Below are positions 1 to 59,234 of a stretch of 59,234 bases of DNA, piece after piece (the first letter of the stretch is position 1; every line of letters starts with the position of its first letter). The translations under genes were made by a program, and so were the position numbers. Where the stretch lies: the NCBI GenBank assembly GCA_009693705.1, contig SHWS01000007.1:1-59234 (forward strand), written 5' to 3'. The notes below the pieces were generated by a model, which was given only the letters and a program-made list of their open reading frames with translations, had not been told where the DNA came from and did no database searches. The DNA comes from Pelagibacteraceae bacterium. Its GTDB lineage: Bacteria > Pseudomonadota > Alphaproteobacteria > Pelagibacterales > Pelagibacteraceae.

Positions 1-69
1 CTAAAGATCGGTAGAGAAATAAATGTTGGTTGGAATTCAGTGGATTGTAGAGCCTTAGATCCAAAATAA
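1..69 (+). CDS. ABC transporter ATP-binding protein, C-terminal end (partial)
   Basis: The window opens inside a reading frame that continues to a TAA at 67-69 and ends in ...NVGWNSVDCRALDPK. Only about 22 residues are visible. The 'GW...D.RAL' ending resembles the C-terminal TOBE-type beta domain of PotA/FbpC-like ATPases of the spermidine/putrescine transporter family. The next three genes are the binding protein and two permeases of such a system, which supports reading this as the ATPase subunit. The family is inferred mainly from context because the nucleotide-binding domain lies outside the window. Confidence 0.6.
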   Translation, partial: LKIGREINVGWNSVDCRALDPK

Positions 70-118
70 ACAATTATAATTGTTATATAATTAAATACTT
101 TTAATTAAAATTTGCATA

Positions 119-147
119 TTGACTCTTGCGTTATTTGAAGTTGTAAT
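119..147 (+). promoter_or_regulatory. Sigma-70-type promoter of the polyamine-type binding protein gene
   Basis: TTGACT at 119-124 and TGTAAT at 142-147 are separated by exactly 17 bases, close to the -35/-10 consensus. Transcription would begin near 154, leaving a leader of about 30 bases. A strong Shine-Dalgarno GGAGG lies at 174-178, four bases before the ATG at 183. The gene therefore probably has its own promoter in addition to any read-through from the ATPase gene. Confidence 0.6.
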
Positions 148-182
148 GAGTTTTTATATAAAAACGTTTAATCGGAGGATAA

Positions 183-1304
183 ATGAAAAAAATAAGTAAA
201 TTACTACTTGCTCTTTCTTTTGTTCTTTCAATAACTTCATCAGCATTTGCAGTAACTGTAGTGTCTTTTGGTGGAGCTTATACAGAAAGTCAAAAATTAG
301 GGTACGGTGATCCTGCAGCAAAAAAACTTGGTATACCTATTGATTGGGTAGACTACACTGGTGGATTATCTGAAATTAAAGCTCAAATAGAAGCTAAGGC
401 AATAACATGGGATATCATTGATCTTTACTCAATGGATACTATTATTGGATGTGACGAAGGACTCTTTCACGAATTTGATTTCGATAAAGATTTTTACCCA
501 GCTCCAGATGGAACTCCAGCAAGCAAAGACTTCTTTACTGACATGCCTTCTAAATGTGCAGTTGGAAACATCTTGTATTCTTGGATCTATGCCTACAATA
601 CAAAAAACGTAAAAGGTACTCCTAAAACTATCGAGGATTTTTTTAATACAAAAAAATTCCCTGGAAAAAGAGGCGTCTATAAAGATGCTTTAGGTAATTT
701 AGAGATTGCTTTAGCCGGTGATGGAATGAAACCAGGAAAAGGTGGAAAAGAAATTTATGAAGCACTTAAAACTCCAGAAGGATTGGAAAGAGCTTTAAAT
801 AAATTTAAAACACTATGCACAGACCCTAAAGGTGGATGTGTATTCTGGAATGCTGGAGCGCAAGCGCCAGAATTTCTTGTAAGCGGTGAGGTAGTTATGT
901 CAACTGGCTGGAATGGAAGATTTTTCAAAGCAGCAATTGTTGAAGGAGCTCCAATCGGCCAAATTTGGGATGGACAAATTCTTGACTATGAATATTTTGC
1001 ATTAGTTAAAGGTGGTCCAAACTATGAAAACGGGGACGCTATGAAAGCTTTAAAAGAAATGACAAGTCCTGAAGGTTTAGCTGGAAGCGCAAAATATATT
1101 GCTTACGCTCCGTGGAGAAAATCTTCAATTAAAATCATGGAAGCTGGAGAGCCTTGGTTTAACGATGGTAAGACTAAAATGGTACCACAAATGCCAACAG
1201 CACCTGCTAATACTAAATCATACATTTTAATGGACGCTCAATTTTGGGCAGATAACAATACTGAACTGCAAGAAAAATGGGAAGCTATGAAAGCTGGTTT
1301 ATAA
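183..1304 (+). CDS. ABC transporter substrate-binding protein, spermidine/putrescine (PotD-like) family
   Basis: A periplasmic solute-binding protein of 373 residues. It starts with a Sec signal peptide: MKK, a hydrophobic stretch to about residue 20, and an AFA cleavage motif. The mature protein begins TVVSFGGAYTES, the usual first strand of family-1 extracellular binding proteins, and contains the hinge-type segments WDIIDLYSMD and YAPWRKSS. It lies directly before two permease genes and after an ATPase end, so it is the receptor of a PotABCD-type importer. The ligand cannot be read from the sequence; polyamines are the usual guess, but related systems take up other amines or amino-acid derivatives. 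The strong ribosome binding site and the hairpin just after the stop suggest it is made in excess over the permeases. Confidence 0.85.
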   Translation: MKKISKLLLALSFVLSITSSAFAVTVVSFGGAYTESQKLGYGDPAAKKLGIPIDWVDYTGGLSEIKAQIEAKAITWDIIDLYSMDTIIGCDEGLFHEFDFDKDFYPAPDGTPASKDFFTDMPSKCAVGNILYSWIYAYNTKNVKGTPKTIEDFFNTKKFPGKRGVYKDALGNLEIALAGDGMKPGKGGKEIYEALKTPEGLERALNKFKTLCTDPKGGCVFWNAGAQAPEFLVSGEVVMSTGWNGRFFKAAIVEGAPIGQIWDGQILDYEYFALVKGGPNYENGDAMKALKEMTSPEGLAGSAKYIAYAPWRKSSIKIMEAGEPWFNDGKTKMVPQMPTAPANTKSYILMDAQFWADNNTELQEKWEAMKAGL

Positions 1305-1340
1305 TTTAGTTTTATAGATAATAATTCTATTATATAATTA

Positions 1341-1370
1341 GGGCGGTTATTTTTATAACCGCCCTTTTTT
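1341..1370 (+). terminator. Rho-independent terminator/attenuator between binding protein and permease genes
   Basis: A perfect 10-bp stem (GGGCGGTTAT at 1341-1350 and ATAACCGCCC at 1355-1364) closes a TTTT loop and is followed by six T residues. It sits 36 bases after the binding-protein stop. The ATG of the next gene starts only three bases after the T tract. The usual role of such a structure in importer operons is partial termination or 3' end stabilisation, so that more receptor than permease is made. Confidence 0.85.
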
Positions 1371-1373
1371 ATT

Positions 1374-2621
1374 ATGAGTACAAAAATAATTTTATCCTCT
1401 GACGGAATACCTTTAGAACAGAGTCTTAAAAAATCTGAGCGAAAAAATAAAATTAGAGCACTGTTATTAGTTGCTCCTTTGTTTTTATTTATTTTAATTA
1501 TATATGTTTTTCCATTGGGAGACATGCTGTTTAGAAGCGTTGATAATCGAATGATCACAGAAATGCTTCCTAATACGTTTAGTGCCTTAGAAAAATGGGA
1601 TGCCAAAGAATTACCTAGTGAAGAAATTTACGAGGCTTTTTATAATGATTTTTATCCTCTTGCGAAAGCTAAAAAATCCGGAAAGCTATTTCAAAGATTA
1701 AATTATGAAAAATCTGGATTTAGCAGTGGTCTTAAAAAAACTAACAAATTGATCTTAGATTTTAAAAAAGAAAATTATAAAGAACAGTTTATGAATACTC
1801 ATGAAATCTGGCGTAGTTTAGATTATTGGATTGCAATAAAAAATACTTCACCAAAATGGACCTACGTTAAATATTTAAAAGGCATTGATTTAACCCTCGA
1901 TCAACAAAAAAAAATTGTTCAAGTTGAAGATGAAAAAAGCATTCATGTAACTCTTTGGCTAAGAACTCTAAAAGTAGCATTTTGGGTTACAGTTTCTTGT
2001 TTTTTACTTTCTTATCCGATTGCGTATTTACTTTCGACCATACCAATGAAATATAGTAATTTATTAATGATATGCGTGTTATTGCCATTTTGGACATCGC
2101 TACTTGTAAGAACATCTAGTTGGATGATTTTGCTTCAGCAAGAAGGACCTATAAATAATTTAATAGTATGGCTCGGCCTTGCTGCAGACGACAATAGACC
2201 CGAGTTAATGCACAATATGATTGGAACATTTATAACCATGTCCCAAATTTTATTACCTTTTATGGTTCTACCTCTTTACAGTGTTATGAAAACTATTCCA
2301 CCAAGCTTGATGAGAGCTGGCAAATCTTTAGGTGGAACTCCACTGATATCTTTTGTAAAAATTTATTTTCCTTTAACGATTCCTGGCATTGGAGCTGGAT
2401 GCTTACTGGTATTTATTTTAGCTATTGGTTATTATATTACACCGGCTCTTGTAGGGGGCGCTAGTGGAAGTTTAATTAGTAACATGATTGCTTATCATAT
2501 GAAAAGTTCGCTAGATTGGGCTTTTGCAGCAGCGCTTGGAACTATGTTATTAGTTGCAGTTTTAACAATATATTGGATTTACCACAAATTAGTTGGAATT
2601 GATAATATTAAACTAGGATAA
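1374..2621 (+). CDS. ABC transporter permease, PotB-like, with a large periplasmic insertion
   Basis: Inner-membrane subunit of the importer, 415 residues against about 280 for PotB. The first membrane helix is at about residues 29-47. A hydrophilic stretch of about 145 residues (48-193), rich in lysine and aromatic residues, follows before the remaining five helices. The cytoplasmic EAA loop that contacts the ATPase is recognisable around AGKSLGGTPLISF and ends LPLTIPGI-like. The ATG lies just after a hairpin and no Shine-Dalgarno is visible, yet no better start exists downstream. The gene ends three bases before the second permease. Long first loops occur in some alphaproteobacterial members of this family; the role is unknown and might be contact with the binding protein. 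Confidence 0.85.
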   Translation: MSTKIILSSDGIPLEQSLKKSERKNKIRALLLVAPLFLFILIIYVFPLGDMLFRSVDNRMITEMLPNTFSALEKWDAKELPSEEIYEAFYNDFYPLAKAKKSGKLFQRLNYEKSGFSSGLKKTNKLILDFKKENYKEQFMNTHEIWRSLDYWIAIKNTSPKWTYVKYLKGIDLTLDQQKKIVQVEDEKSIHVTLWLRTLKVAFWVTVSCFLLSYPIAYLLSTIPMKYSNLLMICVLLPFWTSLLVRTSSWMILLQQEGPINNLIVWLGLAADDNRPELMHNMIGTFITMSQILLPFMVLPLYSVMKTIPPSLMRAGKSLGGTPLISFVKIYFPLTIPGIGAGCLLVFILAIGYYITPALVGGASGSLISNMIAYHMKSSLDWAFAAALGTMLLVAVLTIYWIYHKLVGIDNIKLG

Positions 2622-2624
2622 TTT

Positions 2625-3482
2625 ATGGCGTTACCAAAATATACACCATTACATTACAGAATATGGCATTATTCATATTTAACTATTTGTGGTTTGGTAT
2701 TTTTATTTCTAGTTGCACCTTTGTTTGTAATTTTACCACTTTCATTTAATGCTGAACCGTTCCTTCACTTTTCAGATAAAATGCTAGCATTAGATCCAGA
2801 AGCTTTTTCTTTAAGATGGTATAAGGAAATGATATTTGGCACTAAAAATCCCTGGGGGTTAGCAGCTAAAAATAGTTTTATTATTGCTATCTTTGCAACC
2901 ATTGGTTCAACAATTCTTGGAACATTAGCAGCTATAGGTTTAAGTAGTAGGTACATGCCATACAAAGCTGCATTTATGGCCTTACTAATTTCACCTATGA
3001 TTGTACCGTTAATTATTTCTGGAACTGCAATTTTTTTCTTTATGGCAAAAGTGGGTTTAGCAGCAACACATACTGGAATTGTATTGTCACATATTATTTT
3101 AGGAACACCCTTTGTAGTAATTACAGTTACAGCAACTTTATCGGGCTTTGATCATAGTGTCACAAAAGCCGCCGCTAGTCTTGGAAGCAATCCTGTAAAT
3201 ACATTTATGAAAATCACGTTACCTTTAATTATGCCAGGAGTGATATCCGGAGCTTTATTTGCTTTTGTAACGTCGTTTGATGAAGTTGTAGTTGTATTGT
3301 TTTTAGCGGGTCTTGAAAATACTACGATACCAATTCAAATGTGGGTAGGTTTAAGAGAACAAATAAGCCCAACTATTTTAGCTGTAGCAACATGTTTAAT
3401 TATTTTGTCAACTTTGATTCTTGTGACAGCAGAATTGTTAAGAAGAAGATCTGAAAGATTAAGAGGAATTAAAAGAAACTAA
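2625..3482 (+). CDS. ABC transporter permease, PotC-like
   Basis: Second membrane subunit, 285 residues, the ordinary PotC length. Six hydrophobic segments are visible, with the EAA loop at VTKAAASLGSNPVNTF followed by LPLIMPGV. The ATG is three bases after the stop of the first permease, so the two are co-transcribed and probably translationally coupled. It would form a heterodimeric channel with the long permease. Nothing unusual is seen in its length or motifs. A substrate cannot be assigned from this subunit. Confidence 0.88.
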   Translation: MALPKYTPLHYRIWHYSYLTICGLVFLFLVAPLFVILPLSFNAEPFLHFSDKMLALDPEAFSLRWYKEMIFGTKNPWGLAAKNSFIIAIFATIGSTILGTLAAIGLSSRYMPYKAAFMALLISPMIVPLIISGTAIFFFMAKVGLAATHTGIVLSHIILGTPFVVITVTATLSGFDHSVTKAAASLGSNPVNTFMKITLPLIMPGVISGALFAFVTSFDEVVVVLFLAGLENTTIPIQMWVGLREQISPTILAVATCLIILSTLILVTAELLRRRSERLRGIKRN

Positions 3483-3556
3483 AGAAACTTAATATATAAC
3501 AAAATATATTTGTATCAAAAAAGTTATTAGTTTATTTAATATATTTAAAAAATATT

Positions 3557-4585
3557 TTGATAAATAGTAAAAAAATTAAAGTTCATATAAAAAATAATCA
3601 TGCTCGGCCTGGTACGTTCCCAACAGATTTAGAGGGTGAAAAAAATTATACAATTACCCAAAAGCACATAGATAATTTTATTAATAATCAAACAGATATT
3701 TATAAAAAAGTAGAATTTTTTATTGATTGGGATGAAGATAATTTTATTTCTTCAATGTCAAATACAGACATTTTGCTTACTTATGATTTTCCGAAAAAAA
3801 ATATTAAAAAAATTGCCCCAAATTTAAAATGGATTCATATTACTGCAGTAGGCGTAGAGCATTTAACCCCATTTGCTTGGTCGTCCAAAGAATTAATAAT
3901 AACTAACAATAGTGGTATTCAATCTAAAAAAGCAGGAGAATATGGTTTAATGAGTGTTTTGATGCTTCAAAATCACCTACCAAAAATTATTACCAATCAA
4001 AAAAATAAAAAATTTATTTCTTTATTTAGCAATCCAATTGCAGGCAAAAATATTGTAGTTATAGGCACAGGTTCACTTGGATCCTCGATGGTTAAACTGG
4101 TGGCACCTTTAGGGGCAAATATTATTGGTGTAAATAAAAGAGGAAAAAACGTAAAAGGATTTTCTAAAATTATAACAATTGATAAAATTGATAGTATTCT
4201 ATCAAAAGCTGATATCTTGTATCTTGCGCTTCCCGAAACAAATGAAACTAAAAATTTAATTAACCGTAAACGATTAAATTTACTTAAACCTACCTGTGGA
4301 ATAGTAAATATTGGTCGTCAATCAGCTTTAGATTATGATTGTTTGTGCGAAATGCTTAAAGAAGGAAGGTTAGCGGGAGCAATACTAGATGTATTTTCAT
4401 CAGAACCTTTACAAAAAAAATCTAAATTATGGAATGTTCCTAATCTTGTTATTACTCCACATGTGTCATCTGATGATAAAGGCAATTACATAAATATGAC
4501 ATTGAATTTATTTTTTAAGAATTTGAGATTATTTATTAAAGGTCAAAAGCTTTTTAACCAAATTGATAAAAAGTTAGGATATTAA
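3557..4585 (+). CDS. D-isomer-specific 2-hydroxyacid dehydrogenase family protein
   Basis: Cytosolic NAD(P)-dependent oxidoreductase of 342 residues, interconverting a 2-hydroxy acid and the 2-oxo acid. The dinucleotide-binding motif VVIGTGSLG is at about 167-175. The catalytic Arg (R254 in NIGRQSALD), Glu (E283 in DVFSSEPL) and His (H302 in ITPHVS) are all present and correctly ordered. The frame opens with TTG at 3557; no ATG precedes the conserved part, so the TTG start is likely. It follows the transporter by 74 bases and may belong to the same transcript, which could mean it acts on a transported compound, but that is inference. The substrate is unknown. Confidence 0.82.
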   Translation: MINSKKIKVHIKNNHARPGTFPTDLEGEKNYTITQKHIDNFINNQTDIYKKVEFFIDWDEDNFISSMSNTDILLTYDFPKKNIKKIAPNLKWIHITAVGVEHLTPFAWSSKELIITNNSGIQSKKAGEYGLMSVLMLQNHLPKIITNQKNKKFISLFSNPIAGKNIVVIGTGSLGSSMVKLVAPLGANIIGVNKRGKNVKGFSKIITIDKIDSILSKADILYLALPETNETKNLINRKRLNLLKPTCGIVNIGRQSALDYDCLCEMLKEGRLAGAILDVFSSEPLQKKSKLWNVPNLVITPHVSSDDKGNYINMTLNLFFKNLRLFIKGQKLFNQIDKKLGY

Positions 4586-5226
4586 TTTAGCATTTTAAAT
4601 GTTTTAATAAAATCTGGTCTCAATACATATTCTGAATACATTTCATATTTAATTTTTTCTAATATTTCTAAACCATACAAAACTCTACCTATAGGAGTGT
4701 ATTCACCCTCAAATAAAGGCTCATCCTGAAGAATTATAAAAAATTGACTATCCTCAGTATCATTTGCAAATGTTTTTGCTAAGGCAACACTACCTTTTTT
4801 GTAATCAAATTTAGCATCCAATTCAGATTTAATTGTCCCTAGTCCTGATTTACCCGTTCCTATTTTTCCATAATCTATCAGGTCTTTTTTGCCAAATTCA
4901 AGATCACCTGCTTGGACTAATTTATCTTTAATTACTCTATGGAAGGCGACATTATCATAAGCACCTGATTGAATTAACATTTTAAATCGATTTACGGAAT
5001 TTGGTGATATTTCTGGATAAAGTTCAATGATAATATTTCCACAAGGAGCATTTAAAATTGCAATGTTTTCTGGGTAATCAAATTTAATTTTTTGAGGATC
5101 AAAATCTTTTATAAATAAGCATTTATTTTTAATTACTATAAAAAAACTTATAGTAAAAATTCCAAGCAAAATTAGAAAGAGTAGTATTATTTTTTCAAAT
5201 ATAGTTGCCTTAATTTTTGTTATCAT
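4582..5226 (-). CDS. Cyclophilin-type peptidyl-prolyl cis-trans isomerase, membrane-anchored
   Basis: A 214-residue protein with an uncleaved-looking hydrophobic segment at about residues 10-31, then a cyclophilin domain from about residue 50. The active-site region FHRVIKDKLVQAGD and the downstream SQFFIILQ stretch are typical of the family. The enzyme would catalyse proline isomerisation during folding of exported proteins, held at the outer face of the inner membrane. It converges with the dehydrogenase gene and overlaps it by four bases. It begins one base after the end of the HExxH gene on the same strand, so these two are probably co-transcribed. Confidence 0.82.
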   Translation of the reverse strand: MITKIKATIFEKIILLFLILLGIFTISFFIVIKNKCLFIKDFDPQKIKFDYPENIAILNAPCGNIIIELYPEISPNSVNRFKMLIQSGAYDNVAFHRVIKDKLVQAGDLEFGKKDLIDYGKIGTGKSGLGTIKSELDAKFDYKKGSVALAKTFANDTEDSQFFIILQDEPLFEGEYTPIGRVLYGLEILEKIKYEMYSEYVLRPDFIKTFKMLN

Positions 5227-5227
5227 T

Positions 5228-5950
5228 TTAAAATTGAAAATTATTATCTATTTTAGCTATGTTTTTTTTGATAAATTTGATTTTTTTATTTAAAATAATG
5301 TCATTTTTAAATTCATATTTACCAGTCATTAAGTGTGAAAATACTTCCGCCATATCTTCAGAAGCAGTTGATTTAGAATATTCAGTAAAAAATCCTTCGG
5401 TATTAGAATAAGTATCAAGTCCCAACTTATCAGTGCACGTTGAGCAATCCGCATACTTAAAATCTTTTACATTGAAGCTATGCCACTCATCTTCATTGAA
5501 GAGCAGTTTGTTACTATCGTTAATTAAATGAAATACCTCGTGATGAATAACTCTCTCAAAATATTTTTCATTAAATTTTATATCTATAATTAAAGTTTTC
5601 ATAATATTGTTAGGAATTCCTGCAGTATTTATTCCAGATATTGACAAATCCTGACACATTACAAGATATTTAAGACTAATTTTTTTTAAAAATTCTTTTG
5701 AATATCGGTTTAAATTTTTTTTTATAGTAGGATGTTTTTTTTCAAGTATTTCTTTTTCAGAGTTAAAACAGCTTATATTTTTTTCAACCCCAAGCCTAAA
5801 TGGTTTAAGAGCATATAAATAATTCAGATTGTTAGAAGTATTTAATTCATAAATTTCTAAATCAGGAATTTGAGTAAGATTATAAATAGTATTTGCTTTT
5901 GCGGGTGTTATTAAAATAAAAATTATAAATAAAAGCTTTAAAATCTTCAT
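5228..5950 (-). CDS. Exported putative zinc metallopeptidase (HExxH protein)
   Basis: A 240-residue protein with an N-terminal signal peptide (hydrophobic core then TPAKAN). I do not recognise the family by name. It carries HHEVFHLI near residue 138, a HExxH zinc-binding motif, and a downstream SEDMAEVFSHL segment whose glutamate is placed as expected for the third ligand of a gluzincin-type peptidase. Four cysteines (including CSTC around residue 170) could form disulfides in the periplasm. It is encoded immediately before a periplasm-facing cyclophilin, consistent with a role in envelope protein turnover or maturation. Peptidase activity is inferred from the motif only. Confidence 0.6.
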   Translation of the reverse strand: MKILKLLFIIFILITPAKANTIYNLTQIPDLEIYELNTSNNLNYLYALKPFRLGVEKNISCFNSEKEILEKKHPTIKKNLNRYSKEFLKKISLKYLVMCQDLSISGINTAGIPNNIMKTLIIDIKFNEKYFERVIHHEVFHLINDSNKLLFNEDEWHSFNVKDFKYADCSTCTDKLGLDTYSNTEGFFTEYSKSTASEDMAEVFSHLMTGKYEFKNDIILNKKIKFIKKNIAKIDNNFQF

Positions 5951-6006
5951 AATTTTAAATTAGATGATATTCGATTTAATTATAATGTGGTATATTTTTT
6001 ATATAA

Positions 6007-6969
6007 ATGAAAAAAGAACGTAACAAAAATCCTATTCAACCGGTCAGTGGAACCAAGGTACCAAGATTTGCCGGTCCATCCACATTTGCAAGATTACCTG
6101 AATTAAGAGATGTTGAAAGTTGTGATGTTGCTATTGTTGGTATTCCTTTTGATGCAGGAACTAGTTATCGACCTGGGGCAAGATTTGGTCCACAAAGTAT
6201 CCGTCAAGCCTCAAGACATTTAAGAACAAATTATCATCCAAGTTATGATGTTGAACCTTTTAAAGTTCAGCAAGTAGCAGATGCGGGGGATATTACCTGC
6301 AATCCATTTAATATTAATGAAGCCATTAAACAAATTGAAGATGGTGCAACCGAATTATTAAATAAAGTAGGAGGAATAATAAGTTTAGGTGGCGATCATA
6401 CGATCGCGCTGCCACTGTTACGAGCAGTTAACAAAGTAAATAATGGCCCAGTGGCCTTAGTTCATTTTGACGCTCATCTTGATACTTGGGATACTTATTT
6501 TGGAGCGCCTTATACTCACGGCACGCCCTTTAGAAGAGCCAGAGAAGAAAACTTATTTTTAGATGACGCCTCAATGCATGTTGGTATTCGAGGTCCTCTT
6601 TATAGTAGAAATGATATTAAAAATGACGAAAGTTTCGGTTTTAAAATAATTCATTGTGATGAATTTCAAACCCAAGGTACAGATAAAATTGCTCAAAGAA
6701 TAAGAGATCGAGTTGGTAATCATGCGTTATATCTTTCAATTGATATTGATGTATTAGATCCGGCCTTTGCCCCAGGAACCGGGACCCCTGAAATTGCTGG
6801 AATGACCACAAGAGAAATTGTCAATGTCCTAAGAGGTTTATCAGGCTTAAATTTAATTTCAGCAGATGTCGTCGAAGTATCACCAGCATATGATCATGCC
6901 GAAATTACTTCTTTAGCGGCAGCAACAATTGTATTTGAATTAACTAATTTATTTGCAAAAAAAAAATAA
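6007..6969 (+). CDS. speB: Agmatinase-family ureohydrolase
   Basis: Cytosolic binuclear manganese enzyme, 320 residues, which hydrolyses a guanidino compound to an amine plus urea. Metal ligands are all present: H131 in GGDHTIALP, D155, H157 and D159 in FDAHLDTWD, and D246 and D248 in SIDIDVLDPAF. The THGTPFRRA segment is typical of agmatinases and guanidinobutyrases rather than arginase. It is followed 15 bases later by an aldehyde dehydrogenase. The substrate could be agmatine (giving putrescine) or a guanidino acid such as guanidinobutyrate; the sequence alone does not decide. A polyamine-type transporter lies upstream. A TATAAT at 5981-5986 may be its -10 box. Confidence 0.82.
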   Translation: MKKERNKNPIQPVSGTKVPRFAGPSTFARLPELRDVESCDVAIVGIPFDAGTSYRPGARFGPQSIRQASRHLRTNYHPSYDVEPFKVQQVADAGDITCNPFNINEAIKQIEDGATELLNKVGGIISLGGDHTIALPLLRAVNKVNNGPVALVHFDAHLDTWDTYFGAPYTHGTPFRRAREENLFLDDASMHVGIRGPLYSRNDIKNDESFGFKIIHCDEFQTQGTDKIAQRIRDRVGNHALYLSIDIDVLDPAFAPGTGTPEIAGMTTREIVNVLRGLSGLNLISADVVEVSPAYDHAEITSLAAATIVFELTNLFAKKK

Positions 6970-6984
6970 AAAATATTTTTCAGA

Positions 6985-8418
6985 ATGTTAGATAAAAAAA
7001 ATTTCTATATTAATGGTGATTGGGTTAAGCCCAAAAGTTCTAATGTAATAAATGTGATTAACCCAGCAACTGAAGAAAATGCTGCAGTCATATCCGTTGG
7101 TGGTAAAAAAGATGTAGATATTGCTGTTAGTGCCGCTAAGAAAGCATTTGAGACTTGGGCATTCTCTTCTAAAGAACAAAGAGTTGAGCTGTTAGAGAAA
7201 GTTTATGAAAATTATAAAAAACGTTGGGATGATATCGCTATTGCTATTAGAGTAGAAATGGGTGCCCCAAAAGATTTTGCAAGTAAACTGCAAGTGAATA
7301 CTGGAGCAAGTCATATAAAATCTTTTATTAAACATTTAAAAAAATTCAATTTTGAAAAACCCTTAGGTGAACATGCTCCAAATCAAAGACTTATATATGA
7401 AGCAAAAGGGGTTTGTGCATTAATTACCCCTTGGAACTGGCCAATGAACCAAGTATGCTTAAAAGTAATTCCAGCTTTAGCTTCTGGATGTACTATGGTT
7501 TTAAAGCCATCTGAGTTAGCACCTTTATCATCAATGATACTTGCTGAAATTATCCATGAAGTAAAATTTCCAAATGGTGTCTTTAACCTTGTTAATGGTG
7601 ATGGTGCCACAACGGGCAATGCTTTAACAAGTCACCCAGATATTAATATGATTTCATTTACTGGATCAACAAGAGCAGGTGCTTTAATTTTACAAAATGC
7701 TGCAAAAGATTTTAAGAGAATAAGTTTAGAACTTGGTGGCAAAGGAGCAAATATTATTTTTAAAGATGCAGATTCTGAGGCGATAGAAAGAGGAGCATTA
7801 AGATGCTTTAGTAATTCGGGTCAATCTTGTAACGCACCAACTAGAATGTTGGTCGAAAAATCAATTTATAATGAAGCTATAGAAAGACTAAAAAAATATA
7901 CCAATGAATTTAAGGTTGGTGATCCTGAAAAAGAAGGAGATCATATTGGACCGGTTATTTCTGAAGCTCAATTTAATAAAATTCAAAACTTAATTCAAAA
8001 AGGCATAGACGAAGGAGCAAATTTAATAGCAGGAGGACTGGGCAAGCCAAAAGGTCTGGAAAAAGGTTACTATGTAAGACCTACAGTTTTTGCTGATGTA
8101 AGCAATGATATGGTAATTGCAAAAACGGAAATTTTTGGACCAGTGTTATCAGTAATACCATTTGAAACAGAGGAACAGGCTATTCAAATTGCAAATGATA
8201 CTCCCTACGGATTAACAAACTATATCCAAACTCAAGATCCAGAAAAAATTAAAAGATTAGTTAGAAAGTTAAGATCTGGAATGGTCGATGTTAATGGAGC
8301 AGGTATTGCTGACGACGCGCCTTTCGGAGGATTTAAACATTCTGGCATTGGGCGTGAAGCTGGAGCTCACGGTCTTGAAGAATTTTTAGAAGTAAAGGCC
8401 GTAGGTGGTTGGAATTAA
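6985..8418 (+). CDS. NAD(P)-dependent aldehyde dehydrogenase
   Basis: Cytosolic aldehyde dehydrogenase of 477 residues, oxidising an aldehyde to the acid. The catalytic Cys (C282 in SNSGQSCNAPTRM), general-base Glu (E249 in LELGGKGA) and oxyanion Asn (N151 in TPWNWP) are all present, as is the FTGST cofactor loop. The gene follows the ureohydrolase by 15 bases and is probably in one operon with it. The pair could oxidise amino- or guanidino-aldehydes formed from polyamines, for example 4-guanidinobutyraldehyde to 4-guanidinobutyrate and then GABA. The pathway is inferred. The 3' end overlaps the convergent TPR gene by four bases. Confidence 0.85.
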   Translation: MLDKKNFYINGDWVKPKSSNVINVINPATEENAAVISVGGKKDVDIAVSAAKKAFETWAFSSKEQRVELLEKVYENYKKRWDDIAIAIRVEMGAPKDFASKLQVNTGASHIKSFIKHLKKFNFEKPLGEHAPNQRLIYEAKGVCALITPWNWPMNQVCLKVIPALASGCTMVLKPSELAPLSSMILAEIIHEVKFPNGVFNLVNGDGATTGNALTSHPDINMISFTGSTRAGALILQNAAKDFKRISLELGGKGANIIFKDADSEAIERGALRCFSNSGQSCNAPTRMLVEKSIYNEAIERLKKYTNEFKVGDPEKEGDHIGPVISEAQFNKIQNLIQKGIDEGANLIAGGLGKPKGLEKGYYVRPTVFADVSNDMVIAKTEIFGPVLSVIPFETEEQAIQIANDTPYGLTNYIQTQDPEKIKRLVRKLRSGMVDVNGAGIADDAPFGGFKHSGIGREAGAHGLEEFLEVKAVGGWN

Positions 8419-8924
8419 TATTTAGATTTTTTAATTCCCTCTATTATTTCTTTTAATTCATTGTACTCTTCACATTTACATGACTCTAAAACTGATAGCC
8501 TTTCATTAGCCAACTCAATTCTTCCTGTAGCCACATAAAGCTCGCCTAAATATTCGTTAATACCTTTGTGATTAGGATCTATAGCTAATCCTTCTAAATA
8601 ATATTTTTCTCCATTTGCATAATCGCCTAGTTTTCTAGTTGTAAATCCTAAATAATTTAAGGTATCAACATTATTAGGTTTATCACTATTGGATTTTATT
8701 AATAATGTATTAGCTTTTTTATATCTTTCTTGAGCTTGGTCATTTTGTTCTTTTTTTTCATATTTTTTTGCAGATTTAATTAAATCAACTGCTTTACTAT
8801 AATCAGATTTATTAGAAGATTCACCAGAAGATTCACCAGAAGATCCACCAGAAGAACCAGCAGAATAACAAATGTTAGTTAAAGTTATAAAAGCAAGTAC
8901 GAAGAAAATAATTTTTTTAGACAT
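8415..8924 (-). CDS. Exported TPR-repeat protein with Gly/Ser/Glu linker
   Basis: A 169-residue protein with a signal peptide (cleavage near CYSAG), then a low-complexity linker of SSGGSSGESSGESS, then about three tetratricopeptide repeats (for example NVDTLNYLGFTTRKLGDYA and NHKGINEYLGELYVATGR). TPRs mediate protein-protein contacts; no enzymatic motif is visible. The final segment has two cysteines (CKC). It follows pxpA on the same strand with no gap. There is no evident functional link with 5-oxoproline metabolism. The partner is unknown. Confidence 0.75.
   Translation of the reverse strand: MSKKIIFFVLAFITLTNICYSAGSSGGSSGESSGESSNKSDYSKAVDLIKSAKKYEKKEQNDQAQERYKKANTLLIKSNSDKPNNVDTLNYLGFTTRKLGDYANGEKYYLEGLAIDPNHKGINEYLGELYVATGRIELANERLSVLESCKCEEYNELKEIIEGIKKSKY
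8812..8864. repeat. 12-bp tandem repeat inside the TPR protein gene
   Basis: Units of TCACCAGAAGAT are repeated head to tail (8821-8832, 8833-8844, then a diverged copy at 8845-8856) with partial units either side. On the coding strand they specify SSGE. The array forms the flexible linker between the signal peptide and the TPR domain. Copy number could vary between strains by slippage. Confidence 0.7.
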
Positions 8925-9698
8925 TTATATAAATTTAGTCATTTTATTTAGGGGTTTTAAAGTAATTTTATTTTCTAACAGATCGTCTCTTATAAATTTT
9001 GCCGTAGCTAATGCACTTTCATTATCACCATGTATACATACCGAATCTATTTCACAAGGTATTTGTTTTCCACTATAGCAATTAAGGGCTTGATTTTTAA
9101 CCATACTCAAAACATGTTTTTTAGCTAGATTGGGGTCAGTAATAAGTGCGTTAGATTTTTTTCTAGAAACTAAATTTCCGTCATCTTCATAATTTCTATC
9201 TGCAAAAATTTCACAAGCTATTCTCATGTCTTGTTTTTTAGCCGCTTCTGCCATTTTTGATCCTGTAGGCACCAAGTAAATCAGATCTTTATTTATTTCA
9301 TTTATCGTTTTTGCTAAAGTAGTTGCAAGCTCAATATCTTCACAGGCCATATTGTTTAGAGCGCCATGAGGCTTTACATGAGTAACATTTTCTCCATGAT
9401 TTAATGCTATTTTTTCTAAGATTTCGTATTGATCAATTATTAATTTTCTTATTTCAGTAGCAGAAAGGTACATTCTATTTCTTCCAAAATTTTCTAAATC
9501 ATAAAATGATGGGTGTGCTCCAATACTTACACCGTTCCTTTTTGATATTTCGACAACTTGATTCATCGACTCATTATCACCAGCATGATAGCCACAAGCG
9601 ACATTTGCTGAATTAACTATTTTAAGTAAATCAGGATCGTTTTTATTTGAATGATGTTTAGATTTTTCACCTAAATCACAATTGATATTAATTTCCAT
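8925..9698 (-). CDS. pxpA: 5-oxoprolinase subunit PxpA (LamB/YcsF family)
   Basis: Subunit A of the bacterial three-part 5-oxoprolinase, which uses ATP to open 5-oxoproline to glutamate. The diagnostic N-terminus EININCDLGE and the segments VNSANVACGYHAGD, SIGAHPSFYD and VTHVKPHGALNN match the LamB/YcsF family. I place the start at the ATG at 9698 because the eight residues before it (from 9722) are not conserved in the family. pxpB and pxpC lie divergently just upstream, only 27 bases away. Splitting pxpA from pxpBC onto the opposite strand is less usual than a single pxpBCA operon. Acts in the cytosol, salvaging cyclised glutamate from glutathione or protein turnover. Confidence 0.88.
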   Translation of the reverse strand: MEININCDLGEKSKHHSNKNDPDLLKIVNSANVACGYHAGDNESMNQVVEISKRNGVSIGAHPSFYDLENFGRNRMYLSATEIRKLIIDQYEILEKIALNHGENVTHVKPHGALNNMACEDIELATTLAKTINEINKDLIYLVPTGSKMAEAAKKQDMRIACEIFADRNYEDDGNLVSRKKSNALITDPNLAKKHVLSMVKNQALNCYSGKQIPCEIDSVCIHGDNESALATAKFIRDDLLENKITLKPLNKMTKFI

Positions 9699-9725
9699 AG
9701 TATTAATACTTAAGTATAACATGCC

Positions 9726-10409
9726 ATGATTAAAAATATATTAGCACTTGGTGACGCAGCTATTTATTGTGACTTTGGCTCAGAAGTTAATCAAGAAATA
9801 AATTCAAGAGTAATTAATTATTTTAATCAAATCTCAAAACTTAATGAATTAAAAAAAATTGAAGGGATAACTAACCTAACCCCATCCTATAATAAGCTAA
9901 TAATAAGTTTTGATTTATCTATTACCAGCTATCTAAAAGTAAGAAATTTTATTTCTGATCTAAAAATTATTAGTCATCAAAAAATCTCTCACCAAAGCAT
10001 TAAAATACCTGTTTGCTCAGAAGGGAATTTTGCACTTGATTTTGAAAGAATAACTAAAATTACCAATCAATCAAAAGAACAAATCTTAGATTTATTTTAT
10101 CAACAAGAATATTTTTGTTATATGACAGGATTTATAGCGGGTATGCCCTTTTTAGGAGATATTAATGAAAAAATTCGTTGTCAAAGATTAGAAACACCGA
10201 GGGTAAATGTTCCTGAGGGTTCCGTTGGAATAACTGAACAGTTTACAAATATTTATACATCGGAAAGCCCTGGAGGGTGGAATATTATTGGAAATACTCC
10301 ATTAAAAATTTTTAATAAACTTGATGAAACTAAACCTAATTTAATTAACCCTGGCGATAAAATAACTTTTTATCCAATTACCAAAACACAATATGACAAT
10401 TGGAAATAA
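9726..10409 (+). CDS. pxpB: 5-oxoprolinase subunit PxpB (KipI/AHS1 family)
   Basis: A 227-residue protein with the AHS1/KipI pattern: a GFIAGMPFLGD stretch near residue 140, then ETPRVNVPEGSVGI and SPGGWNIIGNTP. With PxpA and PxpC it forms the ATP-dependent 5-oxoprolinase. It overlaps pxpC by 17 bases, so the two are translated together. In Bacillus the homologous pair KipI/KipA affects a sporulation kinase, but in a proteobacterium next to pxpA the oxoprolinase role is far more likely. Its start lies 27 bases from the pxpA start on the other strand. Confidence 0.87.
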   Translation: MIKNILALGDAAIYCDFGSEVNQEINSRVINYFNQISKLNELKKIEGITNLTPSYNKLIISFDLSITSYLKVRNFISDLKIISHQKISHQSIKIPVCSEGNFALDFERITKITNQSKEQILDLFYQQEYFCYMTGFIAGMPFLGDINEKIRCQRLETPRVNVPEGSVGITEQFTNIYTSESPGGWNIIGNTPLKIFNKLDETKPNLINPGDKITFYPITKTQYDNWK

Positions 10410-11367
10410 AAATATTTATTTTGAGGTTTGTAGGCCTGGTACTAACACGACCATTCAAGATAAAGGCAGAAATCATCTATATCATCTTGGAATAACAGTT
10501 AGTGGAGCCGTAGATCAAAAAAATTTCAAATTATCTAATCTAATTTTAAAAAATAATATTGATGAAGCAGTAATTGAGTTTGCATTTCAAGGACCTCTCT
10601 TAAAACTATATAATGGTAAAGTTGCAGCATGTATTTCGGGTGATGTCATATTTGATATTATTCGAAACAATTCTAATCTTGAAAAAGGTAATTGTTATCA
10701 GATCTATACTCTTAATCAGGGTGACCAAATTGACATTAAATCAACAAAAGATTCTTTGTACGGTTATTTAGCAATTAAAGATGGTTTAAATTTTAAAAAA
10801 GTCTGGAATAGCTGTTCTATAAATACCAAAGCAGGAATAGGTCCAAATAATGGAAAAAAATTTTCAATTGGTGAAAAAATTTTTATTAAAAATGAATTTA
10901 GCGACTCTTTAAAAGTAAGACAATTAAGATATAAAAATTCTAGAGAAAAAATTATTAGAGTTATCAAGGGAACTAATTTTAATTTTTTTTCAGAAAAATC
11001 CAAAAAAATATTTTTTGCTGAGCCATTTAAAATTACAAATTTAGTTGATCGTATGGGCGTTCGATTATCAGGACCTGAACTAGAAAATATAGTAAATACA
11101 AATATTAAGTCAGAGGGGATAGTTAAAGGTACTATTCAAGTTCCTGCAAATGGCAATCCAATTATAATGCTTGCCGATCACGGGACAATTGGAGGTTATC
11201 CTAAAATAGCAACAGTTATATCTGCTGATTTGGACAATCTAGCTCAGCTAATGCCAAATTCCGAGGTTACTTTTAAAGAAGTAAATCTTGAAGAAGCTGA
11301 GGAACTATATAAAAAATATTTGAGCGAAATTGACAGATATGCAGAAATTTTAAATGAATTTAATTAG
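10393..11367 (+). CDS. pxpC: 5-oxoprolinase subunit PxpC (AHS2/KipA family)
   Basis: A 324-residue AHS2-family protein. It opens with FEVCRPGTNTTIQDKGR and has GITVSGAVDQ, the usual N-terminal signature (PG..TT.QD.GR..Y..LG....GA.D). Further family segments are KVAACISGD and ADHGTIGGYPKIATV. Together with PxpB it forms the ATP-using part of 5-oxoprolinase. It overlaps pxpB by 17 bases at its start and the EamA transporter by 14 bases at its end, so three genes form a tight operon. Length is within the family range. Confidence 0.87.
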   Translation: MTIGNKNIYFEVCRPGTNTTIQDKGRNHLYHLGITVSGAVDQKNFKLSNLILKNNIDEAVIEFAFQGPLLKLYNGKVAACISGDVIFDIIRNNSNLEKGNCYQIYTLNQGDQIDIKSTKDSLYGYLAIKDGLNFKKVWNSCSINTKAGIGPNNGKKFSIGEKIFIKNEFSDSLKVRQLRYKNSREKIIRVIKGTNFNFFSEKSKKIFFAEPFKITNLVDRMGVRLSGPELENIVNTNIKSEGIVKGTIQVPANGNPIIMLADHGTIGGYPKIATVISADLDNLAQLMPNSEVTFKEVNLEEAEELYKKYLSEIDRYAEILNEFN

Positions 11368-12232
11368 AAAATTGCCAGGACCACTATTAGTTTTTTTAGG
11401 TGCATCTACCTTAAGTTTTGGTGGTCTTATTGTAAAGTTGTTCGAAGGTGCGAGCCCCTGGCAAATTTTATTTTGGAGAACTATTTTTTTTCTAATTGTA
11501 ATTAGTTTTTACTTAATTCTTACATATAAGCAGAAAATCTTTAAAATATTTTATATTTCAGGTATTCCTGGACTTTTAGGTGGTTTTATTTTGTCATTGG
11601 GTTTTTGCGGATACGTATTTGCAATGTACAACACTACCGTTGCTAATGTTAATTTTATTCTCCAAACTCAAACAATTTTTTTAGCAATTTTTGGATATTT
11701 TTTTTTAAAAGAAAAAATTTCATTAATAACATTGACATCAATTATTTTGGCTCTTGCAGGTATTTTTTTGATGATCGGAAATTCTTTATCTGGTGGCCAA
11801 ATGGTTGGAAACTTAGTTTCATTCATAATGCCATTATCCTTTGCAGTTTTAATTTTGATAATTAGAAAATATCCTAATGTTGATATGGTTCCTATTCAGT
11901 TCATAGCAGGAATATTTTCATTGCTAATTGGTTATTTAATGTCTGAAAAAATTATAATTTCTCCAAGTGATATCTTTTTGGGCTTTTTGGCGGGATTTTT
12001 ACAATTAGGAATTGGTTTTATTTTAATAACAATTGGCGCACAAAAAACTCCATCAGCCATGGTAGGGATAATTATGCTTACAGAGGCGGTTTTAGGTCCA
12101 CTGTGGGCGTGGATTTTTTTAGCTGAAAAACCACCAAGTACAATTTTGCTAGGTGGATCAATAGTTATCTTTGCAGTTTTGCTTCAATTTTATAATCTAC
12201 ATCTATCAGAAAAAAAAATTAACAAATATTAA
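11354..12232 (+). CDS. EamA/DMT-family transporter
   Basis: Inner-membrane protein of 292 residues with about ten hydrophobic helices arranged as two EamA repeats (about 5-135 and 150-285). Recognisable family features are the GGLIVKLFEGASPWQILFWR first repeat opening and TEAVLGPLWAWIFLAEKPP in the second. It overlaps pxpC by 14 bases, so it is co-transcribed with the 5-oxoprolinase genes and might move 5-oxoproline, glutamate or a related metabolite. Direction and substrate are not readable from the sequence; most family members are exporters, but SAR11 relatives are often suspected to import. Confidence 0.85.
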   Translation: MNLIRKLPGPLLVFLGASTLSFGGLIVKLFEGASPWQILFWRTIFFLIVISFYLILTYKQKIFKIFYISGIPGLLGGFILSLGFCGYVFAMYNTTVANVNFILQTQTIFLAIFGYFFLKEKISLITLTSIILALAGIFLMIGNSLSGGQMVGNLVSFIMPLSFAVLILIIRKYPNVDMVPIQFIAGIFSLLIGYLMSEKIIISPSDIFLGFLAGFLQLGIGFILITIGAQKTPSAMVGIIMLTEAVLGPLWAWIFLAEKPPSTILLGGSIVIFAVLLQFYNLHLSEKKINKY

Positions 12233-12314
12233 ACCGTTAAATGAAAATGAATTTTTTTCATGCTTTGCTATTAATGAATCTAAAGATGTTGCTGAATAAA
12301 ACTATTAATAAATA

Positions 12315-13562
12315 ATGAAAATTGCAGTTATAGGGTCGGGAATTTCAGGATTAACTTCTGCATATTACTTATCAAAAAAACATAAAGTAGATTTATTTGA
12401 AAAGGAAGATCGTTTTGGAGGTCATTCTTATACACTTGATGTGGTTTATAAAAATAATCAAAAAGTCCAAGTTGATATAGGATTTATGGTTTTTAACAAA
12501 GATACTTATCCTAATTTAATTAATTTTTTTGAAGAAAACAATGTCCAGATTGAAAAAAGTGACATGTCTTTTTCAGTAACCGTTAAAGACACTAATATAG
12601 AATATTGTGGTAAGGGTCTCAGAGGTATTTTCTCTAACAAAAAAAATTTTTTTAATTTTAAGTTTGTTAAAATGTTTTTTGAAATAATAAGTTTTTATAA
12701 TCAATGTGAAAAAGTTCAAATAAAAAGTTTGTCTAAAGAAATGACGCTTGGTGAATATCTTAAGCAAATTAAAATCTCACAATATTTTATAAATTATCAT
12801 ATAATACCAATGGTTTCTGCTATCTGGTCTATGCCACCTTATGAAGCGTCAAATATGCCGTTAATTTTCTTCATAAGTTTTTTTAAAAATCATGGTTTAT
12901 TTAAATTAAGCAATAGGCCCCAATGGTTTACAGTTTCAAATAGAAGCAAAACTTATGTGGATAAAATTTTATCTAATCTTAGTGGAGAACATTATAAAAA
13001 CTATGAAATAAAAAAAATTATTAGAAATGATAATGGTGTAAAAGTTTATTATGGTTCTGAGAGTGAATTTTTTAATTACGACAAAGTAGTATTATCTACA
13101 CATGCAGATGAAACCTTAAAAATTATAGCGGATATATCAAATGAAGAAAAAGAAGTTCTTAGTAGTTTTAATTATAAAAAAAATATTGCTCTAGTACATT
13201 TTGATCAAACTGTAATGCCAAAAAATAAAAAAGCTTGGTGCTCATGGAACTCGTCCTTAAATTCAAAGAATCATCAACAATCATCAGTAACCTACTGGCT
13301 TAATCAATTACAAAATCTTAAGATTGATAGAAATATTTTTTTAACTATAAATCCTTTTTTTAAAATTGAGGACAATTTAGTTTATAAGAAAGTTGAGTTC
13401 ACGCACCCTTATTACGATGAAAATGCTTTAAAGAGTCAATCAAAACTATCTGGAATACAAAATAAAAAAAATACATTGTTTAGCGGAAGTTATTTTGGTT
13501 ACGGATTTCATGAAGATGGAATAAAATCATCAATCGAAATGCTTAAAACCTTAAATGATTAA
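12315..13562 (+). CDS. FAD-dependent amine-oxidase-like oxidoreductase (lipid-modification cluster)
   Basis: A 415-residue flavoprotein. The dinucleotide fold is at the N-terminus (IAVIGSGISGLTSAYYLSKK, GxGxxG at about residues 7-12) followed by an LFEKEDRFGGHS loop for the adenosine. The C-terminal FSGSYFGYGFHEDGIKSS stretch closes the flavin site. The family occurs beside DUF1365 and cyclopropane-fatty-acid synthase genes in many proteobacteria, as it does here (overlap of 8 bases with DUF1365). In Rhodobacter sphaeroides this gene set makes furan fatty acids with a desaturase (UfaD), a methylase (UfaM) and UfaO; I cannot say which one this gene matches, although a flavoprotein desaturase is plausible. 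Confidence 0.78.
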   Translation: MKIAVIGSGISGLTSAYYLSKKHKVDLFEKEDRFGGHSYTLDVVYKNNQKVQVDIGFMVFNKDTYPNLINFFEENNVQIEKSDMSFSVTVKDTNIEYCGKGLRGIFSNKKNFFNFKFVKMFFEIISFYNQCEKVQIKSLSKEMTLGEYLKQIKISQYFINYHIIPMVSAIWSMPPYEASNMPLIFFISFFKNHGLFKLSNRPQWFTVSNRSKTYVDKILSNLSGEHYKNYEIKKIIRNDNGVKVYYGSESEFFNYDKVVLSTHADETLKIIADISNEEKEVLSSFNYKKNIALVHFDQTVMPKNKKAWCSWNSSLNSKNHQQSSVTYWLNQLQNLKIDRNIFLTINPFFKIEDNLVYKKVEFTHPYYDENALKSQSKLSGIQNKKNTLFSGSYFGYGFHEDGIKSSIEMLKTLND

Positions 13563-14319
13563 ATCCTCTATTTATAGTGGAACGGTTATTCACAAAAGAT
13601 TTAAACCCAAAGTTCATTTTTTTAAATATAAAGTATTTTCACTATTAATCGATTTATCAGAATTAGAAATCTTGGATAATAAAATAAAATTTTTTTCTTT
13701 TAATAAATTTAATTTAATTAGTTTTTTTGAAAAAGATCACGGAAAGAGAGACGGATCATCTTTAGTTAATTGGGTGTATGAGCATTTAAAAAAAAATAAT
13801 ATCAAAACAGAAAATATTAAAATAAAACTCTTATGTTATCCAAGAATACTAGGCTATGTATTTAATCCATTAAGTGTTTTTTACATATATGATTTAAACG
13901 AACAGTTAATATCAATCTTGTATGAAGTTAAAAACACACACGGTGAACAGCATACTTATATTTTTAAAAACACTAATAATGAAAATTTATTGCAGCACAA
14001 TTGTTCAAAAAAATTATATGTATCTCCTTTCATGGAAATGGACTGTAATTATCTTTTTAAAATCTTGAAACCTGCTGATAAAATTTCGGTAATAATTGAT
14101 CAATATGATCAATACGGTAAAATATTATACGCATCACAAGATGGTCAAAGAGTCGATTTTTCAAGTAAAGAAATAATTAAAGCTTATTTATCTCATCCAT
14201 TAATGACATTTAAGATAATTGCTGCAATACATTATGAAGCATTTAAATTATGGTTAAAAGGAATAAAAATTGTTAAGAAAAAAATTAAAATATTTAATAG
14301 CGAATCAATCGAAAATTAA
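13555..14319 (+). CDS. DUF1365 family protein
   Basis: A 254-residue DUF1365 protein, recognised by the opening SSIYSGTVIHKRFKPKVHFFKYK and the LCYPRILGYVFNPLSVFYIYD segment near residue 95-117, which are the family's conserved parts. The function is not known biochemically to me. It nearly always lies between an FAD oxidoreductase and a cyclopropane-fatty-acid-synthase-like methyltransferase, and here it overlaps the former by 8 bases and the latter by one. A role in modifying membrane fatty acyl chains is therefore inferred. The protein is very basic and has no clear membrane helices. Confidence 0.85.
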   Translation: MIKSSIYSGTVIHKRFKPKVHFFKYKVFSLLIDLSELEILDNKIKFFSFNKFNLISFFEKDHGKRDGSSLVNWVYEHLKKNNIKTENIKIKLLCYPRILGYVFNPLSVFYIYDLNEQLISILYEVKNTHGEQHTYIFKNTNNENLLQHNCSKKLYVSPFMEMDCNYLFKILKPADKISVIIDQYDQYGKILYASQDGQRVDFSSKEIIKAYLSHPLMTFKIIAAIHYEAFKLWLKGIKIVKKKIKIFNSESIEN

Positions 14320-15497
14320 TGTTCTTATATAATCTAGCTGACAAAATAGTATTTTATCTTTTGAAAAATATTCAATATGGATATTTAGAAGTTGTTACTT
14401 TTAAAGGTGATCTTTTAAAGTTTGGTGACTCAGAAAGTTTTCATAAAGCCTTTATTACAATTAAATCTCCAAATTTAACTTTTAAATTAATTAAAGGTGG
14501 AGATATAGCTTTTGCTGAATGTTATATGAAAGGTGAATTTGAGACGAATAACCTTTCCGATTTAATTGAATTAATGGCAAAAAATATAAATATTGTAAAT
14601 AAATTTAGTTATCTTTTCGATTTTCATTTAATAAATTTTTTAAAAAATAAATTTATTAAAAATACAAAAAATCGTAGCAAAAAAAATATTGCTAAACATT
14701 ATGATTTGGGAAATGAATTCTTTTCATTATGGTTAGATGAAACCCTGACTTATTCTAGTGCTATATTTGATGATAATTCAAAAGAACTATCAAAAGCTCA
14801 AAATAACAAGTATCAAAAATTAATAGATTTAATTAAACCTGGTGAAGGAGATAAAATTCTTGAAATTGGTTGTGGCTGGGGAGGTTTTGCCGAGTATTTG
14901 GGAAAAAATTACAACGTAAAACTTGATTGCATTACTATCTCTCAAAAGCAATTCGAATTTGCTAAAAATAGAATTTATAAGTGCGGTTTAAATGAAAAAG
15001 TAAATATAGAAATTAAAGATTATCGAGATCTAAAAAGCAAATACAATTCAATTGCATCAATAGAAATGATAGAAGCGGTTGGTCAAAATTACTTAGATAG
15101 TTATTTTAATGTAATTAAAAAAAATTTATTTGACGGAGGTGTTGCGGCCATTCAGGCTATCACGATAAATGATAGCTTGTACGAACGATATAAAAATAAA
15201 CAAGATTTTATTCGAAAATACATTTTCCCTGGCGGTTTTCTGCCATCAATAGGTAGTTTGCAAAAATTTGCCGCGAAAAATAATCTTATTTTTAATTCAT
15301 ATAGTTCTTACGCGGATCATTATTCTAGTACTTTATCAATTTGGAGAGACACTTTTTTAAGGAAATGGGATTTGATAAAAAAACAAGGATTTGATTTAAA
15401 CTTTAAAAGAATGTGGGAATTTTATCTTTCCTACTGTGAGGCAGGCTTTAAATCAAAGAATATTGATTTGATTCAATTCTCACTTCAAAACAAATAG
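14319..15497 (+). CDS. cfa: Cyclopropane-fatty-acyl-phospholipid synthase family methyltransferase
   Basis: SAM-dependent enzyme of 392 residues acting on unsaturated acyl chains of membrane phospholipids. The Cfa-specific segment HYDLGNEFFSLWLDETLTYS is at about 127-146 and the SAM-binding motif ILEIGCGWGGF at about 180-190. An N-terminal lipid-binding domain precedes it (about 20-110). In this gene setting the homologous enzyme may transfer a simple methyl group to a vaccenyl chain (UfaM-like) instead of forming a cyclopropane ring; the sequence does not settle this. It overlaps DUF1365 by one base, and the downstream DUF3833 gene can start at its stop codon. Confidence 0.85.
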   Translation: MFLYNLADKIVFYLLKNIQYGYLEVVTFKGDLLKFGDSESFHKAFITIKSPNLTFKLIKGGDIAFAECYMKGEFETNNLSDLIELMAKNINIVNKFSYLFDFHLINFLKNKFIKNTKNRSKKNIAKHYDLGNEFFSLWLDETLTYSSAIFDDNSKELSKAQNNKYQKLIDLIKPGEGDKILEIGCGWGGFAEYLGKNYNVKLDCITISQKQFEFAKNRIYKCGLNEKVNIEIKDYRDLKSKYNSIASIEMIEAVGQNYLDSYFNVIKKNLFDGGVAAIQAITINDSLYERYKNKQDFIRKYIFPGGFLPSIGSLQKFAAKNNLIFNSYSSYADHYSSTLSIWRDTFLRKWDLIKKQGFDLNFKRMWEFYLSYCEAGFKSKNIDLIQFSLQNK

Positions 15498-15514
15498 TGT
15501 ATCAATTAAACCAT

Positions 15515-16063
15515 ATGCTTAAATTAAAACTAATTAGATCAATTTTATTGATAGTTTCTATATTCTTAATTACAAGCTGTTCAAAAAATAGTGCTATGAA
15601 ACCAGAAGATTTTAAAAACAAAAAACCAAGATTAATTATTGAAAACTATTTATCTGGCAATATTAAAGCCTGGGGAATACTTCAAAATAGATCTGGTAAA
15701 GTGACAAGACAATTTTCAGCAGATTTAAATGGAAAGTGGGATGGCAACCAACTAACTTTAGATGAAAAATTTAACTGGGATGATGGTGAAATTCAAACAA
15801 GACAGTGGCAAATTAATAAAATTGATGAAAACAATTACGAAGGAACAGCTGGAGATGTTGTCGGCAAGGCAAAAGGGTATTCTTACGGTCCGGCTTTTAA
15901 ATTTGAATATGTTTTGTTAGTTCCGATTAAAGGCAAAGAAATCAAAATTACTTTTGATGATTGGATATTTATGCAAGATGAAAAAGTTGCAATTAATCGT
16001 GCTACGATGACTAAGTTTGGAATAAAAGTTGCTGAATTAACAGTCTTTTTTATTAAGAATTAA
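15515..16063 (+). CDS. DUF3833 family lipoprotein
   Basis: A predicted lipoprotein: positively charged start, hydrophobic core, and LITSCSKN lipobox whose Cys would be lipidated. The remaining 155 residues match the DUF3833 pattern (NGKWDGNQLTLDEKFNWDDG, YSYGPAFKFEY, DDWIFMQD). I chose ATG 15515; a GTG at 15497, overlapping the cfa stop by one base, is an alternative that adds six residues. DUF3833 genes are typical members of the FAD oxidoreductase-DUF1365-Cfa cluster. A lipocalin-like envelope role has been suggested by the fold type, but I know of no tested function. Confidence 0.8.
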   Translation: MLKLKLIRSILLIVSIFLITSCSKNSAMKPEDFKNKKPRLIIENYLSGNIKAWGILQNRSGKVTRQFSADLNGKWDGNQLTLDEKFNWDDGEIQTRQWQINKIDENNYEGTAGDVVGKAKGYSYGPAFKFEYVLLVPIKGKEIKITFDDWIFMQDEKVAINRATMTKFGIKVAELTVFFIKN

Positions 16064-16070
16064 CTTTTTC

Positions 16071-16820
16071 CTAATATTTTGTAAGTAATTTAATTAATCT
16101 AAAGTAAATTATACTTGGTAAAAAACTTAGAAGCTTCAGTGTTAGTGTTAATTGTTTAGGAAAATGAATTTCAAATACTTTTTTATTAATTAATCCATCA
16201 TAAATCTTATTTGCTGCATATTCTGGTGTTTTCAAAAAAGGCATTTTAAAGTTATTTTTATCTGTCATTGGAGTTTTTATAAATCCTGGTGAGACTAAGC
16301 AAATGCGAACGTTGTATTTTTTAAAATTCAAATACAAGCTTTCCGCTAAATTATTTAATGCAGACTTTGATGGACCATAACCGGTGGAGTTTGGTAATCC
16401 TCTATAGCCAGCAACCGAAGAAACAATTGCTATAGTACCTTTTTTTTTATTTTTAAAATACTCTTCAACTGATTTGATGCTATTTAAAGTTCCAAAAAAA
16501 TTCACTTTAAATACCTCTTCAATTCGCTCTAAATCTATATATTCCTCTTTTTTGGGATCCCAGGTGCCTGTTGAAAAGAAACATATGTCAATATCTTGAT
16601 ATTTATTTTTTATTTGCTGAAAAACTTCTGCACATTTTAATTTATTTGTAACATCGAGTGGAAATCCATTTATATTTTCATATTTTTGTGACATTTCATT
16701 TAGAAGAGCTTCTGTTCTAGCTGAAATTGCTACATTCCAACCTTCATTTGCAAATTTAATTGCTAATGCTTTACCAATGCCAGTGCTTCCACCAGTTATC
16801 CAAATAGTTTTTTTATTCAT
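16071..16820 (-). CDS. Short-chain dehydrogenase/reductase (SDR)
   Basis: A 249-residue classical SDR. The cofactor motif is TGGSTGIGKAL near residues 8-18. Ser and Tyr-x-x-x-Lys are in IAVIVSSVAG-like and GYGPSKSALN segments (the tyrosine is in TGYGPSK). The C-terminus has a hydrophobic tail (LTLKLLSFLPSIIYFRLI) that could sit on the membrane. It converges with the DUF3833 gene (7-base gap) and diverges from tspO with almost no space. SDR genes are common in this lipid-modification cluster elsewhere, so a fatty-acyl or lipid-derived substrate is possible, but it is not shown. Confidence 0.82.
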   Translation of the reverse strand: MNKKTIWITGGSTGIGKALAIKFANEGWNVAISARTEALLNEMSQKYENINGFPLDVTNKLKCAEVFQQIKNKYQDIDICFFSTGTWDPKKEEYIDLERIEEVFKVNFFGTLNSIKSVEEYFKNKKKGTIAIVSSVAGYRGLPNSTGYGPSKSALNNLAESLYLNFKKYNVRICLVSPGFIKTPMTDKNNFKMPFLKTPEYAANKIYDGLINKKVFEIHFPKQLTLTLKLLSFLPSIIYFRLIKLLTKY

Positions 16821-16843
16821 TATAGATGATGTATATTACCAAT

Positions 16844-17311
16844 ATGCTCAAAAATAAATTTTTATCATTAATATTTTTTTTTATTATTACTTTTTCAGCT
16901 TCGTTTATTGGTGGATTTGCTACAATTAAATATAAAGAACCCTGGTATTCAACACTTATAAAGCCAACTTTTAATCCTCCTGATTGGATTTTTGCTCCAG
17001 TTTGGACCACGCTTTATTTAATGATGGCATTGGCAATTTGGCTTTTTTGGCATAGTAAAAATAAAGACACTGGTACAATTGTTATTTATTTTATTCATAT
17101 AATTTTTAACACTACCTGGAGTATTGTTTTTTTTGTTTTTCATAAAATTTTTATAGCTTTTGTTATATTGCTAATTCTAATTGGTTTAATAATTGTTCTT
17201 ATTGTTAGATTTAGACGCGTCAATTTATTTAGTTTTTATTTAATGATACCGTATTTACTTTGGTGTACTTTTGCTTTAACGCTTAATGTAACTTTGTTGT
17301 ATTTAAATTAA
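16844..17311 (+). CDS. tspO: TspO/MBR family protein
   Basis: A membrane protein with five hydrophobic helices and many tryptophans. The family's loop and second helix are clear: WYSTLIKPTFNPPDWIFAPV and WTTLYLMMALAIWLFW. The penultimate part (NTTWSIVFF, then MIPYLLWCTFAL) completes the fold. TspO proteins bind porphyrins and are tied to oxidative and light stress in alphaproteobacteria. ATGs at 16826, 16829 and 16844 are all possible; the third fits the family N-terminus best and leaves 23 bases to the divergent SDR gene. Its presence beside cfa and DUF1365 fits a photo-oxidative stress gene group. Confidence 0.85.
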   Translation: MLKNKFLSLIFFFIITFSASFIGGFATIKYKEPWYSTLIKPTFNPPDWIFAPVWTTLYLMMALAIWLFWHSKNKDTGTIVIYFIHIIFNTTWSIVFFVFHKIFIAFVILLILIGLIIVLIVRFRRVNLFSFYLMIPYLLWCTFALTLNVTLLYLN

Positions 17312-17313
17312 TC

Positions 17314-18417
17314 ATGGATGATGTTGTTATTGTTGGTGGAGGCATTATAGGTGTTTCCTCTGCTTATTTTTTGGCAAAAGCAGGTCGAAAAGTTAAAGTT
17401 ATTGAAAAGGATCCAACTTACAAAACAGCATCCTTCCCATTGTCGTTAGGTGGTTTTAGAAGACAATTTTTACAAAAAGAAAATATTTTATTAGGAAAAT
17501 TCGCAAGAGAATTTATTTTTCAAATACCGCAGTTATTAAAAACTAAAAAAAACCCAAACCCAACAGCCAGCATGGTTCCTAATGGCTATTTGCTTTTATT
17601 TGGTCCAGAGCATGCTGAAGAGCAATATAAAGCTCTAGAAAATCACAAAGCGTGTGATGCTGGTACCAAAAATGTTAAAGGTTCTGAGTTATCAAATTAT
17701 TTTTCTTATATAAATAGTGAAGGTATTGAAACAGCAACTTTTACTGATAATCAAACTGAAGGATGGATAGATCCTTTTTTATTTCATAGTGCTCTTAAAA
17801 GTAAAGCAATTGATCTTGGTGCTGAGTTTATTAAAGGTAATGTAAAATCACTTCTAGAAATTAATGCTAAAATTATTATATCGGCAGCTGGTTGTTGGAC
17901 CAAAGAATTGCTCGAAGATATACCTGTTGAACCACAAAAACATACAGTTTTTAGAGTAAAGTGCCCAACACACATTCCTAAAATGCCTCTGATTGGTGAT
18001 TTAACTACGGGAATTTATTGTAGACCAGAAGGAAAAGAGTATTTGGCTGGTTCACCTAAATCTGTATTTGAGGCAAAAGATTTAGAGCCAGCATGGGAAG
18101 ATTTTGAAGAATTGGTCTGGCCAGCTTTAGCGCTGAGAATGCCTATTTTTGAAGAATTAAAATTAACAGGAGGTTGGGCAGGTTATTATGATTGTAATAG
18201 ATTAGATCATAATGCTGTTGTAGGAAAACATCCTAAATTCGATAATGTTTATTTAGCAACAGGATTTACAGGAAGAGGAGTAATGCAGGCACCAGGTATC
18301 GGCAGAGCTTTAAGTGAGTTAATTACAACTGGTGCTTATCAAACGATTGATATTACTAATATGGCGGTTGAGAGAGTACTCGGACAAAAAGCAAGGCCAG
18401 AGCCTTACGTATTATAG
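17314..18417 (+). CDS. FAD-dependent oxidoreductase, D-amino-acid/sarcosine oxidase (DAO) family
   Basis: A 367-residue DAO-fold flavoenzyme. The dinucleotide motif VVIVGGGIIGVSSAYFLAKAG begins at residue 4, with EKD closing the adenosine loop. The late GFTGRGVMQAPGIGRALSEL segment is the usual second FAD contact. Such enzymes oxidise amino or N-methylamino groups (glycine, sarcosine, D-amino acids) with release of ammonia or methylamine. It starts two bases after tspO and converges with selO (3-base gap). No partner subunit genes of heterotetrameric sarcosine oxidase are nearby, so a stand-alone dehydrogenase or oxidase is likely. The substrate is unknown. Confidence 0.78.
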   Translation: MDDVVIVGGGIIGVSSAYFLAKAGRKVKVIEKDPTYKTASFPLSLGGFRRQFLQKENILLGKFAREFIFQIPQLLKTKKNPNPTASMVPNGYLLLFGPEHAEEQYKALENHKACDAGTKNVKGSELSNYFSYINSEGIETATFTDNQTEGWIDPFLFHSALKSKAIDLGAEFIKGNVKSLLEINAKIIISAAGCWTKELLEDIPVEPQKHTVFRVKCPTHIPKMPLIGDLTTGIYCRPEGKEYLAGSPKSVFEAKDLEPAWEDFEELVWPALALRMPIFEELKLTGGWAGYYDCNRLDHNAVVGKHPKFDNVYLATGFTGRGVMQAPGIGRALSELITTGAYQTIDITNMAVERVLGQKARPEPYVL

Positions 18418-18420
18418 GTT

Positions 18421-19872
18421 TTAAGTTCCACAAAAAGTTTGATATTTTTTTTCACTTAGAGGAGAAGGTGATTGATAGTGAATAATATCATTTTGATGAT
18501 CGTAGGGTTTTTTTAAAACCGTTAACAATTTATTCATTACTTCTAAATTATTTTCACTAGCAGCCTTTAAAGCTTCTTCAACCTTATGATTTCTAGGAAT
18601 TACCAGTGGATTAGAACTTTGCATTAATTTAAGATATTTTTCTTTTGAAACATTGTTTTTTTTAACTCTTGTTTCCCACTGATTAAACCAGTTTAAAAAA
18701 TCTTTGTCGTTAAACATTTGATTATTTTCAGTTTTAAAATTCATTAAATAACAAAAAGTATTTGTATAATCGGCATGATGGTTTTGCATCAAGGTCAATA
18801 AATCAGATATTAATTTTTTATCATTTTTATCTTCACTAAATAATCCAAGTTTATCTCTCATCATATTTAGCCATTTATTTTCATAAATTTTTTCAAAATT
18901 ATTAATTACTTCTGTGATAATTTTAATTGCATTATCTTGATCGTCATCTACCAATGGAATAATACATTCAGCGAATCTTGCTAAATTCCATTTAGTAATT
19001 TTTGGTTGATTGGCATAGGCATATCGGCCAAATTGATCGATCGAACTAAACACGGTTAAAGGATTATACTGATTCATAAATGCGCAAGGTCCATAATCAA
19101 TAGTTTCACCAGAGATTGTCATATTGTCAGTATTCATCACTCCATGAATAAATCCGACACGCATCCAATTGACTACCAATTGACATTGTCTTTCAATTAA
19201 TAAATTTAGTAAGTCTAGTGCTTTATTCTTAGATGATTTAATTTCTGGAAAGTGTCTCTCAATGGTGTAATCGACCAAGATGTTTAATTCTTCTAAATTT
19301 TGTTTTGCCGCAATGTACTGAAAAGTTCCAACTCTAATATGACTTGATGCAATTCGAGTTAGAATTGCTCCTGGTAAAAGCTCTTCTCTTGCAACCAGTT
19401 CACCAGTTTTAACTACTGCTAAACTTCTTGTTGTTGGAATATTTAAAGCGTGCATCGCCTCACTTATTATATATTCTCTAAGCATTGGTCCTAAAACTGC
19501 TCGCCCATCACCACTTCTTGAAAAGGAAGTTTTTCCAGATCCTTTGAATTGGATATCAAAACGCTTGTTTTTATTTGACAAATGTTCACCTAAAAGAATT
19601 GCTCTTCCATCGCCCAGCATTGTAAAATGACCGAATTGATGTCCAGCGTAAGCTTGAGCGATTGCATCACTGCCAACAGGCAAGTTGTTTCCTGAAAAAA
19701 TTTTAGACAGCTCTTCTTTGTCAACTTTAGAAAAATCTAACCCTAGCTCTTTTGCCAATTCTTCATTTAATATAACTAATTTTGGATTTTTAACTGGAAC
19801 TGGCTTTATAGTTTCTTTGAATGTATCTGATAATTTCGCGTAAGTATTATCAAAATGCCAACCTATGGTCAT
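18421..19872 (-). CDS. selO: SelO family protein adenylyltransferase (YdiU)
   Basis: A 483-residue pseudokinase-fold protein that transfers AMP from ATP to hydroxyl side chains of target proteins, linked to redox homeostasis. Family segments include AYAGHQFGHFTMLGDGRAI, IQFKGSGKTSFSRSGDGRAV and FIHGVMNTDNMTISGETIDY (the last contains the metal-binding Asn/Asp). The C-terminus is TFCGT: a cysteine at the antepenultimate position, where eukaryotic SelO has selenocysteine. It starts 6 bases after fdsA on the same strand, so it could share the formate dehydrogenase transcript. Confidence 0.9.
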   Translation of the reverse strand: MTIGWHFDNTYAKLSDTFKETIKPVPVKNPKLVILNEELAKELGLDFSKVDKEELSKIFSGNNLPVGSDAIAQAYAGHQFGHFTMLGDGRAILLGEHLSNKNKRFDIQFKGSGKTSFSRSGDGRAVLGPMLREYIISEAMHALNIPTTRSLAVVKTGELVAREELLPGAILTRIASSHIRVGTFQYIAAKQNLEELNILVDYTIERHFPEIKSSKNKALDLLNLLIERQCQLVVNWMRVGFIHGVMNTDNMTISGETIDYGPCAFMNQYNPLTVFSSIDQFGRYAYANQPKITKWNLARFAECIIPLVDDDQDNAIKIITEVINNFEKIYENKWLNMMRDKLGLFSEDKNDKKLISDLLTLMQNHHADYTNTFCYLMNFKTENNQMFNDKDFLNWFNQWETRVKKNNVSKEKYLKLMQSSNPLVIPRNHKVEEALKAASENNLEVMNKLLTVLKKPYDHQNDIIHYQSPSPLSEKKYQTFCGT

Positions 19873-19878
19873 TTTTAT

Positions 19879-22647
19879 TTAACTGACTTCTGCTTGATTT
19901 TCTTTTGGTTCAACAATCGTTTTAAATTGATTTGAAATTTTTTGAACTTCTACAGAAGAAACTTTATATTCTGCACACATAGTTTCCTCATCTTTACCAT
20001 GACCTGTAACCATATTAACCATGTGCTCTGGAAAATGGAAAGTTGTAAAAACAATTCCTTGTTTAACTTTATCTGTTACTTCTACTTTAAGTGCAACCTC
20101 TCCTCTGCCAGAATACAATCTGCCAATGTCTCCAGTGTTAATATCTCTATCAGCGGCATCTTTAGGATGTATCAAAAGAATATCTTCGTTGACGATATTA
20201 ATATTTTTAGTTCTTCTGGTCATTGTTGTACAATTGTAATGTTCTAAAACTCTACTAGTGGTAAGTATAAGTGGATACTCTTTTTTATTTGTTTCTATTT
20301 CAGTAGACTCTTTCCAATCAAAGTTTTTTAATCGACCCTTGCCAAGTTTAAAAGTTTTTGTGTGTAAAATTTTAGTATCTGTACCATCTTCTTTAACTGG
20401 CCATTGTAAACCAAGTTTACCCAGTCTTTCTCTGGTAACTCCTTTAAAGAATGGAACGATATCTGCAATTTCTTGTAGGACTTGATCGGCATCATAAGTA
20501 GGTTGATTAAATCCTAGTTTTTGCATCATATCAGTTACAATTTCTCCATCTGTTTTTGTTCCTGGTAGTGGTGGGACAGCTCGGTTTACTCTTTGAATTC
20601 TTCTTTCTGTGTTGGTAAAAGTACCATCTTTTTCTAAAAATGTTGTTCCTGGCAAAACTACAGTAGCAAGTTTTGCAGTTTCGCTCATAAATATCTCTTG
20701 TACTACTAACAATTCTAAAGAATTCATTGCTTCAACAACATGCGCACTATTAGGATCTGTTTGAACAATGTCTTCTCCTATTATCCAAACTGCTTTTAAT
20801 TCTTTTTTTATTGCAGCTTCAAACATTTCAGGAATTTTTAATCCAGGTTTTGTTGGATGAGTTACACCATATTTTTCACTATAGAATTTTTGGTTTTTTT
20901 CATCTGCAACTTCAAAATAACCAGCTCCTTGATGAGGTTGGCACCCCATATCTGCAGCGCCTTGAACATTGTTTTGACCTCTAAGTGGATTTACACCAAC
21001 ACCTTTTCTTCCAATGTTTCCTGTAATCATTGCAAGATCTGCTATTAACATCACTGTTTTTGAGCCTTGCTCATGTTCAGTTACTCCTAAGCCATGGAAT
21101 TCCATTGAGTTTTTTGCTGTAGCATAAGCAATGGCAGCCTCTTTAACCAATTGTTTATCAACTCCAGCTACTTTTGCTAAATAATCGACATCTTGTCTTT
21201 CGATTTCTTTAATAAAATTATCAAAACCTTCAGTTCGATCTCTTACAAAATCTACATTATATAATTTAGATTTAATAATGAAATGTAGCATCATATTCAA
21301 TACGGCTACGTTAGTTCCTGGTCTTAATCTAATATGATAGTCAGCTAGTTTAGCAAGTTCTGTAGTAATTGGATCTAAAACTATTAATTTTTTCCCCTTC
21401 ATGACTTGCTGCTTAATTTTTGCGCCAGTTACCGGGTGAGCATTAGTTGGATTTGCACCAATGATTAAAAATAAATCTGCATGATAAATATCTTCAGTTG
21501 AATTTGTTGCAGCGCCCGTTCCAAAGGTTTGTTGCATTCCCCATGCAGTAGGTGAGTGACAAATCCTTGCACAACAATCTATGCTATTAGTTCCAACGAC
21601 AGCTCTAATCATTTTTTGAAAAATATAGTTTTCTTCGTTAGTGCATCTTGCCGATGAAATACCAGCTACTGCATCTGGTCCATTATTTTTAATAATTCGA
21701 TTCATTTCTTTTTTAATAAAATCATAAGCTTCATCCCACGTGGCTTTTTCAAATTTGCCATTTCTTTTAATTAGAGGTGTTTTTAATCTGTCAGGATGAT
21801 CATAAAAACCAAATGCATATCTTCCTTTTATGCAGGTGTGACCAGCATTGACTTCTGTTTCTTTAGGAGTGTCAATTGCAACTACTTTGTTATCTTTAAT
21901 TGAAGCCTCAAGGTTGCAACCCACTCCGCAATAAGAACATGTTGTTCTAACTTTTTTATCGACCTCTGCAGATTTAGATTGAAAAACATCAGAGATAGCA
22001 TCTGTTGGACATGTGTGTGCACACGCTCCACATGAAACGCAAGATGAGTCACCAAACAACATATCATTATCAGTTGTAATTTTAGACTCAAAGCCTCGTC
22101 CAGACATTGTTAAAACAAATGATCCTTGAATTTCGTCACAGGCTCTTACGCATCTTCCGCAATTAATACAATTATCTAAATTCATTCTCATGTAATCGTG
22201 AGAAGTGTCTCTTGGAATACCTTTGTGTTGTTTTGGATTATTATATCGATGATCCGATATACCTAAATCATTAGCCACTGTTTGGAGTTCACAATTATTA
22301 TTAACTTCACAAGTGCCGCAAGTCATTGGATGGTCTGTTAAGACTAATTCAATAATATTTTTTCTAAGATTTGTTAAATTTTCATTGTTTGTAAAAATAT
22401 GTTGATTTTCAACGACAGGAGTATGGCAAGAAGCAACTACTCTTGTAGGTCCATCTTTAACTAAAGCAACTTCAACTGAACAAATTCTACACGCACCATA
22501 AGGCGCAAGATTAGGATCATCGCATAGTGTTGGTACTTTTTTCTCACCAACATAACTTTTAACAAACTTTAAAATAGAAGTGTGGTTATGACCAATTTCA
22601 TATGGTTTTCCATCTATATAGGCTATTTTTCTTTTCTCAGAGCTCAT
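19879..22647 (-). CDS. fdsA: NAD-dependent formate dehydrogenase, molybdenum catalytic subunit
   Basis: A 922-residue catalytic subunit of the soluble, NAD-linked formate dehydrogenase (formate to CO2). Domain order: an N-terminal 2Fe-2S ferredoxin-like domain (Cys in DDPNLAPYGACRICS), a Cys/His 4Fe-4S site (HPMTCGTCEVNNNCELQ), two ferredoxin clusters (NCINCGRCVRAC and SCVSCGACAHTCP), then from about residue 235 the molybdopterin domain with its own 4Fe-4S motif (CSYCGVGCNLE). The segment CCARICHSP carries the Mo-ligand Cys and catalytic His; it is Cys, not selenocysteine. The C-terminal molybdopterin-dinucleotide domain (NTGDIGRLYSGRGEV) is complete. It overlaps the diaphorase gene by one base. 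Confidence 0.92.
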   Translation of the reverse strand: MSSEKRKIAYIDGKPYEIGHNHTSILKFVKSYVGEKKVPTLCDDPNLAPYGACRICSVEVALVKDGPTRVVASCHTPVVENQHIFTNNENLTNLRKNIIELVLTDHPMTCGTCEVNNNCELQTVANDLGISDHRYNNPKQHKGIPRDTSHDYMRMNLDNCINCGRCVRACDEIQGSFVLTMSGRGFESKITTDNDMLFGDSSCVSCGACAHTCPTDAISDVFQSKSAEVDKKVRTTCSYCGVGCNLEASIKDNKVVAIDTPKETEVNAGHTCIKGRYAFGFYDHPDRLKTPLIKRNGKFEKATWDEAYDFIKKEMNRIIKNNGPDAVAGISSARCTNEENYIFQKMIRAVVGTNSIDCCARICHSPTAWGMQQTFGTGAATNSTEDIYHADLFLIIGANPTNAHPVTGAKIKQQVMKGKKLIVLDPITTELAKLADYHIRLRPGTNVAVLNMMLHFIIKSKLYNVDFVRDRTEGFDNFIKEIERQDVDYLAKVAGVDKQLVKEAAIAYATAKNSMEFHGLGVTEHEQGSKTVMLIADLAMITGNIGRKGVGVNPLRGQNNVQGAADMGCQPHQGAGYFEVADEKNQKFYSEKYGVTHPTKPGLKIPEMFEAAIKKELKAVWIIGEDIVQTDPNSAHVVEAMNSLELLVVQEIFMSETAKLATVVLPGTTFLEKDGTFTNTERRIQRVNRAVPPLPGTKTDGEIVTDMMQKLGFNQPTYDADQVLQEIADIVPFFKGVTRERLGKLGLQWPVKEDGTDTKILHTKTFKLGKGRLKNFDWKESTEIETNKKEYPLILTTSRVLEHYNCTTMTRRTKNINIVNEDILLIHPKDAADRDINTGDIGRLYSGRGEVALKVEVTDKVKQGIVFTTFHFPEHMVNMVTGHGKDEETMCAEYKVSSVEVQKISNQFKTIVEPKENQAEVS

Positions 22648-24302
22648 TAATTATCTTTAACTATATCATTTTTCATTTCATCTCCAAAGTACTTAAGAAT
22701 ATTCATAATAGGAGTGGGGATTGCTCCACAAAGAGCGCATAGACAGCCTTTTTGCATAGTAACTAGTAATTCATTAAGTAATTTAAGAGGAATTTTAGCA
22801 GTTTTATTCTGAGCTTGGTCAAACATTTCTTTACCTCTATAAGAGCCAAGTCTTCCTGGAAAGCATTTACCACAAGATTCTTCTGCAGAAAATTTAAATA
22901 AGTGGTGAATATACTCAATCATCGAAAAATCTTTTGGAATACTAACAACGCTTGCATGACCCAACATAAAACCTTTAGAGGTAAATTCTTGAAAATCTAA
23001 GTTTAAATTATCAATTTCATTTAAAGGAACAACTCCTCCTAAAGGTCCACCAATTTGAAAAGCTTTAATAGGTTTTTTGTATCCACCACCAATTTCATTA
23101 AATATTTTTTTCATAGGTGTTCCCATGTCTATTTCATAGACACCAGGATTGTTAAAAAAACTATCAAGACAAACAAGTTTTGTACCAGCTGATTTTTTAT
23201 TACCAATTCTTGAGAATTTTTCAGCACCATTAATTAAAATTCCAGTTGCAGCAGCTAAAGTTTCAACGTTATTAACTACAGTTGGTTTTTTATATAATCC
23301 TTCTGTGACAGGAAAAGGTGGTCGAACATCTACCTCGGCACGCCGACCTTCTATTGAGGCAATTAAAGCTGTTTCTTCACCGCATATATATGCTCCTTGG
23401 CCAATACAAATATTAAGATCAAAAGAAAATTGGGTTCCTAAAATATTTTCGCCAAGTAGATTGGCTTTTTTAAGTTCATTAATACAACCATTTATCGCTT
23501 CAATTGATTTTGGATATTCTCCTCTAATGTATAAGACACCTTCATTGCCTCCGATTACATAACCACAAATAACCATTCCAAATAAAACTCTTAACGGCTG
23601 GTCCTCTAATAAATATCTGTCAGAAAATGCACCTGAATCTCCCTCGTCAGCATTACAAATAACATATTTTTTATCACCGCTGGCTTTACTGCACAAATCC
23701 CATTTCATACCAGCTGGAAAACCTGCACCACCTCTTCCTGTAAGATTAGATTCTAATAAAGTTTTTATTATTTCTTTTCTATCTACTTTTAAAAATTTAA
23801 TTAACAGATCTTTGAATTGATCAATAGAAGAAAGCTTGTCGTCCATTAAAAAACTGGTGGTAGCAAAACTTTTCGAAAAAAATTTATCTTGTTGGAAAAC
23901 TTCACCTTTTAAAATTTGATCGATTTTTTCAATATCTTTACCAGCGTAATTTTCACCATTATAGTGGAAAGCGTTATTTTCATAACAATGCCCTAAACAA
24001 AACATTTCTCCAACTTTATCCTCACCTAATTTTTGTTTTAATGTGTTTTTTAATTTTTCTTGCGTTCCAGCACACATACATGCACTTCCATTGCAAACGA
24101 ATGCTTTCTTTTTTCTATGTGAGGGCCTTAAAAATTCATAAAAAGACTCTGCCCCATGAAGAGTAGAAACACCTAAATGATATTCTTGGGCTATTTCTTT
24201 TAGGTCTTTTGGAGAATTATTTAAGGCATTTTCTGAAATTTGCTTAAATAAGTTGTTTTTTAAACCTATTCTTCCAGATAAATTACTAATGTTCTTAGAC
24301 AC
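22647..24302 (-). CDS. fdsB: Formate dehydrogenase diaphorase subunit, fused NuoE-like (FdsG) and NuoF-like (FdsB)
   Basis: A 551-residue protein combining two functions. Residues about 1-135 resemble NuoE/FdsG: a helical start, then a thioredoxin-like 2Fe-2S domain with cysteines in CNGSACMC and CLGHC. Residues about 165-550 are the NuoF-like part: FMN and NAD site in GRGGAGFPAGMKW and CNADEGDSGAFSDR, and the 4Fe-4S site in SCGKCFPGRLG plus the CLCALCG stretch near the end. It accepts electrons from fdsA and reduces NAD+. No separate fdsG gene exists nearby, so the fusion seems to replace it. It overlaps fdsA by one base. Confidence 0.88.
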   Translation of the reverse strand: MSKNISNLSGRIGLKNNLFKQISENALNNSPKDLKEIAQEYHLGVSTLHGAESFYEFLRPSHRKKKAFVCNGSACMCAGTQEKLKNTLKQKLGEDKVGEMFCLGHCYENNAFHYNGENYAGKDIEKIDQILKGEVFQQDKFFSKSFATTSFLMDDKLSSIDQFKDLLIKFLKVDRKEIIKTLLESNLTGRGGAGFPAGMKWDLCSKASGDKKYVICNADEGDSGAFSDRYLLEDQPLRVLFGMVICGYVIGGNEGVLYIRGEYPKSIEAINGCINELKKANLLGENILGTQFSFDLNICIGQGAYICGEETALIASIEGRRAEVDVRPPFPVTEGLYKKPTVVNNVETLAAATGILINGAEKFSRIGNKKSAGTKLVCLDSFFNNPGVYEIDMGTPMKKIFNEIGGGYKKPIKAFQIGGPLGGVVPLNEIDNLNLDFQEFTSKGFMLGHASVVSIPKDFSMIEYIHHLFKFSAEESCGKCFPGRLGSYRGKEMFDQAQNKTAKIPLKLLNELLVTMQKGCLCALCGAIPTPIMNILKYFGDEMKNDIVKDN

Positions 24303-24317
24303 AAATTCCTTTTTTAC

Positions 24318-25160
24318 TTATTTGTTTACAATAACTTTTTGGTTATTCGTATAAATATTAAAACTATCATTTTTTACAAATCCTATGAGCGTCATATCAA
24401 ATTTGTTAGCAAGATCAATTGCCAAACTTGTCGGTGCACCAACACCAATCATTATCCCGATATTAGTCATCAAAACTTTTTGTACTAATTCAAAATTCAG
24501 TCGGCCCGAGCATGCAATAAACTGATTTTTAGGATCTAATTCCTTTTTTATTAAAACATGTCCTACGAGTTTATCTAAAGCGTTATGCCGTCCCACATCT
24601 TCTTTTAGCGCTATCAAACTACCATCGCTTTTAAAAAGACCACTTGCATGGATGCCACCTGTTTTAGAAAATTCAGATTGGTTTTCTCTTAAAATAGATG
24701 GAGATTGGATAATTATTTCTTTAGTTAACTTTGGTTCAGAATTAAATGTTTTATTTGTTTTTACAATTTCGAGCGCATCTAGTGATGATTTACCACAAAC
24801 CCCACATGAAGAATTGGTTAAAAAATCTCTTTTAATTTTATTGATATTAACATTTTCAGAATTATTTAAGGTAACTAAAATTCTATTTTGAATATTGTAT
24901 TTACCAACTTTATCACCATAACTTTCAATAGAGTCTATGTGGTTTATATCTTGAACAATTTGTTCATTAAATAAAAAACCTCTAACTAAATCCGCATCAT
25001 CCCCCGGAGTTCTCATGGTAATAGATAATATTTGGGTAACCCAATTTTCGTTATTTTTAAATTTTAAAGAAATTTCTAATGGTTCTTCAATTGAAATTAA
25101 GTCTTCAAATTTTTCAAATTTATTAGATTTAAATTTTAAAACTTTATATTTATTATTCAT
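24318..25160 (-). CDS. fdhD: Formate dehydrogenase accessory sulfurtransferase FdhD
   Basis: A 280-residue FdhD, the factor that passes sulfur from a cysteine desulfurase to the bis-MGD cofactor before insertion into formate dehydrogenase. The CxxC loop with the mobile sulfur is SSCGVCGKSS at about residue 118-127. Other conserved parts are MRTPGDDADLVRGFLF, GGIHASGLF, LKEDVGRHNALDKL and CSGRLNFELVQK. It is the second gene of the operon, 15 bases before the diaphorase gene. This placement with the structural genes explains its target. Confidence 0.92.
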   Translation of the reverse strand: MNNKYKVLKFKSNKFEKFEDLISIEEPLEISLKFKNNENWVTQILSITMRTPGDDADLVRGFLFNEQIVQDINHIDSIESYGDKVGKYNIQNRILVTLNNSENVNINKIKRDFLTNSSCGVCGKSSLDALEIVKTNKTFNSEPKLTKEIIIQSPSILRENQSEFSKTGGIHASGLFKSDGSLIALKEDVGRHNALDKLVGHVLIKKELDPKNQFIACSGRLNFELVQKVLMTNIGIMIGVGAPTSLAIDLANKFDMTLIGFVKNDSFNIYTNNQKVIVNK

Positions 25161-25177
25161 TAATTTATTTTAATCAT

Positions 25178-25576
25178 TTATAATTTAAGAGCTTTTAAAA
25201 CCGTTTTAAGCGGAAGTAGTAAACACTCTTTTCTTGATAAGTTTTTTTTATCAAAAAGTTCGATAAAATCACCCCAGTATTTGTCTAGATTTACTCTGGT
25301 ATCATTAAAAAGGTTTTGGGCATCATGAATAAAACTTTTTATTTCATCAATTTTTTTATTTTTAATTTTTCTGGACAGTAAGCTCACAGAAGCCTGACAA
25401 TAAACACAAGATTTACATTGATATCCGATATCTTTAACAACATTATCTTTAACGATTAAACAAATTTCCATTTCATCCCCACAAACTGGATTTTTATTTT
25501 TTGATTTGTGTGTAAAATTATCGAGTATTTTATTATTCTCTGTCTTTGCAGCAATTTCCAAAATTCTTAAATCCAT
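25178..25576 (-). CDS. NifU/SufU-like iron-sulfur scaffold protein in formate dehydrogenase operon
   Basis: A 132-residue IscU/SufU-type protein: NPVCGDEMEI near residue 30, a second Cys in the GYQCKSCVYCQAS segment, and a third in SRKECLLLPL near the C-terminus, the three positions that hold a nascent Fe-S cluster in U-type scaffolds. The middle segment has two extra cysteines and lacks the aspartate/zinc pattern of IscU that I would expect. It leads the operon before fdhD, so it probably serves cluster assembly for the Fe-S-rich formate dehydrogenase subunits. The general isc/suf system is not in this window. Confidence 0.75.
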   Translation of the reverse strand: MDLRILEIAAKTENNKILDNFTHKSKNKNPVCGDEMEICLIVKDNVVKDIGYQCKSCVYCQASVSLLSRKIKNKKIDEIKSFIHDAQNLFNDTRVNLDKYWGDFIELFDKKNLSRKECLLLPLKTVLKALKL

Positions 25577-25618
25577 TATATTTCTTTAATTCATTTATTA
25601 ATGTCTTATATTTTATTA

Positions 25619-26233
25619 ATGAATGATAACAATATTTTAGGGGTAGTGCTAGCAGGAGGACAATCTAAAAGATTTGGTTTAGATAAATCCCAGGTTAGTT
25701 TAAATGGAAAAATATTAATTAATTATATCTTATCAGAGATTCATGAAGAGTTTAGCGAAATTTTAATTGTCGCAAACAACGAAATAGATCATATGAATTC
25801 AAAAAAAATTTCAAAAATAAAAGATTTTAAAAAAGATTTAGGTCCATTAGGGGGTGTTTTAACCGCCATGAAGTGGATTAAACAGTTCAATAAAAATTTT
25901 CAGTGGATCTCTACATTTCCTGCAGATACTCCCTTTTTTAAAAAGAAATTCCTTCAAGATTTTTTAAACAAAATTGAATTTAATGGTAGTAAACTTTTTT
26001 TTATTAAATCAAATAACACTCGTCATAATATATTTGGACTTTGGTCGTTAAAATTATTGGATCAATTAGAAGAGGATTTAATTAACAAAGGAGAGAGAAA
26101 AGTTGAGACTTGGGCTAATAGTATTGGAGTAAAAATTATTAATCTTGATTTTAAAAATTTTGATCCTTTTTTTAATATTAATACAAAAGAAGATTTGGAA
26201 ATCGCAAATAAAATTTTAAATAAAAATGATTAG
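25619..26233 (+). CDS. mobA: Molybdenum cofactor guanylyltransferase MobA
   Basis: Cytosolic nucleotidyltransferase that joins GMP to Mo-molybdopterin, giving the MGD form needed by formate dehydrogenase. The signature VVLAGGQSKRFGLDKS is at the N-terminus and STFPADTPFF carries the metal-binding aspartate. I chose ATG 25619 (MNDNNILGVVLAGG) rather than 25601 because it fits family length and leaves 42 bases to the divergent scaffold gene. It overlaps moeA by 8 bases. It is the only molybdenum-cofactor branch, with moeA, in this window; the earlier moa genes are elsewhere. Confidence 0.88.
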   Translation: MNDNNILGVVLAGGQSKRFGLDKSQVSLNGKILINYILSEIHEEFSEILIVANNEIDHMNSKKISKIKDFKKDLGPLGGVLTAMKWIKQFNKNFQWISTFPADTPFFKKKFLQDFLNKIEFNGSKLFFIKSNNTRHNIFGLWSLKLLDQLEEDLINKGERKVETWANSIGVKIINLDFKNFDPFFNINTKEDLEIANKILNKND

Positions 26234-27467
26234 CTATCAAAAATCTATAAATATTTTAAATAAAGCAAAAATTAAAATTGAGGATGAAATTATTAGCAGC
26301 TCAGAAAGTATAAGTAGAGTAGCCTCAGCAGATGTTCATTCTAAATATAATTACCCATCTGCAAACAATGCTGCATTCGATGGCTATGCTGTTTGTTCGA
26401 ACGATACTAAAAATTTTTCTCAAAAGTTTAAAATTATTGGTTCAATTGCTGCCGGAAACAAACCTTTCAGAAAAAAAATTAAGAAATTAGAAGCAGTTGA
26501 GATTATGACTGGAGGTATTATTCCCAAAGGTTTCGATACAATAATTCCAATAGAACAAATTATTTTTTATCCAAATAAAAAAAATAATAAATACATTTTG
26601 ATTAATAAGAAAATTAAAAAATATAACAATGTTAGATTTTTAGGATCTGATTATAAAATAAATAATTTAGTATTTAAAAAAGGAACTATCATTCAGCCAA
26701 ATCATATTTTAGCTTTAAAAACTCTAGGAATTAATAAGATTAAAGTCAAAAAAAAACCAAATATCTTATTTTTTTCAACTGGTAATGAAATTTCTAATAG
26801 TGTTCATGTTCCAGTCTGGAAAGTAAGAAATTCTATTAGTCATTATATTCATTCTTTAAAAAATAATTTTCTGTTTAATTTTATTAATGGTGGAATTTTA
26901 AAAGATAACCATGAAATTATTTTTAAAAACCATATAGATAAAATGGTTAGTGGTAAAATTGACTTAATTATTACTTCTGGAGCTGTGTCTGCTGGTAAAT
27001 TTGATTTCATACCAAGTGTAATTAAAAAATTTGATCTTTCGAATTATTTTAAAGGTGTTGCGATTAGACCAGGAAAACCCGTTTTATTTGCAAAAATTAA
27101 GGGAAAACATAAAGTTATATTTGGGTTACCAGGTAACCCTATTTCTTCAGCAGCCTGTTTTAGGTTTTTTGTGCATCCTTACTTAGTAAGTTGCCTTGGT
27201 ATAAAAAAAGAGCAACCAATTAAAGCAATTTTAAAAAATAGTTTTACTAAAAAGAAAAATTTTACTCGGTTTATTAAAAGTAAAATTAGCACAACCAATA
27301 ATGGTAAATTAGAAGTAGAAGTTTTATTGGGTCAAGAGTCTTTTAGAATAAAATCATTTGTTAATTCTAATATCTGGACATTATTTCCATCTGGCAAATC
27401 TAACTTTAAAAAAGGTCAAATCATTGACTGTTATTTTCAAAACTCATCCAATAATAATTTAATTTAG
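26226..27467 (+). CDS. moeA: Molybdopterin molybdenumtransferase MoeA
   Basis: A 413-residue MoeA, inserting molybdate into adenylylated molybdopterin. Recognisable segments: NNAAFDGYAVC (N-terminal domain), VEIMTGGIIPKGFDTIIP, TSGAVSAGKFDFIP and FGLPGNPISSAACFR, the last two forming the MoCF-like active domain. It overlaps mobA by 8 bases, and the two are divergent from the formate dehydrogenase operon, whose enzyme they would equip. The C-terminal domain (about 330-410) is complete but lysine-rich and divergent, as expected for this AT-rich genome. Confidence 0.88.
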   Translation: MISYQKSINILNKAKIKIEDEIISSSESISRVASADVHSKYNYPSANNAAFDGYAVCSNDTKNFSQKFKIIGSIAAGNKPFRKKIKKLEAVEIMTGGIIPKGFDTIIPIEQIIFYPNKKNNKYILINKKIKKYNNVRFLGSDYKINNLVFKKGTIIQPNHILALKTLGINKIKVKKKPNILFFSTGNEISNSVHVPVWKVRNSISHYIHSLKNNFLFNFINGGILKDNHEIIFKNHIDKMVSGKIDLIITSGAVSAGKFDFIPSVIKKFDLSNYFKGVAIRPGKPVLFAKIKGKHKVIFGLPGNPISSAACFRFFVHPYLVSCLGIKKEQPIKAILKNSFTKKKNFTRFIKSKISTTNNGKLEVEVLLGQESFRIKSFVNSNIWTLFPSGKSNFKKGQIIDCYFQNSSNNNLI

Positions 27468-27517
27468 ACCATCTCATTTTTGTTGAATTAAAATTAATTA
27501 CAACTAAGTTCTTCGAA

Positions 27518-28423
27518 ATGATTGAAGTACAAGACCGAAAAATAGCAGCGCCAATTGTTTTATTTGCAGGTTTACTTTGGTCGTTTGGTGCTTTGACCAT
27601 TAGATATATGGACGATCCTCATTTAGTACCGTGGCAATATATTTTTACTCGTGGTTTAACTATTTTTATTCTTTTAAATTTATATTTGTATTTTATTGAG
27701 GGTAAAAATTTTTACAAAAATTATTATAAGATTGGATCATCAGGGTTAATAGGTGCTTCTGGTTTAGCAGTTGCAATGATATGTTTTATTTATTCTATTA
27801 CAAATACTAGCGCTGCAGTTACTTTGCTTTGTTTAGCAGCTATGCCTTTTTTTACAGCATTGCTAGCCTTTTTATTTTTAAAGGAAAATATTAGTTTAAA
27901 TGTTTGGATTTCAATTTTTATTGCAACAATCGGATTAATGATTATTGCATTTGACAATACTGAAGAGTCGACATTAATGGGTTTAATTTTTGGTATTTGC
28001 GCATCAATTGGTTTTTCAGTTTATTCTGTAACCCTGAGATGGAGAATTGCAACTCCGAAATTTACAACCGTTGCTTTTGCTGGAATGTTTTGTTTTGTCT
28101 TTGCAGGGATTATGATCTTAGCAAACGGTATGTCATTTTTTTCTACCAGTCACAATAGTCTAATGTTTTCTTTGCATGGAACATTGGTTTGTTTAGGTTT
28201 AATCTTTTATTCAATTGGCTCTAAAGCAATTCCTGCTGCCGAATTAACTTTACTATCTTTAACAGAAGTAATTGGAGGTATTTTTTGGGTATGGCTGCCT
28301 TGGTTTGGTATTAACGAGATACCTTCGACCAATACTATAATTGGCGGGTTTTTCTTATTTATTTCTATTACTTTTTACAGTCTTGTGATGAAATGGAACA
28401 AAAGATACATTGCGTTAAATTAA
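27518..28423 (+). CDS. EamA/DMT-family transporter in the guanidino operon
   Basis: Inner-membrane protein of 301 residues with about ten helices in two EamA repeats. The first repeat begins APIVLFAGLLWSFGALTIRY and the second includes LTEVIGGIFWVWLPWFGINE. It ends 6 bases before the creatinase start, so it is almost certainly co-transcribed with creatinase, the amidinotransferase and the MOSC protein. It may carry creatine, guanidinoacetate, urea or another product, in a direction that cannot be read from the sequence. Confidence 0.83.
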   Translation: MIEVQDRKIAAPIVLFAGLLWSFGALTIRYMDDPHLVPWQYIFTRGLTIFILLNLYLYFIEGKNFYKNYYKIGSSGLIGASGLAVAMICFIYSITNTSAAVTLLCLAAMPFFTALLAFLFLKENISLNVWISIFIATIGLMIIAFDNTEESTLMGLIFGICASIGFSVYSVTLRWRIATPKFTTVAFAGMFCFVFAGIMILANGMSFFSTSHNSLMFSLHGTLVCLGLIFYSIGSKAIPAAELTLLSLTEVIGGIFWVWLPWFGINEIPSTNTIIGGFFLFISITFYSLVMKWNKRYIALN

Positions 28424-28429
28424 AATTTT

Positions 28430-29650
28430 ATGGAACGACCAGATTTTTTTACACTTAAAAATGGAGAAAAAGTAAAACTTCCTTTTACTAAACAAGAGTA
28501 TGATCGAAGAATAAGCAATCTAAGAGTGATTATGGACAAAAATAATTTAGACATGATTATTTTAACTTCCATGCATAATATTGCTTATTATACAGGCTTC
28601 ATTTATTGTTCATTTGGTAGACCTTATGGTTGCATAATTACTCAAGATAAAATCTCAACTATCTCGGCAAATATTGATGCTGGTCAACCATGGCGAAGAT
28701 CTAATTGCGATAATGTAATTTATACGGATTGGAAAAGAGATAATTTTTTAAAAGCCATTGTTTCAATAATCGGTCGAGATCAACCTCCACAAAATATTGG
28801 GCTTGAGTACGATCATATCACTTTAGAAATGAAAGATAAAATAGGTTCTATTTTTACTTTTTCAGTTTTTAGTGATGTTGCTAAAGATTTAATGAATTTA
28901 AGGATGATAAAATCAAATGAAGAAATAGAAATTATAAAAAACGGAGCAAGAATTGCTGACATTGGAGGTGAAGAAATTGTTAAAAATATAAAAGTCGGGA
29001 ATACTGAGATCGAAGTAGCTATTGCTGGGCGCGATCGAATGGAAAGAGAAATAGCCAAAACATATCCAGGGGCAGAATACATGGATACTTGGGTGTGGTT
29101 CCAGTCAGGAATTAATACTGATGGTGCTCACAACCCAAAAACTAATCGAAAATTAGTTTCAGGAGATATTTTATCCTTAAACACTTTCCCAATGATTTCA
29201 GGATATTATACAGCTTTAGAAAGAACTTTATTTTTAAATCATGCAGATGATGATTCTTTAAAAGCATGGGAAGCAAATATTAAAGTACACAAAAGAGGAT
29301 TAGAATTAATTAAACCAGGAATTAAATGTTCAGATATTTGCCACGAACTAAATGAATTGTTTGCTGAACTTGGATATCTGCAGTATCGAACATTTGGTTA
29401 TGGACATTCATTTGGCGTTCTTTCCCATTTTTATGGCAGAGAAGCAGGCTTGGAGCTTAGAGAAGATATTGATACAGTATTAAAAGAAAACATGGTGATA
29501 TCCATGGAACCTATGATAATGATTCCTGAAGGAAAACCAGGAGCAGGCGGATACCGTGAACATGACATATTAGTTATTGGAAAAAATAGTGTAGAAAATA
29601 TTACTAAATTTCCTTTTGGACCCGAACACAATATAATTAAAAGTAATTAA
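28430..29650 (+). CDS. Creatinase (creatine amidinohydrolase), M24 'pita-bread' family
   Basis: A 406-residue pita-bread-fold hydrolase, converting creatine to sarcosine and urea. It aligns along its whole length with the Pseudomonas putida creatinase as I remember it: SFGRPYG, NIDAGQPWRR, GINTDGAHNP, GYYTALERTLF, YGHSFGVLSH and GAGGYREHDI. The residues known to act in that enzyme are present: catalytic His (H234, H232 in P. putida), the guanidinium-binding Glu pair (E264 and E360, for 262 and 358) and Arg R64 and R337 (for 64 and 335). A metal-peptidase M24 role is therefore unlikely. Neighbours are a transporter 6 bases upstream and an amidinotransferase 3 bases downstream. A related guanidino acid as true substrate cannot be excluded. 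Confidence 0.88.
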   Translation: MERPDFFTLKNGEKVKLPFTKQEYDRRISNLRVIMDKNNLDMIILTSMHNIAYYTGFIYCSFGRPYGCIITQDKISTISANIDAGQPWRRSNCDNVIYTDWKRDNFLKAIVSIIGRDQPPQNIGLEYDHITLEMKDKIGSIFTFSVFSDVAKDLMNLRMIKSNEEIEIIKNGARIADIGGEEIVKNIKVGNTEIEVAIAGRDRMEREIAKTYPGAEYMDTWVWFQSGINTDGAHNPKTNRKLVSGDILSLNTFPMISGYYTALERTLFLNHADDDSLKAWEANIKVHKRGLELIKPGIKCSDICHELNELFAELGYLQYRTFGYGHSFGVLSHFYGREAGLELREDIDTVLKENMVISMEPMIMIPEGKPGAGGYREHDILVIGKNSVENITKFPFGPEHNIIKSN

Positions 29651-29653
29651 AAA

Positions 29654-30769
29654 ATGATACCAAATAAAAAAATTGTAAATAGTTGGAATGAGTGGGACCC
29701 GTTAAAACATGTAATTGTTGGAAAAGCAGATGGAACTTGTATTCCAGCGCCCGAACCTGCGCTTGATGCAAAAGTCCCAGAAGATTCAGACATGAGGGGT
29801 TTATTTGGACCAAGAACTCAGGACACGGTTGATAAAGCAAATCAATTACTGGATGATTTTGCAAATATGTTAATAAAAAGAGGCATAAAAGTTGATCGAC
29901 CAACACCAATTAATTTTAATCAAAATACATCAACTCCAGATTGGAAAGCGGAAACAATGTTTGGCTGTATGCCTCCAAGAGATGTTTTATTAACTGTGGG
30001 GAATGAAATATTAGAAGCAACCATGAGTTATCGTTGTCGATGGTTTGAGTACTTATGTTACAGGCCTTTATTAAAAGAGTATTACAATCAAGACAGCAAT
30101 ATGAGGCATGAATCTGCTCCAAAACCAAGATTAACAGACGCTGATTATCGAAAAGATTATTTATCTGATAAAATTGGAATTCAAAAACGATTAGATTGGA
30201 CAGAAAAGAAGTTTTTTGTAACTACCGAAGAAGAGCCTTTGTTTGATGCTGCTGATGTTTTAAGATTTGGAAAAGACTTGGTAGTTCAACACGGATTTAC
30301 AACTAACTTAAAAGGAATTGATTGGTTAAAAAGACATTTTAAAGATCATAGAGTTCATGCGGTCAATTTTCCTGGAGATCCTTATCCAATTCACATCGAT
30401 GCAACGTTCACACCAATTAAAGAAGGATTAATCATTAATAATCCGCAACGAAGTTTGCCAAAAGAACAAAGAAAATTATTTGAAAATAATGGATGGCGAA
30501 TAGTTGACTCAGCTCAACCAGCTCACAACCAACCACCACCTTTATGTTATTCATCCGTTTGGCTGTCGATGAATGTCTTAGTTCTTGATCCAAAAACAGT
30601 TTGTGTAGAAAAAAGTGAAGTTTATCAAGCTGAACAATTAGATAAATTAGGCATGGAAGTAATACCAGTTGAACTTAGAGATGCTTATGCATTTGGAGGC
30701 GGGTTACATTGTTGCACTGCAGATGTATATCGTGAAGGGGAATTGAAGGATTATTTTCCAAAACAATAA
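29654..30769 (+). CDS. Glycine amidinotransferase-like enzyme (AGAT/StrB family)
   Basis: A 371-residue amidinotransferase. Members move the amidino group of arginine to an amine such as glycine, giving guanidinoacetate and ornithine, or to aminocyclitols in antibiotic pathways. The catalytic triad can be placed: Asp in LFDAADVLRFGKD, His in YPIHIDATF, and Cys C353 in GGGLHCCTADVYREG. The N-terminal WNEWDPLKHVIVGKADG is also typical. It follows creatinase by three bases. Glycine is the likeliest acceptor by resemblance, but the pair's purpose is unclear because no guanidinoacetate methyltransferase is seen; it might also work toward arginine and glycine. Confidence 0.83.
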   Translation: MIPNKKIVNSWNEWDPLKHVIVGKADGTCIPAPEPALDAKVPEDSDMRGLFGPRTQDTVDKANQLLDDFANMLIKRGIKVDRPTPINFNQNTSTPDWKAETMFGCMPPRDVLLTVGNEILEATMSYRCRWFEYLCYRPLLKEYYNQDSNMRHESAPKPRLTDADYRKDYLSDKIGIQKRLDWTEKKFFVTTEEEPLFDAADVLRFGKDLVVQHGFTTNLKGIDWLKRHFKDHRVHAVNFPGDPYPIHIDATFTPIKEGLIINNPQRSLPKEQRKLFENNGWRIVDSAQPAHNQPPPLCYSSVWLSMNVLVLDPKTVCVEKSEVYQAEQLDKLGMEVIPVELRDAYAFGGGLHCCTADVYREGELKDYFPKQ

Positions 30770-30777
30770 TTTATAAG

Positions 30778-31554
30778 ATGAATTGTACTATTTCATCGCT
30801 CCATTACTCGCCAATTAAATCATTATCTTTTCAACAAGCAAAATTCTGTTTAATAAAAAAAAATTTAGGAATTGTTAATGATAGAATTTTTGCTTTTTCT
30901 AGAAATCTCAAATTAGATAAAGCTAAAGCGATCGCAAAAAATCCACATCAAAGACATTTAATAAATTTTCTAACCCTTAAAAATTCACCCAGCTTAAATA
31001 AATATAATTTTGTTTATGAAAAAGGTTTAATTACTCTTTTTTTAAAAAATAAAAACATCATTTCAATTGAAACAGGCAAACCAAAAGAAACCATTAAACT
31101 TTCAAATAAATTATTAGAAATTGAAAAAACATTAATTGGACCAATTTATTTACTAAAAAACCTTAAATTTCCATTTTTTGATACCACTTATTCAAACAGT
31201 GTTTTAAACACCATTTCATTGATAAATTTAAACAGTATTAAAGACTTTGAAAAAAAAATTAATCGTAAAATTGAATTTGAGCGTTTTAGAGGAAATATTT
31301 ACATCAAAGGAATTGACGCTTTTGAAGAAAGGAAATGGATTAATAAAATTATTAAAATTAATAAAATTGAATTTAAAGTTTTAAGGCATATTCCAAGATG
31401 CTCTGCCACCAACCTCAAAGTTAATTCAGTTGAACAAGATATCAATCTTCCTTTAAAGTTAAAAAAAACCTATGGCCATATCGATATGGGTATTTATTTA
31501 AGTCCTTTAAACAATGGTAAAATATCTTTAAATGACAAAATAACCTTAGGTTAA
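30778..31554 (+). CDS. MOSC-domain protein, mARC/YcbX-like molybdenum enzyme without ferredoxin domain
   Basis: A 258-residue protein with an N-terminal MOSC_N beta barrel (LHYSPIKSLSFQQ and NDRIFAFSR) and a C-terminal MOSC domain (FERFRGNIYIKG, then HIPRCSATNLKV). The Cys (C208) in PRCSAT is where mARC proteins bind the molybdenum cofactor. E. coli YcbX has an additional C-terminal 2Fe-2S domain, absent here, so an external electron donor would be needed. mARC-type enzymes reduce N-hydroxylated amines, amidines and guanidines. It lies 8 bases after the amidinotransferase in the same operon, which makes an N-oxygenated guanidino substrate an appealing but untested idea. It overlaps the convergent small gene by four bases. 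Confidence 0.78.
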   Translation: MNCTISSLHYSPIKSLSFQQAKFCLIKKNLGIVNDRIFAFSRNLKLDKAKAIAKNPHQRHLINFLTLKNSPSLNKYNFVYEKGLITLFLKNKNIISIETGKPKETIKLSNKLLEIEKTLIGPIYLLKNLKFPFFDTTYSNSVLNTISLINLNSIKDFEKKINRKIEFERFRGNIYIKGIDAFEERKWINKIIKINKIEFKVLRHIPRCSATNLKVNSVEQDINLPLKLKKTYGHIDMGIYLSPLNNGKISLNDKITLG

Positions 31555-31778
31555 TTTGGATTTTTTTTTATAAATTCTATATATTTTACTACTTCATCAA
31601 ATTTTTCATCGGGAATGTCTTTGTAACTAGCATTAAATTTTTCTTTAACGCATATAGCAACATGGGCATAGGGGTTACGACCTTTTGGATGATTTGGATG
31701 ATCTGGTAACTGACCTTGCAAATAATCACCAGCTTCCTGAATTAATTTCCAGAGTTTGCTTGCGTTTTCTTTATTCAC
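31551..31778 (-). CDS. Small conserved-looking protein, ORF6C-like C-terminus
   Basis: A 75-residue protein of unknown function. It has no signal peptide or membrane segment and is mixed in charge. The second half (YAHVAICVKEKFNASYKDIP, then a short helix) resembles the ORF6C/Kil-like helical segment found at the end of some phage regulators ('..FGVSSYKDIP...'), but no N-terminal DNA-binding domain is present. It overlaps the MOSC gene by four bases tail to tail, and codon use looks normal for this genome. It may be a true small gene; the function is unassigned. Confidence 0.6.
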   Translation of the reverse strand: MNKENASKLWKLIQEAGDYLQGQLPDHPNHPKGRNPYAHVAICVKEKFNASYKDIPDEKFDEVVKYIEFIKKNPN

Positions 31779-31972
31779 GACACCTAATAACTTGATTTAT
31801 TTTTAAATCCTCTAGTTTTTATCTAGTTTACACCAGATAAATATTGATTTCACTAATTAAAATAAAAGTTTAGAGAAACTAAAAGTTTATATTTCTTGTG
31901 AACAAAAGAAAAAAAAAGATATAAAACTTGTTAAATAAAGTTTTTTTCAGACTTGCAACAATTTATTAAACT

Positions 31973-33121
31973 ATGAGCATGAGAACGGAGGCCTTTGAAC
32001 ATCTTAATAATTTTTCTGAAAATTATTTAAGTAAATACTCAAGTGATAGAAATTTTGATTTTGGTAAAGACAACAGAACAAATACTAGTTGTTTATCCAA
32101 ATACCTAACTCACCGGGTTATTGATGAGTTAGAGGTGATAAAATCTGCCCATTCTAAATACTCCTATTTAACTATTGAAAAATTTATCCAGGAAGTATTT
32201 TGGCGTACCTACTGGAAGGGTTGGTTAGAATTAAGACCAAGGGTTTGGAAAGCATACCGAGAAGACTTAGTCAAATTAGAGGAATATAAAAAAAATATTA
32301 ATTACCAAAATTCAATTAATGCAAAAACAACTGTTGAATGCTTTAATGATTGGGCACAAGAGTTAAAAGAGACAGGATATTTGCATAATCATGCACGAAT
32401 GTGGTTTGCAAGTATTTGGATTTTCACTCTAAAACTTCCTTGGCAATTAGGGGCTGATTTTTTTCTAAAACATTTACTGGATGGTGATGCTGCCTCAAAT
32501 ACTTTAAGTTGGCGTTGGGTTGCGGGACTTCAAACAAAAGGCAAGCATTACCTTGCAACTAGTTGGAATATTAATAAATTTTCAGCTAAAAAATATAACA
32601 ATTTAAAATTAAATGAAAACACAAGTCCAATATTTGAAAGTGAAAATTTTACCCAAGTTCCCATTCACTTTGATAACCTAGTTAATGAAAATTCTTTATT
32701 CTTAATACACAATTTAGATAGTTGCTATTTATTAAAACATAAACAAAAAACTTTTAACAATTACGGTCTATTTGATTTTAATGATGTTTTAGATAAAGAA
32801 AATTATTCAAAAAACGTATTAGATTTTAAAGCAAAAATAAATTTAGAAATTTTAGAACAAATAAAAAGTGACTTTGGTGCTAATATGATTTTAAAAAATT
32901 CTGATGATCTTTTTAAAGTTATTAAAGAGAAAAAAATTGAACACGTGATTATGCCGTATCTTACTTGTGGTTATGAAAATGATTTCATCAGTCAATTAAA
33001 AGATAAGGTTAAAATTTGCTATTTAGCAAGGGATTATGATCAATTTTGTTTTCCTTTTTCAACCAAGGGTTTTTTTGGCTTTAAAGATCAAATTCATAAA
33101 ATTCTAACAAAATTTTTATAA
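31973..33121 (+). CDS. Photolyase/cryptochrome-related FAD-binding protein with apparent swapped domain order
   Basis: A 382-residue protein. Residues about 20-200 match the helical FAD-binding half of photolyases and cryptochromes: FIQEVFWRTYWKGWLE, YLHNHARMWFAS, WQLGADFFLKHLLDGDAA and SWRWVAGLQTKG (the W/RW..G..T segment). In standard photolyases this half is C-terminal, after an alpha/beta antenna domain. Here it comes first, and residues about 225-382 follow with strand-helix alternation (SLFLIHNL, NMILKN, IEHVIMPYL, VKICYLAR) ending in YDQFCFPFSTKGFFGFKDQI, which looks like the end of that antenna domain. DNA-repair activity is uncertain. A promoter is not obvious; the gap upstream is 194 bases. 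Confidence 0.72.
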   Translation: MSMRTEAFEHLNNFSENYLSKYSSDRNFDFGKDNRTNTSCLSKYLTHRVIDELEVIKSAHSKYSYLTIEKFIQEVFWRTYWKGWLELRPRVWKAYREDLVKLEEYKKNINYQNSINAKTTVECFNDWAQELKETGYLHNHARMWFASIWIFTLKLPWQLGADFFLKHLLDGDAASNTLSWRWVAGLQTKGKHYLATSWNINKFSAKKYNNLKLNENTSPIFESENFTQVPIHFDNLVNENSLFLIHNLDSCYLLKHKQKTFNNYGLFDFNDVLDKENYSKNVLDFKAKINLEILEQIKSDFGANMILKNSDDLFKVIKEKKIEHVIMPYLTCGYENDFISQLKDKVKICYLARDYDQFCFPFSTKGFFGFKDQIHKILTKFL

Positions 33122-33217
33122 TAATTTGAAAGTATTAAGAATAGTATATTTAAGCAAAAGCTATTTAACTTTATTCTAGTTTCTAATTTGAGAGGCATAT
33201 TTTCAAATAAGTAAAAC

Positions 33218-33889
33218 TTAAAACTTCTCAACAGAAGTTCTTAATTCAATTTCCCACGCCCAAGCACTTTTTTCTTGTTTGTGAAACTGAAGGTAAACTT
33301 TTGCAATTTCATCTGGATGCATTGTTTGATATTCACCATAAGGCTGATCATTTATTGCTCCATCTATAACAAAATGTCCAATATGGATATTTTGTGGATG
33401 GAGCTCTCTAGCTAATGATTGAGCAAGACCTCTTAAGCCAAATTTTCCCATTGCAAATACAGATGAATTGGCAAAGCCTTTAACTCCAGCAGATGCACCT
33501 GTAAAAAAAATACTTCCACTTTTTCTTTTTAGCATTCTTTTTGCCGCCTGTTGAGCTACCAAAAATGCACCAAAACAAGTAACGTTAATTGCTTGCTTAG
33601 TTTGGGTTGGGTTAAGTTCTGTAATAGAACCTTTGATCCTCATGGATGGGTTATAAATTACTAAATTTGGTACACCAATTTTATCAACATCTTCAAATAG
33701 TTTTTGAACACTTACAATGTCACTAGCGTCACAAGATAATGTAGTTGCATTAATTTCTTTTTTTAGATTATCTAATTTATCAATATCTCTTGAAGCTAAA
33801 ATAACTTTCATGTTATTTGATGCACAAAGTTTAGCAATAGAAGAGCTTAGACCAGGGCCTGTGCCAACAATTAAAACTATTTCATTCAT
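33218..33889 (-). CDS. Short-chain dehydrogenase/reductase (SDR), GxGxGLS type
   Basis: A 223-residue SDR with the altered cofactor motif VGTGPGLSSSIAKL at the N-terminus (instead of TGxxxGIG). The Ser (TGASAG) is present, but the usual YxxxK is replaced: the corresponding segment is SVFAMGKFGLRGL, where Phe/Met stand at the tyrosine position while Lys is kept. Catalysis may thus differ, as in other atypical SDRs that act as reductases with another acid or as binding proteins. It is isolated: the photolyase-like gene converges 96 bases away and the PhyH gene lies upstream. Substrate unknown. Confidence 0.78.
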   Translation of the reverse strand: MNEIVLIVGTGPGLSSSIAKLCASNNMKVILASRDIDKLDNLKKEINATTLSCDASDIVSVQKLFEDVDKIGVPNLVIYNPSMRIKGSITELNPTQTKQAINVTCFGAFLVAQQAAKRMLKRKSGSIFFTGASAGVKGFANSSVFAMGKFGLRGLAQSLARELHPQNIHIGHFVIDGAINDQPYGEYQTMHPDEIAKVYLQFHKQEKSAWAWEIELRTSVEKF

Positions 33890-34074
33890 GTCATCTATTT
33901 ATTATTACTAAAATTTTTTATTGGACTAAGAATACTCCATCGCAAAGTTGTGTACAATACAGATTTTAAAAGTTAATCAATCGTTATTAAATATTACAGA
34001 ATAAAGCATCTGGAGTCTTGGCTAACTTTTGCATTCTTTAAGCATATAAAAATTAATTTTGCTGGTAAATTTTA

Positions 34075-34914
34075 TTATTTTTTCCATAATAGGGGAAAAT
34101 ATTTTTCATCTAATAAGTTGCTATTTTCTGTCTTATATTTTTTATAAATGTTAGCACTGCCTCCTTCATTGGTTGGATGAAATTTTGCATCTGAAGGAAC
34201 GCAATGAGAAACAATAGCTCTTCGATGATTATTGGTGTTATTTATTCCGGAACCATGCCACATATAACCATGATGAAAACTGACACCTCCTGCTGGTACT
34301 TCGACATATACAATTTCAACTTTTTTATTATTCTTTTCTGCAAAAATATTCAGTTGTTCTTTATAATCTTTAGGTGAATGAAATTCACCTTTTGGCGGTT
34401 GCAGCTCCCATTGATGAGAGCCCTTAACATATTCTAAGGTTCCAGTTGATTTTGAAGTATTATCTAAAGGCATCCAGCAAGTCATCATAGTTTGAGGGAT
34501 AATCCAATCATCATAGGCAGCATCTTGATGATAACCTAAAGTTTTGCCACCGGGTGGCTTCCATAAGAGATTATCTTGAACTAACTTAGCCCCATTCCAA
34601 TTCATTAATTGCGCACAACATTTACCTACAATTTCATGACAAACAAATTTTCTAATTAAATTATCAGATTTCCACCCATTACAAATTTGACGAGTAACAT
34701 CTTCTGGATCTATTCCAAATTTCCAATTCCATTCATCAGGCTCAACTCCAGTTTCAAATTTACCACTAAATAATGGTTCAAATTTGCTCTTTAATTTATC
34801 TATGTAATTTAAATCTATAAACTGATCTAAAATCAAAAAACCATTTTTATTAAATTTATCAATTAAGCTCTGATTGAGTTCTAAATTAATCATATTAGTT
34901 GAAATTATCATCAA
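34075..34914 (-). CDS. Phytanoyl-CoA dioxygenase (PhyH) family protein
   Basis: Iron- and 2-oxoglutarate-dependent oxygenase of 279 residues. The facial triad is HxD at H129/D131 (LGYHQDAAYDD) and a distal His at about 220 (HHGYMWHGSG); Arg231 or 232 would bind 2-oxoglutarate. The helper segment TGTLEYVKGSHQW is also typical. Bacterial members hydroxylate amino acids, ectoine, lipids or phosphonates, so the substrate cannot be named. An internal ATG at 34893 is an alternative start. The upstream 512 bases hold no other large gene. Confidence 0.82.
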   Translation of the reverse strand: MMIISTNMINLELNQSLIDKFNKNGFLILDQFIDLNYIDKLKSKFEPLFSGKFETGVEPDEWNWKFGIDPEDVTRQICNGWKSDNLIRKFVCHEIVGKCCAQLMNWNGAKLVQDNLLWKPPGGKTLGYHQDAAYDDWIIPQTMMTCWMPLDNTSKSTGTLEYVKGSHQWELQPPKGEFHSPKDYKEQLNIFAEKNNKKVEIVYVEVPAGGVSFHHGYMWHGSGINNTNNHRRAIVSHCVPSDAKFHPTNEGGSANIYKKYKTENSNLLDEKYFPLLWKK

Positions 34915-35306
34915 CCTTAATTAAAAACTAATAATATTTCAATTATTAGCAATCCTATAAGGGCTACCTATAATAGTCCTTTTACAATACCTGCTTTTAG
35001 AAGAAACGAGGTGAAGTTTAAAATTAATTATTGAAGAGAGTGAGATTTAAAAGGAAGTTTTAGGCTGTGGCCATATAATTCATGTGTCAGGCAAAAAATA
35101 ATAAAAACCTAAACCGAACTTTTTAGATTTAGGTAATTCTCTAAATTTTTTATCTTTCATCGAATCTTTTATACCCTCTGCCTTATCATGAGGTATGTAA
35201 AGCTTAATCGTTGAGAGCTATTTAACCTTAATCTAAGAGCATAATTCAAGCTTCCCAGAGTACACAGCACAGGTGACTCTTCGTTTTAAATTTGTTATCT
35301 TTGTTA

Positions 35307-35378
35307 ATGTTTGGATTAGTAATTATATTTTGTATCTTACTTATAATTATTGGTATTTGGCTTGTTTATAAGAGTTAA
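35307..35378 (+). CDS. Possible 23-residue single-helix membrane peptide
   Basis: ATG at 35307 opens a 24-codon frame ending in TAA at 35376-35378. The peptide (MFGLVIIFCILLIIIGIWLV then YKS) is one continuous membrane helix with a basic tail. No convincing ribosome binding site is seen, and AT-rich DNA easily gives hydrophobic frames, so this is only a candidate. Confidence 0.25.
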   Translation: MFGLVIIFCILLIIIGIWLVYKS

Positions 35379-35387
35379 TGGACTTAT

Positions 35388-35416
35388 TTGTTAACATGCA
35401 AGTACTGCCTTATAAT
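35388..35416 (+). promoter_or_regulatory. Sigma-70-type promoter of the cytochrome c gene
   Basis: TTGTTA at 35388-35393 and a perfect TATAAT at 35411-35416 are separated by 17 bases. The ATG of the cytochrome gene is at 35427, so transcription starting about 7 bases after the -10 box leaves a leader of only a few bases and no room for a Shine-Dalgarno sequence. Confidence 0.65.
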
Positions 35417-35426
35417 TAAAAATTAA

Positions 35427-35858
35427 ATGAAAAAAATATTTAGCATCATAATTTTTATTTCAATTTTATTAATAGGCAATAGCCTAGCTAACAATCATTA
35501 TCCAATTACAACAGAGTCAAAAATAATGATTGCTAAAGGTAAAATTTCTTATGAAATACATTGTGCCTCTTGTCATAAAGTTAATCTAGCAGGCGCTGAT
35601 AATTGGAAGGGTCTCGATGAAGATGGTCACAGAAAAGCACCACCATTAAATGGTACAGGTCATGCCTGGCATCATGACGATGTGACATTGCACAGTATAA
35701 CTAAGCATGGATTAGCAAAATTAGTAAAAAACTATCAAGGTAAAATGATCGGTTTTGGTGATAAACTTAGCGACGAAGAGATTGATAATGTTTTAGCTTA
35801 TATAAAATCTTATTGGCCAAAAGATGAATATGAGTATCAAATAGATCTAAATAAATAA
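35427..35858 (+). CDS. Exported monohaem cytochrome c
   Basis: A 143-residue periplasmic cytochrome. The signal peptide ends near SLANN at residue 22. The haem motif CASCH is at 46-50 and the sixth ligand is probably Met107 in YQGKMIGFG, followed by the class-I C-terminal helix SDEEIDNVLAYIKSYWP. The segment between haem and Met is rich in histidine (GTGHAWHHDDVTLHSITKHG), a pattern shared with small cytochromes that accompany copper or oxidase proteins; that link is not shown here. The gene stands alone with a promoter very close to its start codon. Confidence 0.85.
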   Translation: MKKIFSIIIFISILLIGNSLANNHYPITTESKIMIAKGKISYEIHCASCHKVNLAGADNWKGLDEDGHRKAPPLNGTGHAWHHDDVTLHSITKHGLAKLVKNYQGKMIGFGDKLSDEEIDNVLAYIKSYWPKDEYEYQIDLNK

Positions 35859-35864
35859 GCAGCA

Positions 35865-35888
35865 ACACCCAGCTTTGTAGCTGGATGT
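35865..35888. terminator. Hairpin between convergent cytochrome c and fasciclin genes
   Basis: A 10-bp stem with one mismatch (ACACCCAGCT 35865-35874, AGCTGGATGT 35879-35888) and a TTGT loop lies seven bases after the cytochrome stop. There is no long T tract immediately after it; the first run of five or more T comes about 17 bases later on the plus strand. It may act as a bidirectional terminator or only protect the 3' ends. Confidence 0.5.
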
Positions 35889-35918
35889 TCAATATTTAAC
35901 TACTTTTTAGCAAAATAC

Positions 35919-36329
35919 TTAGGCTGGAATAATTACAGTATCGATTACATGAATAACGCCATTCGTGCATTCAATATCTGTTTTAACAACTTTAGATGTA
36001 CCGTTTAATTTAACGCCATCATCTGTGCTAATTTTAACATCAGCTCCGTTAACGGTTGTAGCTGATTTACCATTTAAACCCATTACATCTGACGCCATCA
36101 CTTTGCCAGCGACTACGTGATATGTAAGAATAGATTTAAGTTTTGGAACATCAGCCAGTAACGAGTCTAATGTACCAGTAGGTAATTTCGCAAATGCATC
36201 ATCGGTTGGTGCAAAAACGGTAAATGGGCCTTGGCCATTTAATGTATCTACTAAACCGGCTGCAGTAACTGCGGCTGCTAGTGTTTTAAATGTGCCAGCT
36301 TCTACAGCTGTATCAATAATGTTGTGCAT
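35919..36329 (-). CDS. Fasciclin (FAS1) domain protein
   Basis: A single FAS1 domain of 136 residues, an adhesion fold. The two conserved boxes are clear: [19 protein letters not shown] (H1) and [20 protein letters not shown] (H2), ending in [15 protein letters not shown] place the start at ATG 36329 ([12 protein letters not shown]), preceded by AAGGA, rather than 36389, whose extra residues are not FAS1-like. No signal peptide is visible with this start. By my count 35941-36300 is about 40% GC, clearly above the surrounding genes, and the protein is rich in Ala, Gly, Thr and Val rather than Lys and Asn. This suggests acquisition from another marine lineage. Confidence 0.85.
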
Positions 36330-36358
36330 GTTTCCTTTTTGTTTGGTTAATCGTGGCC

Positions 36359-36386
36359 GATGCATAGGGCATGCACGGATGCATAG
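36359..36386. repeat. Direct repeat GATGCATAG upstream of the fasciclin gene
   Basis: GATGCATAG occurs at 36359-36367 and again at 36378-36386, 19 bases apart, with GGCATGCAC between them, so that GCAT/ATGC palindromes recur about every ten bases. The placement 30-57 bases before the fasciclin start makes a regulator-binding site or an insertion footprint possible. Confidence 0.5.
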
Positions 36387-36549
36387 CAAGAAGTATGTAA
36401 CGCTAAAGTGTCTCGAAAAATTTTTTAAGAAAAAAATAATATTTTTTATTTCTTTAAATATTTTTTTAAAATAAAAAGTGGGTCATAAACCTTCTAAAAC
36501 ATACTATATAATGGAGTAGAGGGTATACTTTTCATATAAAGGGAGAAAT

Positions 36550-36609
36550 ATGACACCCAGCAATCAAAAGCTTATTTGCTTTGACTTTTGGCAAGCATTT
36601 TGGTCCTAA
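36550..36609 (+). CDS. Possible 19-residue peptide
   Basis: An ATG at 36550 is preceded by GGGAG (36541-36545) at good spacing and by a TATAAT box at 36507-36512. The frame encodes MTPSNQKLICFDFWQAFWS and stops at 36607-36609, 66 bases before the dehydrogenase start. Two tryptophans and a phenylalanine-rich end in so short a frame recall leader peptides, but no alternative hairpins are evident. Treat as a candidate only. Confidence 0.3.
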   Translation: MTPSNQKLICFDFWQAFWS

Positions 36610-36675
36610 GATTAGTCACTCATTAAACAAAGATTATCCAATGACTCTTGTTATAATTTTAGATAATCTTAGATT

Positions 36676-37533
36676 GTGAAAAATATTGGATTTATTGGCG
36701 TAGGTTATATGGGTTATGGTATAGCCAAAAATATCTTAAAGCATGGTCATAAACTTTTTGTGGTTGCAAACAAAAATAGAAAACCTATCGATAAAATTGT
36801 TAATGATGGGGCTATAGAAGTTAATTCATTTGATGATTTTTCAGATAAAAACTTAAATGTTTTATTTATGTGTGTCACGAATACACCTATTGCAAAATCT
36901 ATATCTGAAAAAATGTCTAAAATATTAAATTCGGATACACTTGTGATTGATATTACCACACATAATAAAACTGGATCAATTGAGACCGAGGCTATTTATA
37001 AATCTAATCATATTAAATACATCGAATGCCCAGTGATGGGCGGGCCTGTTCAAGCTGAAGAAGGCATTTTAGGAGGAATTATTGGTGCTTCTGATGAAAA
37101 TTTTAAAATAGCAGAACCTTACTTAAAAATATTTTGTAAAAATCATTATCATTTTGGTCCTGTTGGCATGGGTGCAAAATCAAAACTGTTAAACAATTTT
37201 TTAACTCTAGGAAATGCGGCACTAATTAATCATATGGCAAAAGCAGCTCGAGAATTAGGTTTGGACCTCAAAAAATTATATGATGTTGCAAAATTAGGAT
37301 CAGGAAATTCAGTAGCTCTAGTTAGAGTTTTTGATAATTTGTTAAAGAATGATTACACGGGTTTTAAATTTACCGCAAAAAATTCTGTTAAAGACTTAAC
37401 TTATATCCAAGACCTTTTAAAAGACTTTCCAGAGGCTGGAAAAACTGCAGAGATGAATAAACAATATTTTCAAAAAGCAGTTGATGATGGTTATGGAGAA
37501 AATTTCATAAGTGAACTTATAAATAAAAAATAA
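36676..37533 (+). CDS. NAD(P)-dependent beta-hydroxyacid dehydrogenase (3-hydroxyisobutyrate dehydrogenase-like)
   Basis: A 285-residue enzyme of the 3-hydroxyisobutyrate / tartronate semialdehyde reductase family. The cofactor motif is FIGVGYMGYGIAKNIL at the N-terminus. The substrate loop CPVMGGPVQAEEGILGG and the catalytic Lys in GPVGMGAKSKLLNNFL (near residue 172) follow. The frame begins with GTG at 36676, which fits the family start exactly. It stands alone, with a spacer on each side, so context gives no substrate. It would oxidise or reduce a beta-hydroxy acid in the cytosol. Confidence 0.82.
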   Translation: MKNIGFIGVGYMGYGIAKNILKHGHKLFVVANKNRKPIDKIVNDGAIEVNSFDDFSDKNLNVLFMCVTNTPIAKSISEKMSKILNSDTLVIDITTHNKTGSIETEAIYKSNHIKYIECPVMGGPVQAEEGILGGIIGASDENFKIAEPYLKIFCKNHYHFGPVGMGAKSKLLNNFLTLGNAALINHMAKAARELGLDLKKLYDVAKLGSGNSVALVRVFDNLLKNDYTGFKFTAKNSVKDLTYIQDLLKDFPEAGKTAEMNKQYFQKAVDDGYGENFISELINKK

Positions 37534-37669
37534 TTTTTAATTAATCAAAAATTATTTGATCTATTGAAATCATAAAAAAAGCATTTCTAATCTAGTTTAT
37601 CAGTTTAGTAGTATAAACAGAGTAGTTTTTATGTATTTATTAATTTGATTTTGATCTAGTATTAAAAAT

Positions 37670-37810
37670 ATGGGTACTTTACAATTTTTAGTACTATCGA
37701 TAATAGCACTAGGACTATTTATTTATTTTTTTCCTTATAAAAATCTTAAGATCGTTCATAAGAAACTAGATACAATCATTGAGCTTCTTAAAAAAAAGGA
37801 CAATAAATAA
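37670..37810 (+). CDS. Small membrane protein (46 residues), hypothetical
   Basis: ATG 37670 opens a 47-codon frame. The protein has one hydrophobic helix (residues about 4-21) followed by a basic, amphipathic tail (YKNLKIVHKKLDTIIELLKK), a layout typical of small single-pass proteins whose tail lies in the cytoplasm. It ends 14 bases before the CBS-domain gene and may be co-transcribed with it. No ribosome binding site is clear. It is too short for homology to be recognised by eye. Confidence 0.5.
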   Translation: MGTLQFLVLSIIALGLFIYFFPYKNLKIVHKKLDTIIELLKKKDNK

Positions 37811-37824
37811 AATGAAAGCTGATT

Positions 37825-38259
37825 TTGTTTAAAATAGAGGATTTTTTAAAACTAAATAAAAATAGAAAAATTTGGACTATTTTAAAAGATCAAAGTGTAA
37901 GGCAAGCACTTATCTTAATGTCGGAAAAAAATATAGGCGCAATTATTGTCGTTGATAATAACAATGGTCACGTTGGTATTTTTTCTGAAAGAGATTATGC
38001 AAGAAAAATTATTTTAAAAGGTAAGAATAGTAAAGATACAGTGTTAGAAGAAGTTATGACCGAAGAATTAATCACTATTACCAAAGATTATAAAATTGAT
38101 CAGTGTATGGAAATAATGACTGAAAAAAAAATTAGACATCTTCCAATTTTAGAGGATAAAAAAATTGTTGGAATAATTTCAATCGGCGATGTTTTAAAAA
38201 TTATGATTGAAGAACAAAAAGAACTTATCAATCACTTACAAAAATTCATAACCAGTTAA
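37825..38259 (+). CDS. Paired CBS-domain protein
   Basis: A 144-residue protein made only of two CBS motifs (about 8-65 and 75-135), which together bind an adenine nucleotide such as AMP, ATP or SAM. Conserved segments are GAIIVVDNNNGHVGIFSERD and RHLPILEDKKIVGIISIGDV. Such stand-alone proteins act as energy sensors on unknown partners. The frame opens with TTG at 37825; the residue run from there fits the family N-terminus. A small membrane protein gene lies 14 bases upstream and could be its partner. Confidence 0.85.
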   Translation: MFKIEDFLKLNKNRKIWTILKDQSVRQALILMSEKNIGAIIVVDNNNGHVGIFSERDYARKIILKGKNSKDTVLEEVMTEELITITKDYKIDQCMEIMTEKKIRHLPILEDKKIVGIISIGDVLKIMIEEQKELINHLQKFITS

Positions 38260-38302
38260 AGCTTAAAGTGGTTTTTTTTAAGTTTACAGTGCCTTGCGAC
38301 TG

Positions 38303-38683
38303 CTAGTTTGCTGAAAAATATTCAATCTCTGAAAAACGATCTGTTGGAAAAATCCAATAAAATTCCAAAGTTTCTGTACCAATGTTTTTTAAACCATGCT
38401 TTGCATTCCCATCAATATAAACTACATCATTTTTTTTGATTTCTTCAAGTTCGCCGGATTTATTCAATATACCTTTACCATTAGTAACTACATAGATTTC
38501 TGCAGGTGAGTGATAATGAAGAGTTAAGTTGCCTCCTGGAGCAATTTCACAAAAACCGAGTGAAAGCGCGGAGCTTCCTGTAAAATCTCCATCAATTAAA
38601 TATTTCCATCTAACACCAGGATATTTTTCGCTTACGGTCCATTCTTGATTAGAAACTGATTTAAGATTTTTTACAAATGTCAT
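38303..38683 (-). CDS. Small cupin-fold protein
   Basis: A 126-residue single-domain cupin. The first cupin box is LHYHSPAEIYVVTNGKG (two His and one Glu as metal ligands) and the second is DAKHGLKNIG-like near residue 95, with the last His. Cupins of this size act as isomerases, dioxygenases or ligand-binding proteins; a dimethylsulfoniopropionate lyase role is known for some SAR11 cupins (DddK), but I see no specific sign of it. It stands alone between the CBS gene and DUF3147 on the minus strand. Confidence 0.75.
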   Translation of the reverse strand: MTFVKNLKSVSNQEWTVSEKYPGVRWKYLIDGDFTGSSALSLGFCEIAPGGNLTLHYHSPAEIYVVTNGKGILNKSGELEEIKKNDVVYIDGNAKHGLKNIGTETLEFYWIFPTDRFSEIEYFSAN

Positions 38684-38741
38684 ACAAAATTATACCTTAA
38701 ACTATATTTTTTTCTAATTATTTTTTTAAGTTTTTAATTTT

Positions 38742-39092
38742 TTACAAAAGTTCAATTCCAAAAAGTTTAATAAATTTTGCAAAAATATAAAAAGCTACTA
38801 AAGTTATAATTACACTTAAACTAATCGTAAACCAAAACCCAAATTTTTTTAACAAATAAGGAAATATTAAAAACATTGGCAGTGTTGGTAATACATACCA
38901 AAAAGTATAATAGGCATGATTAGCAATTTTTGCATTAGGCTGATCTTCAACGTATAACCATATTAAAGTTAAGACGGTTACTAAGGGTAATGCTGCAATC
39001 AATCCGCCTAAGCGATCACTTTTTTTTGCAATCTCTGATATTGCAACAACCATACCAGCCGTCAGTAAATATTTAAATATAATCCAATTCAT
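38742..39092 (-). CDS. DUF3147 family membrane protein
   Basis: A 116-residue integral membrane protein with four hydrophobic helices. The LGGLIAALPLVTVLTLIWLY segment is the conserved part of DUF3147. I start it at ATG 39092 (MNWIIFKYLLTAG) rather than 39134 because the earlier residues are not hydrophobic and would overlap the alternative oxidase gene. It follows that gene by 10 bases on the same strand, so the two are likely one transcript. The function is unknown; a transport or exclusion role is only guesswork. Confidence 0.78.
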   Translation of the reverse strand: MNWIIFKYLLTAGMVVAISEIAKKSDRLGGLIAALPLVTVLTLIWLYVEDQPNAKIANHAYYTFWYVLPTLPMFLIFPYLLKKFGFWFTISLSVIITLVAFYIFAKFIKLFGIELL

Positions 39093-39102
39093 CAATAGTT
39101 TA

Positions 39103-39714
39103 TTAATTTTTTGTAAGTTGATTGGCCATATCATGATTTACATCAGCATGTCCTTGTTCGTCAGCTCTTACAGCAATTATTACATCACGTAGTTTTGCAT
39201 CTGGACTCAAACCATAATAATCTATAGCAATCTTTGGTGCCGGAATGTTTACTGTTCTACCTGCATCAATTTCTTCTAGGTAATGCGTGTAGCTGATTAC
39301 TGCCTGATTTTCAAAATATCCTACCATCCGGTGAGCAATTTTAGGAAAGAAAATATAAAGAAAAAAATAGAAGTGCCAAAAAATGAACTGAGCAAATATA
39401 ATTAGCCAACGTTCAAACCTGTTTGGATTTATAATAGCAATGAAGATCATTAAATGCATACGTTCATTTTCGGCTTCACTTAACAAAGTTCTAATGGTTG
39501 GCCCATATCCACTACGTAGTTGTCTTAAACTTTTTAAATGAGTCCACATTCCCGCAACCATACCAGGAACGCCAGCGACAGTTTCCAAAACCACTGCTCT
39601 ATGACCGTAACGTTTTGCAAAAAATGTATCTGCAAACCAGCGAAAGCACATAGTTAAGCCATAAGCTATTTTGTCCGACATATTATTTGGTTGGTTTTGC
39701 ATTTTATCTATCAT
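39103..39714 (-). CDS. aox: Alternative oxidase (ubiquinol oxidase, non-haem diiron)
   Basis: A 203-residue interfacial membrane enzyme that oxidises ubiquinol directly with O2 and pumps no protons. All six diiron ligands are visible: E44 in LETVAGVPGM, E84 and H87 in AENERMHL, E135 in YFENQA, and E186 and H189 in RADEQGH. The helical hairpin that lies on the membrane (LIIFAQFIFWHFYFFLYIFF) is present. It has no N-terminal targeting peptide, as in other bacterial forms. A TTGACC/TAGGTT promoter with 17-base spacing precedes it, and DUF3147 follows. It likely relieves over-reduction of the quinone pool or acts when cytochrome oxidase is limited, for example by iron or copper. Confidence 0.9.
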   Translation of the reverse strand: MIDKMQNQPNNMSDKIAYGLTMCFRWFADTFFAKRYGHRAVVLETVAGVPGMVAGMWTHLKSLRQLRSGYGPTIRTLLSEAENERMHLMIFIAIINPNRFERWLIIFAQFIFWHFYFFLYIFFPKIAHRMVGYFENQAVISYTHYLEEIDAGRTVNIPAPKIAIDYYGLSPDAKLRDVIIAVRADEQGHADVNHDMANQLTKN

Positions 39715-39745
39715 CTTAAGTTAGAATTGTTCATATGTTCAGATA

Positions 39746-39774
39746 AACCTATTCCGATACTTTTCTAGGGTCAA
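39746..39774 (-). promoter_or_regulatory. Sigma-70-type promoter of the alternative oxidase operon
   Basis: Reading the minus strand, TTGACC (complement of 39769-39774) and TAGGTT (complement of 39746-39751) are 17 bases apart. Start of transcription near 39739 leaves a leader of about 25 bases before the ATG at 39714. Direct repeats GTTCATAT and GTTCAGAT at 39728-39743 straddle the predicted start. Confidence 0.5.
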
Positions 39775-39824
39775 GAATGACACATATAAACCTTTAAATT
39801 TAAGGAAATCTTAAGTATCAGCTA

Positions 39825-39846
39825 GTTGTGAGCTTTAGATCACAAC
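39825..39846. promoter_or_regulatory. Inverted repeat GTTGTGA-N8-TCACAAC upstream of the alternative oxidase
   Basis: A perfect 7-bp inverted repeat (39825-39831 and 39840-39846) with an 8-base centre lies about 50 bases upstream of the predicted -35 box of the oxidase gene. TGTGA and TCACA half-sites recall CRP/FNR-family operators, but their usual gap is 6 bases, not 8. It could also be a small hairpin. No regulator gene is nearby. Confidence 0.45.
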
Positions 39847-39950
39847 AAACCTAAATTATGATTACTAAAGTTTTATCTTTCCCCTTAGTTTTTATTGATG
39901 AAAATATGTTTGCTATAATTTCTAAAAATTACTGATAAATAAACCAAATC

Positions 39951-42380
39951 TTAAGATTTTAATCTTTCATTATTTGGGTCAAATGCTGGTTCTTGAATTA
40001 TTCTAGCTTTTATTTTATCCCCTTGAATATCAATTAAAAACTCATTACCAATTTTATCAAGTGATGGCTCGATATAAGCAAAAGCCAGACTTTTTTTAAC
40101 TCTATAACCATAAGCACCAGAAGTTGTTAAACCTATTTTTTTGTCATGATAATAAACTGGCTCGTTGCCAAATACATCAGCATTTTTTGCGTAGACTTCC
40201 AAGTAAACTAATTTAGTTTTTATTTTTCCATTTGCTAATTCATTTATTTTTTTTGATCCAATAAAATTATTTTTTTGCTTTAAATTAAAAAAACGATCTA
40301 ATCCTGCTTCAACCACAGTAATTTCTGGTGTTAATTCACTACCCCAACCTCTATAACCTTTTTCCATTCTCAATGAATTCATTGAACGAGAACCAAAATC
40401 AATAATTTTATTATCTATTCCAGCATTCCAGATTAAGTCATAAAGCTCACTGAGTTTATTCATTGAACAATGCAACTCCCAGCCAAGTTCACCCATGTAA
40501 TTAACTCTTAAAGCTATTACTTCAATATTTTTTATTTTAATTTCTTTAGATTTTAACCAAGGAAAATTATTATTGTTTAAATCTGTTTCAGTAATTCTTT
40601 GTAAAACACTTCTAGATTGAGGTCCGATAACTCCAAGAACACCTTTTTCTAAAGTAATATTTTTAATTTCAACTTTTTCATTGCTTAATTTATGCTGATT
40701 AAACCAATCTAAATCTCTAATCTCTGAAGATGCCGCTGATAATCCATAATAATGATGGTCTTTTAATTTTATAATAGTTAATTCGCTTTGAATTCGACCT
40801 ATTTCACTTACTAGATGAGTTAAAACTATACTACCATCTTTTTTAGGAATTCGATTAACACAAAGTCGATCTAAAAAATTGAAACTATCTTCTCCAATAA
40901 TTTCAAATTTAGAAAATGTACTTAAATCAATAACACCCACATGATTATGAATGTGCTCACATTCTTTTTGAATAGATGAAAAAATATTATTTCGTTTAAA
41001 GCTTAACTCTTCTTTAATTTGTTCATGATTAAACCAGGCTGGTTTCTCCCAACCATAAAGATCAAAATATTCCGCACCTTTATCCTTAAGTTTTTGATAA
41101 ACTCCAGAAGTTTTCATAGGTCTTCCAACTTCAATTGTTTCATGGGGCATGGATGTTACGTACATTCTTCTGTATTGTTCCTTTGATTTTTCAACCGAAT
41201 ATTCTTTATTGACCCAGCTCATGAAACGTCTTGGTTCAAATTCCAACATATTTATTTCAGAGTCGCCGTGAACAATTTGTTGAGCCATATATTTTCCTGC
41301 TCCACCCCCTTGGGCAATTCCAATACTCGCTGCACAAAACATCCAAAAATTTCTAAGTCCAGGTGCTGGACCAGCTAAGAAATTATCATCAGGTGTATGA
41401 GTAATAGGACCGCAAATTATTCTTTTAATACCAACGTCCTTAAACTGCGGAATTCTATCCATGCCTTTTTCTAGGTGTTTTTCTATTCTGTCTAAATCTG
41501 GTTCTAATAACTGCATATCAAATTTCCAATCCATGCCATCTAACGCCCATGCTGAAACACCCTTTTCATAGGGTCCAATTAACAATCCTTTGCCTTCTTG
41601 TCTTAGATAAGACGAAGACTCTGGATCTCTTACTACTGGCAGTTCTTTATTTAACTTTTCTATTTCTGGATGAGATTCAGTTACTAAATATTGATGTATC
41701 ATATTAATACTTGGAACATATTTAAGACCAACCATTGCAGAAACTTCAGGACAAAAACTTCCAGCAGCATTTACAACATGTTCGCAAACAATCTCACCTT
41801 TTTCAGTAATAACTTTCCATTCACCTGAAGGAAGCTGTTTGATATCAATCACTCGATTTTTTCGATAAATTTTAGCTCCACCATTTCTTGCACCTTTGGC
41901 CATTGCATTAGTAGTACTAGTTGGATCAGTATAACCATCCTCAGGTGTATGAAATGCACCTAAAATTCCATCAAGTTTTATAAAGGGATGAAATTGATTT
42001 ATTTCTTCAGTTGAAATAATTGAGCAAGGTGATCCTGCGATATCTAAAACTCCTTTGACATGATGAAACCATTCGAGATCCTTTTTTTTATAGGCAAGTC
42101 TTAAACTTCCTGTTTCATGAAAACCTGTAGGTTGACCAGTTTCTTTTTCTAGTGATTTATAAAGATTTGTTGAATGAAGATGAATTTTTGCAAGGCTTAA
42201 ACTTCCCATCATGTGTGGGCATTGACCTGCCGCATGCCAAGTTGATCCAGAAGTTAATTCACTTTTTTCGATTAAGACAACATCACTCCAACCTTCTTTG
42301 GTTAAATGATATAAAAGGCTGACACCCATTATTCCCCCACCTACAATTGCAAGCTTTGCATGAGATTGAATTTTATCCAT
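39951..42380 (-). CDS. GcvT-fused FAD-dependent dehydrogenase (dimethylglycine/sarcosine dehydrogenase family)
   Basis: A two-part enzyme of 809 residues. The first half (about 10-400) is a DAO-type flavin domain: VGGGIMGVSLLYHLTKEG for FAD and SGSTWHAAGQ, whose His (about residue 49) is the site of covalent FAD in dimethylglycine and sarcosine dehydrogenases. The second half (about 430-800) is a GcvT-like domain that binds tetrahydrofolate, ending with the barrel SGAYGYRVKKSLAFAYIE. It would oxidise an N-methyl group and hand the C1 unit to tetrahydrofolate. I chose ATG 42380 over TTG 42386. The exact substrate (dimethylglycine, sarcosine or another methylamine) is not readable. It has a spacer of about 280 bases upstream. 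Confidence 0.83.
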   Translation of the reverse strand: MDKIQSHAKLAIVGGGIMGVSLLYHLTKEGWSDVVLIEKSELTSGSTWHAAGQCPHMMGSLSLAKIHLHSTNLYKSLEKETGQPTGFHETGSLRLAYKKKDLEWFHHVKGVLDIAGSPCSIISTEEINQFHPFIKLDGILGAFHTPEDGYTDPTSTTNAMAKGARNGGAKIYRKNRVIDIKQLPSGEWKVITEKGEIVCEHVVNAAGSFCPEVSAMVGLKYVPSINMIHQYLVTESHPEIEKLNKELPVVRDPESSSYLRQEGKGLLIGPYEKGVSAWALDGMDWKFDMQLLEPDLDRIEKHLEKGMDRIPQFKDVGIKRIICGPITHTPDDNFLAGPAPGLRNFWMFCAASIGIAQGGGAGKYMAQQIVHGDSEINMLEFEPRRFMSWVNKEYSVEKSKEQYRRMYVTSMPHETIEVGRPMKTSGVYQKLKDKGAEYFDLYGWEKPAWFNHEQIKEELSFKRNNIFSSIQKECEHIHNHVGVIDLSTFSKFEIIGEDSFNFLDRLCVNRIPKKDGSIVLTHLVSEIGRIQSELTIIKLKDHHYYGLSAASSEIRDLDWFNQHKLSNEKVEIKNITLEKGVLGVIGPQSRSVLQRITETDLNNNNFPWLKSKEIKIKNIEVIALRVNYMGELGWELHCSMNKLSELYDLIWNAGIDNKIIDFGSRSMNSLRMEKGYRGWGSELTPEITVVEAGLDRFFNLKQKNNFIGSKKINELANGKIKTKLVYLEVYAKNADVFGNEPVYYHDKKIGLTTSGAYGYRVKKSLAFAYIEPSLDKIGNEFLIDIQGDKIKARIIQEPAFDPNNERLKS

Positions 42381-42386
42381 GACCAA

Positions 42387-42670
42387 ATATTAACATAAAA
42401 AAATATTATCTTAAATTTAATTAATAAATGTTAAAATTTATTTCATAGCTTTTTAAGATATTAAATATTTTTTTATTTTCTATTTACTTAAAAACTTGTT
42501 CTAAAATTTATCTACATACATATTGTTAATAGACGTGACACCTTGTAGCAACAATATTACATTTTTTAAGATTGTTTTTGGCGTCTTTAAAAAAATTTCA
42601 TTAAATCAAATAGTCTATGATAAAATTTGATGATTATATTTTGCTGTTGATCTAGCGTTACTTAATAAAT
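42387..42670. other. 284-base spacer upstream of the GcvT-fused dehydrogenase
   Basis: Mostly A/T runs, but one stretch (about 42530-42597) is less A/T-rich and rich in short inverted repeats: ATTGTT near 42522 with AACAAT near 42550, the latter also able to pair with a second ATTGTT near 42583, and GACG near 42532 with CGTC near 42592. On the minus strand this would lie in the leader, about 150-215 bases before the dehydrogenase start. It is not the glycine or SAM riboswitch pattern as I know them. No gene is seen. Confidence 0.35.
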
Positions 42671-43156
42671 TTAATCTCTAAAATTTATGAATTCCATTGG
42701 TAAGCCAATATCAATAGCTCTGATAGCAGAAATTGCCTCTTGTAAATCATCTCGCTTTTTTCCATCTGCACGTAACTCTTCTCCTTGAATTTTTATTTGG
42801 ATTTTAAGTTTTAAGGTTTTTACTTGGGCGATAATTTTTTTCGCTGTTTCTTGATCAATTCCTTCTTTTAATTCACTTATTTGTCTAATAGTACCGCCAG
42901 TTGCATTTTCTGAATTTTTTATTTTAATTACTCTTGGATCTACTTTACGTCTTACCAGATGGGTTTGTAGTAATTCATTAACTTGTTTAAGTTTTAAATT
43001 ATCAGGAGCAAGAGTAGTGATCGTTTTATCTTTTCTTTCAATTGAAATATTTAGCCCTTTAAAATCATAACGTGTTCCGATTTCTCTTAAACAATTAGCA
43101 ATCGCATTATCAAATTCTTGATAATTAATTCTACTTACAACATCAAAAGAGGGCAT
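42671..43156 (-). CDS. yajQ: YajQ family nucleotide-binding protein
   Basis: A 161-residue UPF0234 protein, starting MPSFDVVSRINYQEFDNAI as usual and containing GTRYDFKG and QIQIKIQGEELRADGKKRDDLQ-like segments that make up the two ferredoxin-like domains. Family members bind nucleic acid or nucleotides, and some bind cyclic di-GMP. The function in this organism is unknown. It stands alone, with the MFS transporter gene 64 bases upstream on the same strand. Confidence 0.9.
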   Translation of the reverse strand: MPSFDVVSRINYQEFDNAIANCLREIGTRYDFKGLNISIERKDKTITTLAPDNLKLKQVNELLQTHLVRRKVDPRVIKIKNSENATGGTIRQISELKEGIDQETAKKIIAQVKTLKLKIQIKIQGEELRADGKKRDDLQEAISAIRAIDIGLPMEFINFRD

Positions 43157-43220
43157 ATTTTTATTTTTAATTCTACCATTATCTTATAATTTTTAAAAAT
43201 TATAATAGCTTTTTTATATT

Positions 43221-44495
43221 TTATTTTGTTACAGGTTCTTCTATTGGCATAGTGCTAGGATTTAATTCCATTCCAACCGCTGTAATGGTTTGAGGAAGTG
43301 CCACAAACTGTGAATCTGGGTTTTGCACGCTGGATCTAATTGTCATTCGATAGATTGCAAAAACTCCAATTAATAAATGAAAAAAAATTATAAAGATAAA
43401 ATATCCATTTGAACCTACCATGCTCATTAAAATAGAGCATAAAAACGGACCACTTATTGCCCCAAAGCCATATGCAAATTGCAATCCTGCACCAGCGGCT
43501 ACAAATTTTTCTCTAGAAATAAAATCATTTGTATGAGCAAAAATTATTGCAAACATAGGTAGACTTGCAAAAGAAAATAATACTAAAAATAGATAAAACC
43601 AAACTTTTGAAGATCCTAAGCCATCTGGCAAATACATTGAGTTTGTTGAATACATTGTACATAAAGCAAAAAAAGCAGAGATAAAAGTTGAATAGATGAT
43701 TACTTTTCTTCTGTCAAAAAAATCAGAAATTTTTCCAATGGGCCACTGAGATAAAGCTCCTGAAATAGTTAATAAAAATGTAACAAGTGATATCTCGAAA
43801 ATAGTAAAATTCATCGAGATCGCATATACAGCTAATAAGGAAAGTAATGCAGATTGCATAGTTCCATATAGCACAGCACTAACGATTCCTAGAGGTGAAG
43901 TTTTATAAAGTTCTTTTAAAGACATTCCTTTGATATCTTTAAAATTAGGAGCTTCTCTTCTGGTTAATAGTATTGGCACTAATGCTAGTGACATTAATAA
44001 AGAAATTAAAATAAAAGGTTCAAAGTTTGTTGGGCTATTAAAGTTAAGTAAAAACATTCCAAATGCCATTGAGCCATATAAGACAACCATATAAATTGAC
44101 AACACACTTCCACGATTTTCATTGGATGAGCGATCATTTAACCAACTTTCAGAAATGGTATACATCGAGACCAAACTCATTCCAGTAATTAATCTTAATA
44201 AAAACCAAGCAAACGGATTAATAATAATTGAATGAAGCAAAACTGCTATTGAAGCGAGTGAAGCAAATGCAGCAAAGGCTCTAATATGACCAACTCGACC
44301 TATGATTGTTGGAATTGTTTTTGCTCCTAAAAAATAACCAGCATAAAAACCTGATAAAATAAAACCTGTTGAAATTACCGTGAAATCCTCTTGAACTGCT
44401 CTAATTCCTAAAAGTGAACTTTGATAACCATGAGCAATCATCATTAAGCTTATCCCTAAAAAAAGTGCCCAGGTATTTGATACTATTTTTCTCAT
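43221..44495 (-). CDS. MFS transporter, YcaD-like
   Basis: A 424-residue major-facilitator protein with twelve hydrophobic segments. The family's loop 2-3 is GFYAGYFLGAKTIPTIIGRVGHIRAF-like, with the G-x-x-x-G-R pattern, and the second half repeats it as ALSQWPIGKISDFFDRRKV. The SESWLNDRSS stretch after helix 4 is typical of YcaD/TsgA-like members. It presumably exports or imports a small organic molecule; the substrate cannot be read. It lies 57 bases after the EamA gene on the same strand. Confidence 0.83.
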   Translation of the reverse strand: MRKIVSNTWALFLGISLMMIAHGYQSSLLGIRAVQEDFTVISTGFILSGFYAGYFLGAKTIPTIIGRVGHIRAFAAFASLASIAVLLHSIIINPFAWFLLRLITGMSLVSMYTISESWLNDRSSNENRGSVLSIYMVVLYGSMAFGMFLLNFNSPTNFEPFILISLLMSLALVPILLTRREAPNFKDIKGMSLKELYKTSPLGIVSAVLYGTMQSALLSLLAVYAISMNFTIFEISLVTFLLTISGALSQWPIGKISDFFDRRKVIIYSTFISAFFALCTMYSTNSMYLPDGLGSSKVWFYLFLVLFSFASLPMFAIIFAHTNDFISREKFVAAGAGLQFAYGFGAISGPFLCSILMSMVGSNGYFIFIIFFHLLIGVFAIYRMTIRSSVQNPDSQFVALPQTITAVGMELNPSTMPIEEPVTK

Positions 44496-44552
44496 AAATC
44501 GATTTTATTTAGCTCGGACTTATTCTCGAATAAAGTCTTTATTATGACAAGT

Positions 44553-45431
44553 TTATGAATTTCTAAGTTTTAAAAAAGAGTGAATAGCTAAGGTTAAAAT
44601 AATAACAGTACCACCTTGGAGAGTTTCTAAACTAGGCTGTTCTTTAATTACCATCCAAACCCAAAATGGTCCAATGATCGTTTCTAGTAGAAAGAAGAGA
44701 TTTACTTCTTCGGCAGGTATAAATCTTGGTGCAATGGTTACTAAAACAAAAGGTATTGCAACGCACATTATACACATTAAGGGAACTAACCAAAGATTTC
44801 TTTCAACCAACAAATAAGACTCAATAAAAAACATTGCAAAAATTGCAACAAGCATTTTCCCAACAACAGCTGCAGGTACCAGGTTTTTTTTCTTAGCTGA
44901 TCTAATAGTTACAGCACCCATAGCCAATCCAAGAGCTGTAACAAGTCCCAATATATCTCCAAAAATATTCCCTAATTGCAGAGAGTCATAAAAAATATAA
45001 ACTGCGGCCACAAAAGTTACAGCAATTGCAATCCATGTTTTCTTATCTGGCATTTCTTTTAGAAAAAAAGCACCTAGAATAGCAGACAACATTGGTGCCA
45101 TAGCAATCATTACCAAGGTATTAGCCACATTAGTGTTTTGAATTGAAACTACAAAAGCTACGTTAGTTATAGCGAACGTTGAGATATAAAATAAACCATG
45201 AAGGCCACTTGATATTAATATTTTAAAGAAATTTAATTTATAAATTAACAACATGACAAAAAAAACAACCAAAAAAGGAATTGCACCTCTATAAAAAACT
45301 AAAGTCCAGGTTTCAATGCCAGATAATCTAATAAATAAACTATCAGGGGTTATAAACATGACACCAATGAACGCTAATAATGACCCTTTTTGTTGATCAG
45401 ATAAATTTTTCAAGCTTTTAAATCCTTCCAA
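44553..45431 (-). CDS. EamA/DMT-family transporter
   Basis: Inner-membrane protein of 292 residues with about ten helices as two EamA repeats. Clear parts are GVMFITPDSLFIRLSGIETW in the first repeat and LETIIGPFWVWMVIKEQPS in the second. It overlaps gshB by 22 bases, so the gene could be co-expressed with glutathione synthesis, and a thiol or amino-acid cargo is conceivable. It is the third EamA transporter in this window. Substrate and direction are unknown. Confidence 0.83.
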   Translation of the reverse strand: MEGFKSLKNLSDQQKGSLLAFIGVMFITPDSLFIRLSGIETWTLVFYRGAIPFLVVFFVMLLIYKLNFFKILISSGLHGLFYISTFAITNVAFVVSIQNTNVANTLVMIAMAPMLSAILGAFFLKEMPDKKTWIAIAVTFVAAVYIFYDSLQLGNIFGDILGLVTALGLAMGAVTIRSAKKKNLVPAAVVGKMLVAIFAMFFIESYLLVERNLWLVPLMCIMCVAIPFVLVTIAPRFIPAEEVNLFFLLETIIGPFWVWMVIKEQPSLETLQGGTVIILTLAIHSFLKLRNS

Positions 45432-46336
45432 AAAGTTTTAGCAAGATTTATTCCAGATAAGTCATATAAAGTTTTAAGTCCAGTAGGAGAGGTAACATTA
45501 ATATCTCCATTAAGTTTTTGATCAATAAAATCTATTCCTGAAAAATAAATATTTTCTTTTTTTAAATCTTTAGCAATTATTTTTGAAATATTGGCTTCCG
45601 TTTTAGTTAGAGCAATATTAATAGCCCGACCTCCTTTGCTCATATTACTTAAATAAGAACCTTTCTTTGGCACTCTTGAAATAGCGCCAACTATTTTGCC
45701 ATTAATTAAAAAAACTCTTTTGTCACCTTTTGAGATTTTTGGTAAAAATTTTTGGCACATAATGTGGTTATGTTTTTTAATAATTTTATTAATTAAATTT
45801 TTATTAAATTTATTAAAAAGATAAATATCATTACCACCATGACCATGAATAGGTTTAATAATTACTTTCGAATGATTTTTAAAAAAATTTTTTATTTCGT
45901 CAATATTTTTAGTAAATATTGTACTTGGCATATATTTTTGATATTTGCTTGAATAGAGCTTTTCAGAGACATTTCTAATCGCAGTTGGATCGTTAATAAT
46001 TTTAACTTTGAGTTTTATTGTATCTAAAATATATGTAGTTGAAATATATTCTAGATTAAAAGGGGGATTTTGTCTAATTAGAATAAACTTACATTTACTA
46101 AGGTTTAATTTTTGTCTTTTTAATATTTTATAAAAATTTTTATTGCTATAATCAAATTTAATAAAATATCCCTCTGCTATTACGTTTTTATTAATAATCG
46201 ATAAATCTTTAGGTTCGTAATAATAAATTTTATATTTTTTTTTCTGTATCTCGTTTGCCAAGAATACACTAGTATCAGTTAGTTGATTTAATTTTGAAGG
46301 ATGATTTCCTTGGATGGCAACTATTTTATTTGTCAT
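45410..46336 (-). CDS. gshB: Glutathione synthetase
   Basis: An ATP-grasp enzyme of about 308 residues that joins glycine to gamma-glutamylcysteine. Features: the N-terminal VAIQGNHPSKLN domain, the INDPTAIRNVSEKLYSSKY segment, the ATP-grasp strand KVIIKPIHGHGGNDIYLF, and a C-terminal DVNVTSPTGLKTL-like segment (written INVTSPTGLKTL here) that binds substrate. I start it at ATG 46336; the frame opens three codons earlier at 46345. It overlaps gshA by 11 bases and the transporter gene by 22, so this is a three-gene operon. Confidence 0.88.
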   Translation of the reverse strand: MTNKIVAIQGNHPSKLNQLTDTSVFLANEIQKKKYKIYYYEPKDLSIINKNVIAEGYFIKFDYSNKNFYKILKRQKLNLSKCKFILIRQNPPFNLEYISTTYILDTIKLKVKIINDPTAIRNVSEKLYSSKYQKYMPSTIFTKNIDEIKNFFKNHSKVIIKPIHGHGGNDIYLFNKFNKNLINKIIKKHNHIMCQKFLPKISKGDKRVFLINGKIVGAISRVPKKGSYLSNMSKGGRAINIALTKTEANISKIIAKDLKKENIYFSGIDFIDQKLNGDINVTSPTGLKTLYDLSGINLAKTFWKDLKA

Positions 46337-47624
46337 ATAATTCATCTAAATTCTCATTTATTGAAAATTTATTAATCATATGATCTGCATTGGTGGTTTT
46401 ATTATCAATTACTTTTTGTAAATGATTTAAAAATATAGTTTCATTTTTTTTATGTTTATTTAAAATATCTCTTTTATTTAGACCTTTTTTTGAAAGTTCT
46501 AATAAAATTGATGCCCAATAAAGAAGATCTTTTCCCATTAATTGAGTGTTAAAACCTTTTTTAGGTGCCTCAAGATAAGCATTAATAATTTTATCTTTGT
46601 CCCACTTTGAAATTAGTTCATAGGTTTCATCAACATTTCCATATAGTAAGCCAGTATTAAAAGCAGGACCTGAACATAAACAATCCCAACCACAAGCGTC
46701 CATAGATCTAAGTTCAATGTATTTTTTTAATCTATTTTCAGTAAAGAGGGTAGTTAGATGTGTGGTTAAATCATCTTCAGTAGGCAATCTATTGTTTATT
46801 TCACTAATTTTACCCGCCATAAAATCCTTAAAAATATAATTTTGACCACCTATATAATTATTATTATGTTTTATAAATAAAATAGGAAAGTCTATTGTAA
46901 ATTCAGCGTACTTTTCAAAATTTAAGTTTTCAAAAAATATTTTCGGAAGACCACCACGAGAAGTATTTTGCCAAACTCTTGATCTATAAGATAAGTAATT
47001 ACTATTTTTTTTTTCAACTATTGCGGAGTTTGCAAATAAGGCAATTGAAATAGGTACAATTGAATTTGCAATTTTAAATTTTTTTACAAAATCTTCTTCT
47101 GAATTATAATCAATATTGAGTTGGGTGCCACAAGTTCGGTACATCATATCTAGACTTAGCTGACCTCCTTTAGGCATATCTTTTGTCATTAGCTCATACC
47201 TTTTTTTTGGATTGTTGGGTATGTCTTCTAATTTTGAAATTGGATCAAATCCTGCACTAACGATTTTTATATTTAGTTTTTTGGTAACTTGTTTTAGTTC
47301 AAATAAATAATCTTGAGCTTCTGCGCAAACCTCATGGATATGGTTTAGTTTATCTCCTGAAAGTTCAATTTGATTTCCAGGTTCAAGAGTTATGTTTTTG
47401 CCCCCTTTGTTTAAAGCAATAATATTATTTTTTTCATATACGGGTTTCCAACCGAATTCTATTAGAGCAGCAAAAATTTCTTTAACTTTAGAATAATTTA
47501 TTCTTTTATCGTCTTTTATATTAAAAAGGAATTTTTCATGTTCAATTCCTAATTTAAGATTATTTAAGTCTTTTATTCCAGATTTGAAGTATTCAATAAT
47601 CTGTTTTTTTGTATTTATCATCAA
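46326..47624 (-). CDS. gshA: Glutamate-cysteine ligase (plant/alphaproteobacterial GCS2 type)
   Basis: The first enzyme of glutathione synthesis, forming gamma-glutamylcysteine with ATP. It is 432 residues long. Features of the GCS2 family are IEHEKFLF at the N-terminus, LEPGNQIELSG, MMYRTCGTQLNIDY and ELRSMDACGWDCLCS. This is the type found in alphaproteobacteria and plants rather than the E. coli type. gshB follows, overlapping by 11 bases. Glutathione supports oxidative-stress defence and formaldehyde handling, which fits the C1 metabolism seen in the window. Confidence 0.9.
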   Translation of the reverse strand: MMINTKKQIIEYFKSGIKDLNNLKLGIEHEKFLFNIKDDKRINYSKVKEIFAALIEFGWKPVYEKNNIIALNKGGKNITLEPGNQIELSGDKLNHIHEVCAEAQDYLFELKQVTKKLNIKIVSAGFDPISKLEDIPNNPKKRYELMTKDMPKGGQLSLDMMYRTCGTQLNIDYNSEEDFVKKFKIANSIVPISIALFANSAIVEKKNSNYLSYRSRVWQNTSRGGLPKIFFENLNFEKYAEFTIDFPILFIKHNNNYIGGQNYIFKDFMAGKISEINNRLPTEDDLTTHLTTLFTENRLKKYIELRSMDACGWDCLCSGPAFNTGLLYGNVDETYELISKWDKDKIINAYLEAPKKGFNTQLMGKDLLYWASILLELSKKGLNKRDILNKHKKNETIFLNHLQKVIDNKTTNADHMINKFSINENLDELYDK

Positions 47625-47764
47625 TATTAGATAGTAATTTATTAATAAATTTAAAGCAAAGAATTCAATTTTCTTTAAAAATATTTATAATCTTATGTAA
47701 AATCCTATGAAGATTTGCTTTGATATTGTGGATAAAAAAAAGCTTAGACTTTTTGGTTGATTAA

Positions 47765-49246
47765 TTAGTTATTAGATCCGGTACTTAGTAAAGATAATTG
47801 AGTTATTTTATTATCTCCAAGTTCATCAATTGGTTTAACTGGGTAGTCACCAGTAAAATAGTGATCGGTTAATTGAGGATAGTTATCATTTCTTTTTTCA
47901 AAGCCTATGGCTCTGTATAATCCATCTAATGAGAGAAATTTGAGGGATTTTGCCCCTATGTATTCACAGATTTCATCATTAGTTTTATTTGCTGCTAATA
48001 ATTCCTTTTTGGTAGGTGTGTCTACTCCATAAAAATCAGGATATCTTATTTCTGGGCACGCAATTTGAACATGCACTTCTTTAGCACCAGCGTCGTACAA
48101 CATTTTGACAATTTTGTGAGAAGTTGTACCCCTTACTAAAGAGTCGTCTATTAGTATAATTTTTTTATTTTTGACTGTTGTTTGATTTGCATTTAATTTT
48201 AATTTTACTCCTAAGCTTCTAATTTTTTGACTTGGCTCGATAAAAGTTCTACCAACATAATGGTTTCTAACAAGACCATGTTCAAAATTTTTGCCGATAG
48301 ATTGTGCAAAACCTAGCGCAGCAGCATTTCCAGAATCTGGAACCGGCACAATTATATCAGCGTCAATATCATTTTCTTTGGCAAGTTCTTTACCAAGGTT
48401 TTTTCTATGTTCATATGCAGTTTTGCCATCAATTAAACTATCTGGTCTTGCAAAATAGATGTATTCAAATACACAGGGTCTAACTTTTTGAGGAGGGAAG
48501 GGTTTAATACTTTGTAGCTGATTATTTTCAATCATAACTATTTCACCGTTTTCAACTTCTCTTACAAATTTTGCTCCAATAATGTCTAGAGCACATGTTT
48601 CTGATGCTAAAACATAACTATCTTTTAATTTTCCGATTATTAAAGGTCTTATCCCAAATGGATCTCTAACACCTACCAAAGCGTTTTGAGTTAACATGAC
48701 TAGAGCATAACCACCTTGTATTTGAAATATTGCATCAATAATTTTATCTATTGTTTTAGGTCTTTTAGATTTTGCAATTAATTGGACAATCGTTTCTGTA
48801 TCTGAAGTAGTGTAAAAGATAGCACCATCCTCAACTAGTTTTTTTCTAAGGGTTATCGAGTTAGTTAGATTTCCATTATGAGCTACACCAATTCCCCCAG
48901 CATTTGTATCAGCAAAAAATGGCTGAATATTTCTTAAAGTGTTTTCGCCAGTCGTGCTATATCTGTTATGACCAATAGCGTAATTTCCTTTAAGATTTTT
49001 TAATAATTTTTCTTCATTAAAGTTATCACCTACTAAACCAAATCTTTTTTCTGAATAATATTTTTCTCCATCAAAACTGACTATTCCACAACCTTCTTGT
49101 CCACGATGTTGAAGTGCGTGAAGACCAAGTGCAGTAAGTGCAGATGCATCTGGAGTGTTACTGATACCAAATACTCCACATTCCTCTTTTAATTTTGGAT
49201 CAAATATTGTTAATTTTTTCCTTAGAATCTTGATATATTTCTTCAT
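47765..49246 (-). CDS. purF: Amidophosphoribosyltransferase
   Basis: The first committed enzyme of purine synthesis, making phosphoribosylamine from PRPP and glutamine. It is 493 residues long. The N-terminal glutaminase nucleophile is C23 in KEECGVFGI, so a 22-residue propeptide is expected to be removed. The PRPP loop is IILIDDSLVRGTTSHK. The ATG at 49246 makes it overlap cvpA by 47 bases, but no ATG, GTG or TTG that would shorten this is evident before the conserved cysteine. cvpA-purF is a familiar pair in proteobacteria. Confidence 0.92.
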   Translation of the reverse strand: MKKYIKILRKKLTIFDPKLKEECGVFGISNTPDASALTALGLHALQHRGQEGCGIVSFDGEKYYSEKRFGLVGDNFNEEKLLKNLKGNYAIGHNRYSTTGENTLRNIQPFFADTNAGGIGVAHNGNLTNSITLRKKLVEDGAIFYTTSDTETIVQLIAKSKRPKTIDKIIDAIFQIQGGYALVMLTQNALVGVRDPFGIRPLIIGKLKDSYVLASETCALDIIGAKFVREVENGEIVMIENNQLQSIKPFPPQKVRPCVFEYIYFARPDSLIDGKTAYEHRKNLGKELAKENDIDADIIVPVPDSGNAAALGFAQSIGKNFEHGLVRNHYVGRTFIEPSQKIRSLGVKLKLNANQTTVKNKKIILIDDSLVRGTTSHKIVKMLYDAGAKEVHVQIACPEIRYPDFYGVDTPTKKELLAANKTNDEICEYIGAKSLKFLSLDGLYRAIGFEKRNDNYPQLTDHYFTGDYPVKPIDELGDNKITQLSLLSTGSNN

Positions 49247-49742
49247 TGGGAAGTTCTTTCAAGAGATAGTTACTACCTTTTTCTAAATATGGAAAGACGT
49301 ATGATTTATCTAAATTTATTGGCCATTTATCATAGTTATAGACAATGTGAATAGCAGAAAAAATAAACAATGAAAAAATATAAGCTTTAATAAAACCAAA
49401 AAAGAATCCAAACATCGCATCTAATCCTCCAAGACGTGAGTAGATGACTGCTTTGCTTATTAATTTATTAACAATTAAAATCACAAAGATTGTAACAATA
49501 AATATACTAATATTTAAACCAATGTCGAGTATGTACTCATTGTCAATGACATCTTTTAAATAAGGTTTAGCTATTGGAAATAAATTAATCGTTACAACAT
49601 AAGCTAATACCCATTTAGCCATCCCAAGTAAACTTAAAACAAATCCTCTTATATAACATTGGATTGAATAAAAAATAGAAATTGCCATATATAAAAGATC
49701 AATTGGATTTTCAACAAAAAAAACTTTTAATGTTTCAAGCAT
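49200..49742 (-). CDS. cvpA: CvpA family membrane protein
   Basis: A 180-residue inner-membrane protein with four hydrophobic helices, matching the CvpA pattern (YSIQCYIRGFVLSLLGMAKW and YSRLGGLDAMFGFFFGFIKAYIF). The name comes from colicin V production in E. coli; a role in envelope homeostasis is suggested elsewhere. It lies directly before purF, overlapping it by 47 bases, and shares the single base at 49742 with the MMPL gene that follows on the right, so the three genes form an operon. Confidence 0.85.
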   Translation of the reverse strand: MLETLKVFFVENPIDLLYMAISIFYSIQCYIRGFVLSLLGMAKWVLAYVVTINLFPIAKPYLKDVIDNEYILDIGLNISIFIVTIFVILIVNKLISKAVIYSRLGGLDAMFGFFFGFIKAYIFSLFIFSAIHIVYNYDKWPINLDKSYVFPYLEKGSNYLLKELPNEEIYQDSKEKINNI

Positions 49743-52132
49743 TAAAGCTCTTTCCCAAAAGGTTTAACAATTAAGATTAAGCACGGTAATAAAGTTAACA
49801 CAAATATCATAGCCAATAACATTGCGAGCCCAGTAAACATTCCAAAATATATTGTTGGAATGAATTTAGAAAAGATTAAAATTGAAAAACCAAAAATAAT
49901 AGTAATAGAAGTATTTAATATAGCAACACCAACTGTTGAATGACAAACTCTTATAGTTTTGGTATAATCTTTTATCACATTAAACTCCTCTCTAAATCTA
50001 TAAATATAATGAATGCTATTGTCGACAGCTATCCCAATGGTAATTGAAGCAATTGTAATAGTCATCATATCTAAAGGAATTCCAAGTAAACCAATAATTC
50101 CTAAAATAAAAATTGCAGCAATAAAATTTGGCACAACTCCAATTACAGATAATTTTATATTTTTAAATAAAATTACAAACATAGCAAAAATTCCTGCCAT
50201 CACTAGTCCTAGACTTAAAATTTGAGATTTAAACAAACTCTGGAGTAAGTTATTATATAAAATTAAAACACCTCCAATTTTATACTCATCTTCCTGTAAG
50301 CCAATTTTATTTTTTAGATCATAATTAATTTTATTAATTAAATCATTTCTTTTTAAGTTTTCTTGTGAGTCAATAATTCTTAAATTAATTCTTGCCTCAT
50401 TATCTTTTATAGAAATGTAAGGATCTACAATCTCTGTTTTTAAACTTTGAGGAATTTTAGAATAAAGAACTGCCATCTCTAATGTTCCAAGAGGCTTATT
50501 ATTATTTAATTGTGTGCCAATATCTATAATTGAAGAAAATGATAAAACTTTGCCAACTTGAGGTAGGCTATCTAGATAATTATGAACAGAAGTAATTTTA
50601 TCCATTTTATCCTTTGTAAACCAATATTTTTCCTCATTACCTTCCTCCTCAGCTCCCCAGTCATCAGCTTCATTTTCTTCTAGACTTTGAGTTTCTTTTT
50701 TAGGAAATTTTAAAATGATTTCTAAAGGTGTTGTGCCTCCTAATTCGTCATCAATGAGCTTCATTCCTTTATAAATTTCAGTATTTTTATTGAAATAGTT
50801 AATAAAACTATTTTCAACTTCAAGACGACTTATTCCTAAGATACTTAAAATAATTACTATACCTGTGATACCAAAAATTGTTTTTTTATTATTTAAAGAT
50901 AACTCGCCAAAGAATGAAGTAATTTTAGAATTTTTCTCCTCTTGCAAAGATATATTTTTTGTTGATGTAAAGTTCAAGAGGCTAGGTAGCAAAGTAAAAG
51001 TTATAATAAAAGATACAGCAAGACCAATCGTCATCATCCAACCGAAATCTATAATTGGTTTAATGCCACTAAATACCAGAGATAAAAATGCAAATATGGT
51101 TGTTAATACAGTATATAAAATGGGCATAAACATTTTACTGGTTGTAAGGTTTAATATTTCAAAATTATTTTGATTAGGAAAATCTTTTTTAATTTGTAAA
51201 AATCGATCACTCATATGAATATTCATTGCTATCGTTAAAATTAACATCAAGGCAATAAAATTTGATGAAATTACTGTAACTTTCCATCCTACAATTCCAA
51301 GTAGTCCCATCATAATAACCACTGAGAAAAAGCAGCTGCTAATTGGAACTAAAATCCAAATAAGTTTTCTAAACACAAACCATAAAGTAGCAATAATAAA
51401 TAGCAAAACTCCCAATCCAAAAACAATGATATCACTTTTAATAAATGTCATCATATCATCCGCAATCATTGGAATCCCACCTAGATAAATTTTACCAATA
51501 TCCTCATAACTTTTAATTACATTTCTAATTTCAATAATGTTCTCATGATTTTGTTTTTTAATTAAATCTTTATATATTTCTATTTCCTCTTTAGATTTAT
51601 TTTCAATATTTTCTAATTTTTCATTTGGTTTAATATAAATAAGAATGCCACTGGTTTTGCCATCTTCACTGATTATAAAGTTTTTAAAAACAGGACTATT
51701 AAAAATTTCTTTAAAACCTTTTTCCTTATCAACATCTTCATCTTTAAGTGTTTTAAAATTTTCCAATCTCTCTTGAATGGGCGCATCTGAATTTTCTAAT
51801 AACGGGATATCTAAAATAGTAATAACACTATGCACCCAATTTAAAGTTTGAATTTTATATTTTAGGCTTAATAAATTATTAACCGATGCATCACTCACCA
51901 TTCCTTCGTTGGGAGTATAGGTTAATATTAAAAATTCTTTAGAACCATATCGTTCTTTAATTTCTTCAAGATAAGATAAATCAGGATCTCCTTCAATTAA
52001 CAAGGTTTCAGATGAAGCATCTAATCTAAAATCTTTTGAATAATATCCAAAACTTAATACAGCAATAATTAATAAGGCAAAAATTGCTTTTGGATTTTTA
52101 AGAACAGTATTTTGGTATAAATTAGATAACAT
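49742..52132 (-). CDS. RND/MMPL-family transporter
   Basis: A 796-residue membrane protein with twelve predicted helices arranged as two repeats (helix 1, a large periplasmic domain, helices 2-6; then the same again). Segments typical of the MMPL group include GVLLFIIATLWFVFRKLIWI in the first half and IAVDNSIHYIYRFREEFN in the second, with two small-residue/charged helices for proton flow. Family members move lipids such as hopanoids or mycolates across the membrane. There is an acidic insert around residue 495 (EENEADDWGAEEEGNEE). It is read through into cvpA. The lipid moved is unknown. Confidence 0.82.
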   Translation of the reverse strand: MLSNLYQNTVLKNPKAIFALLIIAVLSFGYYSKDFRLDASSETLLIEGDPDLSYLEEIKERYGSKEFLILTYTPNEGMVSDASVNNLLSLKYKIQTLNWVHSVITILDIPLLENSDAPIQERLENFKTLKDEDVDKEKGFKEIFNSPVFKNFIISEDGKTSGILIYIKPNEKLENIENKSKEEIEIYKDLIKKQNHENIIEIRNVIKSYEDIGKIYLGGIPMIADDMMTFIKSDIIVFGLGVLLFIIATLWFVFRKLIWILVPISSCFFSVVIMMGLLGIVGWKVTVISSNFIALMLILTIAMNIHMSDRFLQIKKDFPNQNNFEILNLTTSKMFMPILYTVLTTIFAFLSLVFSGIKPIIDFGWMMTIGLAVSFIITFTLLPSLLNFTSTKNISLQEEKNSKITSFFGELSLNNKKTIFGITGIVIILSILGISRLEVENSFINYFNKNTEIYKGMKLIDDELGGTTPLEIILKFPKKETQSLEENEADDWGAEEEGNEEKYWFTKDKMDKITSVHNYLDSLPQVGKVLSFSSIIDIGTQLNNNKPLGTLEMAVLYSKIPQSLKTEIVDPYISIKDNEARINLRIIDSQENLKRNDLINKINYDLKNKIGLQEDEYKIGGVLILYNNLLQSLFKSQILSLGLVMAGIFAMFVILFKNIKLSVIGVVPNFIAAIFILGIIGLLGIPLDMMTITIASITIGIAVDNSIHYIYRFREEFNVIKDYTKTIRVCHSTVGVAILNTSITIIFGFSILIFSKFIPTIYFGMFTGLAMLLAMIFVLTLLPCLILIVKPFGKEL

Positions 52133-52153
52133 TCATAGGCTATATAATTGAAT

Positions 52154-53572
52154 TTAGCCTAATTGAGTATCCTTAAATTTAGTAAATTGTTCTTCAAATT
52201 CTAAGTTTATTTTACCAGTCGGGCCATGTCTTTGTTTGCCTATAATTATTTGTGCCAAATGCGCAACGTCATTCATTTTAGCTTGCCATTCCGCATGTTC
52301 GACCGTTGCTGGTCTTGGCTCTTTTCTTTGAAGATAATAACCCTCTCTATAAACAAACATAACGACATCGGCATCTTGTTCAATGGATCCAGATTCTCTT
52401 AAATCTGATAGTTGAGGTATGTGATCATCTCTTTGTTCAACTTGTCTTGATAATTGAGATAAAGCAACAACAGGAATAGAAAGTTCTTTCGCTATAGCTT
52501 TTAGCCCTTGAGTAATCTGGGAGATTTCTTGAACTCTACCATCTTTATTAAATGAGGTTCCTCTCATTAGCTGAATATAGTCTACAACAATCATATCAAG
52601 CCCATGCATTCTTTTAATACGTCTAGATCTATTGCTCATAGCAGCAATACTAATTGCCGGTGTTTCATCTATATAAAGAGGAAGCTCTGCAATATTTTTT
52701 GAAACTTCTAAAAATTTATCAAACTGCTCTTCAGAAATTTTTCCTCTTCTAATGTCATTTGACCTAATTCTAGACTGTTCAGATAAAATTCTAGTTGATA
52801 GTTGTTCAGATGACATTTCAAGAGAAAAAAATGCAATTGATGATTTTTTTCCAGTATCTTGAATTTTTTTAGCTGCATTAAATGCAATGTTAGTAGCAAG
52901 AGATGTTTTACCCATTGAAGGACGCCCTGCAATAATTATTAAATCAGATCGATGAAGTCCACCCAATCTATCATCAAGATCTCTTAGACCAGTTGGAACT
53001 CCAACTATCCCTTCTTCATTTTTATAAGCTGCTGAGGCCATTTCGATCGTTTGTCTCATGGCTTCATCAAATTTAATAAGTGAAGAATTAAAAGAGCCTT
53101 TTTCTGCAAGATCAAATAATAATCTTTCTGAATTTTCAATTATTGTTTGACCATTAGTCTCTAAGTCATTTAATTTGGCGCTATCTATTGTTTGCTCTGA
53201 GATTTTAATAAGTTCTCTTCTGACAAACATGTCATAGATAATTTTCGAATATTCATTTGCTTGTCTTGTTGATGTTGAAAATTTTGTAATTTTAACGAGA
53301 TATTCAGGTACATTTAAATCATCTTTTTCATCTTCGAAATAATTCTTTAGAGTTATTGGATTTGCAAGCATGCCTTTATAAACTAGATTTTCTATGGCTG
53401 AAAAGATTTTCTGATGCATTGGATCATAAAAATGATTACTTTTTAGCATCAAGCTAATTTCATCAAATATTTCATTGCTTATTAGCAATGAACCAATAAC
53501 CGCTTGCTCCGCTTCAATATTATTTGGAAGTTCCTTAAATTTATCTTTTATTATTCTTAAATTATTTTCCAT
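52154..53572 (-). CDS. dnaB: Replicative DNA helicase
   Basis: The hexameric replication-fork helicase, 472 residues. The N-terminal domain (about 15-120) is typical (NNIEAEQAVIGSLL) and the RecA-like motor has Walker A AGRPSMGKTS at about 215-224, Walker B MIVVDYIQLM and LSQLSRQVEQRDDHIPQLSD. No intein is present. It follows rplI on the same strand after 69 bases; the ribosomal S6-S18-L9-DnaB order is conserved widely among bacteria. Confidence 0.95.
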   Translation of the reverse strand: MENNLRIIKDKFKELPNNIEAEQAVIGSLLISNEIFDEISLMLKSNHFYDPMHQKIFSAIENLVYKGMLANPITLKNYFEDEKDDLNVPEYLVKITKFSTSTRQANEYSKIIYDMFVRRELIKISEQTIDSAKLNDLETNGQTIIENSERLLFDLAEKGSFNSSLIKFDEAMRQTIEMASAAYKNEEGIVGVPTGLRDLDDRLGGLHRSDLIIIAGRPSMGKTSLATNIAFNAAKKIQDTGKKSSIAFFSLEMSSEQLSTRILSEQSRIRSNDIRRGKISEEQFDKFLEVSKNIAELPLYIDETPAISIAAMSNRSRRIKRMHGLDMIVVDYIQLMRGTSFNKDGRVQEISQITQGLKAIAKELSIPVVALSQLSRQVEQRDDHIPQLSDLRESGSIEQDADVVMFVYREGYYLQRKEPRPATVEHAEWQAKMNDVAHLAQIIIGKQRHGPTGKINLEFEEQFTKFKDTQLG

Positions 53573-53641
53573 TTAAAAACAAACTATATGAAAAATTTTA
53601 AAAAAAAATTATTAATAACCGCTGGGGAAAAAGTTGTATAA

Positions 53642-54100
53642 TTATTGGATTACTTCTGCTGATTTAACATCGATTGTTATCAGAGCATCAACTTCTGAGT
53701 GTAAAAATATTTTTACTTTAAACTTACCAATGGATTTAATATCTTGAATAGGTTGAATCATTGACGGCTTAATATCGATTTTATCATTGTCGTTAATAAT
53801 TTTTGCAATTTCAGTAGGCTTTACCGAACCATACAATTCGTTATTTTCAGTACTTAATTTTTTAACTAAGTATTCTTTATTATTTATTTTTTCATAAATT
53901 ATCTTAGCTTCTTGCTTTTTTTCATTATCTTTTTTAGACAAATCTGATTTAATCTTTTCAACTTGAGCAATATTTTCTTTTGAGGCAAAAAGAGCTTTTT
54001 TGTTGGCTATTAAAAAATTTCTACCAAAACCTCTTTTAACATCTATGATTTCACCAATAGTTCCAATTCTTTTTAGGTTTTCTAACAAAATAACTTTCAT
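53642..54100 (-). CDS. rplI: 50S ribosomal protein L9
   Basis: A 152-residue L9 with both domains: the N-terminal rRNA-binding part (MKVILLENLKRIGTIGEII and KRGFGRNFLIANKKA), a long connecting helix (about 40-75, lysine-rich), and the C-terminal domain. It starts one base after rpsR, in the rpsF-rpsR-rplI operon. Length and motif content are normal. Confidence 0.95.
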   Translation of the reverse strand: MKVILLENLKRIGTIGEIIDVKRGFGRNFLIANKKALFASKENIAQVEKIKSDLSKKDNEKKQEAKIIYEKINNKEYLVKKLSTENNELYGSVKPTEIAKIINDNDKIDIKPSMIQPIQDIKSIGKFKVKIFLHSEVDALITIDVKSAEVIQ

Positions 54101-54101
54101 T

Positions 54102-54374
54102 TTACAGTAATGCTAAATTTCTTGCTCTTTTAATTGATAGCGATAATTCTCTTTGTTTTTTTTGACTTACATTAGTAATTCTTGAGGGTAATATTTTTCC
54201 ATTTTCTGACATATATTTTTTTAGTAATCGTATATTCTTATAGTCAACTACTGGTGCGCCTTTAATAGATAATGGACAAGATTTTTTAAATTTATATTTA
54301 TTTGGTTGAAAAATACTTAGTTTTGCAAAATTACTTTGCGTACTACTTCTTTTGTTATTTTTTCTTTTAGGCAT
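54102..54374 (-). CDS. rpsR: 30S ribosomal protein S18
   Basis: A 90-residue S18. The conserved core is [20 protein letters not shown], followed by [23 protein letters not shown], which binds 16S rRNA and S6. It lies between rpsF (2-base gap) and rplI (1-base gap). The N-terminus is basic ([11 protein letters not shown]), as is usual for this small ribosomal protein. Confidence 0.95.
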
Positions 54375-54376
54375 GA

Positions 54377-54739
54377 TTAATTTGAATAATTTTCTTTTTT
54401 CTCAAAATTTTCTTTTTCTTCACGTTTAGCAAAATAATTAGTTTCTAAATCAAAATTTTTTACTCTTATAGTTAAGTATCTTAGTAATTTTTTATCTATA
54501 GCTTCATTTTTTTTTAATTCATCAATAACTGTTCCGTTACCTTTTAGTTTAAAATGGATATAGCTACCTTTTTTATTTTTTTTAATGTCATAAGATAAAT
54601 TTAAAAGACCCCAATTTTCCATTTTGACCACTTCACCATTATTTTTTTCAATAATTTTTGAATACTTTTCAGTTAATTGTTTAATTTCGCTTGGAGACGT
54701 GTCTTGTCTAGCTATTATAGTATGTTCGTATAAATTCAT
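54377..54739 (-). CDS. rpsF: 30S ribosomal protein S6
   Basis: A 120-residue S6 with the ferredoxin-like fold: [11 protein letters not shown] at the start, then [21 protein letters not shown], then LLRYLTIRV. It has a charged tail of about 15 residues ([13 protein letters not shown]). It is the first gene of the S6-S18-L9 operon. A TATAAT box on the minus strand at 54772-54777 lies about 33 bases before the ATG and is a likely -10 element, with divergent fabD beyond. Confidence 0.95.
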
Positions 54740-54771
54740 TTAAGTTCTTTGATAAAAAATGAGGATATACT

Positions 54772-54777
54772 ATTATA
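54772..54777 (-). promoter_or_regulatory. Probable -10 box of the ribosomal S6-S18-L9 operon
   Basis: On the minus strand 54777-54772 reads TATAAT, placing transcription start about 25 bases before the rpsF ATG. A matching -35 box at 17 bases is not clear in the A/T-rich DNA to the right, so only the -10 is called. Confidence 0.4.
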
Positions 54778-54822
54778 AATCTTTAATTACAATAGATAAA
54801 AAAACAAAAAATTAGTTTTTAG

Positions 54823-55749
54823 ATGTTTTCAGTAATTTTTCCAGGTCAAGGATCTCAAATAATAGGCATGGGAAAAGAATTTTATGATAAATTTGATCTA
54901 GTTAAAAATCTATTCAAGGAAGCTGATAATGTCCTTCAAATTCCATTATCCAGTATAATTTTAGACGGTCCTAAAACTGACTTGGATTTGACAATTAATA
55001 CACAACCAGCAATTTTTTTAATTAGCTACGCAATATTCAATGTAGTTAAAAAAGAATTTAATATTGAATTAAATAAAGCAAAATATTTCGCTGGTCATTC
55101 TTTAGGAGAATATTCCGCACTATCATGTGCGGGTTATTTACCTTTTTCAGAAACTTTAAAAATTTTAAGAATAAGAGGGGAGGCTATGCAAAATGCTGTC
55201 CCTAAAGGCGAAGGAGGCATGGTTGCGGTATTAGGAACTACAATTGAAATAGTAGATAAGATATTAAAAGAAAATGAAAAAAAATTCACCACTCAAATAG
55301 CTAATGATAACTCTGAAGGCCAAATTGTATTAAGTGGTAAAATAAAAGATCTTGAAATGTTATGTGAAGTTTTAAAAGAAAACTCTATAAAAAATATTAA
55401 ATTACCTGTAAGCGCACCTTTTCATTCTAGTCTAATGAATAAAGCTACAATCATAATGAGTAAAGAAATTCACAAATTAAATTTTAAAAAATCAGATATT
55501 AAATTAATTTCTAATGTTACAGCTCATGAAATTAATAATATAATAGCATTAAAAGAGTTATTAATAAAACAAATTGAAAATAGAGTTAGATGGAGAGAAA
55601 GCGTAATTAATATGATTAACAGTGGTGTAAATCAATTTATCGAAATAGGCCCTGGAAAAGTTTTATCTGGTTTAATTAAAAGAATTAACAAAAATGTTAA
55701 GATAGATGCCATTAATTGCAAAAATGATATAGATAATATTAAATTATGA
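54823..55749 (+). CDS. fabD: Malonyl-CoA:ACP transacylase
   Basis: Transfers malonyl groups from CoA to acyl carrier protein in fatty acid synthesis. It is 308 residues long. The FPGQGSQ start, the nucleophile S93 in GHSLGEYSAL, the acid-binding Arg segment RIRGEAMQNA and the catalytic His in SAPFHSSLM are all present. It overlaps fabG by four bases, the first of a fabD-fabG-acpP operon. The divergent ribosomal operon is 83 bases away. Confidence 0.94.
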   Translation: MFSVIFPGQGSQIIGMGKEFYDKFDLVKNLFKEADNVLQIPLSSIILDGPKTDLDLTINTQPAIFLISYAIFNVVKKEFNIELNKAKYFAGHSLGEYSALSCAGYLPFSETLKILRIRGEAMQNAVPKGEGGMVAVLGTTIEIVDKILKENEKKFTTQIANDNSEGQIVLSGKIKDLEMLCEVLKENSIKNIKLPVSAPFHSSLMNKATIIMSKEIHKLNFKKSDIKLISNVTAHEINNIIALKELLIKQIENRVRWRESVINMINSGVNQFIEIGPGKVLSGLIKRINKNVKIDAINCKNDIDNIKL

Positions 55750-56483
55750 AAGATTTAAATAAAAAAAATATAATAGTCACAGGTGCTACAGGTGGCATAG
55801 GCAATTCAATTGTTAAAAAATTAGACGATTGTGGTGCTAATATTTTAGCTTCAGGAACAAGATTAGAAAAGTTACAAGAGTTAAAAAAAATTTTTAAAAA
55901 TATTAAAATATTAAAATTTGATATTTCTCAAAGTGAAAAAATTGAAGAGTTTATTGAAAATGCTACAAAAGAATTAGGAGGAAGTTTAGATTGTTTAGTG
56001 AATAACGCAGGGATAACGCAAGACAACTTAGCAATCAGAATGAGTCTTGATGAGTGGCAAAAAGTGATAAATGTAAATTTAACTTCAACTTTTTTAATGA
56101 GTAAATTTTCAATTAAAAAAATGTTAAAAAACAAATCAGGAAAAATAATAAATATTACCTCTGTGGTTGGTCACACAGGTAACATTGGGCAAGCTAACTA
56201 CACTGCATCTAAAGCAGCAATTGTTGCAATGTCTAAGAGCCTTGCTATTGAATATGGAAAGAAAAATATAAATATTAATTGTATATCACCAGGATTTATT
56301 AAAACCGCCATGACGGATAAAATGGATGATAAGTTTAAAGAGGCAATTATATCCAGAATACCTGCAGCAAGATTGGGTGAGCCAGATGATATTGCTAATG
56401 CTGTGCTTTTTTTAGCTTCAAACCAATCAAACTATGTTAATGGAGAAACTTTACATGTTAATGGTGGCATGTATATGGCTTGA
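55746..56483 (+). CDS. fabG: 3-oxoacyl-ACP reductase
   Basis: NADPH-dependent SDR that reduces 3-oxoacyl-ACP in fatty acid elongation. It is 245 residues long. The cofactor motif is VTGATGGIGN, the NNAG loop is present, and the catalytic Ser and YxxxK are in ITSVVGHTG and NYTASKAA. The C-terminus NGETLHVNGGMYMA is characteristic. It overlaps fabD by four bases, and the acpP gene follows after 48 bases, so the identification as FabG is firm from context and sequence. Confidence 0.94.
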   Translation: MKDLNKKNIIVTGATGGIGNSIVKKLDDCGANILASGTRLEKLQELKKIFKNIKILKFDISQSEKIEEFIENATKELGGSLDCLVNNAGITQDNLAIRMSLDEWQKVINVNLTSTFLMSKFSIKKMLKNKSGKIINITSVVGHTGNIGQANYTASKAAIVAMSKSLAIEYGKKNININCISPGFIKTAMTDKMDDKFKEAIISRIPAARLGEPDDIANAVLFLASNQSNYVNGETLHVNGGMYMA

Positions 56484-56531
56484 CAAAATAAGCAATTAAA
56501 CTATTAAGATTTCATAACTTAAAGGTAAAAT

Positions 56532-56771
56532 ATGTCTGATGATGTTTCAAGCAAAGTAAAAAAAATTGTTGCAGATCATTTAGGAATAGATGAGTCAAAA
56601 GTAACTGAGGAGTCTAGCTTTATAGACGATTTAGGTGCAGATAGTTTAGATACAGTAGAATTAGTCATGGCTTTTGAAGAAGAGTTTGGATCTGAAATAT
56701 CAGATAGCGAGGCCGAAAAAATTTTAACGGTTGGTGATGCTGTGAAATTTATTGAAGGTCAAGCAAATTAA
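56532..56771 (+). CDS. acpP: Acyl carrier protein
   Basis: A 79-residue acidic carrier protein. Ser38 in [19 protein letters not shown] takes the phosphopantetheine arm that carries growing acyl chains. An AAAGG ribosome binding site lies just upstream of the ATG. In many alphaproteobacteria fabF follows acpP; here the guanylate kinase gene comes 8 bases after, so fabF must lie elsewhere. Confidence 0.96.
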
Positions 56772-56779
56772 AAAAGACA

Positions 56780-57412
56780 ATGCCCATAGTTAATGATGGG
56801 ACAATGATTATATTATCTTCTCCATCTGGAGCAGGTAAAACCACTCTAGTAAGGCTTCTCTCGAAGTTAGATAATTTTGAAATATCGATATCACACACAA
56901 CACGTCAACCAAGACAGGGTGAAAAATCAGAAAAAGATTATTATTTTGTAAATGAAACTGAATTTAAAAGATTAATTAAAAATCAAGAATTTTTAGAGTA
57001 TGCAAAAGTTTTTAATAATTTATATGGCACTACAAGAACACCAGTTATTGATAAACTTAATAAAGGAAAAAATGTTTTATTTGATATTGATTGGCAAGGA
57101 GCAGATCAAATCAGAAATAAAAAACTAGATTATAAGCTTATTACTTTTTTTATCTTACCACCCAGCAAGGAAGTTTTGTTCCAAAGATTATCAAATAGAG
57201 ACATGAAGGATAAACTAATTGTCAGAGAAAGAATGAAACAATTTAGTCGTGATTTGTTACATTGGATTAATTATGATTATGTAATAATAAATGATAACTT
57301 AAATAGTTGTTATTCTAAAATTCATAAATTAATTAATGCAGAGATTAACAATGATTCAAAAGATTACGATCCAGAATATATAAGAGCACATGTAGAAAAA
57401 TTAACTTATTAA
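56780..57412 (+). CDS. gmk: Guanylate kinase
   Basis: Phosphorylates GMP to GDP. It is 210 residues long. The P-loop is [16 protein letters not shown] near residues 12-27, and the GMP-binding region includes [20 protein letters not shown] and GTTRTPV. The LID-type segment has [14 protein letters not shown]. It lies 8 bases after acpP and overlaps the convergent rsmA gene by 12 bases. Length and motifs are normal. Confidence 0.95.
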
Positions 57413-58189
57413 TTTTTCATACTCATTTGTCAAAAGATAATATGTATCAAAATCTAAATTTTGTGGACGTAAATTTAAATTTATTTTTAATCTATCTAAA
57501 ATATCTAAATTTCCATTGAATAATTGATTATAAGGCTTTTTCAACATTTTTCTGCGATGATTAAAAAAAACTCTTGTAATTTTTTCAAGACTTTGAGGAT
57601 TTTTTATTTTTATAAATTTTTTTTTAGGACTAAAAAGCAATAAAGTACTATCAATTTTTGGCTTGGGTGAAAAAGATTCAGGCCTAACATCAAAAATTTT
57701 TTTAACTTCTAGTTTCCAATTTGAAATTACCGATAATCTTCCGTATGCAGAAGTATTAAATTTGGCTATTATTCTATCAGCCACCTCTTTTTGAAACATT
57801 AGAATTAAATGATCAAACCAAAAATTATCATCATTAGAGTTTAATATCCATTTACAGAGAATTTCAGTTGAAATATTATAAGGAAGATTCCCAAAAACAA
57901 TTAATTTCTCTTTAGATATTAAATTTTCATTTATATTTAGTATATCATCATTAATAATCGTTATTTGATTCTTAAAATCATTATTTAAAATAGAAGCAAG
58001 ATTAGTATCTTTTTCAACAACATACATTGTTTTTGGTTTTTTATTTAAAATATATGAAGTTAAATTGCCAGTACCCGGTCCAACTTCAAGTATAGTTTTA
58101 TTTTGAATTTCAACAATATTAGTGATTTTTTCTAAAACATTTCTATCAATTAAAAAGTTTTGTCCTAGGCTTTTTTTAGCTCTTATCAC
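57401..58189 (-). CDS. rsmA: 16S rRNA dimethyladenosine transferase
   Basis: KsgA/RsmA, which dimethylates two adjacent adenines near the 3' end of 16S rRNA. It is 262 residues long. The SAM fold begins [16 protein letters not shown], with motif [17 protein letters not shown], and the catalytic motif is [11 protein letters not shown]. It overlaps pdxA by four bases and gmk by 12 bases tail to tail. The surA-pdxA-rsmA order is conserved in many proteobacteria. Confidence 0.94.
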
Positions 58190-59151
58190 TTTTTATCCAA
58201 AAAACTTATAGCGGTTATTAAACTAAGCGGATTTGATAAATTTTTACCTAGCATATTTTGATTGGGGCCGTGATCGGGTGAAATTCTAATAAAAGGCAAG
58301 CCCAAAGTGATATTAATAGCATTATATTCATATAAAGTTTTAAGAGGAGTTAAAACTTGATCATGATACATGCCGATTATAACGTCAAACTTTCTTCTAT
58401 TATTTTCTAAAAAAATTGTATCAGCAGAAAAAGGTCCAGAAACTTTATATCCTAGATTAAATAAATATTTAACAGTTGGTTTTAAAATTTTTTCATCTTC
58501 ATTATATGAATGTGTACTCTCACAATGAGGGTTGAGTCCCAAAATAGCTATATTTGGTTTAATGCCAATTATATTTTTATAAAAAGTATTAATTAAATAC
58601 ACTTTATCAGTAATTATTTTTTTATTTATATTTTTACTAACAAGTTTTAATGGCAAATGAGTGGTGACAGGACAAACCGAAAGTTTTTTATTGTATATTA
58701 GCATGGCATTTTTTTTTATTGAAAACGATTTAGAAATATATTCTGTAATACCTGGAAATTTTTTATTTAAAAAAGTATTTTTTGAAATAGGCCCGTTAAT
58801 AAACTTGTGTGTAAAATTACTTTTAATTATTTTAAAAGCTATCTTAAAAGAATCTTCAATGTAGTTATGTGATTTTTTAGAAATTTGTTCAAAAGCATTT
58901 TTTACATTATAATCAACATTTATTAAGTTAATTGACTTGTTTGTTAATTGATAGCCATTTAAAATATCTGGATTTAAAATATTAATATTAATTTTAAAAT
59001 GCAACTTTTTCATTTGCAATTGTAATAATTTTTTTGAAGCAATTAAAATTATAGGGCTTCTGTATTTTTTATACTTTAATGCTTTAAAAAAAATCTCTAA
59101 AAAAATACTATTTGGTTCTCCAGCAACTATTAATATTGGCTTATAATTCAT
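58186..59151 (-). CDS. pdxA: 4-hydroxythreonine-4-phosphate dehydrogenase, divergent
   Basis: A pyridoxal-phosphate synthesis enzyme of about 321 residues. The metal-binding histidines are present: THLPL, LNPHCES and MYHDQ. NITLGLPFIRISPDHGPNQN matches the family end. However, several otherwise conserved parts differ: the N-terminal GEPAGIG is GEPNSIF and TGHTE is GITEY, losing a His. The gene lies in the normal surA-pdxA-rsmA order, so the identity is firm, but activity may be altered. I start it at ATG 59151, which overlaps the surA stop; the frame itself opens at a TTG at 59160. Confidence 0.85.
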   Translation of the reverse strand: MNYKPILIVAGEPNSIFLEIFFKALKYKKYRSPIILIASKKLLQLQMKKLHFKININILNPDILNGYQLTNKSINLINVDYNVKNAFEQISKKSHNYIEDSFKIAFKIIKSNFTHKFINGPISKNTFLNKKFPGITEYISKSFSIKKNAMLIYNKKLSVCPVTTHLPLKLVSKNINKKIITDKVYLINTFYKNIIGIKPNIAILGLNPHCESTHSYNEDEKILKPTVKYLFNLGYKVSGPFSADTIFLENNRRKFDVIIGMYHDQVLTPLKTLYEYNAINITLGLPFIRISPDHGPNQNMLGKNLSNPLSLITAISFLDKK

Positions 59152-59234
59152 TAATTGCAATATCTTTTAAAACTTTATTAAAGTAAATATTTGAAAACTG
59201 ATTTAATTGTTGATTTATTTTGTCTTCAAAAATT
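59141..59234 (-). CDS. surA: SurA-like periplasmic chaperone, C-terminal end (partial)
   Basis: A frame enters from the right edge of the window and ends in TAA at 59143-59141, overlapping the pdxA start by 11 bases. The last 30 residues read ...NQQLNQFSNIYFNKVLKDIAINEL, which resembles the C-terminal helix of SurA in alphaproteobacteria. The position before pdxA and rsmA supports this name. The isomerase domains lie outside the window. Confidence 0.6.
   Translation of the reverse strand, partial: IFEDKINQQLNQFSNIYFNKVLKDIAINEL

What the first reader, a model, noticed from the sequence alone, without database searches (positions are those of the whole stretch)
27518..31554. Operon joining a transporter, creatinase, an amidinotransferase and a mARC-like molybdenum protein
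Four genes with gaps of 6, 3 and 8 bases encode an EamA transporter, a creatinase with all known catalytic residues (R64, H234, E264, R337, E360), an AGAT-like amidinotransferase with its Cys/His/Asp set, and a MOSC protein with the mARC molybdenum Cys (C208). Established knowledge: creatinase releases urea and sarcosine, AGAT handles guanidinoacetate, and mARC enzymes reduce N-hydroxylated guanidines. Putting all three together suggests a guanidino-compound pathway, perhaps including N-hydroxyguanidines, that I do not recognise as described. No guanidinoacetate methyltransferase is seen, so ordinary creatine synthesis is not the explanation.
Basis: partly seen in the sequence, partly recalled or inferred. 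Interest (0 to 1): 0.75.

Follow-up and report, generated by a model that had tools for sequence, protein, structure and literature searches.

The report
Ocean-bacterium creatine and guanidinoacetate scavenging operon
In this ocean bacterium a membrane transporter gene, a creatine-splitting enzyme and an enzyme that moves guanidino groups share one operon; the enzyme pair recurs in other marine bacteria and may turn animal or algal guanidino compounds into glycine, while the fourth gene, a molybdenum protein, looks like a chance neighbour.

Summary
In detail: four co-directional ORFs with gaps of 6, 3 and 8 bases, namely an EamA transporter, a genuine creatinase, an AGAT-type amidinotransferase and a mARC-fold MOSC protein. 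The four-gene unit is not conserved. In 44 same-genus genomes viewed at the locus, MOSC follows AGAT only here; elsewhere it sits beside an Ehu-type (ectoine) transporter in 11 of 14 loci. The conserved unit is EamA-AGAT (69 of 72 genomes; two misses are contig ends, one is real). Creatinase is a cassette exactly between them in 26 of the 69, and an L-threonine-aldolase-type gene follows in 24 of 44. AGAT and creatinase are also neighbours in SAR116 and roseobacters, in two other orientations, and co-occur in 7 of 8 genomes with a close AGAT in a class sample against 39 of 377 others. Best reading: a guanidino-scavenging module that yields glycine. Creatinase gives sarcosine and urea; AGAT exchanges amidino groups between guanidinoacetate or arginine and glycine or ornithine. 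AGAT's direction and EamA's cargo are inferred. SAR11 creatine use was already predicted in print; my searches found no paper on this AGAT or the pairing. The N-hydroxyguanidine/mARC idea is not supported.

The parts
27518..28423 (+). EamA/DMT-family transporter, 301 aa; cargo unknown
   Evidence: Pfam EamA; directly upstream of AGAT, or of creatinase-AGAT, in 69 of 72 same-genus genomes with AGAT
28430..29650 (+). creatinase (creatine amidinohydrolase), 406 aa; variable cassette between EamA and AGAT
   Evidence: phmmer 1chm 541 bits over residues 4-404; active-site residues invariant; found in 28 of 150 relatives, own genome included
29654..30769 (+). AGAT-type amidinotransferase, 371 aa
   Evidence: phmmer human AGAT 286 bits, SxtG 221, HsvA 204, StrB1 176; predicted fold closest to human AGAT, TM 0.89-0.90, 39-40% identity; found in 116 of 150 relatives, own genome included
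30778..31554 (+). MOSC protein with mARC-like predicted fold, 258 aa; judged not part of the guanidino module
   Evidence: Pfam MOSC; predicted fold closest to human mARC1; adjacent to AGAT in 1 of 44 genomes
25601..26233 (+). mobA, Moco guanylyltransferase; upstream Moco module, variable at this locus
26226..27467 (+). moeA, molybdopterin molybdotransferase, ends 50 bases before EamA
31551..31778 (-). 75-aa conserved ORF, convergent, at the downstream edge of the locus
   Evidence: no Pfam or NCBIfam match for its relative in L044
39951..42386 (-). flavoprotein of the dimethylglycine/sarcosine dehydrogenase type, a possible sink for sarcosine; not in the operon
   Evidence: NCBIfam soxA-family 167 bits and GcvT 162 bits, both under their cut-offs; name inferred

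Best explanation
A guanidino-compound scavenging module that yields glycine. Creatinase hydrolyses creatine to sarcosine and urea (strongly supported by sequence); sarcosine is then oxidised to glycine by flavoenzymes that SAR11 is known to have (inferred). The AGAT-type enzyme moves an amidino group through its active-site Cys between arginine/ornithine and glycine/guanidinoacetate (strongly supported as chemistry, acceptor not proved). I think it mainly runs from guanidinoacetate plus ornithine to glycine plus arginine, so that creatine and its demethyl precursor both feed the glycine pool and guanidinoacetate nitrogen is kept as arginine (inferred). EamA moves a substrate or product (inferred, cargo untested). 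Urea from creatine is probably lost, since neither urease nor allophanate hydrolase was found in this genome. MOSC is a bystander.
For: Families and residues. EamA-AGAT distance 6-57 bases in 43 genomes without creatinase and 1230-1246 in 26 with it. AGAT-creatinase adjacency outside SAR11: 10 of 80 named loci within 2 kb, 8 convergent and 2 divergent, plus G524. Class sample: creatinase in 7 of 8 genomes with a close AGAT ortholog against 39 of 377 others, Fisher p 1.7e-6; without SAR11 4 of 5, p 6e-4. Glycine- or serine-linked neighbours of AGAT: L-threonine-aldolase-type gene next in 24 of 44, homocysteine-methyltransferase (BhmT-type) and DAO-GcvT genes in G004, serC and a serA-type gene in G431. 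300-flap DPYPI in 80 of 80 named loci. Amidinotransfer is reversible, and guanidinoacetate is a donor for human AGAT and CyrA (PMC4887976, passages). Urease alpha not found in G000, strong matches in only 3 of 28 creatinase genomes; allophanate hydrolase over cut-off in 0 of 101 relatives.
Against: Direction and acceptor of AGAT are not fixed by sequence: the flap DPYPI differs from human DPNPM, CyrA DIFPS and AmtA DMHPM. The two enzymes usually live apart: AGAT is commoner than creatinase in the relatives (116 vs 28 of 150), and in the class sample 39 of 46 creatinase genomes lack a close AGAT. In 3 of the 4 non-SAR11 class genomes with both, the genes are on different contigs. Some AGAT contexts are not glycine-linked: ectoine-utilisation-like operon (G304), DegT aminotransferase (SAR116), solitary in family f2. 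Co-occurrence tests ignore shared ancestry. Free guanidinoacetate in seawater was not documented here.
Confidence: 0.45

Rival explanations
1. AGAT runs forward: arginine plus glycine give ornithine and guanidinoacetate, which EamA exports or the cell keeps as a solute; where creatinase is present it hydrolyses creatine (or slowly guanidinoacetate), closing an arginase-like bypass.
For: EamA/DMT proteins are often exporters (recalled); AGAT beside serC and a serA-type gene could get its glycine acceptor there; the forward reaction is the textbook one (PMC4887976).
Against: SAR11 is known for glycine-serine auxotrophy (title of Tripp 2009 seen in the reference list of PMC3160333; details recalled), so spending glycine is odd; the creatinase keeps the residues of a creatine enzyme.
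Confidence: 0.27
2. AGAT uses creatine itself as amidino donor: creatine plus ornithine give sarcosine plus arginine, a nitrogen-saving alternative to creatinase.
For: Recurrent pairing with creatinase; no urease and no allophanate hydrolase over cut-off in this genome, so creatinase alone would waste the urea nitrogen.
Against: I recall no AGAT that uses creatine well; in the relatives most AGAT genomes have no creatinase (88 of 116).
Confidence: 0.12
3. One reading: a guanidino pathway that includes reduction of N-hydroxyguanidines by the mARC-like MOSC protein.
For: MOSC has the mARC-like fold and Cys and is co-directional, 8 bases after AGAT.
Against: Adjacent in 1 of 44 genomes; beside an Ehu-type transporter in 11 of 14 loci; follows the Moco genes of the locus (MOSC in 10 of 15 genomes with moeA there, 0 of 11 without, one of the 11 not searched for MOSC).
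Confidence: 0.03
4. The neighbours are a by-product of a compact genome and an insertion-prone locus between the c2 and c3 genes; AGAT and creatinase have unrelated roles.
For: The locus also takes up mobA-moeA, the formate dehydrogenase genes, the aldolase and MOSC; many genomes have only one of the two enzymes.
Against: The same pair is adjacent in SAR116 and roseobacters in other orientations, and co-occurs unlinked in G093.
Confidence: 0.13

Closest known systems
Creatinase (creatine amidinohydrolase), PDB 1chm (Pseudomonas putida, organism recalled)
   Same: Full-length match, 541 bits, active-site residues kept
   Different: Operon partners are EamA and AGAT
L-arginine:glycine amidinotransferase (AGAT, GATM), human, PDB 1jdw/4jdw
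   Same: Fold, catalytic Cys-His-Asp and guanidinium-binding Asp positions, 39-40% identity
   Different: Flap DPYPI instead of DPNPM; paired with a creatine-degrading enzyme; a GAMT partner was not looked for
CyrA, SxtG, HsvA, StrB1, AmtA amidinotransferases
   Same: Same superfamily and mechanism
   Different: SxtG, HsvA and StrB1 score lower than human AGAT; CyrA and AmtA were compared only by flap letters quoted in PMC4887976
Creatine-to-glycine catabolism predicted for SAR11 and for AEGEAN-169
   Same: SAR11 creatinase cluster SAR2086 and creatine-to-glycine use (PMC3686209, passages); Ca. Indicimonas (PMC11366302, passages)
   Different: 'amidinotransferase' has 0 occurrences in the main text of the first, 'amidino' 0 in the second
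mARC / MOSC molybdenum proteins
   Same: MOSC protein has a mARC-like predicted fold and the Cys
   Different: Not a conserved part of this operon

Membership tests
creatinase | Creatinase_N plus M24 domains, and a full-length match to solved creatinases rather than prolidase or ectoine hydrolase | tested here: met
   541, 526 and 497 bits to three creatinases; best prolidase 92 bits, ectoine hydrolase 45
creatinase | active-site set F62, R64, H234, Y260, E264, R337, E360, H378 (roles recalled) | tested here: met
   present in the window protein; invariant in 36 of 36, or in the 35 of 36 with letters there
creatinase | hydrolyses creatine to sarcosine and urea | not testable with these tools
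   needs an assay
AGAT | closest solved relative and fold is AGAT | tested here: met
AGAT | catalytic Cys-His-Asp and substrate residues D170, D305, R322, S355 (roles recalled) | tested here: met
AGAT | 300-flap residues N300 and M302 of the human enzyme | tested here: not met
   Y244 and I246; the flap also differs in CyrA, which uses glycine (PMC4887976), so it does not decide membership
AGAT | glycine is the acceptor | not testable with these tools
   needs an assay
creatine biosynthesis (AGAT plus GAMT) | GAMT in the genome | not tested
   no GAMT query or model was run
phosphagen system | ATP:guanido phosphotransferase (PF00217) | tested here: inconclusive
   0 of 101 genomes, but none of the 14 control genomes rang either
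mARC-like MOSC protein | MOSC domain, mARC-like two-part fold, Mo-binding Cys | tested here: met
   Pfam MOSC; fold best match mARC1, TMq 0.62-0.72 but rmsd 6.5-13.9; Cys; sequence match weak, 23 bits; Mo binding not tested
   1 of 44 genomes

The most novel reading that the evidence does not exclude
The SAR11/roseobacter AGAT is a catabolic amidino-salvage enzyme: it takes the amidino group of guanidinoacetate, and perhaps creatine, onto ornithine, recovering arginine and releasing glycine or sarcosine without passing through urea. AGAT would then have a degradative role in abundant ocean bacteria, the opposite of its creatine-making role in animals.
Probability: 0.35. Interest if true: 0.72.

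Novelty: new variant of a known kind. Interest (0 to 1): 0.5.

Why it matters
SAR11 and roseobacters are among the most abundant surface-ocean bacteria, and glycine supply is a known constraint on SAR11 (recalled). A widespread AGAT for which my searches found no assigned role, tied to creatine breakdown, points to guanidino compounds as a nitrogen and glycine source in the sea. It can be tested directly in roseobacters that carry the adjacent pair.

Tried and rejected
Riboswitch control: no Rfam family reached its gathering score on the window and four other loci. Promoter and terminator scan: 36 and 2 sites against 37.9 and 2.6 in shuffles, uninformative. Urea use: no urease alpha match in G000 at E 0.001; the allophanate hydrolase model matched 95 of 101 genomes weakly, as it did 13 of 14 controls, and 0 of 101 over cut-off. 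Phosphagen kinase: silent, controls silent too. Arginase family: 81 of 101 genomes; the window member (6007-6969) is closest to guanidinopropionase and guanidinobutyrase and is not part of the operon. Phage carriage: of 32 viral-contig stretches with a pattern match one encodes an AGAT relative (73%), beside an ORF that reads by eye as an NRPS adenylation domain; not pursued. The AGAT acceptor cannot be deduced from residues. The first AGAT tree left some creatinase-adjacent SAR11 rows unlabelled; relabelled (36 of 135 rows, 11 changes, at least 4 forced by starred branches; some may be losses).

Limits of the counts. The 44 genomes are not a random draw: the best-matching loci plus contexts I chose, 44 of the 74 same-genus genomes with AGAT known to me (72, plus G350 and G440). 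In one search the Moco state could be read in 26 of 45 genomes; G350 was counted as lacking MOSC although the MOSC search did not include it, so 0 of 10 is the safer figure. 'moeA absent' means absent at this locus. Three MOSC genomes without AGAT (G055, G066, G072) are outside that table. Some named loci are short contigs, so 10 of 80 is a lower bound. The four class genomes with only distant AGAT-like genes (31-38%) are counted among the 377; one of the four (G327) has creatinase.

Literature: searches (open-access PMC only). 'SAR11 amidinotransferase' and 'creatinase amidinotransferase operon' gave 0 papers; 'amidinotransferase Roseobacter' gave one saxitoxin review (listing only); one search listed 25 of 121. 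Passages seen, not whole texts: PMC3686209, PMC4887976, PMC3684758, PMC3160333, PMC11366302, PMC11360552. Wawrik 2017 on creatine use in seawater was seen only as a reference. Absence from print is claimed for these searches only.
Full report
Observation. The own assembly G000 has 1.29 Mb in 49 contigs and is 97% complete. The gene row does not start at EamA: mobA and moeA precede it on the same strand, and a convergent 75-aa ORF ends it.

What the proteins are. The creatinase matches three solved creatinases at 541, 526 and 497 bits, against 92 bits for the best prolidase, and keeps the active site. The amidinotransferase is closest to human AGAT by sequence (286 bits; SxtG 221, HsvA 204, StrB1 176) and by predicted fold (mean pLDDT 84.8; TM 0.89-0.90, 39-40% identity). 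Its 300-flap reads DPYPI, identical in 80 of 80 named loci of other bacteria. Of 53 distinct AGAT-like rows from the SAR11 order, 50 are close orthologs: 47 read DPYPI, one DAYPI and two DPFPT; the other three are 31-32% paralogs with another flap and Glu at the D254 position. One conserved substrate is therefore likely, not necessarily the human one. The MOSC protein is weak by sequence (23 bits to mARC1), but its predicted model (pLDDT 84.7) is closest to mARC1 (TMq 0.62-0.72, with large rmsd) ahead of YuaD (0.41) and YiiM (0.32).

What is conserved. In the same 150 relatives (own genome included) AGAT is found in 116 (27 of 34 high-quality genomes), EamA relatives in 117, creatinase in 28 and MOSC in 14, one of them outside the order. 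EamA matches in the second family are 43-47% identical and lie on other contigs or far away. Of 72 same-genus genomes with AGAT, 69 have EamA co-directional and directly upstream: 43 at 6-57 bases and 26 at 1230-1246 bases, the room taken by creatinase. Of the other three, two have contigs that begin inside creatinase (G028) or AGAT (G011), and in G004 the two genes are on different contigs. Creatinase is thus a removable cassette in an EamA-AGAT operon. In 44 chosen genomes viewed gene by gene, a Beta_elim_lyase aldolase follows AGAT in 24 and MOSC in 1, this window. One such aldolase matches solved 'Aldolase' 1v72 and L-threonine aldolases at 357-237 bits; its NCBIfam matches (GntG 72 bits, L-threonine aldolase 54) are under cut-off.

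MOSC belongs elsewhere. I viewed 14 SAR11 MOSC loci (window, L036, L037, L038, L046, L072, L095, L180-L186). In 11 it is beside a four-gene ABC transporter; in the one set tested (L182) the subunits pass NCBIfam cut-offs for EhuA, EhuC and EhuD, and the binding protein misses EhuB (159 vs 191 bits). MOSC was present in 10 of 15 genomes with moeA at the locus and 0 of 11 without (p 7e-4; one of the 11 not searched for MOSC). Three MOSC genomes show neither AGAT nor creatinase. This speaks against the N-hydroxyguanidine idea.

The AGAT-creatinase link. Creatinase lies within 2 kb in 10 of 80: 2 divergent (SAR116) and 8 convergent. G524, whose AGAT groups with the SAR116 ones, adds a divergent case; SAR11 pairs are co-directional. 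Within 6 kb creatinase was the commonest non-overlapping neighbour family, 10 loci at a median of 133 bases; the next had 9 at a median of 1.6 kb, probably shared synteny. Seven of the eight convergent creatinases are 71-74% identical to the SAR116 one and 57-60% to the window's; the eighth (L125) is 52-53% from both. With three orientations, the pairs were probably put together more than once. On the AGAT tree the label needs 11 changes, at least 4 forced by well-supported branches, though losses count too. In a class sample of 385 genomes close AGAT orthologs (60% identity or more) occur in 8 and creatinase in 46; 7 of the 8 have creatinase against 39 of 377 (p 1.7e-6; without SAR11 4 of 5, p 6e-4). 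Only G524 of those four non-SAR11 genomes has the genes adjacent; in G431, G446 and G509 they are on different contigs. In the 150 relatives all 28 creatinase genomes have AGAT, against 88 of 122 others (p 7e-4). These tests ignore shared ancestry and draft gaps, and each enzyme often occurs without the other: 88 of 116 AGAT genomes lack creatinase in the relatives, and 39 of 46 creatinase genomes lack a close AGAT in the class.

Other AGAT settings. G004: homocysteine-methyltransferase family (BhmT-type), DAO-GcvT dehydrogenase, AGAT, methyltransferase, Rieske protein related to glycine betaine monooxygenase. G431: AGAT, serC, serA-type gene. G304: AGAT before an ectoine-utilisation-like operon. 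SAR116 and G524: a DegT aminotransferase follows in three loci. G025 and G073 second copies: AGAT, then an ORF that reads by eye as another DMT permease and an oxygenase. Family f2: alone between genes that look like cell-wall genes and a hydroxylase (names by eye). Some, not all, are glycine or serine settings.

Mechanism. Well supported: creatinase chemistry, amidinotransfer chemistry, the EamA-(creatinase)-AGAT unit, and exclusion of MOSC from it. Inferred: that creatine is hydrolysed for its sarcosine; that AGAT works towards glycine and arginine; that EamA carries a substrate or product. Urease alpha was not found in G000, and 3 of 28 creatinase genomes have a strong match (E below 1e-50), so urea seems not to be the prize. 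Amidinotransfer is described as reversible, with guanidinoacetate a donor for human AGAT and CyrA (PMC4887976), so the catabolic direction is chemically ordinary. The forward direction remains a serious rival.

Against print. Creatine-to-glycine use in SAR11 is already proposed (PMC3686209, passages), and creatine use in Ca. Indicimonas of AEGEAN-169 (PMC11366302, passages). The SAR11 one-carbon paper holds no word beginning with 'creatin' in its main text (PMC3160333). An ocean virus survey describes GATM and GAMT as creatine biosynthesis and reports GAMT in Arctic viruses (PMC11360552, passages). Searches for SAR11 or roseobacter amidinotransferase found nothing on point. What looks new is the AGAT pairing and its spread, not creatinase itself.

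Noticed in passing
window 6007-6969 (+), with 183-3482 upstream and 6985-8418 downstream: Ureohydrolase closest to 3-guanidinopropionase and guanidinobutyrase (276 and 264 bits), between ORFs that read by eye as an ABC transporter and an aldehyde dehydrogenase; arginase-family genes occur in 81 of 101 relatives. NCBIfam calls it agmatinase. Possibly a second guanidino-acid route in the same window.
   Followed up: partly
L049:5000-13513 (G004): AGAT inside a cluster with a homocysteine-methyltransferase-family gene, a DAO-GcvT dehydrogenase, a methyltransferase, a Rieske oxygenase related to GbcA, a SET-domain protein and a DddP-like M24 protein; EamA and the aldolase stay at the usual locus without AGAT (L050).
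   Followed up: partly
L182:7297-12085 and 10 other loci: MOSC beside an Ehu-type transporter and, in 9 of 14 MOSC loci, a divergent PhyH-type protein; the one tested (L182) matches chlorinating enzymes weakly (77 bits, cut-off 226). A variable island of unknown role.
   Followed up: partly
L055:509-8879 and L056:1816-8968: Second AGAT copies (74-75% identical to the window protein) head another operon that reads by eye as DMT permease, 2OG-Fe oxygenase, luciferase-like monooxygenase, ThDP enzyme and aldehyde dehydrogenase.
   Followed up: no
L198:1-2459 (IMG/VR contig): AGAT relative (73%) directly after an adenylation-domain-like ORF on a contig labelled viral; may be a mislabelled bacterial natural-product cluster.
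   Followed up: no
window 31551-31778 (-): Conserved 75-aa ORF at the downstream edge of the locus in many genomes; its L044 relative has no Pfam or NCBIfam match.
   Followed up: no
window 31973-33121 (+): 382-aa photolyase/cryptochrome-like protein; Pfam matches only the FAD-binding domain of photolyase.
   Followed up: no

Follow-up and report, generated by a model that had tools for sequence, protein, structure and literature searches.

A SAR11 photolyase of inverted domain order, with a C-terminal domain that is probably a diverged antenna

The window, by which we mean the entire 59,234 nucleotides analysed, contains an open reading frame of 382 codons plus stop at positions 31973–33121 of the plus strand. 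From its Pfam FAD_binding_7 match, full-length relatives and a confident structural model, this almost certainly encodes a photolyase (P0001) of the published NewPHL/SPL class, in which the usual order of the domains is inverted. The ATG start agrees with those of the closest relatives in the alignment. The Pfam match covers residues 71–199 (profile positions 1–131 of 203, E 7.3e-17), and the alignments with NCBIfam models and PDB sequences begin at the earliest at residues 4–7, set against positions ~205–230 of ordinary photolyases, past the antenna domain. This onset identifies the first half as the catalytic domain. The preliminary description, made from the raw sequence, had put a photolyase FAD half first, at residues ~20–200, and the domain is indeed found there, with limits of ~3–205.

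The AlphaFold model of the protein, calculated with an alignment of 35 relatives, has pLDDT 95.2 and pTM 0.92. It has an all-helical FAD/catalytic domain (residues ~1–205, 31973–32587), to which other photolyases align from their residue ~205–210 onward, then a linker that lacks regular secondary structure by DSSP (residues ~206–239, 32588–32689), and finally an alpha/beta domain that we call Z and regard as probably a diverged antenna domain (residues ~240–382, 32690–33118), all on the plus strand. As had been anticipated for the second half, strands and helices alternate in Z, with strands at 241–245, 263–267, 305–307, 324–328 and 348–351, and helices at 280–301, 310–320, 334–342 and 354–362. 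The C-terminus FCFPFSTKGFFGFK includes the motif GFFGFK (residues 366–371, 33068–33085, plus strand), of which G366 and F368 are found in all 79 aligned relatives, F367 in 75, K371 in 73 and F370 in 71. When the whole-protein model was compared with the PDB by Foldseek, FAD domains alone were matched; the long alignments with PhrB structures had an rmsd of ~20 Å and are meaningless.

The NewPHL FAD domain aligns with that of class I photolyases over 180 columns in a profile–profile comparison (probability 99.9%, P 2.9e-32). The catalytic and FAD-binding box, YLHNHARMW...WQLGAD...DGDAASNTLSWRW (residues 136–182, 32378–32518, plus strand), contains N139, M143, W157, D170, D172, N176, W180 and W182, each invariant in 79/79 relatives. 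Aligned with the A. nidulans photolyase, these residues are equivalent to N349, M353, W367, D380, D382, N386, W390 and W392, respectively. The roles of these positions are well established for class I photolyases. The residues contacting the cyclobutane pyrimidine dimer (CPD), E74, W77, N139, M143 and W182, are invariant in the same 79 relatives, as are D170, D172 and R142, which bind FAD, and N176, the asparagine close to the flavin N5. W280, an FAD residue in A. nidulans, is replaced by F71 here, and R350 by H140. The HMMER register had slipped around T240–S244, where the profile alignment places S39, L41 and S42. The list of FAD residues was taken from PMC9426592, and the N5-proximal asparagine is conserved in NewPHL/SPL proteins (PMC12083526). 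Of the tryptophan triad, for which the preliminary description had proposed a check, only W180 and W157 are present, in all 79 relatives; the third position is E104 here and mostly E, D, N or Q elsewhere. A tryptophan dyad is also found in the NewPHL of Dinoroseobacter shibae (PMC8948257). The FAD domain does not end in FeS-cluster cysteines, and C123 is the one widely shared cysteine of the 79-relative alignment. As read from these residues, the active site is that of a repair enzyme.

The protein is not an oddity: it belongs to a known class, is well conserved and was correctly spotted from the raw sequence. A search of genome contigs confirmed at least 575 relatives with the same colinear order, far more than chance could produce, in SAR11, Rhodobacteraceae/Roseobacteraceae, SAR116, SAR86, Sphingomonadales and single genomes of Verrucomicrobiia and Microbacterium. 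The gene is present in 89 of 147 genomes of its own family (47 of the 54 of good quality), and in 13/299 of a phylum-wide sample; it is a near-core photorepair gene of the abundant SAR11 bacteria. No carriage was confirmed in viral contigs, and BFVD gave no full-length match. Apparently broken copies occur in single-cell or draft genomes, with frame disruptions at two loci (L033 and L038) and an in-frame TGA at a third (G162:C7:27172-28083).

In a tree of FAD domains the NewPHL proteins form one clade (support 100/100) that includes those of Rhodobacteraceae and Roseobacteraceae, class I stands apart (100/100) and genes encoding a FAD domain only lie between; D. shibae A8LJA9 and M. mesophilicum M7YZC8 are not in this tree. 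The PhrB row from one locus (L057) was an artefact in a first version, with a branch length of 10, and the tree was therefore rebuilt without PhrB rows. The nearest relatives are metagenome-assembled genomes (MAGs) of lake and other SAR11, at 86, 79, 76, 59 and 52% identity. The closest of these, from a lake MAG (L001), has the same flanking genes as the window. Four copies from the genus itself (L114–L117) are only 45–47% identical to that of the window, and this disparity suggests that the window gene arrived by replacement or horizontal transfer.

Flanking the window gene are a gene for a MOSC-domain protein and one for an SDR on the other strand. In four lake SAR11 loci (L002–L005) a histone-deacetylase-like gene overlaps the NewPHL start by ~11 nt; the window lacks this gene and has a gap of 418 bases at that place. 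The interval that precedes the NewPHL gene contains an ORF of ~75 residues without a Pfam match (31560–31787, minus strand). Neighbours vary with the clade. Most marine SAR11 loci have a PhrB-type photolyase gene within ~5 kb, lake SAR11 have the histone-deacetylase-like gene or SOD, and a Rhodobacteraceae locus (L042) has clpX/clpP, with neighbours of the same size in several other loci. Because of this variation we do not claim a conserved partner gene or a functional operon. Elsewhere in the window (12315–16820) a gene for a FAD-containing amine oxidoreductase-like protein heads a possible photo-oxidative stress cluster, whose following genes we take to be DUF1365, cyclopropane-fatty-acid-synthase-like, DUF3833-like and SDR genes; in one locus (L032) a homologous cluster stands directly beside NewPHL and PhrB.

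Besides P0001, the genome itself encodes two further FAD_binding_7 proteins, three in all: a photolyase of canonical order whose N-terminal antenna domain is complete (L081/L113), and a PhrB-type enzyme (L083). No DASH photolyase was found in it. In an alignment that is not rigorous, the PhrB-type protein (L083:586-2076, G000:C45) seems to lack the usual FeS-cluster CxxC (DFKKGDWC), like a cluster-less subgroup.

What is the origin of Z? Modelled alone, residues 218–382 fold with pLDDT 88 and pTM 0.79. Foldseek matches this model to HUP-type Rossmannoid folds at E 0.01–0.2, with none at E ≤ 0.001. The lowest E-values belong to phosphopantetheine adenylyltransferases; the best query TM-scores among the 50 matches listed (0.51–0.59) belong to photolyases, at E ~0.1 and with the aligned part of the photolyase unspecified. 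When the profile of Z is compared directly with those of canonical antenna domains, the match falls short of significance (P 0.02–0.03, with a score attained in 2 of 200 column shuffles), and a Pfam scan of 35 Z-domains gave nothing consistent and no PF00875 match. A match between NewPHL positions 242–326 and the antenna of another locus (L141), seemingly direct proof, was dropped because the domain by itself scored –1.9 bits.

Photolyases in which the two parts are separate genes bear on this question. A NewPHL profile search of 385 genomes of the bacterial class revealed a distinct intermediate group, with E-values of about 1e-41 to 1e-52, that matched in the FAD part only, where the reading frame ends. 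Each of the ten FAD-only members has a frame of ~130–155 residues just downstream, eight of which read out as separate ORFs, and a profile of the small ORF found 11 of the 385 genomes, 10 of them exactly those with FAD-only genes. The split photolyases share the NewPHL gene order, FAD part and then alpha/beta part, and in some alphaproteobacterial families the FAD gene and the antenna gene still stand side by side, unfused. The antenna-like ORF, of 131–153 residues, directly follows or overlaps the NewPHL-like FAD-domain gene (L131, L133–L139, and also L132 and L140; for example L137:2259-3594). These ORFs gave no Pfam match where scanned. Three of the split photolyases (L132, L135 and L140) have a C-terminal cysteine-rich motif of FeS type; that of L140 contains the cysteine stretch RFCRVCPHYGRCPF, and P0001 has no such cysteines.

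The small Phr5-like ORFs provide a bridge. Over 132 columns their profile matches canonical antenna domains with P 1.6e-8. It also matches Z, over 125 colinear columns, with P 4.8e-5; none of 200 shuffles reached the score of 32.9, the highest being 23.6. In a ranking of 33 gene families drawn from the loci retrieved, the top two places went to the two NewPHL families, with the alignments falling in the Z region. The profile probabilities are 44–68%, part of the similarity may be that of alpha/beta folds in general, and the null of 33 families is small. The conserved end of the Phr5-like ORF, RFFrYWNKakK, is aligned with GFFgFKdqIhKI, the very stretch singled out in the preliminary description. 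Since the Phr5-like ORFs match both canonical antennae and Z, the latter is probably a diverged antenna domain. The alternative is that Z is an unrelated alpha/beta domain that was recruited independently, its inverted appearance being coincidental; this competes with the antenna origin alone, and is compatible with membership of NewPHL. The weak direct match to antenna profiles, the adenylyltransferases heading the Foldseek matches by E-value and the lack of a Pfam match are all in its favour. Against it stand the colinear bridge, the top two places among the 33 families and the recurrence of the same gene order in split form, and we consider it unlikely. We think it rather probable that Z is a degenerate antenna, within a superfamily that passed through a split stage of adjacent FAD and antenna genes and became fused in both orders. 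The circular permutation put forward in the preliminary description is thus largely, though not decisively, supported. The order is inverted and Z is probably antenna-derived; a strict genetic permutation is not required, as gene fission and refusion fit at least equally well. If the antenna origin and the split stage are correct, NewPHL would be an order-permuted sister of the ordinary photolyases, and not an ancestral form that lacked an antenna. The bridge bears on whether the NewPHL antenna was ancestrally absent, as has been argued for SPLs, or has diverged and been relocated.

How might the enzyme work? FAD would be held by the N-terminal domain in the usual photolyase pocket. On excitation by blue or UV-A light the reduced flavin would pass an electron to a flipped-in cyclobutane pyrimidine dimer, which would split and return the electron; oxidised FAD would be photoactivated through the dyad of W180 and W157, in place of a triad. 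Z may pack on the FAD domain, replacing the missing PF03441 positions 132–203 and shielding the cofactor. Presumably it closes the pocket in place of the part of the FAD domain that is lacking (131 of 203 Pfam positions are present); in the class as described by Emmerich et al. in 2020, the second domain reportedly seals the FAD site. By analogy with the class the preferred substrate would be damaged single-stranded DNA, from which it would follow that the enzyme fills the niche of a DASH photolyase beside the canonical-order and PhrB-type enzymes.

Repair remains the best reading of the sequence. The preliminary description had raised a light sensor as one possibility. Such a protein, like a cryptochrome, would retain flavin chemistry for signalling and have lost repair, and the short alpha/beta domain and the lost third tryptophan could indeed change the photochemistry. 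Against this, every CPD contact tested is invariant in the 79 relatives, the loci examined show neither a fused nor a consistently adjacent signalling partner or output domain, and PMC13274461 and PMC9426592 report that the class repairs CPDs in single-stranded DNA. A sensor is therefore highly improbable. Still harder to credit is a degenerate or non-functional remnant, a reading to which the two frame-disrupted single-cell relatives and the copy with the in-frame TGA lend themselves; the window ORF is intact, its active site invariant, and the gene is kept by 47 of the 54 good-quality genomes of the family. The preferred reading thus remains a repair photolyase.

The NewPHL class of Emmerich et al. 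(2020) is described in PMC13274461 and PMC9426592 by CPD repair in single-stranded DNA, inverted topology and a Z-domain. P0001 agrees with it in its N-terminal FAD domain and C-terminal second domain, in the short Z of ~140 residues of alpha/beta structure instead of a standard antenna domain, in the dyad with the conserved N176, and in the bacterial groups concerned; the colinear full-length relatives include Rhodobacteraceae/Roseobacteraceae, the group of the NewPHL type member. No difference was found, the comparison being with the published traits of the class. Within the class P0001 belongs to a lake-SAR11 branch. NewPHL/SPL photolyases were described by Emmerich et al. 2020 (NAR, doi 10.1093/nar/gkaa1147) and Xu et al. 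2021, and include Phr7 of Prochlorococcus.

The Phr4/Phr5 and Phr6 proteins of marine Synechococcus/Cyanobium (PMC9426592) similarly have the FAD part first and the photolyase alpha/beta part second, but Phr4 and Phr6 bear FeS cysteines, and their parts are either split or joined in another way. Class I CPD photolyases (A. nidulans 1owl, E. coli 1dnp) share the FAD pocket, the CPD contacts and the proximal and middle tryptophans, and differ in their reverse domain order, with a full N-terminal antenna, in the third tryptophan and in having an FAD domain whose C-terminal part is complete. The match of P0001 starts at its residue 4–7, set against profile residue ~205–216. DASH photolyases/cryptochromes have a reported single-strand specificity like that of NewPHL; they have the canonical order and match less well in sequence than class I (49.1 bits for P0001 with the NCBIfam DASH model, cut-off 317 bits). 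The PhrB/FeS-BCP prokaryotic (6-4) photolyases, often neighbours of NewPHL in SAR11, are a separate clade of canonical order with a DPRP antenna domain. The FAD half is thus not always C-terminal, as the preliminary description had assumed; reports of photolyases with the inverted order date from 2020 and 2022, so the order itself is not new. The class has been known since 2020, and what is added here is evidence for its second half being a worn-down antenna.
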